Assembly (NCBI GenBank): GCA_947631095.1
Contig: CANRJX010000002.1
Span: forward strand, 1 to 58,257
DNA length: 58,257 nucleotides
From: an uncultured Wohlfahrtiimonas sp.
GTDB lineage: Bacteria; Pseudomonadota; Gammaproteobacteria; Cardiobacteriales; Wohlfahrtiimonadaceae
Direction of reading: 5' to 3'
A program made the translations under genes and the position numbers. Each line of letters starts with the position of its first letter. Within the stretch, counting starts at the first letter, position 1. The notes under the pieces were generated by a model. The model saw nothing but the letters and a program-made list of their open reading frames with translations. It did not search any database and was not told where the DNA came from. Shown piece by piece: positions 1 through 58,257 of this stretch.

Positions 1-536
1 CATTTGAATTCAGTAATTAAATAGATGCTACACATACTATAATTTTTAATGCTGGTATGAGAAAAAGTAATGGTTCTTGTAATAATTAAATTGCACTATT
101 CAAACAATAATAATGCAGGATTTGAACAGACAATAAAAACAAATAGATTTACATTAAATCACCTTCTCTCTCATAGAGAGGGTATACCAAAAAAGTAAAA
201 GAATTGGAGTTGATGTATAGGAATTTTGGAGGAAATTGCTTATACATTTTTATTGTAAATATACGCAATATTTGAGGATGAATTCGATCTAAGATTGAAT
301 GACAATAGAAGTTGTATTTATATGTGCATGAAAATTTTTGTGCGAGATATAAATTACACCAAACATATTGATATAAACCCTATATAAAATATGGATCTTG
401 TTATCACAAGACCTGCTCTATTGTTATGCCATTTTAAATGGTCATCTATCCAAAACTCTTAAATTTTATTAATTCAAAATTAAATAGTGAAGAGGCATTT
501 GTATGCCTTTTATAAAGATATAAATTAGGAGAGAAC
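1..536. other. AT-rich non-coding left edge
   Basis: No open frame with a convincing start or family resemblance is seen on either strand before the hydrolase gene at 537. The stretch is very AT-rich. It ends in a good ribosome binding site (TAGGAGAG, about 526-533) for that gene. It probably holds the promoter of the catabolic cluster, but no -35/-10 pair stands out clearly enough to call. Confidence 0.5.
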
Positions 537-1418
537 ATGAGTAAGGAAATTTTAGTATCTTTTGGAATAGATGTTGATGCTGTTGCGGGATGGTTGGGCT
601 CGTATGGTGGCGAAGATTCTCCAGATGATATTTCAAGAGGATTATTTGCAGGTGAAGTGGGAAGCATCAGATTATTAAACTTGTTTGAGCGTCACAATAT
701 TAAAACTACTTGGTTTATTCCAGGCCATTCTGCAGAAACTTTCCCAGAGCAAATGATGGCAGTTGCTGATGCAGGGCATGAAATCGGACTTCATGGTTAT
801 AGTCATGAGAACCCAATAGCAATGACACCAGAACAAGAAGAAGCTGTATTAGATAAATCTTTAGAAATTATTACTAAATTAGCAGGCAAAGCGCCAACTG
901 GATATGTTGCACCATGGTGGGAATTTAGTAATGTCACCAATGAGTTGCTTTTGAAAAAAGGCATTAAATATGACCATAGCTTAATGCACAATGATTTTAC
1001 TCCTTATTATGTGCGCGTTGGTGATTCTTGGACAAAAATAGATTATAGCCAAGAACCAAAAACTTGGATGAAACCATTGGAGCGTGGTGTTGAAACTGAT
1101 TTGATAGAAATTCCAGCAAACTGGTATTTAGATGATTTACCACCAATGATGTTTATTAAGAAATCTCCGAATAGTCATGGTTTTGTTAACCCTAGAGACA
1201 TCGAAGAAATGTGGAGAGATCAGTTTGACTGGGTTTATCGTGAAATGGATTATGCAGTTTTTCCAATCACAATTCATCCTGATGTTTCAGGTAGACCACA
1301 AGTATTGATGATGCTTGAAAGATTAATAGGTCATTTCAAAGCTCATGAAGGGGTTAAGTTTGTGACTATGAATGAAATAGCAGATGATTTCGCTGCTCGA
1401 TTTCCTAGAAAAAAATAA
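537..1418 (+). CDS. Polysaccharide-deacetylase-fold hydrolase, likely cyclic imide hydrolase (imidase)
   Basis: This 293-residue protein has the NodB/polysaccharide deacetylase fold used by PuuE-type allantoinases and by metal-dependent cyclic imide hydrolases, which open cyclic imides to half-amides. Visible landmarks are [11 protein letters not shown] at residues 9-19 (first metal Asp), [14 protein letters not shown] near residues 80-93 (metal ligands H86 and H90) and [11 protein letters not shown] near the C-terminus. The length and the conserved [15 protein letters not shown] stretch match my memory of the Pseudomonas putida imidase of 293 residues; that is recall, not an alignment. There is no signal peptide, so it is cytoplasmic. 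It is the first gene of a cluster with a transporter, two dehydrogenases, a metallochaperone-type GTPase and an amidase. That setting suits a pathway in which the imide is opened here and the half-amide is cleaved by the amidase. A purine-type or hydantoin-type ring amide is the main alternative substrate. Confidence 0.7.
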
Positions 1419-1445
1419 TATTAAGAATATGGATGGAGAATTGAG

Positions 1446-2837
1446 ATGAAAGAAGAAGTATTATCAGTACATCAATCATGGCAAGTGGATGCTCAAGTAG
1501 ATGAGGCGGATGAACATTTTGATGCTACTTGGGAACCTGTGCCAGTCACACAAAAAGACATTAATTTTGCATCGTGGCTCGCATTTTTTGCTTGGGTATT
1601 TGCAGTTTATGATTTTATTTTATTTGGTACATTGTTGCCGGTCATTGGTACAAAATTTGGTTGGAGTGAAGCTGAGCAGGCAAGTATTGCAACCATGGTA
1701 GCAATAGGTGGTGCAATCGTAGCATTTGGTATTGGACCAATCGTAGATAAAATTGGTCGTAGAAAAGGAATTATCTACACAATGGCAGGTACTGCCGTTG
1801 CAGGTGCTTTAACAGCTGTGACTGTTGGTATGGGTAAAGGTGCCGTAGTTGCAGTACGCTCAGCTGCCAGCTTAGGCTATGCTGTTGAGGGTGTTAATGC
1901 GACTTACTTAACTGAAATGTATGCAAATTCAACCGATGAAAAATTTAAAAAGCGCAAGGGATTCATTTATTCATTGGTTCAGAGTGGTTGGCCTGTTGGT
2001 GCATTAACTGCTGCGGCTTTAACGGCTATCTTATTACCCATCATAGGATGGCAAGGGTGTTTTATCTTTGCAGCAATTCCATCTTTAATTGTTGCTTTTA
2101 TTTCTCGTCGATTAAAAGAGAGTCCTCAATATCAAGTTGTTGAAAAAGTTGGTCAGTTAAAGAAAAGTGGCAATGTGAATAGCGCAGAAGCTTTGGCAAG
2201 AAAATTTCATATTGATACGACTGAGTCAGATAAGTCGATGGTTAAGTCAGCTTTTCAAGGTAAAGCTTTACGACCAACATTAGTATTAAGTTTAGCAATT
2301 TTACTAAACTGGGCTGCTGTTCAAGTTTTTGGAGTACTAGGCACATCTGTAATAGTTAATGTTCATAATGTCTCATTCGAAAACTCTTTGATTATATTGA
2401 TCTTATCGAACTCTGTAGCATTCATTGGTTACTTATTTCACGGTTGGTTAGGAGATAAAATTGGTCGTAGAAATACTGTAGCGATTGGTTGGATTTTAGG
2501 CGGTGTATCTTTCCTCTTGATGATTATTGCATCAAGTAGTTTGGTACCAGTCGTCATTTTTTATAGCTTAGGTTTATTCTTCTTAATTGGCCCATATTCC
2601 GCAATGTTATTCTTTATGGGGGAGTCATTCCCAACCAGAATTCGTGCAACAGGTGGTGCAATTGTTCATGCAATGGGGCCTATTGGTGCAATTATTGCAG
2701 GGATCGGTATCACGACTTCATTAACTAGTGGTGGATCATGGGCAGATGGTGCAATCTGGTTTGGTGCAGTTCCATGTTTTCTTTCAGGATTTGTGATGTT
2801 GGCAGCAAAGCACGTTAAACCTGAAGATGTGAAATAA
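1446..2837 (+). CDS. MFS transporter (sugar/acid:H+ symporter type)
   Basis: This 463-residue inner-membrane protein has about twelve hydrophobic segments and the major facilitator signatures DKIGRRKG after TM2 and GDKIGRRN in the second half, typical of the metabolite:H+ symporter / sugar porter branch. A hydrophilic N-terminal extension of about 35 residues and a charged central loop near residues 215-255 are visible. The ribosome binding site is GGATGGAGAA just upstream. It lies 27 bp after the imidase-like gene and is probably co-transcribed. The likely job is uptake of the cluster's substrate (an imide, ureide or carboxylate). The actual substrate cannot be read from the sequence. Confidence 0.8.
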
Positions 2838-2854
2838 GATTAAAGAGGATAAAT

Positions 2855-3619
2855 ATGAGTAATCAAAAAGTTGCATTTATTACAGGAGCTGCAAGTGGCA
2901 TAGGACAAGCACTTGCGGTTGAATATGCAAAAAAGAATATACAAGTGATTGGTGGCTATTTTGCAAAAGATCCACATGATCATACGGAAACTGAAAGATT
3001 AGTCAGTGAGGTAGGTGGCCAGTGCTTAATGGTTGCCCTAGATGTTGGTTCTACTGAATCAATGGATCAAGCTGTACAGCTCGGTAGAGAGGCATTTGGA
3101 AATATTGATTATGTGGTTGCTAATGCAGGTTTATTGCGCAAAGCATCATTACTAGATATGACGGATGACTTATGGAATGAAATGCTGAATGTTGATCTAA
3201 CGGGTGTCATGAGAACTTTTAGATCGGCTGCGAAATACATGAATGAAAATGGTTCAATGGTAGCAATTTCATCCATTGCTGGTGGTGTCTATGGTTGGCA
3301 GGATCATACACATTATGCTGCTGCTAAAGCTGGTGTGCCTGGATTGTGTCGTTCATTAGCGGTTGAATTGGCACCTAAAGGCATTCGTTGTAATGCTGTG
3401 ATTCCTGGTTTAATTGAAACGCCGCAATCATTGGATGCTAAAAACTCTTTAGGCCCTGAAGGGTTAAAAGCCGCAGGACAAAAAATTCCGTTAGGCAGAG
3501 TGGGTAGAACTGATGAAGTTGCACAATTAGTAAGTTTTCTAACGAGCGATGCAGCAAGTTATATTACAGGACAAAGTATCATCGTTGATGGTGGTTTAAC
3601 TATCCGTTGGCCGGATTAA
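2855..3619 (+). CDS. SDR-family NAD(P)-dependent oxidoreductase (first)
   Basis: A classical short-chain dehydrogenase of 254 residues. The cofactor motif is TGAASGIG (residues 10-17), the structural NAG lies near residues 90-92, the catalytic Ser is in AISS near 139-140, and Y154 and K158 form the YxxxK pair in HYAAAK. The C-terminal VDGGL is also typical. It sits 17 bp behind the MFS gene, so it belongs to the same transcript. The reaction is probably oxidation or reduction of a hydroxy/keto acid released from the imported compound; the substrate is unknown. A perfect inverted repeat directly downstream (3630-3667) may end or attenuate this first transcript. Confidence 0.8.
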
Positions 3620-3629
3620 ATTAATAGAT

Positions 3630-3670
3630 ATTACGTTTGAAATAAGTTATCTGATTTCAAACGTAATTTT
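3630..3670 (+). terminator. Terminator-like hairpin between the two SDR genes
   Basis: Perfect 14-bp inverted repeat ATTACGTTTGAAAT (3630-3643) and its complement (3654-3667), with a 10-nt loop, followed by TTTT. It lies inside an otherwise continuous co-directional cluster, so it may act as a partial terminator or an mRNA-stabilising 3' end. Confidence 0.6.
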
Positions 3671-3690
3671 GATTGTATAGGGAATAAAGT

Positions 3691-4440
3691 ATGAAAAAAC
3701 TCAATGAATGTCGTGTAGTCATAACAGGCGCAGCAAATGGTATTGGTGCTGCGATTGCTAAAGATTTTGCCAAACAAGGTTCTAGTTTATTACTGAGTGA
3801 TATTAATGAAGAAAATTTATTAGCTTGCCAAAAAGAGTGCCTAAAGTTGACAAATAATGTAGAAATCATTATTGCAGATGTTGGAACAATTGATGGTGCA
3901 CATTCTATTGTCGATACATGTGTAGAAACATTTGGTGGAATCGATGTGTTGGTTAATAATGCAGGTATTTTAACTCAAGCACCTATCACAGACTTAACGT
4001 ATGAAATGTGGGATCAAATGCTGCGTATTGATCTTACCAGTATATTTTTAACCACGAAACGGGCTTTACCTTTCATGATACAGCAAAAATGGGGAAGAAT
4101 TATTAATGTGTCCTCTCAATTAGGGATTAAAGGTGGTGTTGAGTTAGCACATTACTGTGCAGCTAAGGCTGGAGTTATAGGTTTTAGTAAGTCAGTCGCG
4201 CAAGAAGTTGCCAAGGATAATGTTCTAGTCAATTGTATTGCACCTGGTCCTGTATTTACGGCATTGGTTGCTGGTATTAGTGAAGACTGGAAAATTGAAA
4301 AAGCTAAAGAATTACCATTAGGGCGATTTGGCACACCTGAAGAGATTGCACCAACTGCAATATTACTAGCATCTGATCCGGGTGGAAATCTATTTGTAGG
4401 GCAAACATTGGGACCAAACAGTGGCGATGTTATGCCATAG
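3691..4440 (+). CDS. SDR-family NAD(P)-dependent oxidoreductase (second)
   Basis: A 249-residue short-chain dehydrogenase. It has TGAANGIG (12-19), an acidic residue at the end of the second strand (D37, suggesting NAD over NADP), NNAG (89-92), a catalytic Ser near 141-142, and Y155/K159 in HYCAAK. It is clearly diverged from the upstream SDR and not a recent duplicate, so the two probably act on different intermediates. The ribosome binding site AGGGAA lies about 7 nt before the ATG. It follows a hairpin at 3630-3670, so its level may differ from that of the first three genes. FabG-like annotations would be generic; nothing here ties it to fatty-acid synthesis. Confidence 0.8.
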   Translation: MKKLNECRVVITGAANGIGAAIAKDFAKQGSSLLLSDINEENLLACQKECLKLTNNVEIIIADVGTIDGAHSIVDTCVETFGGIDVLVNNAGILTQAPITDLTYEMWDQMLRIDLTSIFLTTKRALPFMIQQKWGRIINVSSQLGIKGGVELAHYCAAKAGVIGFSKSVAQEVAKDNVLVNCIAPGPVFTALVAGISEDWKIEKAKELPLGRFGTPEEIAPTAILLASDPGGNLFVGQTLGPNSGDVMP

Positions 4441-4451
4441 AAGAGGTGATT

Positions 4452-4757
4452 GTGTGTGGGTTATGTGGCGTAATTGCTGAGCAGAGAGATTGGAGTGATG
4501 GAATATCGAAAGATATTCCTAAACGCCAAGAACGTTATCGAAAAATTAAAATTATTAATCAAATTTTAAAATATTATGGCGTTGCAGTATCTGATTTTCA
4601 GGGTGTTAATTATTTGATACAAAATAAAACAGGAAAAACAGCTGTTGCGAATGGTTTAAGTGCTTTATGGAATGAGATGCATATTATGATTAATAAAAAT
4701 ATTGATGTGCTAGATGACAAACTTTTAGACGACCTTAGCAGGATTAATAGCAGATGA
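4452..4757 (+). CDS. Small conserved protein with N-terminal MCGLCG (CxxC) motif
   Basis: A protein of about 101 residues starting MCGLCGV. The GTG at 4452 is preferred over the in-frame GTG at 4446 because AAGAGG (4441-4446) then lies at proper spacing. The CxxC immediately after the start could bind a metal. The rest is charged and helical with no recognised domain and no membrane segment. The stop overlaps the start of the CobW-type gene (ATGA, 4754-4757), implying translational coupling. I recall small MCGLCG proteins beside CobW-type GTPases in other proteobacterial catabolic clusters, but cannot verify that here. Its function is unknown; helping metallation of the imidase-like hydrolase is inference. 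Confidence 0.6.
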   Translation: MCGLCGVIAEQRDWSDGISKDIPKRQERYRKIKIINQILKYYGVAVSDFQGVNYLIQNKTGKTAVANGLSALWNEMHIMINKNIDVLDDKLLDDLSRINSR

Positions 4758-5719
4758 TACCAATTCATATCGTGACAGGTTTTTTAGGCAGTGGAAAAAC
4801 AACATTCATTCAAAAAATGCTTCGCAGTGAAAATGGGCAAAAAACATTAGTATTGATTAATGAATTAGGTGAAGTTGGTATTGATGATGTTTTGGTGAAA
4901 CCGTTAGCAGATAATACATATCTGTTAAAAAATGGTTGCATCTGTTGCACCGTTTTAACAGATATGAAAGAGACATTGCTGCAAGTGTTAAAGATGAGAA
5001 ATCATTGTGAAATACCATATTTTGAAAGGATTATCTTAGAAACCACAGGTTTGGCAAATCCTGCATCTATTTTAAGCACGTTAACACAAGATGTTCACTT
5101 GCAAGGACAAGTTGTTGTTCAAGGATTGACGACAATTGTAGATTCTGAGAATTCAGTTTTACAACAAAAATTACATCCAGAATGGTTGGCTCAAGTCATA
5201 GCGGGTCAGCAAATACTGCTCAGTAAAGTCGACCTAGTCAATGCTGAAAAATGTTTGGAAATTCAAAATGAGCTGAAAAAAATAAATTTTGACGCGATGA
5301 TTAAAACAGTCGATGAAATTAATGATATTGAAACATTATTATCGGAAAGCTTTATAGATAAACAATTAGCAAATAAAAAATATATATTGTTTAGGGTAGA
5401 AGATAGCCAAAAGCATGCCGATGTTAAAAGTATTGTCATAGATTATGAAGGTAAAGTAGATTGGTTAGTTTTTGGTGTATGGTTGAATTTATTGCTAAAA
5501 AAATATGGGGGAAATATCTTACGCGTTAAAGGCGTTTTAAATCTCAAAGACCATGAGCAGCCTGTTGTTATTCATGGTGTTCAACACTGCATTTATCAGC
5601 CTGAACATTTGGATAGTTGGCCATGGGGAGATGAAAAGTCTCGATTGATTTTCATCACTCGAGATATTGATATAGAGCAAATACAAAAATCATTTTATAC
5701 ATTTATGGACAAATTATAG
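4754..5719 (+). CDS. CobW/G3E-family GTPase (putative metallochaperone)
   Basis: A COG0523-type G3E GTPase of 321 residues. The Walker A motif GFLGSGKT is at residues 9-16, the metal-binding signature GCICCT at 61-66, followed by an ETTGLANP switch-like motif and a C-terminal CobW_C-like region. Members of this family use GTP hydrolysis to deliver or insert metals (zinc, cobalt, iron) into target enzymes. It overlaps the small CxxC gene by 4 bp and is followed 10 bp later by the amidase gene. The only obvious metalloenzyme in the cluster is the deacetylase-fold hydrolase at 537-1418, making that the natural client; this is inference. No Zur-like site is apparent upstream. Confidence 0.85.
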   Translation: MIPIHIVTGFLGSGKTTFIQKMLRSENGQKTLVLINELGEVGIDDVLVKPLADNTYLLKNGCICCTVLTDMKETLLQVLKMRNHCEIPYFERIILETTGLANPASILSTLTQDVHLQGQVVVQGLTTIVDSENSVLQQKLHPEWLAQVIAGQQILLSKVDLVNAEKCLEIQNELKKINFDAMIKTVDEINDIETLLSESFIDKQLANKKYILFRVEDSQKHADVKSIVIDYEGKVDWLVFGVWLNLLLKKYGGNILRVKGVLNLKDHEQPVVIHGVQHCIYQPEHLDSWPWGDEKSRLIFITRDIDIEQIQKSFYTFMDKL

Positions 5720-5729
5720 TTGGAGATTT

Positions 5730-7091
5730 ATGTTTTACCGTTCAATTAGAGAATTGCATGAAGCATACCGATCTAAAAAAATAACGCCCTTAGAATACGT
5801 GTCCTCTATTTTAAATAAGGCAAAAGAACTATCGCCTGGTATTTTTATACATATAGCAGAACACAGAGCACTAGAAGAGGCGAAAGCAAGCACTTTGCGA
5901 TGGCAGAAAGGTAACCCTTTAGGGATTTTTGATGGCGTGCCCATGGTCTGGAAAGATTTGTTTCATATGCAAGATGTTACAACTACAGCTGCTTCATTAG
6001 CATATGTTGATGCACCGATAGAAAAAGAAGATTCAGAAGCTGTTAAGATTTTTACGGCAGAAGGCGGGATTAATCTTGGTAAAGTATGCTTGTCAGAGCT
6101 GGCTTACTCAGGCTTAGGCATTAATCCTGAATTTTCGACTCATCCAAACTGGTATTCCAAAAAAGGACAAGAGAGAATTCCAGGTGGTTCTTCTAGTGGT
6201 ACCGCATTAGCGATTTGTGCACAAATTTGCAGTGTTGGCATGGGAACCGATACGAGTGGTTCTATTAGAATTCCAGCGGCATTTCATGGTTTATATGGAT
6301 ACAAGTCAGCCAATCAATGGAAATATCAGGAAGATGTATTTCCTTTATCGTTTACTTTAGATCGAATTGGCCCTTTGGCGTATAGTTTGCAAGATTGTTA
6401 CGATATTTATTCTTTATATCACAGTCAAACTCTGCGAAACTTGGCTGATCTTACAGCGCCTAAATTCGCAATTGTTGTGCCAAGTAATCTGGTATTATCA
6501 GGATGTTCAGAGACAGTATTGCATCAATTTAATCGTGTTTTAGATATCTTGCGCGATAGCGGATTGACAATTACCTATGCCGAGATTGATGCCATAGATG
6601 CAGTATTTGATATCAACGAAAAATATGGCACTTTCGCTGCAGCAGAATCATTGTATTTTCATGAGGCTGTTTTAAATAGTGAGAAGGTTGATCTGATTAA
6701 TCCTCGAGTCTTAAAAAGAATGTTTAGAGGTAAATCTATGACAGCTAAAGACTTTGTAACATTAGAACAACTGCGTAAATTTTGGATAAAAGAGACTCAA
6801 AAGCAATTCCCAAATCATATTATTTTGATGCCAACCGTTATGATGGAAGCGCCATTGTTAAAAGATTTAGAAGAAGATGAAGTAATTTTTCACAAAACAA
6901 ATCTAGAAGTTTTAAGAAATACATCTATCGGCAATTTTTTAAATTGGGAAAGTGTAAGCATTCCTATGGGAAAAGGTATTGATGATATGCCGATTGGTTT
7001 AATGTTATCTTCCGCAACCATCCAAAAAGATGATTTTTTTGCGATAACTTATCTCATTGATGAGTTGATTAATCATGGAGAAATAGCATAA
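5730..7091 (+). CDS. Amidase-signature family amidase
   Basis: A 453-residue amidase-signature enzyme. The Ser-cisSer-Lys triad can be placed as K75 (VWKDL), S154 (PGGSSSGTA) and S178 (GTDTSGSIR). It hydrolyses an amide to acid plus ammonia in the cytoplasm. It is not GatA: there are no gatB or gatC neighbours, and the context is catabolic. Next to an imidase-like enzyme the simplest reading is a half-amidase that cleaves the monoamide formed when a cyclic imide is opened, giving a dicarboxylate. It is the last gene of the co-directional cluster. A 184-bp AT-rich gap then precedes the AraC gene. Confidence 0.8.
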   Translation: MFYRSIRELHEAYRSKKITPLEYVSSILNKAKELSPGIFIHIAEHRALEEAKASTLRWQKGNPLGIFDGVPMVWKDLFHMQDVTTTAASLAYVDAPIEKEDSEAVKIFTAEGGINLGKVCLSELAYSGLGINPEFSTHPNWYSKKGQERIPGGSSSGTALAICAQICSVGMGTDTSGSIRIPAAFHGLYGYKSANQWKYQEDVFPLSFTLDRIGPLAYSLQDCYDIYSLYHSQTLRNLADLTAPKFAIVVPSNLVLSGCSETVLHQFNRVLDILRDSGLTITYAEIDAIDAVFDINEKYGTFAAAESLYFHEAVLNSEKVDLINPRVLKRMFRGKSMTAKDFVTLEQLRKFWIKETQKQFPNHIILMPTVMMEAPLLKDLEEDEVIFHKTNLEVLRNTSIGNFLNWESVSIPMGKGIDDMPIGLMLSSATIQKDDFFAITYLIDELINHGEIA

Positions 7092-7247
7092 TTTTTTAGC
7101 ATATTAATGCTCGCTATAAATATATTGGCAATTTTAATTTTGAACTATTGTTAAACATTAATATAAATGTATTATCTTATTAATTTATAAGTAATTTTAT
7201 TTATATTGTTTTTCAAAATTTTTATAAATTATTGGATTATATTGCAT

Positions 7248-7256
7248 TGTTATAAT
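7248..7256 (+). promoter_or_regulatory. Extended -10 promoter of the AraC-family gene
   Basis: TG-T-TATAAT (7248-7256) is a consensus extended -10 element, 20 bp before the ATG at 7276. No good -35 is present at 17 bp, which is acceptable for an extended -10 promoter. Confidence 0.5.
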
Positions 7257-7275
7257 GTTTTAAGCAGGTATCAAC

Positions 7276-8244
7276 ATGGGAAATTATCATCAGAAGCTTA
7301 TACATATTAAAAAAGGTCCTAATTTCTTACGTGACTGGGAAGAGGCCGTTGAAGATGCGTATTACCATTTAAAAGTAACGCTTCCAAACTATGGAAGTGA
7401 CTTTATTGGGAATATTCAATGTTGGCATTTACCCACAGTCTCCTTGTCTTTGCTACAGTCAACATCTATAGTTTACGAAAGAGTAAAGCTTAGTCAGACT
7501 CAAATTGAAGATAGTTTTTTGATGGCGATTTCTTTAGATGCATCCATTCATTATTCTGCTACGGATTCTAATTCTATAGAATTTATAAAAGGGCAGTACG
7601 TATTGCAACATTGTTCTGAAAAGTATCGTTTTGAATGTCGAAAATCATCTAATATGTGGGTGATTAGATTGCCTGGCAAAATATTACGTCAGGTTGTTCG
7701 CACTCCAGAGAAATTATGCGGTTATAACAAGCAATTGCAGGATAATATTTATTCTAATTTTTTAGTTGATTACTTAAAGTTAGCGCATCCTAAAAATTTA
7801 TGTTCTGAAAAAAGAAGCGAACCATTTTTAAGAATGGTTGAGCAACAAATTATAGATATTTGCTTAAGCATACTTCAACAAGATTATATAAATGCCGCTG
7901 AAAAAACATCTTTAATTGAACAAATTCATATTCACAATATAAAAAAACAAGCTTTATTGTATTTATCTGATCCTGATTTAAGACCTGAAAAATTAGCAGA
8001 ACAAAATAGAATATCGCTTCGTTATTTTTATAAGATTTTTCAAAATAATAATGAAAGTTTTCATCATTGGTTAAATACAGAAAGGTTGAAGAAAGCATAT
8101 TATTTATTGACCAATCAACCACAAAATACAATTTTACATATTGCTTTACAGTGTGGGTTTTCTAATCAATCACATTTTTCTCAAAGTTTTAAGAAAGAAT
8201 ATGGTAAATCCCCATCAGAAATTAAACGAAAAATTGCCCATTAA
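7276..8244 (+). CDS. AraC-family transcriptional regulator
   Basis: A 322-residue regulator with a C-terminal double helix-turn-helix domain (about residues 220-320). The typical motifs are LAEQNRISLRYFYKIF and ILHIALQCGFSNQSHFSQSFKKEYGKSPSE (given in part: CGFSNQSHFSQSFKKEYG). The N-terminal 200 residues resemble the AraC_binding_2 domain of FeaR/OruR-type activators, which sense small catabolic substrates. It follows the amidase gene on the same strand with its own extended -10 promoter. It is the best candidate for the activator of the upstream cluster; the target sites were not identified. Confidence 0.85.
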   Translation: MGNYHQKLIHIKKGPNFLRDWEEAVEDAYYHLKVTLPNYGSDFIGNIQCWHLPTVSLSLLQSTSIVYERVKLSQTQIEDSFLMAISLDASIHYSATDSNSIEFIKGQYVLQHCSEKYRFECRKSSNMWVIRLPGKILRQVVRTPEKLCGYNKQLQDNIYSNFLVDYLKLAHPKNLCSEKRSEPFLRMVEQQIIDICLSILQQDYINAAEKTSLIEQIHIHNIKKQALLYLSDPDLRPEKLAEQNRISLRYFYKIFQNNNESFHHWLNTERLKKAYYLLTNQPQNTILHIALQCGFSNQSHFSQSFKKEYGKSPSEIKRKIAH

Positions 8245-8375
8245 TTAAAAAAATTGCTTAATAAGTGCGCATACAATTAGTAATTTATTTAATCTATGTC
8301 AAATAATGCTAACAGTTATATGGTTTTTGAACAAAATGAGTTGAATGATTTCTTTAGATGAAGATAATGATCACC

Positions 8376-8452
8376 AACAAATAACAAATAACAAATAACA
8401 AATAACAAATAACAAATAACAAATAACAAATAACAAATAACAAATAACAAAT
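8376..8452. repeat. 11 perfect tandem copies of the heptamer AACAAAT
   Basis: Counting base by base gives eleven uninterrupted AACAAAT units over 77 bp, running into an AT-rich imperfect tail (to about 8465). It lies in the 365-bp gap between the AraC gene and the LysE/ArgO gene. A heptamer is not a multiple of three, but no convincing gene spans the tract. Any length variation would therefore alter spacing in a non-coding or promoter region rather than a reading frame. Confidence 0.95.
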
Positions 8453-8487
8453 TATAAATTATAAAAGCAATATTGAAAACATATGAC

Positions 8488-8514
8488 AGCCCCAAATAGG
8501 GGCTTTTTGTTTTG
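8488..8514 (+). terminator. Rho-independent terminator
   Basis: Stem AGCCCC (8488-8493) / GGGGCT (8499-8504), 5-nt loop, then TTTTGTTTT. It is oriented to stop transcription coming from the AraC gene through the heptamer tract, about 100 bp before the exporter gene. Confidence 0.8.
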
Positions 8515-8609
8515 GTAGCCTCTGAAATGTTTTGGCTCATTGTAAATAAAAAAGAGTATGCTATGAACCTTAAAAATTAATCGTATCAATATGGATATAT
8601 GAGGTTGTA

Positions 8610-9227
8610 ATGTTGTTATCTTCTTTGTTGTCTGGATTTATTACAGGTGCAGGTTTAATTATTGCAATTGGTGCACAGAATGCTTTTGTTTTGAAACAAG
8701 GAATTTTACGCAACTATATTGGTACTGTTGTTTTAACTTCCGCGATTGCAGATATTATTTTAATCATTTGTGGGATTGCCGGTATTGGTGCTTTGGTTAA
8801 AGAGTTACCATTATTATTGAATGTTTTACGATTTGGTGGGGCTGCTTTCTTAGCATACTATGGTTTTCAAGCGGCATTAAGAGCATGGAAAGGTTCTGGA
8901 GCGTTAACCATTTCTGATGCACATATGGTCAGTCAAAAACAGGTGTTTTTATCCTGCTTAGCTTTTACATTACTAAATCCACATGTTTATTTAGATACAA
9001 TGGTTTTAATCGGCAGTATTTCAACAAGATATGAAGGAAATGCTCAAGTATTATTTGGTGTAGGGGCTTGTGTTGCAAGCATTACTTGGTTTACTGCACT
9101 GGGTTATGGTGCACGATTACTAAGACCTATTTTTATGAAACCAAATGCATGGCGAATTTTAGACAGTATGATCGCGATATTTATGTTTGTTTTATCACTA
9201 TTGTTATTATTCAGCCCATTACATTAA
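8610..9227 (+). CDS. LysE/ArgO-family amino-acid exporter
   Basis: A 205-residue inner-membrane protein with about six hydrophobic segments. It carries the family hallmark GAQNAFVLKQG (near residues 21-31) and NPHVYLDT in the middle, both characteristic of the basic amino-acid exporters LysE and ArgO. It probably exports arginine or lysine by secondary transport when the intracellular pool rises, for example during growth on peptides. It is a single-gene unit: terminators lie upstream (8488-8514) and downstream (9243-9270). No adjacent LysR-type regulator (LysG/ArgP) is present. Confidence 0.85.
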   Translation: MLLSSLLSGFITGAGLIIAIGAQNAFVLKQGILRNYIGTVVLTSAIADIILIICGIAGIGALVKELPLLLNVLRFGGAAFLAYYGFQAALRAWKGSGALTISDAHMVSQKQVFLSCLAFTLLNPHVYLDTMVLIGSISTRYEGNAQVLFGVGACVASITWFTALGYGARLLRPIFMKPNAWRILDSMIAIFMFVLSLLLLFSPLH

Positions 9228-9242
9228 TCATCTCAATCACTA

Positions 9243-9270
9243 AAAGCTCCGATTAATACGGAGCTTTGTA
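9243..9270. terminator. Bidirectional terminator between exporter and lipocalin genes
   Basis: Perfect 9-bp stem AAAGCTCCG (9243-9251) / CGGAGCTTT (9259-9267) with a 7-nt loop, flanked by A- and T-rich sides. It lies between convergent genes and can serve both. Confidence 0.75.
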
Positions 9271-9292
9271 GTTTTCAATGGCTAAATATTGA

Positions 9293-9832
9293 TTAATCTG
9301 TTTGTGTGTAAATAATTTCATTCAAATTATTGTAGCCAAAATCTTGAGCAGTCTTGAGGTAATCTTGGATAATTTCAGGAGAAACTTTAGGATCTCTTGC
9401 TAAAACCCATAAATATTCATGATCAGGATCACCCACGAGTGAAACTTGATAATCAGGATCGATGCGCAATACCCAATAATCACCTTTTGTAAAAGGCAAC
9501 CAACGAATATATTCAGGTAAAAAAGAAACTTTTAATTCACTGCCAATTTCATTTTCAAAAGTAGCAAAGCCGATTGCTGTATCAGTAATATTACCTTCTT
9601 TGGTGCATTGGTTAATCACTTCTATGCCACCATTTTTTTCAACATATTCGGCTTGAATATTTTTAATGCATTGTTTTTGGAAAAAGTTAGGTAATCTAGC
9701 AACTTCATGCCATTTACCCAAATATTTTTCTTTATCAAATTGTTTTACTGCATGAATTTCGACATTTTGTGCCTGTAAAATAGTAAAGCTTAAAGATAAA
9801 AATAGAGTGGTTAAAATAAGACGTTTCATCAA
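9293..9832 (-). CDS. blc: Lipocalin (Blc family), periplasmic
   Basis: A 179-residue lipocalin with an N-terminal Sec signal peptide (MMKRLILTTLFLSLSFTILQAQ). The signature GKWHEVARLP starts near residue 39, LPEYIRWLPFTKGDYWVL lies in the middle, and the typical WVLARDP stretch near the C-terminus. Blc proteins bind lysophospholipids or fatty acids in envelope maintenance. Unlike E. coli Blc, the signal peptide ends LQAQ without a lipobox cysteine, so this copy should be soluble in the periplasm rather than an outer-membrane lipoprotein. It is a monocistronic gene on the minus strand, convergent with the LysE/ArgO gene and divergent from the flavin reductase gene (225 bp apart). Confidence 0.85.
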   Translation of the reverse strand: MMKRLILTTLFLSLSFTILQAQNVEIHAVKQFDKEKYLGKWHEVARLPNFFQKQCIKNIQAEYVEKNGGIEVINQCTKEGNITDTAIGFATFENEIGSELKVSFLPEYIRWLPFTKGDYWVLRIDPDYQVSLVGDPDHEYLWVLARDPKVSPEIIQDYLKTAQDFGYNNLNEIIYTQTD

Positions 9833-10057
9833 AGCTCCTCAAAAATGGCATATTGAAAAATAAGCTTATATAAACATATATTAAAAATTAACTAAATCCA
9901 AAATAATAATAAATAAGTCATTCAAAAATTAATGTTCAAATTCTCCGAATATTTTTCTCACTTAATTTCATTAATCGTAAAGCCATGCTACATTAACCGA
10001 CCGAGCGAATGCTAAGATGCAAGTAATACTTGATTGGGTCAATGAAGGAGTCAGTGG

Positions 10058-10981
10058 ATGTTAGAGTGGGATAGTCGTTCTTTTCGTAGGGCTTTAGGAA
10101 ATTTTGCAACAGGTGTAATTGTTGTAACTGCACAAGACGACGATGGTAACAAGGTAGGGATGACAGCAAATAGTTTTACATCAGTTTCCTTAGATCCACC
10201 TTTGATTCTATGGTGCGTAGATAAAAGGGCCAATAGCTACTCAGTGTTTCATCAAGCTCAATATTTTGCAGTTAATGTTTTGGCTGCGGATCAAATTCAT
10301 ATTTCTAATAATTTTGCGCGTTATAAGGAAGATCGTTTTTCGGGTGTCCCTCATCAAGAAGGTATTGGAAAATCACTCTTAATTGATGATGTTTCAGCAC
10401 AATTTGAATGTGAATTAATCGAAGAAATTGATGCTGGCGACCATATTATATTGTTGGGTAAAGTATTATCATTTAAAGATTTTGGTAGAGCTCCATTGTT
10501 ATATCATCAAGGAGCTTACTCTGCTTTATTTCCACATCCAAGCCTTCGTAAAAAAGCTGAAGATGCACCCGTTATCTTAACTGAAGAGTTACACACTAAA
10601 TTATCGTCGAATATCTATTACTTATTATTGCAAGCGCTACGCTCATATCAAGAAGAGTATTATCCAAAACAACTAGCCTCAGGCTTAAGAAGTAGTGAAG
10701 CTAGAATTTTATTAGTGATTGCTGCTAATTTAGCAAAAAACAAAAATCAAATGGTTAAAGCTGCAGCAATTCCAATGAGGGAAATTGATCAAGCATTAGA
10801 AATTTTAGAGCGTAAAGCGTTAATTCAAATTGAAAATGAAGATATTCAATTGACAGAAAAAGGACAAACTCAAGCATTAAGTTTATTTGATATTGCCGAA
10901 GAGCATCAGGCAGAAGTGTTATCACGCTATCAACCTGAAGAAGTCGAGCTTTTTAAAAGAATGCTTAAAGATATGTTGTAA
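10058..10981 (+). CDS. Flavin reductase with C-terminal MarR-like domain (HPAH C1-like)
   Basis: The N-terminal 160 residues form a flavin-reductase domain (RALGNFATGVIVVTA, GMTANSFTSVSLDPPL, FAVNVLA). Residues from about 175 to 307 look like a MarR winged-helix domain (helical dimer segments, then IPMREIDQALEILERKALI). This two-domain architecture and length (307 residues) resemble the reductase component C1 of p-hydroxyphenylacetate 3-hydroxylase from Acinetobacter, where the MarR-like part senses the aromatic substrate and relieves autoinhibition. No oxygenase partner (C2) gene is nearby; the next gene is an MFS exporter. It should supply reduced FMN to a flavin monooxygenase encoded elsewhere. 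Partner and ligand are unknown. Confidence 0.8.
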   Translation: MLEWDSRSFRRALGNFATGVIVVTAQDDDGNKVGMTANSFTSVSLDPPLILWCVDKRANSYSVFHQAQYFAVNVLAADQIHISNNFARYKEDRFSGVPHQEGIGKSLLIDDVSAQFECELIEEIDAGDHIILLGKVLSFKDFGRAPLLYHQGAYSALFPHPSLRKKAEDAPVILTEELHTKLSSNIYYLLLQALRSYQEEYYPKQLASGLRSSEARILLVIAANLAKNKNQMVKAAAIPMREIDQALEILERKALIQIENEDIQLTEKGQTQALSLFDIAEEHQAEVLSRYQPEEVELFKRMLKDML

Positions 10982-10997
10982 ACATAATGGAAAATTT

Positions 10998-12185
10998 ATG
11001 AATATTGTCAAACCTTCAAAATATGTTGTTTTAATTCTGGCATCTTTGGTTGCTTTTGGGCCATTATCCATTGATATGTATTTGCCAGCATTGCCGGAAA
11101 TTGCCGGAAATTTAGCTGCTTCTGCAGATGCAATACAGCAAACCATTACTGTGTTTTTAATTGGTTTTAGCATCGGAATGTTGATATATGGCCCATTATC
11201 TGATCATTTTGGCCGTAAAAAATTGCTGATGAGCGGTATAGTTATCTACTTATTAGCAACTTTGGGCTGCATTTTTGCACCTACGGCAGAGTTTTTATTA
11301 GGCTCTCGTTTGCTTCAAGCTTTGGGAGGTGCTAGCGCATCAGTTTTGGCGCGCGCCATTGTAAGAGATTTGTATGCAGTTAAAGATGCCGCAAAAATTT
11401 TATCGTGGATGCAGATCATCACAATGATCGCCACATTAATTGCTCCCATTTTAGGCAGTACTTTAATGACAAACTTTGGTTGGCAATCCATTTTCATATT
11501 TTTATTTATTTTTGCAGCAGTTTGTTTTGTGGCTTATGGCACACAAGTACCAGAGACTTTAGAGCCTGAGCGTCGTTTGCCAAATATCATGAGTGTATTT
11601 AAATCTTATTGGCAAATTGCTTTAAATCCAAAAGGATTGGCTTATATTCTTTGTATGGGCTCGGCTTTTGCGGGAATGTTTGTTTATATTACTGCATCGC
11701 CTTTCGTATTTATTGAGCATTTTGGATTAAGTGGACATCAATACGCTTATCTATTTGCAGCCAATATCTTTGGCATTATGATGATGACGTTTGCCAATGC
11801 ATTTTTTGTTGGTAGAGTTGGCCCACAAAAAATGATTCAATTTAGTGCATCAGTATTATTTTGTGCAGCGATGTTGTTGCTTGTGCTTGGCTTTAATGAT
11901 GCGGGGATGTGGAGCATAATGTTTGGCATTTGGTTATTTATTGCCATGACAGGAAGTTTAAATGCTAACTGTATCGCTTCTTTGATGGGGCGTTTTCCAA
12001 AACAAGCCGGTGCTGCTGCTGGTTTAGCGATTGCATTTCAATTTGGTTTCGGTGCAGTCATGAGCTGGGGTGTGACGCACTTTAAAGTCATTGAGCCTTG
12101 GCCGATGACGACATTAATGGGCATCATGGGCGCCATATGTTTTGTTAGTATGATTTGTACTGCCATGATTCATAAAAAATCATAA
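10998..12185 (+). CDS. Bcr/CflA-family drug-resistance MFS exporter
   Basis: A twelve-helix efflux protein of about 395 residues. The start is placed at ATG 10998 (MNIVKPSKY), because an upstream in-frame extension from 10887 would overlap the flavin reductase gene heavily and is not family-like. Family landmarks are SIDMYLPALPEIA (TM1 loop) and GPLSDHFGRKK after TM2, followed by SRLLQALGGASASVLARAIVRDL, seen here as ALGGASASVLARAIVRDL. Bcr/CflA proteins export bicyclomycin, sulfonamides, chloramphenicol or cysteine by proton antiport. It is 16 bp behind the flavin reductase gene and ends at a strong terminator, so the two form a pair. Confidence 0.85.
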   Translation: MNIVKPSKYVVLILASLVAFGPLSIDMYLPALPEIAGNLAASADAIQQTITVFLIGFSIGMLIYGPLSDHFGRKKLLMSGIVIYLLATLGCIFAPTAEFLLGSRLLQALGGASASVLARAIVRDLYAVKDAAKILSWMQIITMIATLIAPILGSTLMTNFGWQSIFIFLFIFAAVCFVAYGTQVPETLEPERRLPNIMSVFKSYWQIALNPKGLAYILCMGSAFAGMFVYITASPFVFIEHFGLSGHQYAYLFAANIFGIMMMTFANAFFVGRVGPQKMIQFSASVLFCAAMLLLVLGFNDAGMWSIMFGIWLFIAMTGSLNANCIASLMGRFPKQAGAAAGLAIAFQFGFGAVMSWGVTHFKVIEPWPMTTLMGIMGAICFVSMICTAMIHKKS

Positions 12186-12194
12186 TTTCTAATA

Positions 12195-12224
12195 AAAAAG
12201 ATCCCTTTTAGGGGTCTTTTTTAT
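12195..12224 (+). terminator. Rho-independent terminator after Bcr/CflA gene
   Basis: Stem AAAAAGATCCC / GGGGTCTTTTT with a 5-nt loop and one G-U pair, followed by a T-rich run. Confidence 0.8.
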
Positions 12225-12405
12225 TTATCTTGAATCGATAATGGGTTTTTCAGTATGATATATCTCATTAGCAAATTAGTTAGATAATATATTAAAAAAA
12301 ATGGGTTTTATAATCTGATTACAATAATATTATTTGTATGTTTAGTTTAAATATTCCGATCATATTATCTAAGAGTAAGCCAAATCTATAAAGGGGAGAC
12401 ATAGA

Positions 12406-15297
12406 ATGGGCATTAATACTTCACGACGCGGCTTTATTAAGCTGGGAGTGATCGCAGGCATTACAGTTATGATTGGAAAGTTACCAGTCGCTAATGCATT
12501 GCAGGTTAATTCAGGTCAATCATCGAGTGATTGGATAGATAAAAATGGTAAAGCTAAATTTCGCTGGGACGCGATTAGAAAAGTCACTGGCCATAAAAAC
12601 TTTGCTCGTGATTATCGTGCCAAAAATATTCCTGATTGGCCAGATCAACAAAGTTATGCATTTATGCTGAAGGTAACGCATGCAGATCGCACTTTTGAAG
12701 GAGTTGATTTATCTATTTTGGGTGACCATTTGCAGCCTGATGTTTTGATTTTGCAAGAAGATTTGGTTAGAGATGGTTTAAATGTTCCACAAGATGCAAT
12801 GGGGCATGGCTTTTATGGTGAAAACATTCTTTTACCTAAAGGCACAACCTCTCCAATTTTAGGGCATCCTGTGGCGATTTTGGTTTATAACGATTTTCCG
12901 CGTTTTAATACAGCCAAGCGCATGTTGCAATTCAATACTGATGTTGTCAAATATGGTGAAGTCACAGGCATTAAACCACCTAAAAATTATGGTGTTGCAC
13001 GTTATGTAAGAATTGGTGGTGCAACGCCTTATGATCCATCTGTATTTTCACCTTATATTGATGCAGGCATAAAGGGGGCATTTGATGGCAATACAGTAGT
13101 TTGGCCACCGTTTGCACCTCATCACAAACCCTCACATATCCCACCTGTAATTCGTAAGGATCGTGCAGGTAGTTTTGTCGCTGCTTTGCGTCAGGCTGAT
13201 CAAAAACCTGATACACAAACCATCGCAATGGAGCATGTTGCAGATTTGGTCAAGGCGATTGAGAATGCAAAAAATGATCCTGAAAAATTTGTGCTAGAGC
13301 GTAAAGGTTTTTCCCAGTCGATAGATCCTGTTGCACTTGAGCCAGACAACTCAAATACTTGGTATGATGCTGCAACCAAAACTTTGCATATTATGACTGC
13401 GACACAATCTCCGGCTGGTGTTGTGGAAATGGCTGCAGATTTAGCCAAAAACAATAAGCATTTTCCTGTTGAAACAATTATTTTATTGACAGGATCAACG
13501 GTTGGTTATGGCTCCAAAGATTATTCTGTGTTTCCAATCTATTCAATGGCAGCAAGTTTTTATAGTCAATATCCTGTGCGCATGGCGAATGATCGATATG
13601 AACAATTCCAAATGGGTATGAAACGCCACTCTATTGAAATGGACGTGACGATAGTAGGGGATAGAAAAACCGGTAAATTTGAAGTGCTCAAAGGCACTTA
13701 TAATTGTAATGGTGGCGGGCGAGAGAATTTATCTGTAGCGGTTTCTCACGTTGCTGTGCGTGGTGCTCAATCCATTTATTATTTCCCTAATTCAGATCTA
13801 ACCGCAATTGCTATGGCAACCCCAGCCGTTGAAGCAGGCTCTATGCGTGGTTTTGGATCATTGCAATCTATGGCGATCACTGAGTTAATGGTGGATGAAA
13901 TTGCAAGTGAATTGAAAATTGATCCTGTTGAGTTGCGCCGTCGAAATGCCATTTTGGATGGATATCCAAATACTCAGGGTGGAATTATCGCAGGTGATCC
14001 AAGAAATGTTGAAATGTTAGATTTAGCTGCCAAACATCCGTTATGGGTCAATCGTGAGCAAGCTAAAAAAGATTATGAGGCGAAAAACCCAGGGCGTTTA
14101 TATGGCGTTGGTTTTTCACAAGTTCAGCAAGTTTATGGTTCAAGTGGTGTACCAACGATTTTATCTTTATCATTTGATGCAGATGGCAAATTAACCATGC
14201 GTCATTGTGTACAAGAAATTGGTACAGGTGGTACAACTGCACAGCAGGTGATGATTTGGCAAGCACTAGGAAAAGTGCCTGATATTGTTGAATTTGGTGT
14301 GACAGAATTTGATGAGTTGCCATTAACAACAGATTATAAAAGTAAAGATACGCCATATTGGACTCCTGGATTAATTCCAGACATGAGCTCATCGAGCGGT
14401 GTTTATTATATTGGTTTTGGTACACGCCAAGCAGGTAAATTCTTATTAGAAAATACATTATGGCCAGCAGCTAAAGCCATTTGGAGCGAAGGTGTTGGCG
14501 GCGGATCTATGGGCAGCTATGATGTTCAGTTTTCAGACATTCGAGTCGGACCTGAAGGCATTGGTGGTGGTGGAATGAAACCAATCCCATTTGATGTTTT
14601 GGCGAAAAAAGCTCATGAATTAGGTCTGATTACGGGTGTTGCAGTACATGCTTACTCGACTTGGCACTGGGCAAGGGCAGATTTTGATATCCCAACGGTT
14701 GGTAATGTTAATTTACCCTTAGATGCCATTTCTGTTCAGTATGGTGATGGTGCTCCTAAACATTTACGCGAGCAAATGACCACAGCGGGATTCCATTTTA
14801 TTAAGCGCAAAAAAGTATATTATGCCGCTGATAATCGCTCGGGCGCTGACCCAACAACTGTTACACCTGCCGCTTGTTTGGTTGAGCTGAATGTGAATAC
14901 TTTTACAGGCGATGTAGAAGTTATGAGCCATCATATGATTATGGATCCGGGAACAATGATTGTACCTGAATTGGTTTCAGGGCAAATTCAGGGTGGTACT
15001 GCAATGGGCTTAGGACATGCCTTAATGGAAGAGTTGCCATTGTATGAAGATGGGCCAGGGAATGGTACTTGGAACTTTAACCGTTATATCGTACCAAGGG
15101 CAAAAGATGTCGCGGTATGGAATCAAAGCATTGATTATTTGCCGCCATTATCAGAAACATCGCCGCCGAAAGGAATGGCTGAACTTGGCATGGTACCAAT
15201 ATTACCTGCAACAGGTAATGCTTTAACCCATGCAACGGGTAAACGTTTCTATGAGTTTCCGATTACACCTGACAAGATTAAAAAGGCATTAGCATGA
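12406..15297 (+). CDS. Tat-exported molybdenum hydroxylase, large (Moco) subunit A
   Basis: A 963-residue xanthine-dehydrogenase-family molybdopterin-binding subunit. A twin-arginine signal is evident (TSRRGFIKLGVIAGITVMI, residues 5-23), so it folds with cofactor in the cytoplasm and acts in the periplasm. The N-terminal a/b hammerhead domain starts KFRWDAIRKVTGHKNF. Glycine-rich cofactor stretches (GGGRENLS, EAGSMRGFGSLQS, EIGTGGTTAQQ) are present, and the C-terminal PPKGMAELG supplies the expected catalytic Glu region. The start at 12406 follows a strong AAGGGGAG site. It overlaps the 2Fe-2S subunit gene by 4 bp. The family oxidises aldehydes or hydroxylates N-heterocycles (nicotinate, isoquinoline); which applies here cannot be told. 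It is paralogous to 20564-23344. Confidence 0.9.
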   Translation: MGINTSRRGFIKLGVIAGITVMIGKLPVANALQVNSGQSSSDWIDKNGKAKFRWDAIRKVTGHKNFARDYRAKNIPDWPDQQSYAFMLKVTHADRTFEGVDLSILGDHLQPDVLILQEDLVRDGLNVPQDAMGHGFYGENILLPKGTTSPILGHPVAILVYNDFPRFNTAKRMLQFNTDVVKYGEVTGIKPPKNYGVARYVRIGGATPYDPSVFSPYIDAGIKGAFDGNTVVWPPFAPHHKPSHIPPVIRKDRAGSFVAALRQADQKPDTQTIAMEHVADLVKAIENAKNDPEKFVLERKGFSQSIDPVALEPDNSNTWYDAATKTLHIMTATQSPAGVVEMAADLAKNNKHFPVETIILLTGSTVGYGSKDYSVFPIYSMAASFYSQYPVRMANDRYEQFQMGMKRHSIEMDVTIVGDRKTGKFEVLKGTYNCNGGGRENLSVAVSHVAVRGAQSIYYFPNSDLTAIAMATPAVEAGSMRGFGSLQSMAITELMVDEIASELKIDPVELRRRNAILDGYPNTQGGIIAGDPRNVEMLDLAAKHPLWVNREQAKKDYEAKNPGRLYGVGFSQVQQVYGSSGVPTILSLSFDADGKLTMRHCVQEIGTGGTTAQQVMIWQALGKVPDIVEFGVTEFDELPLTTDYKSKDTPYWTPGLIPDMSSSSGVYYIGFGTRQAGKFLLENTLWPAAKAIWSEGVGGGSMGSYDVQFSDIRVGPEGIGGGGMKPIPFDVLAKKAHELGLITGVAVHAYSTWHWARADFDIPTVGNVNLPLDAISVQYGDGAPKHLREQMTTAGFHFIKRKKVYYAADNRSGADPTTVTPAACLVELNVNTFTGDVEVMSHHMIMDPGTMIVPELVSGQIQGGTAMGLGHALMEELPLYEDGPGNGTWNFNRYIVPRAKDVAVWNQSIDYLPPLSETSPPKGMAELGMVPILPATGNALTHATGKRFYEFPITPDKIKKALA

Positions 15298-15857
15298 GTA
15301 AGACAAATATAGCGCCAGTGATTGAGACAAAGCCATTAAGCATGACTGTTAATGGTGAAAAAATAGGGCCGATTGATGTGCCGATCGACATAATGATGAT
15401 CGATTTTTTACATGAATATTTAGACTTAACAGGCACGCATTTTGGCTGTGGCCAAGGAATTTGCCATGCGTGTACGATTGTTGAGTTGCAGGATGATGGC
15501 AATATTATCGAAAGCAGAACATGTATTTATGGCGCACATTTTTTCAATGGTAAAAATATTATTACGATTGAAGGGCAAGCAGGCAAAGATGCCGAAGGAA
15601 AAGCTACATTAACGGCAATCCAGCAGGCATTCATTGATCACTTTGCCTTCCAATGTGGTTATTGTGCCTCTGGTTTTGTGGCGGCTGCAACAGTATTTAT
15701 TGATCGTTTGAAAAAACAGCCGATTCAAAAAGAGCATTTACAAACAGCAATCGAAGAAGCTTTGAATGATCATATTTGCCGCTGTACAGGTTATGTGCGT
15801 TACTATGAAGCTGTGCGTCAAGTCGCATTAGAAACGCCCGGTTGCGTCATTGGATAA
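15294..15857 (+). CDS. 2Fe-2S subunit of molybdenum hydroxylase A
   Basis: A 187-residue ferredoxin-like subunit with two [2Fe-2S] clusters. The plant-type N-terminal set is C52, C57, C60 and C77 (GCGQGICHAC, then SRTC); the C-terminal helical set is C121, C124, C162 and C164 (QCGYC and ICRCTGY). It has no signal peptide, so it must reach the periplasm by hitchhiking with the Tat signal of the large subunit. It carries electrons from the Mo centre to the cytochrome subunit encoded next. Translationally coupled to the large-subunit gene (ATGA overlap). Confidence 0.9.
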   Translation: MSKTNIAPVIETKPLSMTVNGEKIGPIDVPIDIMMIDFLHEYLDLTGTHFGCGQGICHACTIVELQDDGNIIESRTCIYGAHFFNGKNIITIEGQAGKDAEGKATLTAIQQAFIDHFAFQCGYCASGFVAAATVFIDRLKKQPIQKEHLQTAIEEALNDHICRCTGYVRYYEAVRQVALETPGCVIG

Positions 15858-15866
15858 GGAAACGAT

Positions 15867-17174
15867 ATGAAAAAGAAGAAACAAAAGACTTCTCGTTTAC
15901 GTAAATGGTCCATTGGCATTATTGTGTTAGGTGCTGTGATTGCTATGCCTATTTTGTTGGGTGTGTTTCGTCAATCTAGTGTTGCACCAGATGTTGAAGT
16001 ACCATTAACTGAAGCACAAATGACAGCTTTGATTCCTAAAGGCAAAGAATTGGCTCTGGCAGGAGACTGTTTTGGTTGTCACTCATTACCGAATGGTGAA
16101 ATGGGAGCGGGTGGTGTGCCAATCAGTATCGCTTTTGGCACAATCTATTCTACAAATATTACACCTGATAAAACTTATGGGATTGGTAATTATACGCGTG
16201 CAGATTTTCATCGTGCGTTGAAAGATGGCATTGGCAAACAAGGTAACTTATATCCCGCAATGCCATTTATATTCACACACATTACAATGCCGGATGATCT
16301 AGATGCACTGTATGCATATATGATGAGCATTCCTCCGATCGCTCAACCAAACCCTGAAAATACTGGTGTATTTGCTTTGCCAGTTCGACCGTTCTTAAAT
16401 TTTTGGACTTTATTAAATTTTCCAGATCGCCAAGCACCGAATGATCCTAATCGCACAGATGCATGGAATCGTGGTGCTTATTTGGTGGAAGGCTTAGCGC
16501 ATTGTGCGGCATGTCATGGCCCGACAAACTTTATGATGGGCACAGAGTTTGATAAAGGATTATCAGGTGGATTCATTGAAGGCTTAGCAATTCCTGACAT
16601 TACGCCTGAAATGTTATCCAAAAATGGTTATTCAGTAGAGTCGCTGACACAATATTTACATACTGGTATTTCCCCGCAAGGGGCATCATTTGCTGGCATG
16701 AATACGGTCACGCATTTTTCAACATCACAAATGCAAGAAGCAGATGTTGCTGCCATGGCGAATTATTTGCTAACGGATTCATCAGGAAAATTATTGAATG
16801 CAAAACCCTTGCCAGCGCCAGAACCCATCGTTGCTGATTTACCTGTTGAACAAAGATTAATGAATGGCCGTTTTTCTTATGTTGCAGCATGTTCTAGTTG
16901 CCATGGTATGGATGGAGCAGGTATTCCAAATGTTGTGCCACCCTTAAAAGGTGATGCAATCATTGCGATGGATAATCCTGAAACACTGATTTCAGTCGTT
17001 TTAAATGGATTGGCAACAACCACTTATACAAATGGTCAAAGAATGTATGCAATGCCAGCATTTAAAGATCGTATGAGCAATCAAGACATTGCAGATTTAT
17101 TGATGTGGGCAAGGGCTGAATGGGGTGGGCAATCTGCACCCATCAGCGCTAAAGATGTTGGAAAACTAAAATAA
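15867..17174 (+). CDS. Triheme cytochrome c subunit of molybdenum hydroxylase A
   Basis: A 435-residue membrane-anchored cytochrome c. A basic N-terminus is followed by one transmembrane segment (about residues 14-33), then three CxxCH haem sites: CFGCH (68-72), CAACH (213-217) and CSSCH (342-346). This matches the cytochrome subunits of membrane-bound aldehyde or nicotinate dehydrogenases, passing electrons from the 2Fe-2S subunit to quinone or terminal oxidase. The gene is 9 bp after the 2Fe-2S gene with a clean AAGGAAA site and ends the operon at a terminator. It is paralogous to 18773-20011. Confidence 0.9.
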   Translation: MKKKKQKTSRLRKWSIGIIVLGAVIAMPILLGVFRQSSVAPDVEVPLTEAQMTALIPKGKELALAGDCFGCHSLPNGEMGAGGVPISIAFGTIYSTNITPDKTYGIGNYTRADFHRALKDGIGKQGNLYPAMPFIFTHITMPDDLDALYAYMMSIPPIAQPNPENTGVFALPVRPFLNFWTLLNFPDRQAPNDPNRTDAWNRGAYLVEGLAHCAACHGPTNFMMGTEFDKGLSGGFIEGLAIPDITPEMLSKNGYSVESLTQYLHTGISPQGASFAGMNTVTHFSTSQMQEADVAAMANYLLTDSSGKLLNAKPLPAPEPIVADLPVEQRLMNGRFSYVAACSSCHGMDGAGIPNVVPPLKGDAIIAMDNPETLISVVLNGLATTTYTNGQRMYAMPAFKDRMSNQDIADLLMWARAEWGGQSAPISAKDVGKLK

Positions 17175-17184
17175 TAAGTTAAAT

Positions 17185-17213
17185 AAAAAAGCCATCTTCA
17201 TGATGGCTTTTTT
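17185..17213. terminator. Bidirectional terminator between convergent Mo-hydroxylase operons
   Basis: AAAAAAGCCATC (17185-17196), 5-nt loop, GATGGCTTTTTT (17202-17213): a perfect 12-bp stem with A-run and T-run, serving both converging operons. Confidence 0.9.
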
Positions 17214-17217
17214 ATAT

Positions 17218-18192
17218 TTAATTGGCTAAGTTTTTTGTTTTGACAATATCGGCCATAATCGCCAATGCGATTTCTGCAGGTGTTTTACTGCCAAGTGGCA
17301 AACCAATCGGCGCATGAATTCTGCTTAAAATTTCTTCTGAAAAATCAGTGCATTCACGTAAGCGAGCCAAACGATTATCGCTATTTCTCTGAGATCCCAT
17401 TGCACCAATGTAGAATGCTTGTGTTTCGAGTGCTGCCATCATTGTTAAATCATCGATTCTAGGATCATGTGTGAGAGATAAAATAGCTGTTTGAGCTGTA
17501 CAACCATATTTTTCTAAATAGCTTGCAGGGAAAGTTTGGATCAAATCGACATGGTTAATGAGTGGGCTTTGCGTGATTTGTCTTAGTTCTTCTTCACGAT
17601 CTTCACAAACAATAATGTTAAAACCAAGCGCATTGGCAAATTCAATACAATAAAGTGCAACTGTGGAAATACAGGCGATAAAAATTGTAGTGCAACTCTG
17701 TAAATTGATTGAAACGTTGTTTTGATCCCACTCTATTTTTTGAGGAAGATTATCGGTGGATTCAATCAACTCGGCTCGATTGCCTATGTTGACAGTTTTT
17801 TGTAAGGAAAGTTTACCTAAGATTGCTAAATGTGTTTTTTTTAGTATGTCGAGATTATGTGGATTGGGCTCGAGATATTCCACTAATACATCAATGCTTC
17901 CACCACATGGCAGTGCAACGTTTGGTCTGAAATCTGATTCTCCCGAGCCATATCGGATGATTTGGCTGGGTTCTAAAAATTTGTGTTGGGCAATTTGTTT
18001 TAGAAAGTCTTCTTCAATGCAGCCACCAGATAAAGAGCCTGAATATTGGCCGTCAGAAGTGGCGACGAGTAAAGCACCTGGTGATCTAGGTGCAGAGCCA
18101 TATGTGTGTAAAACAGTGCAGAGCCAAATGGGTTGATTAAAATTAAGCCATTCAATGGCATGCTCAATAACAATTAAATCTAAATTTTTCAT
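17218..18192 (-). CDS. xdhC: XdhC/CoxI-family molybdenum cofactor maturation protein
   Basis: A 324-residue XdhC/CoxI protein. The N-terminal XdhC_CoxI domain carries TYGSAPRSPGALLVA and YSGSLSGGCIEEDF; the C-terminal Rossmann-like XdhC_C domain includes ALETQAFYIGAMGSQRNSDNR and HAPIGLPLGSKTPAEIALAI. These proteins bind Moco, help its sulfuration or modification, and insert it into xanthine-dehydrogenase-family enzymes in the cytoplasm. It is the last gene of the minus-strand operon and overlaps the mocA-like gene by 4 bp. It presumably serves both adjacent Mo hydroxylases, since the plus-strand operon has no copy. Confidence 0.85.
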   Translation of the reverse strand: MKNLDLIVIEHAIEWLNFNQPIWLCTVLHTYGSAPRSPGALLVATSDGQYSGSLSGGCIEEDFLKQIAQHKFLEPSQIIRYGSGESDFRPNVALPCGGSIDVLVEYLEPNPHNLDILKKTHLAILGKLSLQKTVNIGNRAELIESTDNLPQKIEWDQNNVSINLQSCTTIFIACISTVALYCIEFANALGFNIIVCEDREEELRQITQSPLINHVDLIQTFPASYLEKYGCTAQTAILSLTHDPRIDDLTMMAALETQAFYIGAMGSQRNSDNRLARLRECTDFSEEILSRIHAPIGLPLGSKTPAEIALAIMADIVKTKNLAN

Positions 18193-18776
18193 ATCATTGG
18201 TCTATTATTAAAATCGTGAAGGGTATCTATGTCATAGATAATGCCGGGGTCCTCAACTGATAAGGAGTGTACTGTAAAATTTCTTAAGATTTTATTAGCA
18301 CCTTCATCTCCTTTTAATTGAATTAATTCTGCGAATCGTTGTTTTTGAAAGCCAACGGGGTGTCCAAATTTTTCTTTATAAACTGGGCGAACAATATCAT
18401 GGCTTTGTAATGCATCATGCACTGATTGTATTGTTGCGGATTGTATGAATGGTAAATCGGCATGCAAGATCAATAGCCCATCATAGTGTTGATGGGCATG
18501 AATAGCCTGAGCTAGGCTTTCCCCAATTCCATTACTTTGAATGGGCAAAGTTGGGCTAGCTAATTTTTGTGCGGCTTCTTGGACTTCTTGTTCCTCTTGA
18601 TTGACGATGATGCAAATATTCTCTGATGAAAATACTTGAGAGGCAGTTTTATAAGTAGTTTCAAGCATTGATTCAAATAAATCATTCATAGGGTGCAATA
18701 ATTTATGCATTCCGTTATGAGTTGCTTTAAACCGCTGGCTTCTACCAGCGGCCATCAATAATAAACCGATCATCAT
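18189..18776 (-). CDS. mocA: MocA-like molybdenum cofactor nucleotidyltransferase
   Basis: A 195-residue nucleotidyltransferase of the MobA/MocA group. The N-terminal nucleotide-binding motif LLMAAGRSQRF and ADLPFIQ (metal Asp) are visible, with FGHPVGF later. MocA attaches CMP to Mo-molybdopterin, giving the cytosine dinucleotide cofactor used by many bacterial Mo hydroxylases, which fits the enzymes next door. MobA (GMP transfer) is the alternative, but the operon with xdhC and hydroxylase subunits favours MocA. Coupled by overlapping ATGA-type junctions to both neighbours. Confidence 0.75.
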   Translation of the reverse strand: MMIGLLLMAAGRSQRFKATHNGMHKLLHPMNDLFESMLETTYKTASQVFSSENICIIVNQEEQEVQEAAQKLASPTLPIQSNGIGESLAQAIHAHQHYDGLLILHADLPFIQSATIQSVHDALQSHDIVRPVYKEKFGHPVGFQKQRFAELIQLKGDEGANKILRNFTVHSLSVEDPGIIYDIDTLHDFNNRPMI

Positions 18777-20011
18777 TTTTTGCGTAGACCTTCAATTTGA
18801 TCAGGAGAGATGTTTTCTGGTAAACCTCCCCAAGTTGCACGTAAATAGTTCACTAAATCAGAAATTTGATTGTTATCTAAATCTTTTGCAAAACTGGGCA
18901 TTGATTGGAAACGTTCATCATTTGGAAAAGATTGCCAAGGTAAGCCATCTAAAATTGCTACGATCAAATTATGAGCATCTGGATTGCGCACAGTACTATT
19001 GTTTTGCATTGCAACAGCAACGTTTGGTTTTCCTGAACCATCTAGATTATGACAGCCAGAGCATAATTCAAGATATATTTGTCTACCATTATCATTGCCA
19101 ATAGATGGTGAAATAGACTTTGGTGCAAGGGGTTTATCTCCCATAAGGTAAGTTGCAATCGCATCGATATCATTTTCTTTCATGTATTGAGTACTATTGT
19201 GAATGACTAAATACATATCGCTAAATGCAGAGCCTTGTTGAGAAATGCCATTGGTGAGATATTGTTTTAAATCATTATGTGTCCAGCCACGCTCAGATAA
19301 AGCAGAAGGTGTGAGTGCAGGAGCCGCAAAACGTCCTAAAATTCCACCTTGTAACACCTGATCACGCTTCAGCTCGCCAAATTCACCCATGGGTGAATGG
19401 CACATAGCACAATGTCCTAAAGTATCTACGATGTATTTGCCTCGTTTCCATTCGTCCGAATCACCGATAGAAGCTGAAGGTAATGGTGACTTATCAAAAA
19501 ACAACATGTTCCAACCAATTAATAATGAACGTTGATTGAATGGAAAACCTAGTTGATTTTTTAAAGCAGGAATGTCTATCGGCGGAATTGACATTAGATA
19601 TGCGTAAATGGCATTCGAATCTTCTCTGGTAATGTTATGAAAATAGCTATAAGGCATCGCAGGATAAAGATGGCGACTAGGTGGTGCTATGCCTTCTGTA
19701 ATCGCTTTATGGAAATCATCTGATGTCCAACGGCCGATGCCATATTCTGCTGAAGGCGTAATGTTACTGGCATAAAGTAAGCCAAAAGGTGTTGCCATAG
19801 GATAACCGCCCGCTAGCATCGCACCATCTACAGCCGTATGGCAAGATGCACAGTCGCCAACCTTAGTAAGGTATTCACCATGAGCAATGATTTCATGGTT
19901 AAAACTTACATGTTGTTCAGGTGTGGAAGGTTGTCGATGTTCTTGCCATGTTAAGAAGCCAATCACAGCGATAATGATCAGGATTAAGCCTAATGCAATG
20001 CGTTTTTTCAT
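18773..20011 (-). CDS. Triheme cytochrome c subunit of molybdenum hydroxylase B
   Basis: A 412-residue cytochrome with an N-terminal membrane anchor (residues 5-21) and three haem sites: CASCH (54-58), CAMCH (201-205) and CSGCH (317-321). It shows clear resemblance to the plus-strand copy (SNITP, YPAMPY, the YAYLMSIPPI-type motif), so it fills the same electron-transfer role. It sits 4 bp after the 2Fe-2S gene and overlaps the mocA-like gene by 4 bp, within a five-gene minus-strand operon. Confidence 0.9.
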   Translation of the reverse strand: MKKRIALGLILIIIAVIGFLTWQEHRQPSTPEQHVSFNHEIIAHGEYLTKVGDCASCHTAVDGAMLAGGYPMATPFGLLYASNITPSAEYGIGRWTSDDFHKAITEGIAPPSRHLYPAMPYSYFHNITREDSNAIYAYLMSIPPIDIPALKNQLGFPFNQRSLLIGWNMLFFDKSPLPSASIGDSDEWKRGKYIVDTLGHCAMCHSPMGEFGELKRDQVLQGGILGRFAAPALTPSALSERGWTHNDLKQYLTNGISQQGSAFSDMYLVIHNSTQYMKENDIDAIATYLMGDKPLAPKSISPSIGNDNGRQIYLELCSGCHNLDGSGKPNVAVAMQNNSTVRNPDAHNLIVAILDGLPWQSFPNDERFQSMPSFAKDLDNNQISDLVNYLRATWGGLPENISPDQIEGLRKK

Positions 20012-20015
20012 ATCA

Positions 20016-20564
20016 TCAGCCTTTGATTAATCCCGGTGTATTCAATACAACATCACGCACTGCGTTGTAATAACGAACATAACCTGTACATCTACAAATG
20101 TGATCATTTAAAGCATCTTCAATGGCAGATTCAAGATTTTTGCGTTCAATGGGCTCTCTCATAAGTTTTTCAGCAAATACTGTTGCTGCATTGACAAAAC
20201 CAGGTGCACAGTAACCACATTGAAAGCTGAAATTATCAATGAATGCTTGCTGAATAGAAGACAGTTTTTCTTTATTTGGATCATTAGAGTCTGGCGTTGC
20301 AATGCCTTCGATCGTTCTAACGGATTTACCATTAAAAAAGTGAGCCCCTGTAATACAAGTGCGAATTTCTTCACTAGTGCCATCAGGATTATCTAAAATT
20401 ATGACACAAGCATGACAAATACCTTGTCCACAACCCATTCTTGAGCCGGTTAAATTTACATATTCATGCAAAAAGTCCATCATCATTAGCCCTTCAGGTA
20501 ACTCCATATGTTCAATTGTTTCGCCATTAATAGTTACGCTTAAAGGTTTGTAGGTTAGTTTCAT
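20016..20564 (-). CDS. 2Fe-2S subunit of molybdenum hydroxylase B
   Basis: A 182-residue two-cluster ferredoxin subunit. The cysteines lie in GCGQGICHAC, IRTC, QCGYC and ICRCTGY, the same arrangement as the plus-strand paralogue but clearly diverged elsewhere. No signal peptide; export would depend on the Tat signal of its partner. Its start codon overlaps the stop of the large-subunit gene by one base. Confidence 0.9.
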   Translation of the reverse strand: MKLTYKPLSVTINGETIEHMELPEGLMMMDFLHEYVNLTGSRMGCGQGICHACVIILDNPDGTSEEIRTCITGAHFFNGKSVRTIEGIATPDSNDPNKEKLSSIQQAFIDNFSFQCGYCAPGFVNAATVFAEKLMREPIERKNLESAIEDALNDHICRCTGYVRYYNAVRDVVLNTPGLIKG

Positions 20565-23344
20565 TATAGAATCTCCAAGATGTCTTTTGGCAAAATAGGG
20601 TGTTTATTAAAATAGTGCCCAGTTGCGTCTGCAATTGCATTGGTAATGGCAGATACGATAGGAATCATTACAACTTCAGCCATCCCTTTTGGTGGATCGG
20701 TTTCTGAAAGTGGGGGCAGTACTTCATTGGTTTGTGTCCAGACGGCCACTTCATTTGCAAGCGGTAAGTGATAGCGATTGAAATTCCAAGTACCATTACC
20801 AGGACCATCTTCATATAGTGGTAGATATTCGTATAATGCATGGCCAATGCCCATTGCAGCACCACCTTCAATTTGTCCTGATACCAATTGTGGCACAATA
20901 ACGTTGCCGCATTCAGTCACCGTATGATGATTTAATACTTGAATGTTGCCAGTGGCAGTATCTATTGAGAGCTCTACTGTTGTAGCAAGTGCTGTGTAAT
21001 AAGTAACACCGGCATTACTGCGTTGTACAGGTGGATAATATACTTGTGTGCGGTTATTGGTCACATAGGATTGATTGCCATATTTTAAAGATAAGCCATC
21101 CAATGGTCTGCGGGATGATTCTTTATTAATTGTAAAATCTGCCTCAGCCCACTGCCAGCGATTAAACCCATGGCCTACAGCACCTGTGACTAATTTAAGC
21201 TCATGCATTCGTTTAGCAATTTTATCTAAAGGTAAAGGTTCTAATCCACCTGCTGTTAAACCTCGATCAGTCCATCTTGCATCAGCCTTTCTTACTGATA
21301 AAGGTGCTAATTGACCGCCTCCAATTCCTTCCGACCAGATAGAAACTGCCGCTGGCCAAATTCCATAATCAAAGATCACACGAGAAGTCTCGGTCGTCAC
21401 GTGAGAGAAAAAGTATGCAGAGTTACTGGCGCTAGATGGCGATGAATAAGCAGGAGACCATAAAGGATCTTTTTGTAATTTATCTTGCTCTATTTGCGTT
21501 AAATTCCCGAGATTTGTTGTGTGCATCTGTAAGTCAGGCCAGTTTGTAAGCGCATAATAAGATTCATCCGCAGGTTTTCCTAACCATTCAGAGCAAATAA
21601 CAGATTGTGATGTAGACATGCCAGTTCCGATTTCTACACCACTGTGCCACATAGAAATCTTTCCATCTTCAGCAATTTCAATTTTAGCAAATGAAGACTC
21701 TGCACCTGTGCCAAAATCTTTTTGAACGCATGAAATACCTGTTGCAAATAATTTACCTGGATGTTGTTTTTCAAAATTTGTCTTTCTATTTAATCGATCT
21801 TGCCAAATTGGGTGTTCTGCACAGCGCGTTAAAACTTCCTTACCACGCATAGCACCACCAGGAATGGCGCCTTGTGTATTTTTCATCCCAGATTCTAGAA
21901 GGTTATTGAGTCTAAATTCAACGGGATCAACTGCTAATAATCTCGCAGCTTCATCCATTAACGTATCAAGTGCAGGCATCGCTTGAATGGTGCCGTAACC
22001 ACGTGCAGAACCGGCATCTACAGCCCGAGAAGCAATGCCAATCGCTGTTAAATCACTTTTAGGGATATAATAAATGCCTTGCGCACCCGTTGCCCCAACG
22101 ATCATTACGCTGGGTGTAAAGTTGCAACGACCACCGCCATTACCAATGAATTCACCTATAAAAGATTCGATTTTTTTTGTTTTTTTGTTAATCGCTAGTT
22201 TGTATTTCATATCAAATGCATGGCGTTTTAATGCAGACTGAAATTGTTCATAGCGATCATTGGCTAAACGAACAGGTCTACCATTGCCATATAATGCAAC
22301 GATCGCACCTATAATCGGTTCAGGAGCATGATCTTTTGATCCATAACCTACGGTTGCACAAGGATGTAAAAAAAGTTTTTTAAGTTTAAAGGTCGAGCGA
22401 TTAATAACTTCAACTACAGAGTTCATTACTTCGTAAGGCGATTGAGCTGCAACAACAAGATGCAGGGCTTCTTCTTTTTCATCATACCAACCATTGGAAT
22501 TATTAGGCTCCATGGCACAAGTGTCTATGGATTGAGAATAAAATTCACGCTCTAAGATTAAATGATCATTACTTGGATTTTCAAAGCTTTGTGCTAATTG
22601 ATCTGCGTAATACATTCCTTCTTCATCTAATTTTCCATGCTCACTGCCTTCAGGCCAAACAGGTAAACGTTTTTTAAGCATTAGAGGATTAATAGGGGCA
22701 TCTTTTAAACTCGAATATACATCTTCATCATAAGGGTTTTCTGCACCTATCCTTACACCACGATACGTTCCCCAAGGATTTCTCTCTAGTGGTCCTGTTG
22801 TTTCACCATAGATAATAATTTCATCTTTGAATTTTAAAGTATCCTTGGCAAATTTAAATTTAGCAAAATCGTTGAATATTAAAATTGCTACTGCTTGACC
22901 TAAGTAAGCAGGTGTTTGTCCTTTAGGGAGAAGCACATCTATGCCAAAGAATTTAGGGAATTTGATATTATCTTTTTCTAAATCTTCTGCCGTTATAATT
23001 TTATCGGGTACCAGATCTTCGCTGAGTAAGCTTAAATCAAAACCATTATAAATTTTATCAGCTTGAGTGACTCGTATAACAAGTGCATATGCCTGTTGTT
23101 GTGGCCAATGAGGCATGTCCATAGCGCGAATATCCATCGAGAAAACTTTTTTTCCTGTGACTTTAGCAAAAGCATCGGTGCGATATTTGATAGTTTTGGT
23201 CTTTGGATTCCAGTCAGGCGTTTGTAATATATTTTCTTCGAAAAGCGCGGCATAAGCCTTACTGAATGGCTTTGCAATATAAACAGAAACGCCAGCAATA
23301 ATGAGGCTTTTCAGGAATTTTCTGCGAGAGAGAGCATTGTTCAT
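20564..23344 (-). CDS. Tat-exported molybdenum hydroxylase, large (Moco) subunit B
   Basis: A 926-residue Moco-binding subunit with a Tat-type N-terminus (LSRRKFLKSLIIAGVSVYI, residues 5-23). The architecture matches subunit A: hammerhead start (IKYRTDAFAKVTGKKVFS), GNGGGRCNF, DAGSARGYGTIQA, EIGTGMSTSQ, and PPKGMAEVVM near the end. The conserved stretch PLYEDGPGNGTWNFNRY is shared by A and B, confirming paralogy, yet the two are too different to be a recent duplication. The substrate is likely different and is unknown. It is the first gene of the minus-strand operon with its 2Fe-2S, cytochrome, mocA-like and xdhC-like genes. Confidence 0.9.
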   Translation of the reverse strand: MNNALSRRKFLKSLIIAGVSVYIAKPFSKAYAALFEENILQTPDWNPKTKTIKYRTDAFAKVTGKKVFSMDIRAMDMPHWPQQQAYALVIRVTQADKIYNGFDLSLLSEDLVPDKIITAEDLEKDNIKFPKFFGIDVLLPKGQTPAYLGQAVAILIFNDFAKFKFAKDTLKFKDEIIIYGETTGPLERNPWGTYRGVRIGAENPYDEDVYSSLKDAPINPLMLKKRLPVWPEGSEHGKLDEEGMYYADQLAQSFENPSNDHLILEREFYSQSIDTCAMEPNNSNGWYDEKEEALHLVVAAQSPYEVMNSVVEVINRSTFKLKKLFLHPCATVGYGSKDHAPEPIIGAIVALYGNGRPVRLANDRYEQFQSALKRHAFDMKYKLAINKKTKKIESFIGEFIGNGGGRCNFTPSVMIVGATGAQGIYYIPKSDLTAIGIASRAVDAGSARGYGTIQAMPALDTLMDEAARLLAVDPVEFRLNNLLESGMKNTQGAIPGGAMRGKEVLTRCAEHPIWQDRLNRKTNFEKQHPGKLFATGISCVQKDFGTGAESSFAKIEIAEDGKISMWHSGVEIGTGMSTSQSVICSEWLGKPADESYYALTNWPDLQMHTTNLGNLTQIEQDKLQKDPLWSPAYSSPSSASNSAYFFSHVTTETSRVIFDYGIWPAAVSIWSEGIGGGQLAPLSVRKADARWTDRGLTAGGLEPLPLDKIAKRMHELKLVTGAVGHGFNRWQWAEADFTINKESSRRPLDGLSLKYGNQSYVTNNRTQVYYPPVQRSNAGVTYYTALATTVELSIDTATGNIQVLNHHTVTECGNVIVPQLVSGQIEGGAAMGIGHALYEYLPLYEDGPGNGTWNFNRYHLPLANEVAVWTQTNEVLPPLSETDPPKGMAEVVMIPIVSAITNAIADATGHYFNKHPILPKDILEIL

Positions 23345-23445
23345 TATTAATATTCCATGTATTAATTATTCTTGGCATAATCTCATAGTATTATGTTAAT
23401 TATTTATATAATATACTATTTATAATAATTTGAAGCATGCTAATT

Positions 23446-23482
23446 AAAAAAAGCTGAATCATTATTTGATTCAGCTTTTTTA
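23446..23482 (-). terminator. Terminator after the LysM-protein gene
   Basis: AAAAAAGCTGAATC and its complement GATTCAGCTTTTTT enclose a 7-nt loop: a long perfect stem with A- and T-runs. It ends the minus-strand LysM gene upstream of hydroxylase operon B. Confidence 0.85.
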
Positions 23483-23528
23483 ACTCATAAATTTTGAAAT
23501 CTATTCGGCAATAATGATCATTTTTTTA

Positions 23529-24617
23529 TTAATAATTAGAATACGGTGTTACTGCCATCATATCTTTTTGAACAGGTTTTGTGCTTTCAATAACAATTCC
23601 CAAACTCATGCGATCGAATACTTTATAAACCATGACAATACCAGCTGCTTGACCAGGAATTCGTAAGCGCTTGTTTGAGTTCATAGGATCATTTTTAAAA
23701 ATATCAGGCTGTTGCACTAACAATAGATCGCCAGGTGATAATGCAGCATCTAAACCTTTATCCAGTACAACATTGCCACCAACGGCAACGCTCTTAAGCA
23801 TACCAGGTGTGTTCACAATTTGTGCTTCAGTTTTTTGTGGTGCGGATTTTGGCTCAAAATATAAGTTTCCAATCATGCTCGTTGGTTGCTGTTCAATTAA
23901 TAATTGACTCGGTGCGATGCCTCGATCAACTGTACTTTTGATATAAACCGTAGAGATACCATCTTTGCTATTTTCAACAACCACTTCACCTGTTTTTGTT
24001 AGTTCAGTACCAATTTCAACATCTTTTTTTTGATTGCCTTTTTTAATGTTGTCTAATTTAGTCCCTTTGTGAGTGACGCCTCGATTATAAACGTTGTATG
24101 TTTTCCCAGGTTGTAAATCACCTTTAACGAAGGCTTTTATATTGGCATAACCTGTTAATCGATTGTCTTCAAAATCAATAATATATGGTAGATTTTTAAG
24201 TTGGTCTGAATTGACAATGTCCATATCCACAAATTGACCTTGTAGATATTCATAAGAAATAACAGGTAATCCTAGTTCAATAGGAACTTCTCTTAATTGT
24301 GGTGATAATTTAACAGTACGCATGCCACCTTGTTGTTTTGAGTTATTGGCTTTAAAATTTCTTTTATAAGTAATTGTGCCATTAACAATAGATAATTCAT
24401 CGCCAGGATAGATGCTGTTTGGATTTGTTATTTGAGGATTATTTTTCCAAAGCTGGCGCCATTCCCAAGGACTATCAGTATATAACTTCGCGATGTTCCA
24501 TAAAGAATCGCCTGATTGAACTACATAATGTTGAGGAGCATCTGGTTTTAATGTTGCGGCCATTGATAATGATGCGCATAGCAAGCTTGTTGCAATGATT
24601 AGGCGCTTTATATTCAT
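23529..24617 (-). CDS. LysM-domain envelope protein
   Basis: A 362-residue exported protein. The signal peptide is residues 1-20 (ending SMAA), followed by one LysM domain at about 30-80 (HYVVQSGDSLWNIAKLY, then NSIYPGDELSI) that binds peptidoglycan. The remaining 280 residues are beta-rich with no named domain. In many gammaproteobacteria a LysM protein of this type is encoded divergently from def-fmt (often with dprA), and the same arrangement holds here without dprA. The probable role is in cell-wall maintenance; there is no catalytic motif. Confidence 0.85.
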   Translation of the reverse strand: MNIKRLIIATSLLCASLSMAATLKPDAPQHYVVQSGDSLWNIAKLYTDSPWEWRQLWKNNPQITNPNSIYPGDELSIVNGTITYKRNFKANNSKQQGGMRTVKLSPQLREVPIELGLPVISYEYLQGQFVDMDIVNSDQLKNLPYIIDFEDNRLTGYANIKAFVKGDLQPGKTYNVYNRGVTHKGTKLDNIKKGNQKKDVEIGTELTKTGEVVVENSKDGISTVYIKSTVDRGIAPSQLLIEQQPTSMIGNLYFEPKSAPQKTEAQIVNTPGMLKSVAVGGNVVLDKGLDAALSPGDLLLVQQPDIFKNDPMNSNKRLRIPGQAAGIVMVYKVFDRMSLGIVIESTKPVQKDMMAVTPYSNY

Positions 24618-24763
24618 ATAATTATCCTTATTAATATTAATGCAAACAAAAATTTGATAAGATTATCGGAATTTTTGAAGCGTTTAGCAAGATACAATAC
24701 TAAATTAGCTGTTAAACGCAAGAAATATATGATTTTTTTGTAATAGATAGGTAATTCTTTTTA

Positions 24764-25282
24764 ATGTCAAAACTTGATGTAATTTACGTACCACACGAGA
24801 CACTTCGTAAAACTGCAAGTGTTGTTACAACCTTTGATCAGGACTTATATACCTTTGCCAATGGCATGCTTGAAACAATGTATGAGCATAAAGGGATCGG
24901 TTTAGCTGCTAACCAAGTCAATGACTTAAGAAGGGTTTTTGTCACGGATTGTAGTGAAAATAAAAGCGATCCTATGATTTATATCAATCCTGAGATCATT
25001 TGGGAGTCTGATGAGCTGGCCGATGCAGAAGAAGGATGTTTGTCTCTACCAAGTATTTATAGTGGGCCGATAGAGCGTGCATTTGCTGTTAAGATTAGGG
25101 CTCAAAATGTTAAGGGTGAATACTTTGAGCGTGAAGCTGAAGAGTTGTTGGCACGTTGTATTCAGCATGAACTGGACCATTTAAATGGTATTTTATTCAT
25201 TGATTATCTCTCTCGTTTAAAACGTGAGCGTGCATTGAAAAAACTAGAGAAATATTTGAAAGAGATGGAGGCAGATCGTTAA
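24764..25282 (+). CDS. def: Peptide deformylase
   Basis: A 172-residue deformylase that removes the formyl group from nascent N-terminal methionine. All three family motifs are present: GIGLAANQV (44-52), EGCLSLP (metal Cys92) and QHELDHLNG (H135, catalytic E136, H139). It heads the operon def-fmt-rsmB-DUF4390-ntrY; its stop overlaps the fmt start by one base. Confidence 0.97.
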   Translation: MSKLDVIYVPHETLRKTASVVTTFDQDLYTFANGMLETMYEHKGIGLAANQVNDLRRVFVTDCSENKSDPMIYINPEIIWESDELADAEEGCLSLPSIYSGPIERAFAVKIRAQNVKGEYFEREAEELLARCIQHELDHLNGILFIDYLSRLKRERALKKLEKYLKEMEADR

Positions 25283-26223
25283 TGACAACCCCAGAGAATA
25301 CTAAAGTTATTTTTGCAGGAACGCCTGAGTTTTCTACACATGCTTTATCTGCATTGTTATCTGCGGGTTATAATGTCGTTGCAGTTTATACTCAACCGGA
25401 TAGGCCAAAAGGTCGTGGGAATAAACTTGCTAAAAGTCCTGTTAAAGAATTGGCTGAGTTGCACAATATTCCTGTTTATCAACCTCTATCACTTAGAAAA
25501 GAAGATGCACAGGCAGAATTAAAAGCATTAGATGCTGATGTTATGGTTGTAGTTGCTTATGGTTTGATTTTGCCAGAAGCTGTTTTAAATGCACCGAAAA
25601 AAGGTTGCATTAACATTCATGCATCATTATTACCACGTTGGAGAGGTGCTGCACCTGTGCAGAGAGCGATTGAAGCTGGAGATGCTGAATCAGGTATTGC
25701 AATTATGCAAATGGATAAAGGCCTAGACACTGGTGCTGTTTGGAGTGAAGCTAGAGTAACGATTACTAACACGATGAATTCTGCTGAACTTTTTTCTGCG
25801 TTGGAAGAAATTGGCTCTAAACTGCTGATTGAAACTTTGCCAACAATTTTAGAAGGTCAATCAAAACCAACACCTCAACCAGAAGAAGGCATTACGTATG
25901 CTGAAAAATTAACAAAAGAAGAAGCTCGCATTAATTGGGAAGAGTCTGCTGAGTTAATTGATCGTAAAGTGCGTGCTTTTAATCCTGTGCCTTCAGCACA
26001 TACAACATTGAATGATCAGTTATTTAAAGTCTGGGAAGCGAGCATCATAGATGAATTGAGCACTAAATCTCCCGGTACATTAGAAGTTAGAAATGGTTTG
26101 TTATTTGTGAATACAGGCACAAATTTAATGGAAATTATAAAAATGCAAGTTGCTGGTAAAAAAGCAATGCTTGCGAAAGACTTTTTAAAAGGCACACAGC
26201 TTCATTTAGAGGAATTAAAATAA
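25282..26223 (+). CDS. fmt: Methionyl-tRNA formyltransferase
   Basis: 313 residues, normal for the family. The N-terminal formyltransferase domain has FAGTPEFS and the catalytic Asn-His region INIHASLLPRWRGAAPVQRA; a C-terminal OB-like domain recognises initiator tRNA. It formylates Met-tRNA using 10-formyl-THF. Sits in the standard def-fmt pair, immediately followed by rsmB with no gap. Confidence 0.97.
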   Translation: MTTPENTKVIFAGTPEFSTHALSALLSAGYNVVAVYTQPDRPKGRGNKLAKSPVKELAELHNIPVYQPLSLRKEDAQAELKALDADVMVVVAYGLILPEAVLNAPKKGCINIHASLLPRWRGAAPVQRAIEAGDAESGIAIMQMDKGLDTGAVWSEARVTITNTMNSAELFSALEEIGSKLLIETLPTILEGQSKPTPQPEEGITYAEKLTKEEARINWEESAELIDRKVRAFNPVPSAHTTLNDQLFKVWEASIIDELSTKSPGTLEVRNGLLFVNTGTNLMEIIKMQVAGKKAMLAKDFLKGTQLHLEELK

Positions 26224-27762
26224 ATGACAAATGAAACCACTCTAAATGGTGTAAAAATTAGTTATAAGCCAAAGTCTGACAAACCGGCGAAGACTGATAA
26301 AAAACATGCAGTTGATGATTCAAAAAAGCGTACTTATTATGATAAAGGACAATCAAAGCCGTCACGTCCATATGCGAATAAAAGTAAAAATCAAAAATCA
26401 TTTGTGCAAGACAAAGCAAAAAAAACGCCTACTAATAATTATGCAAAATTAGCAAGTAATTCTCGTTTTTGTGCCATTGATATAGTCATTAAAGTTGAAA
26501 AAGGTCAGTCTTTAACTGAACTTTTAACAACTGAAATGCATGCGTTGAACGATAGTGATAAGCGCTTTGTTCAGCATTTGGTTTATGGTGCATTGCGCCA
26601 GTTTGAAATATTAGAATTTCAATTGACCCATTATTTACAAAAACCAATTAAGCCATCAGAGCGTCAAGTTTATATCGCTTTATTATTGGCGATTTATGAA
26701 ATTACAACAATGAATACAGCAGAATATGCTGCTGTTAATAATTGGGTTGATTTAATTCGCTTGATGGATAAAGATTGGGCGATTGGCTTAACCAATGGTA
26801 TTTTGCGCAAAGTTTTACGCGAAGGATTACAACCTTTACCGAAAAATACAGCGAAAGTTTCACTCCCAAAATGGTTGTCAGAATCGTTGATTAGATATTG
26901 GGGTGTTGAAAATGCATGTGCGATTGCTCAACATTTTTTAACTCACCCACAGATGACGATTCGCGTTAATCCTTTACAGACAGATCGCGATCAATATTCA
27001 GAATTTTTAACTCAAAATTCAGTAGAACATGAAAAACATGCATTTGTAGACTCCGCAATTGTGTTAAAAGAAGCTGTGAGTGTGTCTAATTTACCTAGCT
27101 TTTTTGAAGGTATGAGTTCAGTTCAAGATGCCAGCGCACAATTGGCTGCTTTATTATTGGCACCGAAAAATAATGAAGTCATCATTGATGCCTGTGCCGC
27201 ACCGGGCGGTAAAACAATTGCAATGTTGGAAAGAAATAGCGAACTAAAAACTATTTATGCGGTTGATAGTGTTGAAAAGCGTTTGCTGAGAGTACAAGAA
27301 AACATTGATCGTGTTTTTCCAAAAGACTTGGCTGAAAAAATTGTGCTTACTGCTAAGCCATATGAGGATTTCACGGTAGAAGGTGAAGTGGATGCTATTT
27401 TGTTGGATGTACCATGTTCAGCAACTGGTATTATTCATCGTCACCCGGATATTAAACGTTTGCGCCAAGCAGATGATATTAAAGTATTGATCGAAACTCA
27501 GTATGATTTATTAGAGCATGCTTGGAATGAATTAAAAGTCGGTGGTCGTTTGTTATATGCCACTTGTTCAATTTTAAAAGATGAAAATGAGTATCAAATG
27601 GAGTATTTCTTTGAAAATACTCAGAATGCCAAAGAAATTGAACTGGATTTACCTTTTGCGCAAAGAGAAAAATATGGCTATCAAATTTTGCCTGTTTATT
27701 CTGAATTATCTGAAAAAATGGATGGTTTTTATTACTGCTTAATTGAAAAGGCTCATGATTAA
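26224..27762 (+). CDS. rsmB: 16S rRNA (cytosine-967-C5)-methyltransferase
   Basis: A 512-residue RsmB/Sun enzyme. A NusB-like RNA-binding domain lies at about 77-205 and a SAM-dependent methyltransferase domain at about 230-510. DACAAPGGKT near residue 322 binds SAM, PCSATG near 397 and YATCSI near 446 hold the catalytic cysteines, and RHPDIKRLR follows. It methylates C967 of 16S rRNA. It is roughly 80 residues longer than E. coli RsmB because of a lysine-rich, low-complexity N-terminal tail (residues 1-77). The start abutting fmt is the only ATG that keeps the operon spacing; an internal start cannot be excluded. Confidence 0.95.
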   Translation: MTNETTLNGVKISYKPKSDKPAKTDKKHAVDDSKKRTYYDKGQSKPSRPYANKSKNQKSFVQDKAKKTPTNNYAKLASNSRFCAIDIVIKVEKGQSLTELLTTEMHALNDSDKRFVQHLVYGALRQFEILEFQLTHYLQKPIKPSERQVYIALLLAIYEITTMNTAEYAAVNNWVDLIRLMDKDWAIGLTNGILRKVLREGLQPLPKNTAKVSLPKWLSESLIRYWGVENACAIAQHFLTHPQMTIRVNPLQTDRDQYSEFLTQNSVEHEKHAFVDSAIVLKEAVSVSNLPSFFEGMSSVQDASAQLAALLLAPKNNEVIIDACAAPGGKTIAMLERNSELKTIYAVDSVEKRLLRVQENIDRVFPKDLAEKIVLTAKPYEDFTVEGEVDAILLDVPCSATGIIHRHPDIKRLRQADDIKVLIETQYDLLEHAWNELKVGGRLLYATCSILKDENEYQMEYFFENTQNAKEIELDLPFAQREKYGYQILPVYSELSEKMDGFYYCLIEKAHD

Positions 27763-28315
27763 GAAAATCATACTATTGATAATTGTGCAAAGCTTGTTAT
27801 TTTCAGTGAGCTTTGCCAATGATTTTTCGATTTCTACTGTTTTTGTGAAACAAGGCAATCAGGAAAATAACTATAAAATAGCTGTTGAAGCGACAATTAA
27901 AATGAGCCCCGTTCAGATAGAGATGTTAGAAAATGGTATTCCATTAACATTCAGTTATACATTAGTCGCAGAAGAGAAATTTGGGATGGTCTGGTTAAGA
28001 GGCAATAATTTGCCTAAAGAGTACGATTACACCATTTCGTATAATGCGTTGAGCCAGCAATATGTTGTTCGCACGCACCACAATCAAAAATATGAAAATT
28101 TTCCGACTTTGAGTTTAGCCTTGGCTTATATTGCTGAACCTAAAAACTTAAACTTGCAGGTCGTTGATCGCGAAAATAATCGTGAATATCGTGCGGGCGT
28201 ACGGCTAAAATTAAATATTAATGCATTACCAACACCATTGAGAGTACCAGCTTATTTGTCTAAAGATTGGAATCTAGATACGGGTTGGAAATACTGGGAG
28301 CTTAAGCCGTGGTAA
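27755..28315 (+). CDS. DUF4390 secreted protein
   Basis: A protein of about 186 residues with a Sec signal peptide (MIKKIILLIIVQSLLFSVSFA) and a beta-rich domain of the DUF4390 family. That family almost always lies between rsmB and an ntrY-like sensor kinase in beta- and gammaproteobacteria. ATG 27755 is chosen over the TTG at 27743 because it gives a cleaner signal peptide behind AAAAGG. The gene overlaps rsmB at its start and ntrY at its end (GTG 28309). Periplasmic or membrane-associated; its function is not known, though the conserved position hints at input to the NtrY kinase. Confidence 0.8.
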   Translation: MIKKIILLIIVQSLLFSVSFANDFSISTVFVKQGNQENNYKIAVEATIKMSPVQIEMLENGIPLTFSYTLVAEEKFGMVWLRGNNLPKEYDYTISYNALSQQYVVRTHHNQKYENFPTLSLALAYIAEPKNLNLQVVDRENNREYRAGVRLKLNINALPTPLRVPAYLSKDWNLDTGWKYWELKPW

Positions 28316-30453
28316 AAAGAGCAAGAAAAGAGAGCATTTTACCTTTATTGATTTTATCTGCGTTATTGATTGTCATTCTTTCGATGATGAGTCAATCTTT
28401 AGAGTCAGTTTCACAATATTCTAATAATTTTATCTGGCTATTGTCAGCGGGTGGCATCTGTTTTGTACTATTGATTTTTTTTGTAGGGCATTATTTAACC
28501 AGATTGATTAGATCGTATCGCAAAGGCTATATCGGTTCTCGTCTTAATGTTCGTATGATGTTGTTTTTTTTAGGCATCTCTTTATTACCATTGATGATTT
28601 TATTATTTTTTTCCATCACTATGGTTTTTAAAGGTATTGATAGCTGGTTTGATACTTCTTTAGACAAAGGATTTGATGATGCGCTGGCGCTATCTCGCTC
28701 TTCTTTAGATATTAGACGATTAGATGCTTTAAATTTAACACAAAGTACTGCCAGCAGATTGCTAGAGCAACCCATTACTGATTTGGGATTGTACATTGAA
28801 AATATTCGTGAAAGCATCAATGCATTAGAAATCTCTGTTTATGATGGTCGAGGCAATGTGATTGCATTTGCATCGAATGATTTCAAAACTGTGATCCCAG
28901 AGCGACCGAGCGATGTTATTTTACTAAGCGTTGCCCAAGGCATGGAATATGTTGTTTTAGAACAAACTGCTGAAACTCAACTGCGTGTAAGGGTGGTCAC
29001 AAAACTCGCTGAAAACTCGCCATTCATCATTCAAGCATTTTATGAAATTCCTGATCGATACACAGAATTAGCCAATTCAACACGCGATTCGGTTCAATAT
29101 TACAAGCAATTCAAATCACTTCGTTATCCTTTTAAAATGAATTTATTGGTGATTTTAGCTTTGGTTGCATTGTTATCAATATTGCTTGCTTTGGGCGGAT
29201 CATTCTTTGCTTCACGACGCATTGTTAATCCCATTAGAGAGTTATCAATTGCGACCAAAGCTGTAGCGGAAGGTGATTTAGAGCGAAAAATACGTGTTAA
29301 ATCTAAAGATGAAATTGGATTTTTAACTTCATCTTTTAATGAAATGATTCAAAAATTGAAAAAAGCACATGAAATTGCGCAAAAATCACAAAGTTTACTA
29401 GAATCTGAACGTTCGCATTTGGAGTCTTTATTAGAAAAATTATCTTCAGGTGTTTTAGTGGTGGATGAAAACGGGAAGGTGAGTATATTTAATAATGCGG
29501 CTTTGTCTATTTTGGGTGTTGCAGAGAGCGATATGGAAAAATTGTCCATGTCATCACTAAAGCATGCACCAGAGGCGCTTCAAAGTTTCATGATTCCACT
29601 GTTTGAATTTTTACAATCTACAACAGAAAAAGAGTGGCGCACGGAAGTGAGTCGTTATCATAATGGCTCTCAGCAAATATTGTCTGTGCGAGGCTCCGCA
29701 GAAAATGATCGTCTTGGTTTAAAAGGTGGAAAGATTATTGTTTTTGATGATATTACTCAATTGATCAGTGGTGAGCGTGAATCTGCTTGGGGCGAAGTTG
29801 CACGTAGATTGGCACATGAAATTAAAAATCCATTAACACCGATTCAATTATCAGCAGAACGCTTAAAGCTGCGCTTTTCCGATAAGCTTGTGGATAAAGA
29901 TAAAGAAGTGATTGATAAATCTACTGAAACAATTATTGCACAGGTAAAAGCCTTGAAAATGATGGTAGATGATTTTAGTCAATACGCAAAAAGCTCACAG
30001 CAACAATTGATAGAGCTTGATTTGAATAAATTGGTAAAAGAAGTGATGTACCTTTATCAGGATTATCCATCTAAAGTGGATATACATATGAAATTAGCGC
30101 CTGATCATATGTATATTTTGGGTGATAGCTTAAGATTAAGACAGTTATTGCATAATTTAGTGAAAAATGCGATCGAAGCTTGTATGGATCAACAAGGGGA
30201 TGTTTACTTAGAAACCCGTGAAATGGATGGAATGGTGATATTATCCATCAAAGATAATGGTATGGGCTTTGATCAAGAACAAATGGGCAAAATTTTTGAG
30301 CCTTATGTAACAACTAAACTAAAAGGTACTGGCTTAGGTTTAGCGATTGTTAAGAAAATTATTGAAGAGCATCATGGCAAAATTGCCATATACTCTGAAG
30401 GGAAAATGCAAGGAGCTGAAGTTGTTATTCAGTTTCCGAAAATAGTGAAATAG
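28309..30453 (+). CDS. ntrY: NtrY-family sensor histidine kinase
   Basis: 714 residues. Three N-terminal membrane segments (about 10-27, 42-62, 84-107), an extracytoplasmic region, a fourth membrane segment near 280-302, HAMP, a PAS-like domain (about 375-480), a HisKA domain with the phospho-acceptor in [19 protein letters not shown], and HATPase motifs [15 protein letters not shown] and [12 protein letters not shown]. This is the NtrY nitrogen/redox sensor architecture. It starts with GTG overlapping the DUF4390 gene. The usual downstream partner ntrX is absent: argH follows after 14 bp. Its response regulator must be encoded elsewhere or have been lost. Confidence 0.9.
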
Positions 30454-30467
30454 AGAAAGGATTTATG

Positions 30468-31853
30468 ATGTCTGAACAAAAAGTTAATCAACAATGGGGT
30501 GGGCGTTTTTCAGAAAGTACAGATGCATTTGTGCAAGCATTTACAGCATCAGTTCAGTTTGATCAGCGTATGTATAGAGAAGATATCGCAGGCTCAAAAG
30601 CTCATGCTGAAATGCTTTTCACTCAAAATATTTTATCGAAAGAAGATTTTGATGCGATTATCAAAGGTCTGGATGAAGTACAAGCAGATATTGAATCAGG
30701 TAATTTTGATTGGTCAATTGCGCTTGAAGATGTTCATATGAACATTGAATCAGCATTAACCAATAAAATTGGTATTGCAGGCAAGCGTTTGCACACAGGT
30801 CGTTCAAGAAATGATCAAGTAGCTACGGACATTCGTTTATGGCTTCGCAATACTTTGGATTTGATTGATGCAGAATTAAAACGTTTACAATTGGGCATTA
30901 TCGATTTGGCTGAGCGTGAATATTCAACCATTATGCCTGGCTTTACTCACTTGCAAGTTGCTCAGCCAATCACATTTGGTCATCATTTAATGGCTTGGTT
31001 TGAGATGATTAAGCGCGATCGTTCACGTTTTCAAGATTGTCGTGAGCGCATGAATTTTTCTCCATTGGGTGCGGCGGCATTAGCGGGTACAACTTATCCA
31101 ATCAATCGACATTTATCTGCTGAATTATTAGGCTTTAATGCACCGACTGAAAACTCATTGGACTCAGTATCTGATCGTGACTTTGCTATAGAGTTTTCAA
31201 GTGCTGCAAGTATTTTGATGATGCACTTATCGCGTTTTTCTGAAGAATTAGTACTTTGGTCAACGCCTGCATTTGATTTTATTGATTTACCTGATCGCTT
31301 CTGTACAGGTTCATCTATCATGCCACAAAAGAAAAATCCAGATGTTCCTGAATTAGTGCGTGGTAAATCTGGTCGTGTATTTGGTCATTTGATGGGTTTA
31401 TTGGTATTGATGAAAAGCCAGCCTTTGGCATACAACAAAGATAATCAAGAAGATAAAGAGCCAATTTTTGATGTCGCAGATACCGTGTTGGGTTCAGTGC
31501 GTGCATTTGCGGATATGGTTCCTGCAATCATTGCGAAAAAAGATAATATGTATTTGCGTACAAAATTAGGTTTTTCAACCGCAACAGATTTGGCTGACTA
31601 TTTAGTGCGTAAAGGCATTGCATTTAGAGATGCACATGAGATTGTTGGCAAAGCTGTTAAATTGGGCGTAGATACATCACGTGATTTGTCTGAAATGAGT
31701 TTGGATGAACTTCAAGCATTTTCTCCATTGATTGAAGCTGATGTATTTGAGGCACTAACCTTGGAAGGTTCTGTGAATGCTCGTGATCACTTTGGTGGCA
31801 CAGCACCTAATCAAGTGAAAGCAGCAATTGAACGTGCAAAAGCAATCATCTAA
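30468..31853 (+). CDS. argH: Argininosuccinate lyase
   Basis: 461 residues from the second of two adjacent ATGs (30465, 30468); the second is better spaced from AGAAAGG. The fumarase/lyase signature [12 protein letters not shown] lies near residues 281-292, with [15 protein letters not shown] and [10 protein letters not shown] earlier. It cleaves argininosuccinate to arginine plus fumarate, the last step of arginine synthesis. It sits 14 bp behind ntrY, so may be part of the def operon transcript, and ends at a strong hairpin. Confidence 0.97.
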
Positions 31854-31881
31854 ATCGTACAGCCTTGACTGATAGATAATA

Positions 31882-31916
31882 AAAAAACTGATTCAATATA
31901 ATTGAATCAGTTTTTA
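31882..31916. terminator. Bidirectional terminator after argH
   Basis: AAAAACTGATTCAA and its complement TTGAATCAGTTTTT form a long stem with A- and T-runs, between convergent argH and the ankyrin gene. Confidence 0.85.
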
Positions 31917-31944
31917 TATTTTATAAAGCTAAATAATTTATAAA

Positions 31945-32697
31945 TTATTTAGCTTTATAGTCACAAGCAGGTTGTCCTGTTCTATGATTAGTTGCGCCAT
32001 GTTGAACCAGAATTTTTGCCGTATCTGTATGCCCATTTCTACATGCAAAAGTCAATGCATCTTGGTCATAAGCAGGATGATTTTGATCTTGAATAGTTGT
32101 TACAGGTTTAGTATCTGCCCCTTGTTGCAATAAATACTCAACAATTTCATTTCGACCATTACTAGCTGCAACAATCAATAATGTTTCACCTTCTTTATCA
32201 GAAGATTGGTTATTAATATCAACTTTATCTTTTAATTTTTCATGTAGCTTTTTAAATACATTAATATTTTTACCTAAAGTTGCTGATTTTAATGCGTTTG
32301 GTGCATCAGCACGATCTGTTGCAAATAAATCAGCATTCTGTTCAATTAAAAAGTCAACAATGTCTTCATAGCCGATAAATGCAGCCCAGCCTAGAGCAGT
32401 TTGGCCAAATGAAGCCTCATCTTTTGCTTCAATATTTTGTCCGTTTTTGACCATTTCTTTAACTTTTGCAGTATTGCCTTGCTTAACAGCATCGAACCAT
32501 TCTGCATCTGGGCCTTCTGAAGGCGATAAGTAGAAATCTCTATGGCCAAGTTTTGTAGGATTTGAAATGTCTTGCATTTCGATTAAATCAAATCTGAATT
32601 GTTTAAATCCTTCAGGGTTTTTATCATTTAAAACTTCTGCATTTGAAAATTGCATAGTGGCCAATAACGCAGTTAAAACTAAAGTTTTCTTCAACAT
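31945..32697 (-). CDS. Exported ankyrin-repeat protein
   Basis: 250 residues with a Sec signal peptide (residues 1-20, ending SNA). After a linker of about 45 residues come four to five ankyrin repeats. Clear ones are QTALGWAAFIGYEDIVDFLIEQNADL, ETLLIVAASNGRNEIVEYLLQQGAD and DALTFACRNGHTDTAKILVQHGA (shown here as GWAAFIGYEDIVDFL, VAASNGRNEIVEYLL and CRNGHTDTAKILVQHG). It is probably a periplasmic protein-protein interaction module. In some bacteria periplasmic ankyrin proteins act beside catalases or as immunity factors, but no such neighbour is present. Monocistronic. Confidence 0.8.
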   Translation of the reverse strand: MLKKTLVLTALLATMQFSNAEVLNDKNPEGFKQFRFDLIEMQDISNPTKLGHRDFYLSPSEGPDAEWFDAVKQGNTAKVKEMVKNGQNIEAKDEASFGQTALGWAAFIGYEDIVDFLIEQNADLFATDRADAPNALKSATLGKNINVFKKLHEKLKDKVDINNQSSDKEGETLLIVAASNGRNEIVEYLLQQGADTKPVTTIQDQNHPAYDQDALTFACRNGHTDTAKILVQHGATNHRTGQPACDYKAK

Positions 32698-32836
32698 ATG
32701 TTTATCCTTTTAAAGTTATATTAATTTATTATGTTGCGCTAGATATGATATTCAATAATGAATTAAACTCAATAGTTTTTTAATCGCATTTTCTGAACAA
32801 TTTGTTCTTTAAATAGAATGATTTGCATAAGGATTT

Positions 32837-32864
32837 TTGACAAAAGCAAAAAATCATTTACAAT
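32837..32864 (+). promoter_or_regulatory. Sigma70 promoter of the riboswitch-yhhQ unit
   Basis: -35 TTGACA (32837-32842), 16-bp spacer, -10 TACAAT (32859-32864). Transcription would begin near 32871, exactly where the riboswitch fold starts. Confidence 0.8.
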
Positions 32865-32870
32865 GCGCCG

Positions 32871-32910
32871 CTTGTGGTTCGAAATCCTCCCACGATAAAA
32901 AACTAAGGAA
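32871..32910 (+). promoter_or_regulatory. preQ1-I riboswitch
   Basis: The stem GTGG (32874-32877) / CCAC (32890-32893) encloses TTCGAAATCCTC and is followed by the class-I preQ1 tail ATAAAAAACTAAGGA. The tail contains the ribosome binding site AAGGAA (32905-32910) ahead of the ATG at 32918. Ligand binding would form the H-type pseudoknot and hide that site, so control is probably at translation. The gene behind it, a queuosine-precursor transporter, is a known target class. Confidence 0.9.
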
Positions 32911-32917
32911 GTTTAAA

Positions 32918-33586
32918 ATGTTTATGTCTACGTTATTAAACCATCGCTATGCGTTGGTTATTTTGTGTTTTTGTCATATTTTAGTGATTGTTTCGAGCAA
33001 TTACTTGGTGCAAATCCCTTTTAAAATTGGCCCAGTATTTACAACATGGGGAGCAATTACTTTTCCATTCATCTTTTTGTTTACAGATTTAACTGCGAGA
33101 ATTTTTGGTGCATCTTTGGCACGCCAAATTATATTTTGTGTTATGTTTCCTGCGCTTTTAGCCTCTTATGCAATTTCTGTGGTATTTGTGGAAGGACAGT
33201 TTTTGGGTTTTGCTGAATTATCTACGTTTAATGCTTTTGTGTTTAGAATTGCATTGGCAAGTTTTGCTGCATACTTAGTGGGGCAGTTGTTAGACATTAC
33301 GGTATTTAATCATTATCGAAAAAATCATCGTTGGTGGATTGCGCCAAGTTTGGCAGCAATTGTCGGTAATTTAGTGGATACAATTTGCTTTTTTGCGATT
33401 GCATTTTATAAAAGTTCTGATCCTTTTATGGCTGCAAATTGGATGGAAATTGCGGCTGTAGACTATGTGATTAAAATCGTGATTTGTGGATTGTTCTTTT
33501 TACCATTATATGGTGTGGTTTTGCATTATCTATTGTCTAAATTGTCTCAATTGGACGCGCCCACCAAAAAATCTCTTTATCACTAG
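32918..33586 (+). CDS. yhhQ: Queuosine precursor transporter (YhhQ/QPTR family)
   Basis: About 222 residues with six membrane segments. The family features FLFTDLTARIFG and the QLLDITVF...RWWIAPSLAAIVGNLVDT region (in part: WIAPSLAAIVGNLVDT) are clear. It imports preQ0/preQ1 for queuosine tRNA modification. The start is ATG 32918, not the in-frame TTG at 32837: the intervening 81 bp are the promoter and preQ1 riboswitch, and E. coli YhhQ is 221 residues. The final 50 bp overlap the 3' end of comEC on the opposite strand. Confidence 0.92.
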   Translation: MFMSTLLNHRYALVILCFCHILVIVSSNYLVQIPFKIGPVFTTWGAITFPFIFLFTDLTARIFGASLARQIIFCVMFPALLASYAISVVFVEGQFLGFAELSTFNAFVFRIALASFAAYLVGQLLDITVFNHYRKNHRWWIAPSLAAIVGNLVDTICFFAIAFYKSSDPFMAANWMEIAAVDYVIKIVICGLFFLPLYGVVLHYLLSKLSQLDAPTKKSLYH

Positions 33587-35696
33587 CGGATTCAACGCTT
33601 AATTTGTCAGCTGAAATTTCTAGTTTAATTGCACCATAATAGGCATTATGAATATTATGGTGTGAATAATCAGAATGGATAATTTTAGTTGAGCCTATCA
33701 ATATCACATCATCCCAATCGGTGGGTATTTTAAAGCCTTTTGATCGCCCCTTATTAGGAAATAGAACGACATTGGGCTTAGGCTCATCTCGAATTAATTT
33801 ATTCCATTCGTTTGGTGAAAGATTGGCAATTAACCAAATGACTTTATCCTGCATTGTGATATTGAAAGCACAACTTGTTTGCATCGGTAAAGGCTGAATG
33901 ATTAATCCGCTACTTTCATAGGAGTAATTTTTGCAAAGAATGCTATTGTCAATCATGTGTTGTAAATCTTTATGTACAATCATTTCAGCACTTGGAAATG
34001 CCTTACGTATTGTGCGAGTACCGCCAATGTGTTGTTGGTTATCATGACTCAGCACAATATTATCAAGCTGGTGAATATTCATGCTTTTCAATGTTGGTAA
34101 AATAGTTGTTCTTGCGCTGTCATAACCTCTGAAATAAGTGCCTGTATCAAATAGTAAAGTTTTATCATTACTTTTTAATAGCGCTGATAGACCTTGTCCT
34201 ACTGGAAATATGTATAAATACTCATTTTTATCGGTTCTTAATGAATTCAATAACAATAAAAATATAGCTAAGCAACAAAGCGCTTTGGCTTTCCATTTAA
34301 TCTTAGTTAACAAAAGTAATGCTAAAACGGTTATTAAAATGGCAGAAAGTAAAGAGATATAAGGTACTTCAATATGGCTGAAGGGAATGTTATCCATAAT
34401 ATGTAAAAAATTGATTAATACTGAAATATTACCATCACTAATTGTTAATAAAGCATGGCTAAAAGATGGAAAAATCGGTAAAAGGATAATGCCTATTAAT
34501 AAAAAGGGCAGAATTAACAAGGTTGTCCAAGGAATTGCAAATAGATTGGCAACTGGACTGATGAGCGACGCTTCGTTAAAAAAGCTCACAACAATTGGTA
34601 TGGCTAATAAACTAATGATGATTTGTGTGAGGAGCAAAGATGAGATCAATGAAAGTTGATATTGACCCAATAACATCAATATTAATACCGCTGTGAATGA
34701 TAACCAAAAACCAATCGATGCAATTGAAAATGGTGATAAGATCAATACGATAAAAAGAGCGGTGGCTAAGCTGTATAAGTTAAGAATGGGGTAGCGTGCA
34801 ATGAGCGCGATCATTAAGATACCGAACATAATGAGTGCGCGTTGTGTGGGAAGGCTCATTCCTGCAATCATTGCGTAAATGATCACGATGATTAAACTAC
34901 CGATGGCCGCAATTTGATAAGGCGCAGGTTTTTGAACCATGCATAACCCCAATAATGTTTTTAAAATAATAAAGCACCAAAGAGCTAAGAAAGTTAAGTG
35001 CAAGCCTGAGATTGCTACTAAATGAATGGTGCCAGTTTGGCGTAATAAATCCCAAGTGGTTTGTGAAATATCATTGGTTAATCCCACGCTTAATGCGCTC
35101 ATTAAATGACTATTTTTGAAATTTTGATTTTGAATATAATTCGAGATGTCTGTTCGGATAGAGGTGATGAAGTCTGCCGTCTGTATTAATATTAATGGTT
35201 TGCTTAAATTTGCAGTGCCAATGCGATTATGAACAAGATGGGTTAAACGAGGATTGATTTTATGAAAAGACGATTTGGCACGATTCATTTGAATGGTAAA
35301 ATGCCCTTTGTATGAACCACCTAAAATGATTTGATCAATGTTTTGTACATTGTAGATTTGTACTGTGTAGCCATTGAGTGATGATGAAATAATTGTCGCT
35401 TCAACCATTTCGCTATTCGGATAAACTTTTTGAATAATCACTTCATAATTGTCAGTTTTTGGAAGAAGTGATAAAGACTTCTGATAGTTTAGAAGCTGAG
35501 GAATTGCAATCCCATTACCTATGATAAAACCTGCGATACAAAGGATTAAAATTCTTCTATATTTTGGAAGTTGCCATGCTAAACAAATGCTGAGAATAGT
35601 AATCGCAACAAGAAAGATAATTAAGTAGGGAAAAGAGAAAGGGAAAAATATTACAAATAGTAGGCTACAAAGAAAAGCAATAGCCAACGGGATCAT
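33537..35696 (-). CDS. comEC: ComEC/Rec2 DNA-uptake channel protein
   Basis: 719 residues. An N-terminal membrane pair and DUF4131-like periplasmic domain are followed by the multi-helix Competence domain (HLVAISGLHLTFLALW near residues 225-240, then MSLPTQRALIMFG) and a C-terminal metallo-beta-lactamase-like domain (LLFDTGTYFRG, VLSHDNQQHIGG). ComEC carries transforming DNA across the inner membrane. The C-terminal domain's metal motif is degenerate: SHDNQQH in place of the usual SHxDxDH, which puts its nuclease activity in doubt. It converges on yhhQ with a 50-bp overlap and lies 31 bp behind a small membrane-protein gene. Confidence 0.92.
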   Translation of the reverse strand: MIPLAIAFLCSLLFVIFFPFSFPYLIIFLVAITILSICLAWQLPKYRRILILCIAGFIIGNGIAIPQLLNYQKSLSLLPKTDNYEVIIQKVYPNSEMVEATIISSSLNGYTVQIYNVQNIDQIILGGSYKGHFTIQMNRAKSSFHKINPRLTHLVHNRIGTANLSKPLILIQTADFITSIRTDISNYIQNQNFKNSHLMSALSVGLTNDISQTTWDLLRQTGTIHLVAISGLHLTFLALWCFIILKTLLGLCMVQKPAPYQIAAIGSLIIVIIYAMIAGMSLPTQRALIMFGILMIALIARYPILNLYSLATALFIVLILSPFSIASIGFWLSFTAVLILMLLGQYQLSLISSLLLTQIIISLLAIPIVVSFFNEASLISPVANLFAIPWTTLLILPFLLIGIILLPIFPSFSHALLTISDGNISVLINFLHIMDNIPFSHIEVPYISLLSAILITVLALLLLTKIKWKAKALCCLAIFLLLLNSLRTDKNEYLYIFPVGQGLSALLKSNDKTLLFDTGTYFRGYDSARTTILPTLKSMNIHQLDNIVLSHDNQQHIGGTRTIRKAFPSAEMIVHKDLQHMIDNSILCKNYSYESSGLIIQPLPMQTSCAFNITMQDKVIWLIANLSPNEWNKLIRDEPKPNVVLFPNKGRSKGFKIPTDWDDVILIGSTKIIHSDYSHHNIHNAYYGAIKLEISADKLSVESASDKEIFWWARPIETI

Positions 35697-35727
35697 GGCT
35701 ATTGCTCAAAAATTCTAAGTTGCTTAA

Positions 35728-36324
35728 TCATTCAGCTGCTTTATTAATTTTACGAATTGTGCGCAGTATTCTTAGGCGCTCTTGGCTCGTAAGCATGCAG
35801 CGAGACAAACGTTTATCCATTAAATAAGGAATAAATTTACCTTTATCTTTTTTATCTACACATAATGCTAGAGCATATTGTTTATCTTTTTCATCAGTTT
35901 TAATCACTAAAGGGCCAGATTCACCTGCAAACTCTGTACTTAGAGTTTTAGGATTGCCAACAGGCCAGCGATAATCAACAACCGTTGTAGTATTACCACG
36001 CAGACTTTTTGCCGCATAAATATGCTCGATGGGTACTAAAGCAGGCATAACATTTTTATCTTTTAATGAGTATAAATATTGTAGTTTTTTAAAGTTAAAC
36101 AGTGCGAATACTACTAAAAATGCTGCGGCTAGAATACCTAGGGTCATAAACTTAACAGGATTAACTGCTTTGCTGAATATAAAAAAACCGATAATACTCA
36201 CAACGATGGCAGCTAAACAAACCAAACTGTAAATACGAACTGAGCGGCCAATGCTGATGCGTAAACGACGCTCAGGAAAGCTCTCTTTGATCAATTCATT
36301 ACATTTACCAATATCATATGCCAT
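35728..36324 (-). CDS. Hypothetical two-helix membrane protein
   Basis: 198 residues with two adjacent transmembrane segments (about residues 30-52 and 58-78). The cytoplasmic C-terminal part of about 115 residues is basic, rich in Lys and Arg, and includes YRWPVGNPKTLSTEF. No domain was recognised. It is 31 bp upstream of comEC on the same strand, so probably co-transcribed, but nothing in the sequence ties it to DNA uptake. The good start (ATG 36324) is preceded by AAAAGGA. Confidence 0.65.
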   Translation of the reverse strand: MAYDIGKCNELIKESFPERRLRISIGRSVRIYSLVCLAAIVVSIIGFFIFSKAVNPVKFMTLGILAAAFLVVFALFNFKKLQYLYSLKDKNVMPALVPIEHIYAAKSLRGNTTTVVDYRWPVGNPKTLSTEFAGESGPLVIKTDEKDKQYALALCVDKKDKGKFIPYLMDKRLSRCMLTSQERLRILRTIRKINKAAE

Positions 36325-36442
36325 ATACTATTATCCTTTTTGCTGAAACGGTTTTATCATCAATCATTAATATATTTTATCTAATATATAAGTCAATGGA
36401 TATCTTATAAATGGCATGGTTATCGCATTAATAACTTTTCAA

Positions 36443-37210
36443 TTAATTTTTGAAAATATGTTCAATTAATGCTTTTGGATTGTCTTCTGGGGATAAATGG
36501 TGCATGTTCGGAACTTTTCCTGAATTTTGAATTTTAATATTTTTGGGTAAATTCTCTAATAATTTAGAGGATGCTATTTGGAAAATAGGTCTTGATAATT
36601 CGCCCCAATAAATACCGCAGGGCACCATTAGTTTTTCCAAATCTTTTAATGTGATTGGTTGTGGCTCTTGTTGCGTTAATAACCTTGATACAGTATGTGC
36701 ATTGGCCATTTTGATTTTTTGTACCATCGGTTTTTGATCAAAAATTTCAATCGATTGATCGCTACATGCCAAAGTAAATGCATTTACAATGTCAGCGCTA
36801 TTATCTCCACGAATGGCTTTTATAACCGGCGACATCATTCTTGTAAGATCTTTGCTGAAAGCTTTCATTTGTATAGGATCATTTTCTAAGCCATAACTTG
36901 GCACAATACAATCGTAAAGATAAATCGTATCAAATAATTCTGGTGTTCTTAGAGCAGCCAATAATGCGACATGACAGCTGTATGACCAAGCCATTATGCA
37001 GGCTTTGTCTTCAAAATTAGATTTGCAGTATTCAATTAATTCAGCGGCATGAGTTTCAGTATTGAATATCTCGGCTTCAAGGTCAGGATTGTTTGAAAAC
37101 CCATTCATTGTATAACTGTGCGCTTTAAATTCATCTGGCAAATATTCAAATGCAGATTGCCATGTACGTTCATCACCTAATATTCCATGCATTAACACAA
37201 TGTTTTTCAT
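36443..37210 (-). CDS. Alpha/beta-hydrolase, candidate BioH-like esterase
   Basis: 255 residues of alpha/beta-hydrolase fold. The oxyanion motif HGILGDERTW is at residues 8-17, the nucleophile elbow AWSYSCH has Ser in WSYS (an atypical G-x-S-x-G), an acid candidate lies in the YLYDC region or later, and the C-terminal catalytic His is in PNMHHLSP. No signal peptide. It is divergent from bioF, and the 108-bp gap between them holds a BirA-type operator. Since bioF and bioC are here without bioH, an esterase that releases pimeloyl-ACP from its methyl ester is an attractive role. Sequence alone cannot distinguish this from any other small hydrolase. Confidence 0.65.
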   Translation of the reverse strand: MKNIVLMHGILGDERTWQSAFEYLPDEFKAHSYTMNGFSNNPDLEAEIFNTETHAAELIEYCKSNFEDKACIMAWSYSCHVALLAALRTPELFDTIYLYDCIVPSYGLENDPIQMKAFSKDLTRMMSPVIKAIRGDNSADIVNAFTLACSDQSIEIFDQKPMVQKIKMANAHTVSRLLTQQEPQPITLKDLEKLMVPCGIYWGELSRPIFQIASSKLLENLPKNIKIQNSGKVPNMHHLSPEDNPKALIEHIFKN

Positions 37211-37224
37211 ATTAAAAAAACCTT

Positions 37225-37258
37225 AAGTAAACTATATATTAATTTTCAAGGTTTACAT
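37225..37258. promoter_or_regulatory. BirA-type biotin operator
   Basis: AAGTAAACT (37225-37233), 16-bp spacer, GGTTTACAT (37250-37258). The right half matches the BirA consensus GGTTTACAA at 8 of 9 positions, and the left half (TTGTAAACC) at 6 of 9 with the GTAAAC core intact. It lies between divergent bioF and the hydrolase gene and could repress both when biotin is plentiful. Confidence 0.65.
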
Positions 37259-37318
37259 AATAACTAAAATTATCTTATGATGCTCTTCTTTATTGGATAT
37301 CAATGGATGTTGGACACA

Positions 37319-38461
37319 ATGAATCATTGGGAAACACGCATAACAAATTTTTTGCATCAGCAAAAAGAGTTACATAATTATCGAGTGCGGAAGATAACTC
37401 AAACATATGATCAGCATTTAAATTTTGCTTCTAATGATTACTTGGGTTTATCGAAATCCCCTGAGCTGATTCAGGCTTGGCAAAAAGGTGCTGATAAATA
37501 TGGCGTTGGTAGTGCGGGTTCATCGCATGTTTCTGGTTATCATGAGCCTTTAGCTCAGCTGGAAAAAGAATTGGCTGCATGGCTTGGTTATGAGCGTGCG
37601 ATTGTATATTCAACAGGTTTTGCTGCTAATCAAGCTTTGATTCAGTTGTTGATAGAAAAAGAAGATTGGATTATCGCCGATAAGTTAATTCATGCATCAT
37701 TGGCTGAAGCAGGCATTAATTCGATCGGAACATTTAAACGCTTTCGACACAATGATTTAGATTCACTAAACGATCAGCTTTCAAGTAAAACAGAGAATGA
37801 GGCCGGAGCTCTTATTGTCACTGAGGGTATTTTTAGTATGGATGGTGATGAAGCGCCATTAACGGCAATTGCGGATCTATTAAAGCATAATCAAAATCCA
37901 AATGAGTGGCTGGTCATAGATGATGCTCATGGCATTGGTGTTCATGGCAATGAAGGTAGAGGAACATGCGATAAATACAGTGTTCATCCAGATATTTTAA
38001 TTGTTACTTTTGGCAAAGCATTGGGGGTAAGTGGCGCAGCCATATTGTGTTCTGAGCAAGTTGCAGAATATCTAGTCCAAAGATCACGGGCGCTGATTTA
38101 CAGTACAGCAATACCGCCCGCACAAGCCTATGCATTATTGACCTCTATTGAATTAGTTAAAAAATCTGATGATCGTCGACAATATCTAGATGAATTGATT
38201 CAGTATTGTAAAAGTGAATTAAAAACCTTGGATATTACAAATGAATCAAACAGTGCAATTCAGCCCATTATTATTGGTAGCAATGAGAAAAGTTTGGAAG
38301 TATCTCAAGTCCTGACAGAAAATAATATTTGGGCATTGGCGATACGACCACCAACAGTGCCACCAAATAGCGCTAGAATTCGTTTAACGCTGAATGCAAA
38401 TCACACAAAAGAAAATATTGATGAATTAATAAAGGTTTTACGACATGCAATGGATAGATAA
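37319..38461 (+). CDS. bioF: 8-amino-7-oxononanoate synthase
   Basis: 380 residues from ATG 37319 (MNHWETRI). This start aligns with E. coli BioF; upstream in-frame codons from 37277 add 14 residues with no family match. It is a PLP-dependent alpha-oxoamine synthase with LNFASNDYLGLS, GSAGSSHVSGYH, VIDDAHGIGVHG and the PLP lysine in VTFGKALGVSGAA. It condenses pimeloyl-ACP with alanine. It overlaps bioC by 17 bp and sits behind a BirA-like operator. Confidence 0.95.
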   Translation: MNHWETRITNFLHQQKELHNYRVRKITQTYDQHLNFASNDYLGLSKSPELIQAWQKGADKYGVGSAGSSHVSGYHEPLAQLEKELAAWLGYERAIVYSTGFAANQALIQLLIEKEDWIIADKLIHASLAEAGINSIGTFKRFRHNDLDSLNDQLSSKTENEAGALIVTEGIFSMDGDEAPLTAIADLLKHNQNPNEWLVIDDAHGIGVHGNEGRGTCDKYSVHPDILIVTFGKALGVSGAAILCSEQVAEYLVQRSRALIYSTAIPPAQAYALLTSIELVKKSDDRRQYLDELIQYCKSELKTLDITNESNSAIQPIIIGSNEKSLEVSQVLTENNIWALAIRPPTVPPNSARIRLTLNANHTKENIDELIKVLRHAMDR

Positions 38462-39230
38462 AACTCAGATTGCATCAGCATTTGGTCGTGCTGTTCATAC
38501 CTATGATCACGTTGCAACATTGCAAAGAGATATTGCTGATCAGTTAATTATGAAGATTATTAATCATCACTCAAATGGCAAGGTTTTAGATGCAGGTTGT
38601 GGTACTGGTTATGTGAGTCAGCAATTAAAACGCACAGGTATTTATAATATTACAGCTTTAGATTTATCAGCATCTATGTTGGTAAAGGCGAAATCTGAGC
38701 AAGTGGCTGATGATTATATTGAAGGTGATATCGAAAATTTACCATTATTGTCTGAGCAATTTGATGTTGTGGTGAGTAGTTTAGCTGTGCAATGGTGTCA
38801 TTCATTTAAATCAGCAATCATTGAAATGGTGCGAGTATTAAAGCCCCAAGGTCGATTATATGTTGCAACCTTGGTGCAGCCAACTTTAAATGAGTTAAGA
38901 GAAGCATGGGCGGCGATTGATGATGAACCGCACGTCATTAATTTTTTGACTGAACACAATTGTGAAAATTCTATAGCCAGTCTTGTAAATGAGATTAATA
39001 TTGCTTCTATAGAAATAAAAAGTTATACAAAAATGTTGGAGTTTGATGACATATTTTCTTTATTAAAAAGCCTGCAAGGTATTGGTGCTACTGCATTACC
39101 AGTAAGGAAAAAAGGATTGATGGGCAGAGCTAAACTTAAAGCTTTAGAAAAAGCATATCCAAAATGTACAGATGCTCAAAAATTTAGATTAACATATCAA
39201 GTCTTGGAATTGATTATTGTTAAAGCATAG
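38445..39230 (+). CDS. bioC: Malonyl-ACP O-methyltransferase
   Basis: 261 residues. BioC landmarks are IASAFGRAVHTYDHVATLQ at the N-terminus and the SAM site VLDAGCGTGYVSQQL near residues 46-60, with SSLAVQWC. It methylates malonyl-ACP so that the fatty-acid machinery can build the pimelate chain for biotin. Overlap with bioF shows translational coupling. No bioA, B, D or H is in the window, so the remaining pathway genes lie elsewhere. Confidence 0.93.
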   Translation: MQWIDKTQIASAFGRAVHTYDHVATLQRDIADQLIMKIINHHSNGKVLDAGCGTGYVSQQLKRTGIYNITALDLSASMLVKAKSEQVADDYIEGDIENLPLLSEQFDVVVSSLAVQWCHSFKSAIIEMVRVLKPQGRLYVATLVQPTLNELREAWAAIDDEPHVINFLTEHNCENSIASLVNEINIASIEIKSYTKMLEFDDIFSLLKSLQGIGATALPVRKKGLMGRAKLKALEKAYPKCTDAQKFRLTYQVLELIIVKA

Positions 39231-39247
39231 AAGAAATTAAGGACATC

Positions 39248-39919
39248 ATGAAATATCAACCATTAATATTTGTCGGTCGTGTGAAAGAATCATCGGATTA
39301 CGGTAGAACTGCGATGGAAAAACAATCTGTTGATGGCGATATTATGCTGACTCAATTGGGGTTAGTAGGCGATGAGCAAGCTGAATCTAAGTTTCATGGT
39401 GGTGTTGATCGTGCTTTGTGTCATTATCCAAATGAGCACTATGATTATTGGAAGAATATATATCCTGATTTGGCACAAGTATTTAAAGCATCATCTTTTG
39501 GTGAAAACATTTCAACGCAAGGTATGATTGAATACAATGTTTACATTGGGGATATTTATCAGTGGGGAGATGCGATTATACAAGTCACTCAGCCAAGATC
39601 GCCTTGTGCGAAGTTAAATAGATTAACTAAGCAAGAAAATTTCTCTTTAACGATGCAAAATAGTGGGCGAATGGGCTGGTTATACCGCGTGATAAAAACA
39701 GGAATGGTCAGCTCAGATGCGCCATTAACTTTGTTGCAAAGATGTGGTGATATTTCTGTGAGGGAAGCATCAGCAATTGCTTTTCATAGTGGTTATAACA
39801 AAAGAGATACATTAAGACTTTTAAATTCAGCGGGTTTATCGATGAGTTGGACGGCCACTATGTTGAAAAGATTACAAACTGAATCCATAGAGGATTTTTC
39901 TCGCCGTTTGTTTGACTGA
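39248..39919 (+). CDS. MOSC-domain protein (YiiM family)
   Basis: 223 residues, equal to E. coli YiiM. The MOSC core has LGLVGDEQAESKFHGGVDRALCHYP, the ENISTQGM region and the conserved cysteine in TQPRSPCAKLNR; a small C-terminal helical 3-alpha domain follows. YiiM-type proteins use Moco to reduce N-hydroxylated bases such as 6-hydroxylaminopurine. It is 17 bp after bioC, so probably on the same transcript, though functionally unrelated. It fits a cell with other Mo enzymes (12.4-23.3 kb). Confidence 0.85.
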   Translation: MKYQPLIFVGRVKESSDYGRTAMEKQSVDGDIMLTQLGLVGDEQAESKFHGGVDRALCHYPNEHYDYWKNIYPDLAQVFKASSFGENISTQGMIEYNVYIGDIYQWGDAIIQVTQPRSPCAKLNRLTKQENFSLTMQNSGRMGWLYRVIKTGMVSSDAPLTLLQRCGDISVREASAIAFHSGYNKRDTLRLLNSAGLSMSWTATMLKRLQTESIEDFSRRLFD

Positions 39920-40015
39920 TTTATATAAATTCATTAACTAATCTTTTGACTTTTCTTTAGCTAAATCTTTCGCTAAAGATACTTAAAGAATGTTATATAA
40001 AAAGGCAGATATATG

Positions 40016-40044
40016 TTTACATAACGCGGATTACCCTTTATAAT
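40016..40044 (+). promoter_or_regulatory. Sigma70 promoter of the purine operon
   Basis: TTTACA (40016-40021), 17-bp spacer, TATAAT (40039-40044). The likely start is near 40051, leaving a leader of only about 35 nt before purE. This is too short for a purine riboswitch like that of Bacillus. Confidence 0.75.
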
Positions 40045-40084
40045 CCTGCGCTTCCGATGAACTTGCTTTTTTAAAGTTAGTGAG

Positions 40085-40579
40085 ATGAAAAATCCAAAAG
40101 TTGCCGTAATTATGGGTAGTCAAAGTGATCTACCGACGATGCAGTTTGCAATCGACATTCTTGTCGAATTCGATATCCCTCACCACGTGCAAGTAGTATC
40201 CGCACACCGCACACCACATCTTATGTATGAATTTGCTAATTCAGCGATTGATAATGGATATTCTGTCATTATCGCTGGTGCTGGTGGTGCTGCGCACTTA
40301 CCTGGAATGGTTGCAGCTTTGACAACATTGCCTGTGATTGGTGTTCCTGTGGAGAGTAAAGCACTAAAAGGTATGGACTCTTTATTATCCATCGTGCAGA
40401 TGCCAGGTGGTGTTCCTGTCGCAACAGTTGCTATTGGTACAGCAGGTGCAAAAAATGCAGGTTTGTTAGCGGCACAAATATTATCGATCACCGACCCTGC
40501 GTTACAAGATCTTTTACAAAAGTACAGAGAAAATCAGCGTGACTCTGTGCTTAAACAAAAAATTAATTTGGGAGAATAA
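40085..40579 (+). CDS. purE: N5-carboxyaminoimidazole ribonucleotide mutase
   Basis: 164 residues, class I Pur[12 protein letters not shown] is at residues 9-19, the catalytic His in VVSAHRTP (H41), and [15 protein letters not shown] follows. It converts N5-CAIR to CAIR. First gene of the operon purE-K-C-F-M-N-H and directly coupled to purK (3-bp gap). Confidence 0.95.
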
Positions 40580-40582
40580 ACA

Positions 40583-41704
40583 ATGAAATGCATTTTACCT
40601 AATCAAAAACTCGGCATTATAGGAGGCGGTCAGTTAGGTAAGATGTTGATAGAAGCAGCCAATCGAATGGGCTACTTAACATCAGTTTATGATCCATCTA
40701 ATGATGCACCTGCATTTACTGTTGCCAATCAACATAAAGTCGGTGCATTTGATGACTATGAAGCACTGAGTGAGTTTGTTGCTGAGTGTGATGTCGTTTC
40801 TTATGAATTTGAAAATATCAATGCTGATATTATCAAGCGCTTATCTGCCGAATATAAAAATATTCCTCAAGGTGAATTTCCATTATGGATGACGCAAAAC
40901 CGTATGCGCGAAAAAGAGCATATTGTTAATGCGGGCTTACCTGTTCCTCCAATCGTAATCATCCAAAATCTAAAAGAAGAATGGCAATCTCTGCCTGAAA
41001 AACTCGGTTTTCCATTCGTTGTGAAAACATCAGAAGGTGGATACGATGGTAAAGGTCAAGCAGTTATCAAAAGCCATGATGATTTACCTCATAAATTAGA
41101 GCCATTAATGAATGCATCTGTGATTGCTGAGGCATTTGTTGATTATGATTTTGAAGCTTCAATCATTGGGGTCCGTGCCCAAGATGGTGACTTTAAAACA
41201 TTCCCAGTGGCTAGAAATATTCATATTAATAATATTCTTCATGTTTCAACGGCTCACATTGATGAAGACGCTGGCTTAACTGAGCGCCTTCACAATATGC
41301 TGAAAGACTTAATGGAAAAATATAATGTTGTCGGTATTTTAGCCATGGAAGTTTTTGTTAAAGGTAATGATATTTATGTGAATGAACTTGCACCACGCCC
41401 ACATAATTCAGGCCATTATACAATGGAAGGCTGTACAACTAGCCAGTTTGAACAAGCGATTAGAGCAGTATGTGGATTGCCTTTAGGAAATACAACACTA
41501 AAACAAACAACGGTAATGTATAATTTACTCGGGCAACACATTGAGCCTTTATTCAAATATTTATCTTCATTATCAGCTGATGCACATCTTCATCTTTACG
41601 GTAAAAAAGAAAATAAACACAATCGTAAAGTTGGTCATGTAACATTCACTGCTAATGATGGAGAAACTGATTTTTCTAATGCTATTTTTACCCAGGAGAA
41701 GTAA
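40583..41704 (+). CDS. purK: N5-carboxyaminoimidazole ribonucleotide synthase
   Basis: 373 residues of ATP-grasp fold. [13 protein letters not shown] at the N-terminus, [12 protein letters not shown] in the middle and [13 protein letters not shown] near residues 273-285 are diagnostic. The length is nearer the Bacillus enzyme (about 380) than the shorter E. coli one (about 355). It makes N5-CAIR from AIR, bicarbonate and ATP. Its stop overlaps the purC start. Confidence 0.95.
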
Positions 41705-42414
41705 TGAAAAAAGAACTGTTGTATGAAGGTAAGGCTAAACAGATTTACTCAACAGCAAACCCAGATGAAATTATCATTTATTATAAAGATGATGCAACAG
41801 CTGGTAATGGCGCTAAGAAAGCTCAGTTTGAAGATAAAGGTCGCTTGAACTCTGAAATCTCTCAAATGATCTATGCAGATTTAATGAAAAATGGCATTAA
41901 AACTCATTTGATTAAAACTGTGAATGAGCGTGAACAATTGTGCCATAAAGTAGACATTATTTTATTGGAAGCGATTGTACGTAACGTTGCAGCGGGTTCA
42001 TTGGTTAAGCGTATTGGTTTACAAGAAGGCTTAAAATTAAATCCTCCTATTTTAGAGTTTTGCTACAAAGAAGATAAGTTTAATGATCCTTTAATCAATG
42101 ATGACCACGCAGTAGCATTAGGTTTAGCAACTCATGAAGAGTTGGATCATCTTCGTAAGGAAATGATTAAAATTAATGACTACTTGAAAGCTTTGTGGTT
42201 AGAAGTTGGCATTGATTTAGTCGATTTTAAAATTGAATTTGGTCGCACTAAAGATGGCGAAATTGTATTGGCTGATGAAATCAGTCCTGATACTTGTCGT
42301 TTATGGGACAGTAAAACAGGTGAGAAATTAGACAAAGATCGTTTCCGCCAAGATATGGGTGGTGTTATTGAAGCGTATGAGGAGATTCATCGTCGCCTCA
42401 AGGATCGCACATAA
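41704..42414 (+). CDS. purC: SAICAR synthetase
   Basis: 236 residues. [13 protein letters not shown], the KGRLNSEIS segment, [12 protein letters not shown] and [14 protein letters not shown] are visible. The KGRLN-EIS and [13 protein letters not shown] forms are those of Firmicutes PurC; the E. coli enzyme has KGMVNNKF and GDEFSPDGSRLWD as I recall. It joins CAIR and aspartate. Directly followed by purF (2-bp gap). Confidence 0.95.
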
Positions 42415-42416
42415 TT

Positions 42417-43820
42417 ATGAATATTAAAGAGTTATACGAAGAGTGTGGCGTTTTTGCTGTTCATGGCAACAAAGACGCAGCTTCAATTACTTATTATGGT
42501 TTGCATGCTCTACAGCACCGTGGACAAGAAAGCGTTGGTATTGCGGTTTTAACGGATGATCAAAAAATCAATTGTGTGAAAGGTGAAGGCCTTTTAACTG
42601 AAGTATTTGCTGATCCTAAAAAGTTGCAAAGCCTTGTGGGCTCAACTTCAATTGGTCATGTTCGTTATCCAACCAATGACAGTCGCGGTGTTTTAAATGC
42701 ACATCCTATCGTTGTCGCAACAACTGATGAATCGATTGGTATTGCATTTAATGGTGCATTAACGAATGCAACAGAATTAAAAATCCGTTTAGAAAAAAAT
42801 GGCAGTGTTTTTCATACACATGGTGAAACTGAATTATTGGGTCATTTAATTCGTCGTTGCCAAGGCACATTTTTAGAGCGTTTGAAAAAAAGCCTGTTAG
42901 AAATCGAAGGTGCTTATAGCTATGTTGTATTGCACAACTCAGGTTTATATGTTGCGCGTGATCCTAATGGAATTCGCCCATTATCTATGGGTAAACTTCA
43001 TAATGGTGGTTATGTTTTTTCATCTGAAACATGTGCGTTTGACATTGTTGGTGCTGAATTTATACGTGATGTTGAGCCGGGTGAAGTGATCGCAATCCAA
43101 GGTGATGAAATTAGTTCAACATTTTTAGATGCACCAAGAACACATGCATTATGTTCAATGGAATATGTATATTTCTCACGTCCAGACAGTGATTTAGAAG
43201 GCAAAAATGTTCACAGTGTCCGTAAGCGCAGTGGCATTGAGTTGTATAAAGAAACTCATGTAGATGCTGATATTGTCATTGGTGTTCCTGATTCTAGTAT
43301 CTCTGCTGCAATTGGTTATGCTGAAGCATCAGGATTACCAAATGAAATGGGGTTGATCAAAAACCGTTATATCGGTCGTACTTTTATCCAGCCAACACAA
43401 GAGATGCGTGAACGTGGCGTGCGTATGAAGATTTCAGCGATTGGTAGTATTGTTAAAGGTAAACGCGTCATTTTGATCGATGATTCAATCGTGCGCGGCA
43501 CAACCAGTAAACATATTGTTGCATTGCTTCGTACGGCGGGTGCAAAAGAAGTACATATGCGAGTGGCTTCTCCTGAGTTTAAATACCCTTGTTATTATGG
43601 TGTTGATGCAACAAATCCGCGTGAATTGTTGGCGCAACAACATCAAAGCAATGAATCTATGCGTCAATACATTGATGTAGATACATTGGCATTTTTAAGC
43701 CCAGCAGGGCTTGTGAAAGCAACAGAGCATGAAGGATCACGTGGTGAAAACTGTGGTTTATGCATGGGTTGTTTTACCAATAAATATCCAACCAATATTA
43801 AGTTTGATGAGGCAGTTTAA
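42417..43820 (+). CDS. purF: Amidophosphoribosyltransferase, Bacillus-type with Fe-S cluster
   Basis: 467 residues. A 9-residue propeptide precedes the catalytic Cys10 (EECGVFAVHG). The glutaminase domain has LQHRGQES and GHVRYPT; the PRTase loop is VILIDDSIVRGTTS. Cysteines equivalent to the four [4Fe-4S] ligands of B. subtilis PurF are visible: HALCSMEYVYFSRPDS, YPCYYG, and C446/C449 in NCGLCMGC. E. coli-type PurF has neither propeptide nor cluster. It commits PRPP to purine synthesis. The Fe-S type may make enzyme stability oxygen-sensitive. Confidence 0.93.
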   Translation: MNIKELYEECGVFAVHGNKDAASITYYGLHALQHRGQESVGIAVLTDDQKINCVKGEGLLTEVFADPKKLQSLVGSTSIGHVRYPTNDSRGVLNAHPIVVATTDESIGIAFNGALTNATELKIRLEKNGSVFHTHGETELLGHLIRRCQGTFLERLKKSLLEIEGAYSYVVLHNSGLYVARDPNGIRPLSMGKLHNGGYVFSSETCAFDIVGAEFIRDVEPGEVIAIQGDEISSTFLDAPRTHALCSMEYVYFSRPDSDLEGKNVHSVRKRSGIELYKETHVDADIVIGVPDSSISAAIGYAEASGLPNEMGLIKNRYIGRTFIQPTQEMRERGVRMKISAIGSIVKGKRVILIDDSIVRGTTSKHIVALLRTAGAKEVHMRVASPEFKYPCYYGVDATNPRELLAQQHQSNESMRQYIDVDTLAFLSPAGLVKATEHEGSRGENCGLCMGCFTNKYPTNIKFDEAV

Positions 43821-44831
43821 ATGAGTAATGCGTATAAAGAAGCAGGCGTAAATTTAGAAGCAGGTTATGAATCCGTTGAGCGCATTAAAAAGCACGTAAT
43901 GAGCACAATGCGTTTTGGCGCGATGAACTTGTTTGGTGATTTTGGCGGCGCATTTGATCTGTCAGAATTGGGCTATGAAAAACCAGTTTTGGTATCAGGC
44001 ACAGATGGTGTGGGTACGAAATTGAAATTGGCTTTTGAGTTAGATATTCATGACACAATTGGTATTGATGCTGTTGCTATGTGTGTGAATGACATTTTGA
44101 CGCAAGGTGCTGAGCCTTTATTTTTCCTAGACTACATTGCTTGTGGTGCAAATAATCCTGCACAAATTGAAGCGATCGTAGCAGGTGTTGCCGAAGGTTG
44201 TCGTCAATCAAATGCAACATTATTGGGCGGTGAAACAGCAGAAATGCCTGGTTTCTATCAAGATGGTGAATATGATATCGCGGGCTTTGCAGTAGGTGTT
44301 GTTGAAAAAGATCAACGCATTACAAAAGAAAACGTAAAAGTTGGTGATGTCATCATTGGCTTGCCATCAAGTGGCGTTCACAGTAATGGTTTTTCATTGG
44401 TTCGTCATATTATTAAAAATCATGGTTTATCATTATCTGAAACATATGAAGGTTTTGATCGTCCATTGGGTGAAGTGTTATTAACACCAACAATGTTATA
44501 TGTACGTCCTGTATTGGATCTATTGAAATCAGTTAACGTGCATGCAATGGTTCACATTACAGGCGGTGGTTTCTATGAAAATGTTCCACGTGCATTGCCA
44601 GAAGGCTTCGGTGCGGAGTTTGTGAAAGGCAGTTGGACAATGCCAGCGATTTTCCCATTCTTACAAAATACAGCAAACATTCCTGAAGAAGAGATGTATA
44701 GCGTATTTAATATGGGCGTAGGGTTTATGTTGCTCGTTGATAAAGATGATGCGGATGCTGTGTTGGCGAACAATGAAAGCGCTCAGATCATCGGTAAAGT
44801 GACAGATTCAGGCAAAATTACTTTTAAATAA
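43821..44831 (+). CDS. purM: Phosphoribosylformylglycinamidine cyclo-ligase
   Basis: 336 residues of the PurM/AIR synthetase fold. VSGTDGVGTKLKLA near residues 58-71, GGETAEMPGFY, and SSGVHSNGFSLVR are diagnostic. It converts FGAM to AIR. It begins one codon-step after the purF stop. A terminator-like hairpin follows it before purN. Confidence 0.95.
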   Translation: MSNAYKEAGVNLEAGYESVERIKKHVMSTMRFGAMNLFGDFGGAFDLSELGYEKPVLVSGTDGVGTKLKLAFELDIHDTIGIDAVAMCVNDILTQGAEPLFFLDYIACGANNPAQIEAIVAGVAEGCRQSNATLLGGETAEMPGFYQDGEYDIAGFAVGVVEKDQRITKENVKVGDVIIGLPSSGVHSNGFSLVRHIIKNHGLSLSETYEGFDRPLGEVLLTPTMLYVRPVLDLLKSVNVHAMVHITGGGFYENVPRALPEGFGAEFVKGSWTMPAIFPFLQNTANIPEEEMYSVFNMGVGFMLLVDKDDADAVLANNESAQIIGKVTDSGKITFK

Positions 44832-44837
44832 TTGCAG

Positions 44838-44866
44838 ACCCCAAGTATAAATTATTTGGGGTTTTC
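44838..44866 (+). terminator. Terminator-like hairpin between purM and purN
   Basis: ACCCCAA (44838-44844) / TTGGGGT (44856-44862) followed by TTT. It is internal to the purine operon, so it is probably a partial terminator or an mRNA-processing end rather than a full stop. Confidence 0.6.
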
Positions 44867-44892
44867 ATTATCAATAATAAAGTGGATGTTTA

Positions 44893-45465
44893 ATGACAAA
44901 AATTGCAGTGTTTGGTTCTGGAAGTGGCACCAATTTTGAAGCCATTATGAAATGGATTAATAATGGTAGCTTACAAGCTGAAGTCGTGCTTGTGGCCTGT
45001 GATAAAGAAAATGCAGGTATTATTTCAAAAGCAGAAAAAGAAGGCATTGAAACGTTGGTTTTCAATCCTAAGGCATTTGAATCTAAAGTAGAATGCGAAA
45101 AGTTTTTAGTCGAAAAAATGAAGCCTTTAAATGTCGAGTGGGTAATTCTCGCAGGCTTTATGAGATTGGTTGGTGATGAGCTATTAAATGCTTATCCTAA
45201 TCGTATTATTAATATTCATCCTTCATTGTTGCCGGCGTATAAAGGCAAAGATGCAATTGGTCAAGCTTATCGTGCTGGTGAAAGAACGATTGGCGTTTCA
45301 ATTCATTATGTAGATGAAGGTATGGATACAGGGCAGATTATTGCCCAAAAATCAATTCAATTAACTGGTGATGAGTCGCTGGAAGAAGTGGAAATGATGA
45401 TTCATGCGATTGAACATCGTTTATATCCAGCAACTTTAGAAAAATTATTTAACAAGGAGAAGTAA
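44893..45465 (+). CDS. purN: Phosphoribosylglycinamide formyltransferase
   Basis: 190 residues. The N-terminal [12 protein letters not shown] and catalytic [16 protein letters not shown], plus [13 protein letters not shown], define the GAR formyltransferase. Features such as KGKDAIGQA and the VE..LYP tail ([13 protein letters not shown]) are those of Firmicutes PurN. It adds the first formyl group to GAR. It is 61 bp after purM because of the hairpin, and 2 bp before purH. Confidence 0.95.
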
Positions 45466-45467
45466 CT

Positions 45468-47009
45468 GTGTCTAAAAAGCGTGCATTATTAAGCGTGAGC
45501 GATAAAGCCGGAATCGTTGAGTTTGCAACATCATTGTCTGAATTAGGCTTTGAGCTTATTTCTACTGGCGGAACAAAAAAAGCGATTGCTGATGCAGGTA
45601 TTCCTGTTAAAGATATTTCGGAAATTACTGAGTTTCCTGAAATGATGGATGGTCGCGTTAAAACTTTACATCCTAAAGTTCACGGTGGTTTGTTGTCAAT
45701 TCGTGGCAATGATGAACATACAAAAGCAATGATCGAAAATGGTATTGAATACATTGATTTAGTGTGTGTGAATTTGTATCCATTCAAAGAAACTATTTCA
45801 AAACCTGGTGTGACTTACCAAGATGCAATTGAAAATATTGATATCGGTGGTCCTTCAATGTTACGTTCTGCTGCTAAAAACCATGCGTTTGTGACAGTTG
45901 TGACTGATCCTGCGGATTATTCAGTTGTGATCGAAGAGATCAAAGCGAATGGTGACACAACTTTAGATACACGTAAAAATTTAGCGTTGAAAGTATTCCA
46001 AACAACAGCAGCATACGATGCTTTGATTGCTGATTATTTTGCACGTACTTTGGGTGATGTCTTCCCAGAAAAATTGACCATCACATTTGAAAAACAACAG
46101 CCTTTACGTTACGGCGAAAACCCGCATCAAGAAGCTGCTTTCTACCGTACCCCTTTAGCAGAAAGTAATGCTTTGGCATACGCTAAGCAGTTGCATGGTA
46201 AAGAGTTGTCATACAACAACATTCAAGATGGCAATGCTGCTGTTAACATTATGTTGGAATACAGCGAGCCAGTTGTGGTTGCTGTTAAACACATGAACCC
46301 ATGTGGTGTTGGTACAGGTAAAGACTTATTTGAAGCTTGGACCAAGGCATTTGAAGCTGATCCTACTTCTATTTTTGGTGGCATTATTGCAACAAACCAA
46401 GTAGTTGATGCACAAACTGCTGAACAAATGGGTAAAATTTTCTTAGAAATTATCATTGCACCAGATTTCACAGAAGAAGCGCGCGCAATCTTGGAAGCTA
46501 AGAAAAATATTCGCTTGTTGGCAAATCCTGCAATTCAATCTGAATTTGATAATGCATATACAACAACTGCAATCAACGGTGGTTTATTAGTACAAACTAA
46601 AGATCGTGGCGAAATTAATTTCGACGATTTTGAAGTGGTTACAGAGCGTGCACCAACTGAAGAAGAGAAAGAAGCTTTAGTATTTGCATGGAAAGTTGTT
46701 AAGCATGTTAAATCTAATGCAATTGTTGTGGCTAAAGAAGGTCAAACATTAGGAATTGGCGCGGGTCAAATGAATCGTGTTGGCGCAGCTCGTATTGCTT
46801 TGGAGCAAGCAGGTGATCAAGTTCAAGGCAATGTGTTAGCATCAGATGCATTCTTCCCGATGGCAGATACTTTAGAAATTGCAGCAGAAGCAGGCATTAA
46901 AGCGATCATTCAACCAGGTGGATCTATTAAAGATCAAGACTCAATTGATGTTGCAAATAAATATGGCATCACAATGGTATTTACGAAAAAACGCCATTTC
47001 AAACACTAA
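45468..47009 (+). CDS. purH: Bifunctional AICAR formyltransferase / IMP cyclohydrolase
   Basis: 513 residues. The N-terminal MGS-like cyclohydrolase domain has [33 protein letters not shown] and [15 protein letters not shown]; the C-terminal formyltransferase domain has [14 protein letters not shown] and [10 protein letters not shown]. It performs the last two steps to IMP. It starts GTG. In the Bacillus-like order purD should follow, but here a nuclease gene and tdcB intervene. Confidence 0.95.
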
Positions 47010-47032
47010 TATTATTTAGTTAATACGGTCAC

Positions 47033-47082
47033 TGAGGAATAATTAGCATTTCACCTCAAGCAAAGGCGCTAATTATTCCTCA
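47033..47082. repeat. 15-bp perfect inverted repeat behind purH
   Basis: TGAGGAATAATTAGC (47033-47047) and its perfect complement GCTAATTATTCCTCA (47068-47082) flank a 20-nt loop. The stem can extend by CAC/GTG past a single bulged A. There is no T-run, so it is not a standard terminator. The right arm and loop belong to direct repeat 1; the left arm is unique to this side. Confidence 0.85.
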
Positions 47083-47092
47083 AGTGGCAGTG
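47048..47092 (+). repeat. 45-bp direct repeat, copy 1 (left of nuclease gene)
   Basis: Identical over 45 bp to 47781-47825, beginning ATTTCACCTCAAGCAAAGGC and ending CCTCAAGTGGCAGTG. Weaker similarity continues for about 35-40 bp (ATACAAAA..TATAATAAGAA), so the duplicated unit is about 80 bp. Confidence 0.95.
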
Positions 47093-47136
47093 ATGCAATA
47101 CAAAAAAATATAATAAGAAAATTTAAAAAAATAATT

Positions 47137-47781
47137 ATGAAAGATATTCCTAATTGGCGACAGTATGAATGGTTATTAACAAAAATATATCATGATCAAT
47201 ATAATGATTTAGAGATTAAGATATTGCATAACTATTCTATTCTAGGCAAATATTCAGAAATCGACCGTCAGGTTGATATTCTATTAAAAAATGTGGGTGT
47301 TGGTTATTTAACATTGGTAGAGTGTAAAAATAAATCTAGACCTATTGATGTTAAAGGTATAGAAGATTTTTTAGGCTTAGTAGATGATACAGCTGTTAAT
47401 AATGCGATTATTATTTCTTCAAGTGGTTTTAGTACTAGTGCAAAAAATAGAGTTAAGCATTTAAAAAATATTAAATTAGAAGAAATAGCTTGGATGGATG
47501 CATATAACTCTGTTATTTCAGCATCTCATTCTTACGGATCTATAACAGATATTTGTGGTTCTTGTAATGATGATCATCAAGTAGGAATGAATGTGCCAGG
47601 GCTATTATTATGGGATATTAGACATTATGAGCAGTTAGGAAAAGTCTATATGATAGGACTAGGTCTTTGTTTGAAATGTAAAATATATAACGTGTATTGC
47701 GATGTATGTGGAATTGTTACTCTTTTAAATAAAGAAGATCATTGTTGTGAGTTTATGAAATATGTATCAAATCAAATATAA
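47137..47781 (+). CDS. Mrr-like PD-(D/E)XK nuclease with C-terminal zinc-ribbon cysteines
   Basis: 214 residues. The N-terminal half looks like a restriction-endonuclease-like (Mrr_cat) domain: E41 and D43 in SEIDRQVDILL, D47, then E62-x-K64 in TLVECKNKSRPIDVKGIEDF, and IIISSSGFSTSAKNRV. The C-terminal half carries four Cys pairs: C140/C143 (CGSC), C178/C181 (CLKC), C188/C191 (CDVC) and C203/C204, suggesting zinc ribbons. No good ribosome binding site precedes ATG 47137, and base composition is more AT-rich than the pur genes. The gene is bracketed by 45-bp direct repeats and splits purH from purD. It is probably an acquired DNA-cleaving protein (restriction or selfish element); no modification or helicase partner is adjacent. 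Confidence 0.7.
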   Translation: MKDIPNWRQYEWLLTKIYHDQYNDLEIKILHNYSILGKYSEIDRQVDILLKNVGVGYLTLVECKNKSRPIDVKGIEDFLGLVDDTAVNNAIIISSSGFSTSAKNRVKHLKNIKLEEIAWMDAYNSVISASHSYGSITDICGSCNDDHQVGMNVPGLLLWDIRHYEQLGKVYMIGLGLCLKCKIYNVYCDVCGIVTLLNKEDHCCEFMKYVSNQI

Positions 47782-47825
47782 TTTCACCTCAAGCAAAGGC
47801 GCTAATTATTCCTCAAGTGGCAGTG
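47781..47825 (+). repeat. 45-bp direct repeat, copy 2 (right of nuclease gene)
   Basis: Perfect match to 47048-47092. It starts on the last base of the nuclease stop codon. The left hairpin arm seen before copy 1 is missing here, so copy 2 cannot form the same stem. Confidence 0.95.
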
Positions 47826-47952
47826 GATAGAACATACAAAATTATAATAAGAATAATTCTAAATATTAATGTGATATAAATATTATTATTGATAAATCTG
47901 ATAATGACTTTAATAATCATTATTAAAACAATAATAATTAAGGAGCTGATCC

Positions 47953-48930
47953 ATGAATCTAGCGATTCTACCTGTCACAATGCAGGATATTCGTGATGCC
48001 CAAAAGGTATTAGCAGGGCGCATTTATAATACAAGCATTTTACGAAGCAACTATTTAAGCGAAATTTGTAAAGGCGATATTTATATCAAATTTGAGAATA
48101 TGCAACGCACAGGTTCATTTAAAATTCGTGGTGCATTTAATAAATTAAGTTCATTAACAGAGGAAGAAGCTAAATGCGGAGTTGTGGCTTGCTCGGCAGG
48201 TAATCATGCACAAGGCGTCGCATTATCCGGTACTATGCTTGGCATTAAAACAAAAATTGTTATGCCTGAAAGTGCGCCAAAATCAAAAATAGCCGCAACG
48301 ATAGGTTATGGTGCCGAAGTTGTTTTATATGGTGCTAACTTTAATGACACATTACTGAAAGCTCAGGAAATTGTTGAGGAAGAAGGAAGAGTATTTATTC
48401 CGCCTTATGACGACATTAAAGTGATCGCTGGGCAGGGCACAATCGGCATCGAAATATTAGAAGAAATTTGGGATGTAGATAACGTTATTGTGCCAATTGG
48501 TGGTGGTGGCTTGATCTCTGGCATTGCTGTGGCGCTTAAATCATTTAATCCAAATATTAATATCATCGGCGTGCAAGCGGATAATGTTCATGGCATGGCG
48601 GCATCTATTGCTGAAAAAAAATTGGTATCTCATAGAGTTTCAGCCACCGTTGCAGATGGTTGTGATGTTGCAACGCCAGGGAAAATTACCTATGACATCG
48701 TTAAAGACTTGGTGACTAAAGTTGTGACAGTGAGCGAAGAAGATATTATCGCAAGTATGATTGCATTGGTTCAACGCAATAAAATCATCAGTGAAGGTGC
48801 GGGTGCTTTATCCACCGCTGCATTATTGAGTGGAAAAATAACAGAATACATCGAAGGGCAAAAAACAGTGGTGATTTTATCGGGTGGAAATATAGATTTA
48901 TCAAGATTGGCAGAAATATTGAAAGTGTAA
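47953..48930 (+). CDS. tdcB: Threonine dehydratase, catabolic (TdcB-like)
   Basis: 325 residues, fold-type II PLP enzyme. K57 in [10 protein letters not shown] is the PLP lysine, with [12 protein letters not shown] and the phosphate loop [10 protein letters not shown]. There is no C-terminal ACT domain, so it is the short catabolic form and not feedback-inhibited IlvA. It deaminates threonine (or serine) to 2-oxobutyrate (or pyruvate). It lies between the nuclease gene and purD with an AAGGAG site before the ATG. The 171-bp upstream gap contains repeat copy 2 and TATAAT (47843-47848). Confidence 0.9.
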
Positions 48931-49023
48931 TAATTCCAATGTTTCTCACTAATGAATGATATGATATGTATCGCTTTTTTTAAGCTATGATTTCGATATT
49001 TTATTGAGTGGAATAAACAAACG

Positions 49024-50286
49024 ATGAAAATTTTAATTATTGGTAAAGGTGGACGTGAACATACTTTGGCTTGGAAAGTTAAGCAAAGTGCAAAAGTGTC
49101 TGAAGTATTTGTAGCGCCAGGTAATGTTGGCATGAAAGATGTTGCGCATCTTGTGAATATTTCTGAAACGAATGCAGAAGAGTTAGCGAATTGGGCTGAA
49201 GCCAATGAAATTGATTTAGTCATCGTAGGTCCTGAGTCAAGTTTAGTGGCTGGTGTTGCTGATCATATGAGTGGCAAAGGCATTAAGGTTTGGGGACCAC
49301 ATCAAAAGGCTGCTCAAATCGAAGGCAGTAAAGATTTCGCTAAAATTATTATGAATAAATATGATGTGCCAACGGCTGCGCATCAAACGTTTACAGATTT
49401 AGCAGAAGCAATTGAGTACATTGAAAAAGTTGGTGTGCCGATTGTGATTAAAGCAGACGGTCTTGCTGCTGGTAAAGGCGTTGTCTTGCCGCAAACGATG
49501 GAAGAAGCTAAAGCAACCGTTGTAGATATGTTGGAAGATAATCGCTTTGGAGATGCAGGTGCACGCATCGTAATTGAAGAGTTTTTAGAAGGTGATGAAT
49601 ATTCTTTAATGTGTTTTGTGCATGGCAATAAAGTTGTACCAATGGTTATGGCGCAAGATCATAAGCGTGCTTATGACAATGATGAAGGCCCTAATACAGG
49701 TGGAATGGGCGCTTATGCACCATGTTTTAAAGCAAGCAGTGATGAAGTTGCAATTGCAGTTAAAACAATTATGCAGCCAGTTGCAGATGGTTTAGTAAAA
49801 GAAGGCAAACCATTTACAGGTTTCTTATATGGCGGTTTAATCTTAACGAAAGAAGGTTTTAAAACGATTGAATTTAACGCTCGTTTTGGTGATCCTGAAG
49901 CAGAAGTGATATTGCCTTTATTAGAGAGTGATTTAGTTGATGTGATTCTAACCATGTTAACTGAAGATAAATTGCCAGAAGTTCAATGGAAAGATGAATA
50001 TTGCGTGGGCGTTGTTTTAGCATCTGAAGGCTATCCACAAGATCCTAAATTGGGTTATCCATTAAAAAATGTTGAAGTTGATGGTGTGACTAATATGATC
50101 TTTAATGCTGGTGTTGCTGAAAAAGATGGTCAATTGGTTTCTAATGGCGGTCGTATTTTAGTGGCAACAGGTTCTGCGAAAACTTTCAAAGAAGCAAAAG
50201 ACAATGCTTATGCATTGATGGATAAATTATCAACTGAAGGTACATTCTTCCGTAAAGATATCGGGCATCGTTTTAAAGAGAAATAA
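49024..50286 (+). CDS. purD: Phosphoribosylamine-glycine ligase
   Basis: 420 residues of ATP-grasp GAR synthetase. N-terminal IIGKGGREHTLAWK, KADGLAAGKGVVLP and GPNTGGMGAYAP are diagnostic. It makes GAR from phosphoribosylamine and glycine, so completes the set with purE-H though separated by the nuclease gene and tdcB. It is preceded by its own 93-bp AT-rich gap and followed one base later by the aspartate dehydrogenase gene. Confidence 0.95.
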   Translation: MKILIIGKGGREHTLAWKVKQSAKVSEVFVAPGNVGMKDVAHLVNISETNAEELANWAEANEIDLVIVGPESSLVAGVADHMSGKGIKVWGPHQKAAQIEGSKDFAKIIMNKYDVPTAAHQTFTDLAEAIEYIEKVGVPIVIKADGLAAGKGVVLPQTMEEAKATVVDMLEDNRFGDAGARIVIEEFLEGDEYSLMCFVHGNKVVPMVMAQDHKRAYDNDEGPNTGGMGAYAPCFKASSDEVAIAVKTIMQPVADGLVKEGKPFTGFLYGGLILTKEGFKTIEFNARFGDPEAEVILPLLESDLVDVILTMLTEDKLPEVQWKDEYCVGVVLASEGYPQDPKLGYPLKNVEVDGVTNMIFNAGVAEKDGQLVSNGGRILVATGSAKTFKEAKDNAYALMDKLSTEGTFFRKDIGHRFKEK

Positions 50287-50287
50287 T

Positions 50288-51079
50288 ATGAAAAAGATCA
50301 TGGTAATCGGTTATGGCGCCATGGCAAAACACGTTATTGCAAATTTACCGAGTGATGTTTCACTCGGTTATTTGTTGGTAAAGCCAGAAAAGGTTATAGC
50401 TGTTCAAAAAGAAATTGGAGCTGATGTTAAAGTCATTGGTCATGTGGATGAATTGGATGCCAAGCCTGATATGGTAATCGAAATGGCTGGTCAATCTGGT
50501 TTAAAGCAGCATGCATTAGATGTTCTTGCTAAAGGCTTGGATTTAAGTGTGATTTCAATTGGAGCATTTTCAGATGCTGAGTTTGAAGCAAATGTTAAAA
50601 AAGTAGCTGAAGAAAATAATGGTAAAGTCTATATTTTATCTGGTGCAATTGTAGGTATTGATGGTTTAGCAGCAGCGAAAGAAGCTGGCTTAACACAAGT
50701 TATTTATCAAGGCATTAAATCGACTCAAAGTTGGAAAGGCACACCGGCTGAAAATTTAGTGGATTTAAATTCATTAACGGAAGCGACGGTATTCTTTTCA
50801 GGTACAGCAAGAGAAGCAGCTTCACTTTTTCCTGCCAATGCTAATGTTGCAGCAACAATAGCCTTAGCGGGGATTGGTATGGATAAAACACAGGTTGAGT
50901 TAATTGCTGACCCACATACATCTAAAAATCAGCACTTATTGAAGGCTCATGGGGCTTTTGGTGAAATGGAAGTAACAATTGCGGGAAAAACATTGGCAGA
51001 AAACTCTAAAACTTCAATGTTAGCAGCGCTAAGTGTGTTGCGTCATATCACTTCAAAAATGGATTCAATTATTATATAA
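50288..51079 (+). CDS. L-aspartate dehydrogenase
   Basis: 263 residues. N-terminal Rossmann motif VIGYGAMAK, NANVAATIALAGIGMDKTQV near residues 197-216, and DPHTSKNQHLL (candidate catalytic His) mark the aspartate dehydrogenase family (EC 1.4.1.21). It oxidises aspartate to iminoaspartate, which NadA can use for NAD synthesis or which hydrolyses to oxaloacetate. It sits one base after purD, so is co-translated with a purine gene. nadA and nadC are not in the window, so a role in aspartate catabolism is equally possible. Confidence 0.85.
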   Translation: MKKIMVIGYGAMAKHVIANLPSDVSLGYLLVKPEKVIAVQKEIGADVKVIGHVDELDAKPDMVIEMAGQSGLKQHALDVLAKGLDLSVISIGAFSDAEFEANVKKVAEENNGKVYILSGAIVGIDGLAAAKEAGLTQVIYQGIKSTQSWKGTPAENLVDLNSLTEATVFFSGTAREAASLFPANANVAATIALAGIGMDKTQVELIADPHTSKNQHLLKAHGAFGEMEVTIAGKTLAENSKTSMLAALSVLRHITSKMDSIII

Positions 51080-51085
51080 ATAAAA

Positions 51086-51110
51086 AAACCGCCATTTAGG
51101 CGGTTTCTTA
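51086..51110 (+). terminator. Terminator after aspartate dehydrogenase gene
   Basis: AAACCGCC (51086-51093) / GGCGGTTT (51099-51106) with a 5-nt loop, A-run before and T-rich sequence after. Lies between convergent units and may work both ways. Confidence 0.85.
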
Positions 51111-51126
51111 TTTCGATATAAGTTTA

Positions 51127-52644
51127 TTACTGTGTAGTTTGTGTATTACCTTTACAACTAAATGCGAAAGCACCAGTTAGTTCACCATCCCAGCCAGTCA
51201 AATCTTCTTCTAGAGATAATTTAGCTGCTTTTTGGCGTTTTGCTTGCCAAAAGAATAAGCCAATAATGATTAATGAAATGATGCTAGCACCAACATAGGC
51301 AATATCAGTGGCTAAACCAAAACCAATTGGTTGCTCAAGGATATAAGTAGTGGTTGCCATCAACATAAATGCACCTGGTAATAATGGGATCCAGAAGTTT
51401 TTACCACCAATGTATAGGTACATAGCGCCTACAAATAAGGCGATAACCGCTGTCGATTGGTTAGCCCAAGAAAAGTATCTCCATAAAATGTTAAAGTCGA
51501 TTTGTAATAACGCTGCAGAAATTGCAAACATAGGCAAAGCGATCCATAAACGTTTAGAAATACTTTTTTGCGAGATATTTAAATAGTCAGCAACGATCAT
51601 ACGTGCACTTCTAAATGCTGTGTCACCAGATGTAATAGGTAATACAATAACACCTAAGATTGCAAGAGTACCGCCGATGCCACCTAACATTGTTGTTGCA
51701 ACTTTACTTACAACTAATGCAGGACCACCTTCTTTGAGTACATTTGTTAAGCCTGCACCAAATGCAGCATTTGGCTCATAAAACATTGCCATTGCAGCTG
51801 CTGCCCAAATCATTGCAATGATGCCTTCTGCAATCATCATGCCGTAGAAAATTTTACGACCATGAAATTCATGCTGAGTCGTTCTTGAAATAATTGGTGA
51901 TTGCGTTGCATGGAAACCAGATAATGCACCACAAGAAATCGTCAAGAATAATAATGGGAATATTGCTAAGCCACCAGGATGCATATTATCAAGTGTGAGT
52001 TCAGGGATGTTCGCAGCTTCACCAGTTACGATTAAGCCAATTCCTATACCGATTGCACTAATGACTAATAAAACTCCAAAGAATGGATAAAAACGGCCGA
52101 TCACTTTATCAATCGGTAATAAAGTTGCAACAACATAGTATAAGAAAATTATTGAAACAATAATTGCTAAGCCTATTTTGCCGCCCATTAAGTCATACAA
52201 TAATTGGCCGGGTGCTGATACGAATACTGTACCTACCAGTACAAGTAATAATAATGCAAAGCCATTAACGATATGACGCATTGCACGGCCTAAGAATTTT
52301 TCTGCTAATTCTGGTAAATGTGCACCGCGATTACGAATTGAAATCATACCTGTTAAATAGTCATGGACACCACCAGCAAAAATACAACCGAGTACAATCC
52401 ATATGAATGCAGCCGGGCCATATAGGGCACCTAAGATAGGGCCGAAAATAGGTCCAACACCTGCAATATTTAGTAATTGAATTAATGAGTTTTTCGTTGT
52501 GCTCATTGGTACATAGTCAACACCATCACTACTTGTAAAAGCTGGTGTTGGTCTTTCTTTAGTGCCAAAAACCTTTTCTACATACTTACCGTAAGTAAAA
52601 TATCCAATAATTAATAATATTATTCCACCTATAAATGTATACAT
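51127..52644 (-). CDS. CstA-family carbon-starvation / peptide-pyruvate transporter
   Basis: 505 residues with about 13-15 hydrophobic segments. The CstA core is visible in IAGVGPIFGPILGALYGPAAF (in part GVGPIFGPILGALYGP), GGVHDYLTGM, the GFHATQSPIISRTTQ stretch and ITSGDTAFRSARM. The start is ATG 52644 with AGAGGAGAG before it; an upstream TTG at 52662 is rejected. It is shorter than E. coli CstA/BtsT (about 700), matching the compact members of the family. These proteins import pyruvate or peptides under starvation. Divergent from the cysteine-desulfidase-like gene. Confidence 0.9.
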   Translation of the reverse strand: MYTFIGGIILLIIGYFTYGKYVEKVFGTKERPTPAFTSSDGVDYVPMSTTKNSLIQLLNIAGVGPIFGPILGALYGPAAFIWIVLGCIFAGGVHDYLTGMISIRNRGAHLPELAEKFLGRAMRHIVNGFALLLLVLVGTVFVSAPGQLLYDLMGGKIGLAIIVSIIFLYYVVATLLPIDKVIGRFYPFFGVLLVISAIGIGIGLIVTGEAANIPELTLDNMHPGGLAIFPLLFLTISCGALSGFHATQSPIISRTTQHEFHGRKIFYGMMIAEGIIAMIWAAAAMAMFYEPNAAFGAGLTNVLKEGGPALVVSKVATTMLGGIGGTLAILGVIVLPITSGDTAFRSARMIVADYLNISQKSISKRLWIALPMFAISAALLQIDFNILWRYFSWANQSTAVIALFVGAMYLYIGGKNFWIPLLPGAFMLMATTTYILEQPIGFGLATDIAYVGASIISLIIIGLFFWQAKRQKAAKLSLEEDLTGWDGELTGAFAFSCKGNTQTTQ

Positions 52645-52838
52645 ACTCTCTCCTCTGACCAATATTTATGTTTTCACTATCTATATAGATATTGTTTGAA
52701 TAGATATAGCTCGAATAAATGATTTTGTATAGTGTTTGAGCTAAAAAAAAGTAGTTTTTTTGTAGCTGGATATTTTGGCTTTTATTTTAGCCACAAATAT
52801 CATGTATGATAGACAGGCTAATTCAAAGGATGGTGACT

Positions 52839-54137
52839 ATGAAACAAAATAATTGGAATCATTATATCGCTGCATTAAAAGCTGAAGTAAAGCCTGCCTT
52901 AGGATGCACAGAACCAATTTCATTAGCCTTGGCTGTTGCGAAAGCTAGGTCAATCGTTGGTGATGAAGAAATTGTGAAAATCACAGCCAAAGTCTCTCCA
53001 AATTTGATGAAAAATGGCATGGGCGTTACTGTGCCAGGGACGGGAATGAAGGGGTTAGCAATTGCAGCTGCTGCTGGTGCTGTATGTGGTGATCATGAAG
53101 CAGGGCTTGAAGTACTAAGACATATCAATAATGAGTATGTTGAACAGGCAAAAGCATTATTGAATAACAATGTTGTTTCAGTTTCCATCGCAGATACCAA
53201 GAAAGTTTTATATAGTGAGGCAAAAGTCGAAACAGCAAATAATGTGGTCATTGTTAGTATTGCAGATTCACACACTAAAATAGTTCGCATTGAAAAAAAT
53301 GGTGAAATTTTATTTGAAGAAGCATTAAGTGATGGAAATGGGCATCAAAAAAGCTATGATCTCTCAGATGCATCTGTGGCTGATATTTATGATTTTTGTA
53401 CCCATGCGCCAATAGAACAAATTGCTTTTATGAAAGAAGCGGAAACCATGAACAATGATCTTTCTATTGAAGGTCTTAATAATGATTATGGTTTGCATAT
53501 TGGTAAAACAATGATGAAACAGTTGGATCGCGGATTTTTATCTAAAGATTTGATGACGGATATTATGATTCGTACAAGTGCTGGCTCTGATGCTCGAATG
53601 GGTGGAGCAACGTTACCCGCTATGAGTAATTCTGGTTCAGGTAATCAAGGAATATCGGCAACAATGCCTGTTGTTGTCGTGGCAGATTTTCTAAAATCTT
53701 CAGAAGAAGATCGAATAAGAGCACAAACGTTGTCTCATTTAATAGCCATTTATATTCATAATACATTTCCATCATTATCAGCATTATGTGCAACATCAAC
53801 TGCTGCAATGGGTGCAGCAGCTGGTATGGCTTGGCTTTTGGGGGATAAAAAGCTAGAAACTATTAATAGTGCCATTTGTAGTATGATTGGTGATGTTTCT
53901 GGGATTATTTGTGATGGTGCCGCCAATAGTTGCGCTATGAAAGTATCTTCTACTGCTAACTCAGCATTTAAAGCGGTGATCATGGCTTTAGATGATGTAC
54001 GAGTAACGGGGCAAGAAGGTTTGGTATCGCAAACAGTTGAGGAGAGCATTAGAAATCTTGGTAGTTTAGTAACAGAAGGTATGACGCATACTGACCAGCA
54101 AATTATTAAAATAATGATTAATAAATCTAACTGTTAA
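52839..54137 (+). CDS. cyuA: UPF0597 / L-cysteine desulfidase family protein (CyuA/YhaM-like)
   Basis: 432 residues, similar to E. coli YhaM/CyuA (436). The start is ATG 52839, chosen because AAAGGA (52825-52830) is well placed; upstream in-frame codons from 52806 have no support. Features are PALGCTEPISLALAVAKA at the N-terminus, a glycine/alanine-rich middle (GSGNQGISATMPVV) and CSMIGDVSGIICDGAANSCAMK, whose cysteines probably bind a [4Fe-4S] cluster. It degrades cysteine to pyruvate, ammonia and sulfide. E. coli pairs it with the CyuP permease; here the divergent neighbour is a CstA-type transporter. Confidence 0.85.
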   Translation: MKQNNWNHYIAALKAEVKPALGCTEPISLALAVAKARSIVGDEEIVKITAKVSPNLMKNGMGVTVPGTGMKGLAIAAAAGAVCGDHEAGLEVLRHINNEYVEQAKALLNNNVVSVSIADTKKVLYSEAKVETANNVVIVSIADSHTKIVRIEKNGEILFEEALSDGNGHQKSYDLSDASVADIYDFCTHAPIEQIAFMKEAETMNNDLSIEGLNNDYGLHIGKTMMKQLDRGFLSKDLMTDIMIRTSAGSDARMGGATLPAMSNSGSGNQGISATMPVVVVADFLKSSEEDRIRAQTLSHLIAIYIHNTFPSLSALCATSTAAMGAAAGMAWLLGDKKLETINSAICSMIGDVSGIICDGAANSCAMKVSSTANSAFKAVIMALDDVRVTGQEGLVSQTVEESIRNLGSLVTEGMTHTDQQIIKIMINKSNC

Positions 54138-54162
54138 TTAATTTACGATTGTAAAAATATTG

Positions 54163-54200
54163 AAAGCAGCCATCTGATAAAGGTGGGCTGCTTTTAATTT
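54163..54200 (+). terminator. Terminator after the desulfidase-like gene
   Basis: AAAGCAGCC / GGCTGCTTT stem with a partly paired 14-nt inner region, followed by TTAATTTTTT. Confidence 0.8.
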
Positions 54201-54426
54201 TTTGTCAATTTCAAAATATTATTCAGAGATAAAAAATATATTTTCTGTATTAATTTTATCATCAGCGCATTTATTTTTATTTTTATACTATATTTCATAA
54301 GAATATTAAAAAAACAAATGAAAAATATTAGTTTCATGTGTTATGTTTATTATTGAAAATAAATAGTAAGAAATGTAATTATTGTTTTTTTATATTCGTT
54401 AAACTTTAATAACAGAGGTGAAAATT

Positions 54427-54609
54427 ATGAAATATAATTTAACTCTCGTAGAATTACTGGTGATTTTGGTATTTATTGCAATTTTATCCATGGTTATTTT
54501 TCCAGCGGAACATAAAGAACAAGTTCATTCTAGAGACGAAAAAGTAATTGTGCATCAGCCACAAACAGAAATGGCCAATAAGACGGAAGCATCAGATCAA
54601 AAAATATAA
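54427..54609 (+). CDS. Prepilin-like microprotein
   Basis: 60 residues starting MKYNLTLVELLVILVFIAIL. The TLVELL plus hydrophobic helix copies the N-terminus of type IV prepilins and pseudopilins, including Glu at the fifth mature position. The residue expected to be Gly before the cleavage site is Asn or Leu here, and there is no globular pilin domain, only a 36-residue polar tail. The start at 54427 follows AGAGGTG. No other pilus genes are near. It could be a degenerate pseudopilin remnant or a small single-span membrane protein. Confidence 0.55.
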   Translation: MKYNLTLVELLVILVFIAILSMVIFPAEHKEQVHSRDEKVIVHQPQTEMANKTEASDQKI

Positions 54610-54709
54610 TATTAAAGATCTTTATGCATAAATTATAGGATGATTGCTGCTTGCAATCATCCTTCTGAGACTTGATAATACTTTCTTTTTTAATTATTGG
54701 CAGCCCACT

Positions 54710-57700
54710 GTGTATCTAAGTAAAGTTAAGCTCTCTGGTTTTAAATCATTTGTAGATCATACGGTTTTTGAATTGACAGATCGATTGAATGGTATCGTTG
54801 GCCCCAATGGTTGTGGTAAATCGAATATTATCGATGCGATTCGTTGGGTCATGGGCGAATCATCGGCCAAGCAGTTGCGCGGTGAGTCAATGACCGACGT
54901 TATCTTCAGCGGTGCAACGAGCCGTAAAGCATCCAGTTTTGCCAGCATAGAATTGGTTTTTGATAATACGGATGGTCGCATTGGTGGGCAGTGGTCGACA
55001 TTTACAGAAATTAGCATTAAAAGAATTTTAGAAAGATCTGGGCAAAGTACATACTTTCTGAATGGTGCAAAATGTCGTCGTAAGGACATTACTGACATAT
55101 TTTTAGGAACAGGTCTCGGCTCACGATCGTACGCAATTATTGAGCAAGGAATGATTTCTCGCATTGTGGAATCAAAGCCAGATGATTTACGCCTAGTATT
55201 TGAAGAAGCCGCAGGTGTTTCTAAATATAAGGAACAAAAGCGTGAAACTGAAACACGTATTGAACACACGCGCCAAAACTTGTTGCGTTTATTAGATGTG
55301 CGTGAAGAGCTCACAAAACAATTAGAGCATTTAGAAAAACAAGCAAAGAAAGCAGAAGAGTATCAAATACTCAAAAAAGAAGAACGTTTGTTGCAATATC
55401 TTTCATTAAAACAAAAGCGTACAGAGCTTGAACAAGGTCAAGCAGAATTGCAGCATAGAATTGAAGCATTGCAAAAAGAATTTCATGATTCTGTTACTTT
55501 TTATAATGATTTAGTCATTAAACTGAATGAGCATAAGGTTGCATTTTCGGAAAAAACAACATTATTAACTGCTAAAACTGAGTTATATCATGCAAAACAG
55601 CGTGAGATTTTAACGTTACAGCATAAAGTTGAGTCTATTCAAACTTTGCAAAAAAGAGCGACCGAAGATCATAATGAATTACAAATTCAGCTGCAAAAAA
55701 TTGATGATGAATTGGTTAAGTGTGAGCTTGCACTTGAAAATCTTGAGTCTGAAAAAGCCGAGAGAGATGAATCATTGTTGGTTTTAAATGAATCATTATT
55801 TGAGATTGAAGAAACATTAACTTTATTAAATGAAACCTTCGATCAGTTCATTTCTCAGTCAAAAACAGTGAATGAAGAGATTAGTTTATTAGAGCGTAAA
55901 GCAGATGTTGCGAAAAATAGTATTACGCATTTTGAAAATAAACAAATTAATGATGAGAATACGATTACTAAGTTAGAAAATGAATTGGCGATTTTGCTAG
56001 AAAATGACACTTTTTATCAAAAAGAAGTGGTTTTGTCTGAACACTTAGATGAAAAAAATATTGTTTTTGCAGAGTTGCAAGAAAAGTTATTAACGGCTAA
56101 AGAACAGCAAAGTGAATTAAATGGTCAAAAGATTTTGATTGAAAATTCTATTCACCAAAGCATTCGCAAACAGTCGGAATATGAAGGGCGATTAAGTGCT
56201 TTGACATTGCTACAAAATGCATTGTTATCGCAAGAACAAGAGATTGAGCCTTTTTATGAAGCGCTTTCTATAGATCCTAAGTGGCAAAAAGCTACAGAAG
56301 TTGTACTTTCTAAATTCTTAACTTTATCGGTTCGCGAAAATACGAATGGTTATGTGTTAGCCAATACAAAATTTGAGTTTACGCCCAAACACCTCGGTTA
56401 TTTTATCCGCACAGATTATCAACTAGGGAGTTTGTTGTCTCATGTCTATATTGCTGAATCTTTGCAGGAGATTGAGCAAAATAGAGGTTCTTTGCAAATA
56501 CATGAGTGTTTTGTATTGCCTAATGGTGACTTGTATGGCTTAGATTGGTTTATTAGTAATGATCGACAAGAAATTCAAGGTGTATTAGAACGAGCTGAAG
56601 AAATGGGGCAGTTGGAAATTCAACTAGAAGCATTAAATGTCTCGCTTTCTACATATGAGCTAGAAAAAAACAATATTGTTGAAAAGCTAGAAAAATTATC
56701 GATCGAATTGGGTGATATTGAAAAAGCATTCGATCAACTCAAGATGGAAATTAGCTCAACAGAAAAAGAGTTAGCGATTGTTAAAAAAGAACGATCACAC
56801 ATTACTGAAAATAAAGCTCGAATTGAAAAAGCCTTGGAAGCTTTAAAAGAAGCGCATCAAGAAGGGCAGCTTAAAATAGAAGAAAGTAGAATTGAGTTAG
56901 AAAGTACGCTTTTGATGCTAGATGATAAAAAAATTAATCAATCATCTTTGGTCGATAATTTAGCAGAGTATGAAGAGCGCAAAAAACAGAAGCATTCTGA
57001 ACAACAAATGTTGGCGCAAAAAGTTAATGAAGAAGTGCGATTGCTGGATGCTGTGAAGTTTAAAGTTAAAGAAATCGAAACCAATCTTGCACGATTAAAA
57101 GTCGAGAAATCGCAATCTTTGGTGAAGTTAACAGAGAAGAAAGAAATTTTAGACAATAGTGATGATGCTGTAATTCTTGAAGAAGAACTCATGTTTCATA
57201 ATGAAGTTTTATTAGAATTAGAAGAGGTAAAGTTAGAGCTTTCAACTGCTGTTGAAGAGATTCAAACTGTATTAACTCAAGAAGAAAAACTGAAAGAGAG
57301 TCAAGAAAAACACATTGAAAGCCAAAAAGAGATGATCCAGTCCTTAATGCTTCGCAATGCTGAGTTTAAAGCACATGAAGAGCATACTGTTAAAAACTGG
57401 GAAGCTTTATTAGATGCTTTAAGTGAAGAGGAACTGCAAGCATTATCTCAAGAGATGCTGGAGATTGATGAAGAAAATATAGAAGAGCTCTTGAAATCTA
57501 TTCAAGGTAAATTGAGTAAAATTGGCGCTGTTAACTTAATTGCAATTGAAGAGTGCAAGGTTTTGAGCGAGCGTAAAACATATTTAGATGAACAGGATTT
57601 AGATTTAAACAAAGCATTATTTGAGTTAGAAGCCGCAATTCAAAGAATAGATCAAGAAACTCGAGATCGTTTTATGGAAACATTCAATGCGGTTAATGCT

Positions 57701-58135
57701 GACTTTTCTAAGTTGTTTCCGCGATTATTTGGTGGTGGAGAGGCTTATTTGGAGTTAAAAGGCGATGATGCATTATTAGGCGGTATTAATATTATTGCGC
57801 GCCCACCGGGTAAAAAACCCGGCACCATTCATCTCTTATCTGGTGGTGAAAAAGCTTTAACTGCTGCTGCATTAGTTTTTGCGATCTTTAATTTAAATCC
57901 TGCACCCTTCTGTATTTTAGATGAAGTGGATGCGCCATTAGATGAAGCAAATGTTCGTAGGTTAGGTTCATTGCTTCAAGAAATGTGTGATAAGGTGCAA
58001 TTCATATTTATCACACACAATAAAACAACGATGTCGATTGCTGAATCATTGATTGGTGTGACGATGAGTGAGCCAGGTGTATCTCGTTTAGTTTCTGTTG
58101 ATTTGGCAGAAGTTGAGAAAGTGATCCAAGGATAA
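54710..58135 (+). CDS. smc: Chromosome segregation protein SMC
   Basis: About 1141 residues. The N-terminal ATPase half has KLSGFKSFVD and Walker A GPNGCGKSNIIDA; two long coiled coils flank a hinge near residues 490-620; the C-terminal half has the ABC signature HLLSGGEKALTAAAL and Walker B FCILDEVDAPLDEANV. It forms the condensin ring with ScpA/B. GTG 54710 (M-Y-L-S-K-V-K-L) is preferred because SMC proteins begin just before that motif. An upstream TTG at 54644 would add 22 unrelated residues. No strong ribosome binding site is seen. SMC presence argues against MukB-bearing Enterobacterales/Pasteurellales. Confidence 0.96.
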   Translation: MYLSKVKLSGFKSFVDHTVFELTDRLNGIVGPNGCGKSNIIDAIRWVMGESSAKQLRGESMTDVIFSGATSRKASSFASIELVFDNTDGRIGGQWSTFTEISIKRILERSGQSTYFLNGAKCRRKDITDIFLGTGLGSRSYAIIEQGMISRIVESKPDDLRLVFEEAAGVSKYKEQKRETETRIEHTRQNLLRLLDVREELTKQLEHLEKQAKKAEEYQILKKEERLLQYLSLKQKRTELEQGQAELQHRIEALQKEFHDSVTFYNDLVIKLNEHKVAFSEKTTLLTAKTELYHAKQREILTLQHKVESIQTLQKRATEDHNELQIQLQKIDDELVKCELALENLESEKAERDESLLVLNESLFEIEETLTLLNETFDQFISQSKTVNEEISLLERKADVAKNSITHFENKQINDENTITKLENELAILLENDTFYQKEVVLSEHLDEKNIVFAELQEKLLTAKEQQSELNGQKILIENSIHQSIRKQSEYEGRLSALTLLQNALLSQEQEIEPFYEALSIDPKWQKATEVVLSKFLTLSVRENTNGYVLANTKFEFTPKHLGYFIRTDYQLGSLLSHVYIAESLQEIEQNRGSLQIHECFVLPNGDLYGLDWFISNDRQEIQGVLERAEEMGQLEIQLEALNVSLSTYELEKNNIVEKLEKLSIELGDIEKAFDQLKMEISSTEKELAIVKKERSHITENKARIEKALEALKEAHQEGQLKIEESRIELESTLLMLDDKKINQSSLVDNLAEYEERKKQKHSEQQMLAQKVNEEVRLLDAVKFKVKEIETNLARLKVEKSQSLVKLTEKKEILDNSDDAVILEEELMFHNEVLLELEEVKLELSTAVEEIQTVLTQEEKLKESQEKHIESQKEMIQSLMLRNAEFKAHEEHTVKNWEALLDALSEEELQALSQEMLEIDEENIEELLKSIQGKLSKIGAVNLIAIEECKVLSERKTYLDEQDLDLNKALFELEAAIQRIDQETRDRFMETFNAVNADFSKLFPRLFGGGEAYLELKGDDALLGGINIIARPPGKKPGTIHLLSGGEKALTAAALVFAIFNLNPAPFCILDEVDAPLDEANVRRLGSLLQEMCDKVQFIFITHNKTTMSIAESLIGVTMSEPGVSRLVSVDLAEVEKVIQG

Positions 58136-58238
58136 TATGTGGCACTATTTAGTAGCTACCGATTAAGTCTCGTTGGTTACCGTTAAGGTTAAAATAAACT
58201 TAGTCTGCATATAAACTGTAGGCTTTTAGGAGAAGATT

Positions 58239-58257
58239 ATGAATTTTTTATGTAAAT
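58239..58257 (+). CDS. Start of a gene cut by the right edge
   Basis: ATG at 58239 with a good TAGGAGAAG site about 7 nt upstream, followed by codons for M-N-F-L-C-K before the window ends. zipA commonly follows smc in gammaproteobacteria, but six residues cannot identify it, and the 103-bp gap after smc shows nothing else. Confidence 0.4.

What the first reader, a model, noticed from the sequence alone, without database searches (positions are those of the whole stretch)
47033..47825. Mrr-like zinc-ribbon nuclease gene bracketed by 45-bp direct repeats, inserted in the purine operon
A PD-(D/E)XK-type gene with four C-terminal Cys pairs sits between purH and tdcB-purD. It is flanked by perfect 45-bp direct repeats (47048-47092, 47781-47825) whose weaker similarity runs on for about another 35 bp. 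The left copy is also part of a perfect 15-bp inverted repeat whose outer arm is missing on the right. No transposase is present. The geometry looks like insertion with duplication of a hairpin-bearing intergenic site, possibly by a nuclease that targets that site, or a defence gene captured by repeat recombination.
Basis: partly seen in the sequence, partly recalled or inferred. Interest (0 to 1): 0.75.

Follow-up and report, generated by a model that had tools for sequence, protein, structure and literature searches.

The report
Nuclease gene inserted at purine-operon hairpin
A small, probably anti-phage DNA-cutting enzyme gene has been inserted exactly at a conserved hairpin just after the purine-synthesis gene purH, duplicating half of the hairpin as a phage-style integration would, although no integration enzyme lies beside it.

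Summary
A 214-aa Mrr-type (PF04471) nuclease gene with four conserved C-terminal Cys pairs lies between perfect 45-bp direct repeats, 3' of purH. In the four same-genus genomes where purH was found, the gene is absent and exactly one hairpin follows purH (empty sites). The hairpin covaries (5 two-sided compensated pairs), is single-copy, is found in no other genus of the family, and matches no Rfam family. The left copy is a complete hairpin. The right copy is only its loop plus 3' arm: it starts at the first loop base and ends where conservation across the genus ends. This is the geometry of an island in the 3' part of a structured gene (intact target at one end, displaced 3' fragment at the other), shrunk to one gene. 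The only full-length relatives found (43-44% identity; Salinivibrio, Thalassotalea) are integron cassettes with ordinary attC sites, so the family is mobile cargo. The window has no attC, and the genus has no integron integrase. Best reading: a horizontally acquired solitary restriction-like nuclease integrated at the purH hairpin, with an absent or lost recombinase. Main rival: hairpin break and DNA capture with duplication. Nothing suggests that the nuclease targets the hairpin. Which enzyme made the insertion is unresolved.

The parts
45468..47009 (+). purH, upstream neighbour
   Evidence: ORF; 90-93% identical purH precedes the hairpin in four same-genus genomes
47026..47092 (+). complete hairpin with conserved loop CACCTCAAGCAAAGGCG, about 20 nt after the purH stop
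   Evidence: z -5.9; five sequences, 5 pairs with two-sided compensation, 98.9% of cells paired; genus-specific and single-copy; no Rfam match
47033..47047 (+). left arm of the 15-bp inverted repeat, not duplicated
47048..47092 (+). left copy of the 45-bp direct repeat (loop plus 3' arm), attL-like
47093..47136 (+). AT-rich leader between left repeat and ORF, weakly similar to the sequence after the right repeat
   Evidence: p 0.002
47137..47781 (+). Mrr-type PD-(D/E)XK nuclease gene, 214 aa, with C-terminal Cys-pair (zinc-ribbon-like) module
   Evidence: PF04471 E 1.7e-10; 43-44% full-length identity to two integron-cassette proteins; GC 0.285
47781..47825 (+). right copy of the 45-bp direct repeat (displaced 3' half of the hairpin), attR-like
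   Evidence: no left arm, CM score 24 bits against 91.5 for the left copy
47953..48930 (+). tdcB-like gene downstream; tdcB-purD order shared with G002
49024..50286 (+). purD

Best explanation
A horizontally acquired solitary Mrr-type nuclease gene, probably a restriction-like anti-phage enzyme, was integrated into a conserved hairpin just 3' of purH. The incoming piece carried (or the event created) a copy of the hairpin's loop and 3' arm. The purH-side hairpin therefore stayed complete, and a displaced 45-bp 3' fragment lies at the far end, as when islands integrate into the 3' part of tRNA genes. No recombinase is encoded, so it was supplied in trans or has been lost; today the element is a fixed single-gene islet. 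Shown: the repeats, the empty sites, the covarying hairpin, the gene family, and integron-cassette relatives. Inferred: recombinase-type integration, defence role, zinc binding.
For: Empty site with one hairpin after purH in G001, G003, G004, G005. The repeat starts at the first loop base and stops at the last base conserved in all five hairpins, so the intact structure is rebuilt at the left junction and only a fragment remains at the right. The gene fills the interval (44 bp after the left repeat, stop codon ending on the first base of the right repeat). Low GC 0.285, GC3 0.167 against neighbours 0.36-0.40 and 0.24-0.30. Full-length relatives are mobile integron cassettes. att repeats of 29-69 bp, median 45 bp, and use of 3'-distal parts of tRNA genes are described for tyrosine-recombinase elements (PMC6563490). 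The ExK motif (E62-C63-K64) and D47 are invariant.
Against: No integrase at the locus; one 405-aa tyrosine integrase in the genome (L135) is unlinked and no hairpin copy was found near it. No second gene-plus-repeat unit was found in 18 family genomes, so site-specific integration rests on one event. Both copies carry this species' own stem arm, so the second copy came from this lineage, which a one-off duplication explains equally well. The AlphaFold model was poor (mean pLDDT 46).
Confidence: 0.45

Rival explanations
1. One-off DNA capture. The hairpin was nicked or broken just 5' of its loop (as SbcCD does), a foreign fragment was joined in during repair, and re-synthesis duplicated 45 bp of the hairpin.
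For: The duplication begins exactly at the loop's 5' edge, and SbcCD cleaves hairpins 5' of the loop (PMC6265447). Both copies carry the species-specific stem arm. No recombinase is needed.
Against: The right boundary coinciding with the end of the conserved hairpin block, and the gene exactly filling the insert, would be coincidences. A stem of about 20 bp with a 20-nt loop is much smaller than palindromes known to be cut in vivo (own knowledge).
Confidence: 0.28
2. Integron cassette inserted by an integron integrase at a secondary site, followed by loss of attC.
For: The only two full-length relatives found are genuine cassettes between attC sites; stop codon directly at the repeat.
Against: No TAACAA...GGCGTTA-type attC at either end; no integron integrase over the cut-off in six genus genomes; an attI x attC exchange would not give a 45-bp direct repeat.
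Confidence: 0.06
3. Assembly artefact: two unrelated places sharing the 45-mer were joined in a 212-contig assembly.
For: Draft assembly, 81.5% complete, 4.4% contaminated; a 45-bp repeat sits at both joints.
Against: The flanks fit the genus: purH-hairpin on the left, and on the right tdcB-purD in the order found in G002. No other copy of the 45-mer exists in the assembly.
Confidence: 0.08
4. The nuclease recognises the hairpin and homes into it, as a homing-endonuclease gene does.
For: Nuclease gene bracketed by the two halves of a structured site.
Against: The hairpin is present without the gene in four genomes and the gene is present without the hairpin in Salinivibrio and Thalassotalea. 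The left junction leaves a complete hairpin, so the site would not be destroyed as homing requires. The gene is of restriction (Mrr) type.
Confidence: 0.04

Closest known systems
Integrative elements and satellites in 3' ends of tRNA or other structured RNA genes (tyrosine recombinase att sites)
   Same: Direct repeats of typical att length; target rebuilt at one end, 3' fragment displaced at the other; empty site in relatives; foreign cargo
   Different: Target is a genus-specific hairpin after purH, not a tRNA; only one gene; no integrase; only one occurrence seen
Integron gene cassettes (Salinivibrio, Thalassotalea homologues)
   Same: Single promoter-poor ORF with a recombination-site-like sequence at its stop codon; the same protein family rides as a cassette there
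   Different: No attC, no IntI in the genus; the repeat is 45 bp of hairpin
Mrr-type restriction endonucleases (PF04471)
   Same: Mrr_cat domain with D and ExK motif; solitary, no methyltransferase adjacent
   Different: No Mrr_N; short C-terminal module with four conserved Cys pairs
Defence hotspots between fixed core genes
   Same: The purH-purD interval holds different accessory genes in relatives, including an unrelated Mrr in G001 and SIR2 and HerA-like genes in G004
   Different: Not surveyed beyond one genus

Membership tests
Mrr_cat nucleases (PF04471) | Match above Pfam gathering score | tested here: met
   41.4 bits against a cut-off of 21
Mrr_cat nucleases (PF04471) | PD-(D/E)XK catalytic residues | tested here: met
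   D47 and E62-C63-K64 invariant in three homologues; activity itself not tested
Mrr_cat nucleases (PF04471) | Three-dimensional fold | tested here: inconclusive
   AlphaFold mean pLDDT 46
tRNA-type integrative element | Direct att repeats with target rebuilt at one end | tested here: met
tRNA-type integrative element | Empty site in relatives | tested here: met
tRNA-type integrative element | Integrase encoded in the element | tested here: not met
   only one ORF between the repeats
tRNA-type integrative element | Excision to a circle | not testable with these tools
   needs reads or PCR
Integron cassette | attC site (RYYYAAC...GTTRRRY) at the 3' end | tested here: not met
   window sequence compared with attC sites in L017 and L018
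Integron cassette | Integron integrase in the genome | tested here: not met
   TIGR02249: no hit over the cut-off in six genus genomes; the G000 assembly is 81.5% complete
Insertion sequence or transposon | Transposase and short target duplication | tested here: not met
   no transposase ORF; duplication is 45 bp
Rfam RNA family (hairpin) | Match to a known family | tested here: not met
   no match at E <= 1

The most novel reading that the evidence does not exclude
The purH hairpin is a dedicated attachment site used by a so far undescribed class of single-gene, helper-dependent cassettes that carry defence genes and preserve the hairpin on insertion, as integrative satellites do with tRNA genes.
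Probability: 0.2. Interest if true: 0.65.

Novelty: new variant of a known kind. Interest (0 to 1): 0.4.

Why it matters
It documents, with empty sites, a single defence-type gene landing precisely in a structured intergenic element and leaving it intact. It also links the same nuclease family to integron cassettes. If further strains show the same boundaries, this would be a minimal cassette system with a new target. The hairpin itself is an undescribed, covarying, genus-specific element after purH.

Tried and rejected
Dispersed-repeat explanation: no other copy of the 45-mer in its own genome or of the hairpin elsewhere in 18 family genomes. Known RNA: no Rfam match. Phage origin: no protein match in phages or viral contigs; the 16-mer loop hits in viral contigs share no flanks and look like chance. 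Plasmids: only partial Mrr matches and degenerate C-terminal remnants on Vibrio harveyi plasmids. Using sequence after the repeats to tell which copy is ancestral: undecided, the AT-rich flanks are uninformative. Intrinsic terminator on the + strand: no T-run after the hairpin. Structure prediction was too poor for a fold search. Promoter scan gave no more than chance.

Full report
Observation. The 45-bp direct repeat (47048-47092, 47781-47825) is perfect and unique in the window. In the whole 2.3-Mb assembly the 45-mer is found only at these two places. The left copy belongs to a hairpin (arms 47033-47047/47068-47082) with a folding z of -5.9; the right copy lacks the outer arm and does not fold. 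Between them is one ORF of 214 aa with a Pfam Mrr_cat match at E 1.7e-10. Its GC is 0.285 against 0.36-0.40 in neighbouring genes.

Empty sites. purH and its downstream sequence were compared in the same genus. G001, G003, G004 and G005 each have exactly one hairpin after purH and no nuclease gene; purH was not found in G002. Downstream genes differ: a 732-aa protein gene in G004 and a flavin amine oxidase in G001 (names from reading the translations). The hairpin therefore travels with purH, not with what follows. The tdcB-purD order on the right is shared with G002, where the contig ends near what reads like a transposase tail about 120 bp upstream of tdcB (my reading of the translation).

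Hairpin. Across the four distinct sequences, five stem pairs change on both sides and stay paired, and 98.9% of cells pair, against 93.2% in column shuffles (2 of 500 shuffles reach it) and 38-48% when slid. The loop CCTCAAGCAAAGGCG is invariant. A covariance model finds it only after purH and only in this genus among 18 family genomes. Other genera of the family have other sequences after purH. No Rfam family matches. No T-run follows, so it is not a standard + strand terminator. Its function, as RNA or DNA, is unknown.

Boundaries. The repeat starts at the first loop base and ends at the last base conserved in all five hairpins (GGCAGTG). The left junction thus keeps a complete hairpin and the right junction has its 3' half. 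Both copies carry this species' own arm sequence, so the second copy was made from this lineage's hairpin or from a close relative's. A further 44 bp show weak similarity (p 0.002), which neither side's relatives resolve.

Gene family. A scan of about 85,000 genomes found two full-length relatives at 43-44% identity, in Salinivibrio and Thalassotalea; the scan needs exact short peptide matches, so its sensitivity is low. Both lie between attC sites of ordinary integron type (TAACAA...GGCGTTA); the Salinivibrio array also holds GNAT and CAP12/Pycsar-type TIR proteins. The D and ExK residues and four Cys pairs are invariant. Searches of 369 and 398 further genomes gave only Mrr-domain matches in other architectures. 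Vibrio harveyi plasmids carry unannotated remnants of the C-terminal module.

Mechanism. The gene is most simply a mobile restriction-like nuclease. For its insertion, the geometry fits integration into the 3' part of a structured element, with att-length repeats (29-69 bp, median 45 bp, in the crenarchaeal elements cited in PMC6563490). The alternative is capture at a break 5' of the hairpin loop, where SbcCD cuts (PMC6265447). The coincidence of both repeat ends with functional limits of the hairpin, and the gene filling the interval, favour the first; the missing integrase and the single occurrence keep the second open. Integron recombination is not supported: there is no attC, and no integron integrase in the genus over the cut-off. 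Homing by the nuclease is not supported.

Limits. The assembly is a draft (81.5% complete), so a join at the 45-mer cannot be excluded without reads. The structure model was poor. No activity is shown.

Noticed in passing
L055 14554-15453 (G001): A different Mrr (Mrr_N plus Mrr_cat, 299 aa) lies directly upstream of purD in a relative: the purH-purD interval may be a small defence hotspot.
   Followed up: partly
L057 13455-17669 (G004): Downstream of tdcB in G004 are a SIR2-like gene, a HerA-like partial ORF and an IS21-type transposase pair (identified by reading the translations, not by a family search).
   Followed up: no
window 47026-47092; L013, L015, L016, L058: Genus-specific covarying hairpin with an invariant loop after purH; a candidate new structured element.
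   Followed up: partly
L017 4406-10345: Salinivibrio integron array with neighbouring defence-type genes (CAP12/Pycsar TIR effector; an OLD-like ATPase by my reading) beside the Mrr-type cassette.
   Followed up: no
L124 4001-4174, L125 4001-4180: Unannotated remnants of the C-terminal Cys module on conjugative Vibrio harveyi plasmids.
   Followed up: no
window 8376-8450: Tandem array of a 7-bp unit (AACAAAT), about ten copies.
   Followed up: no
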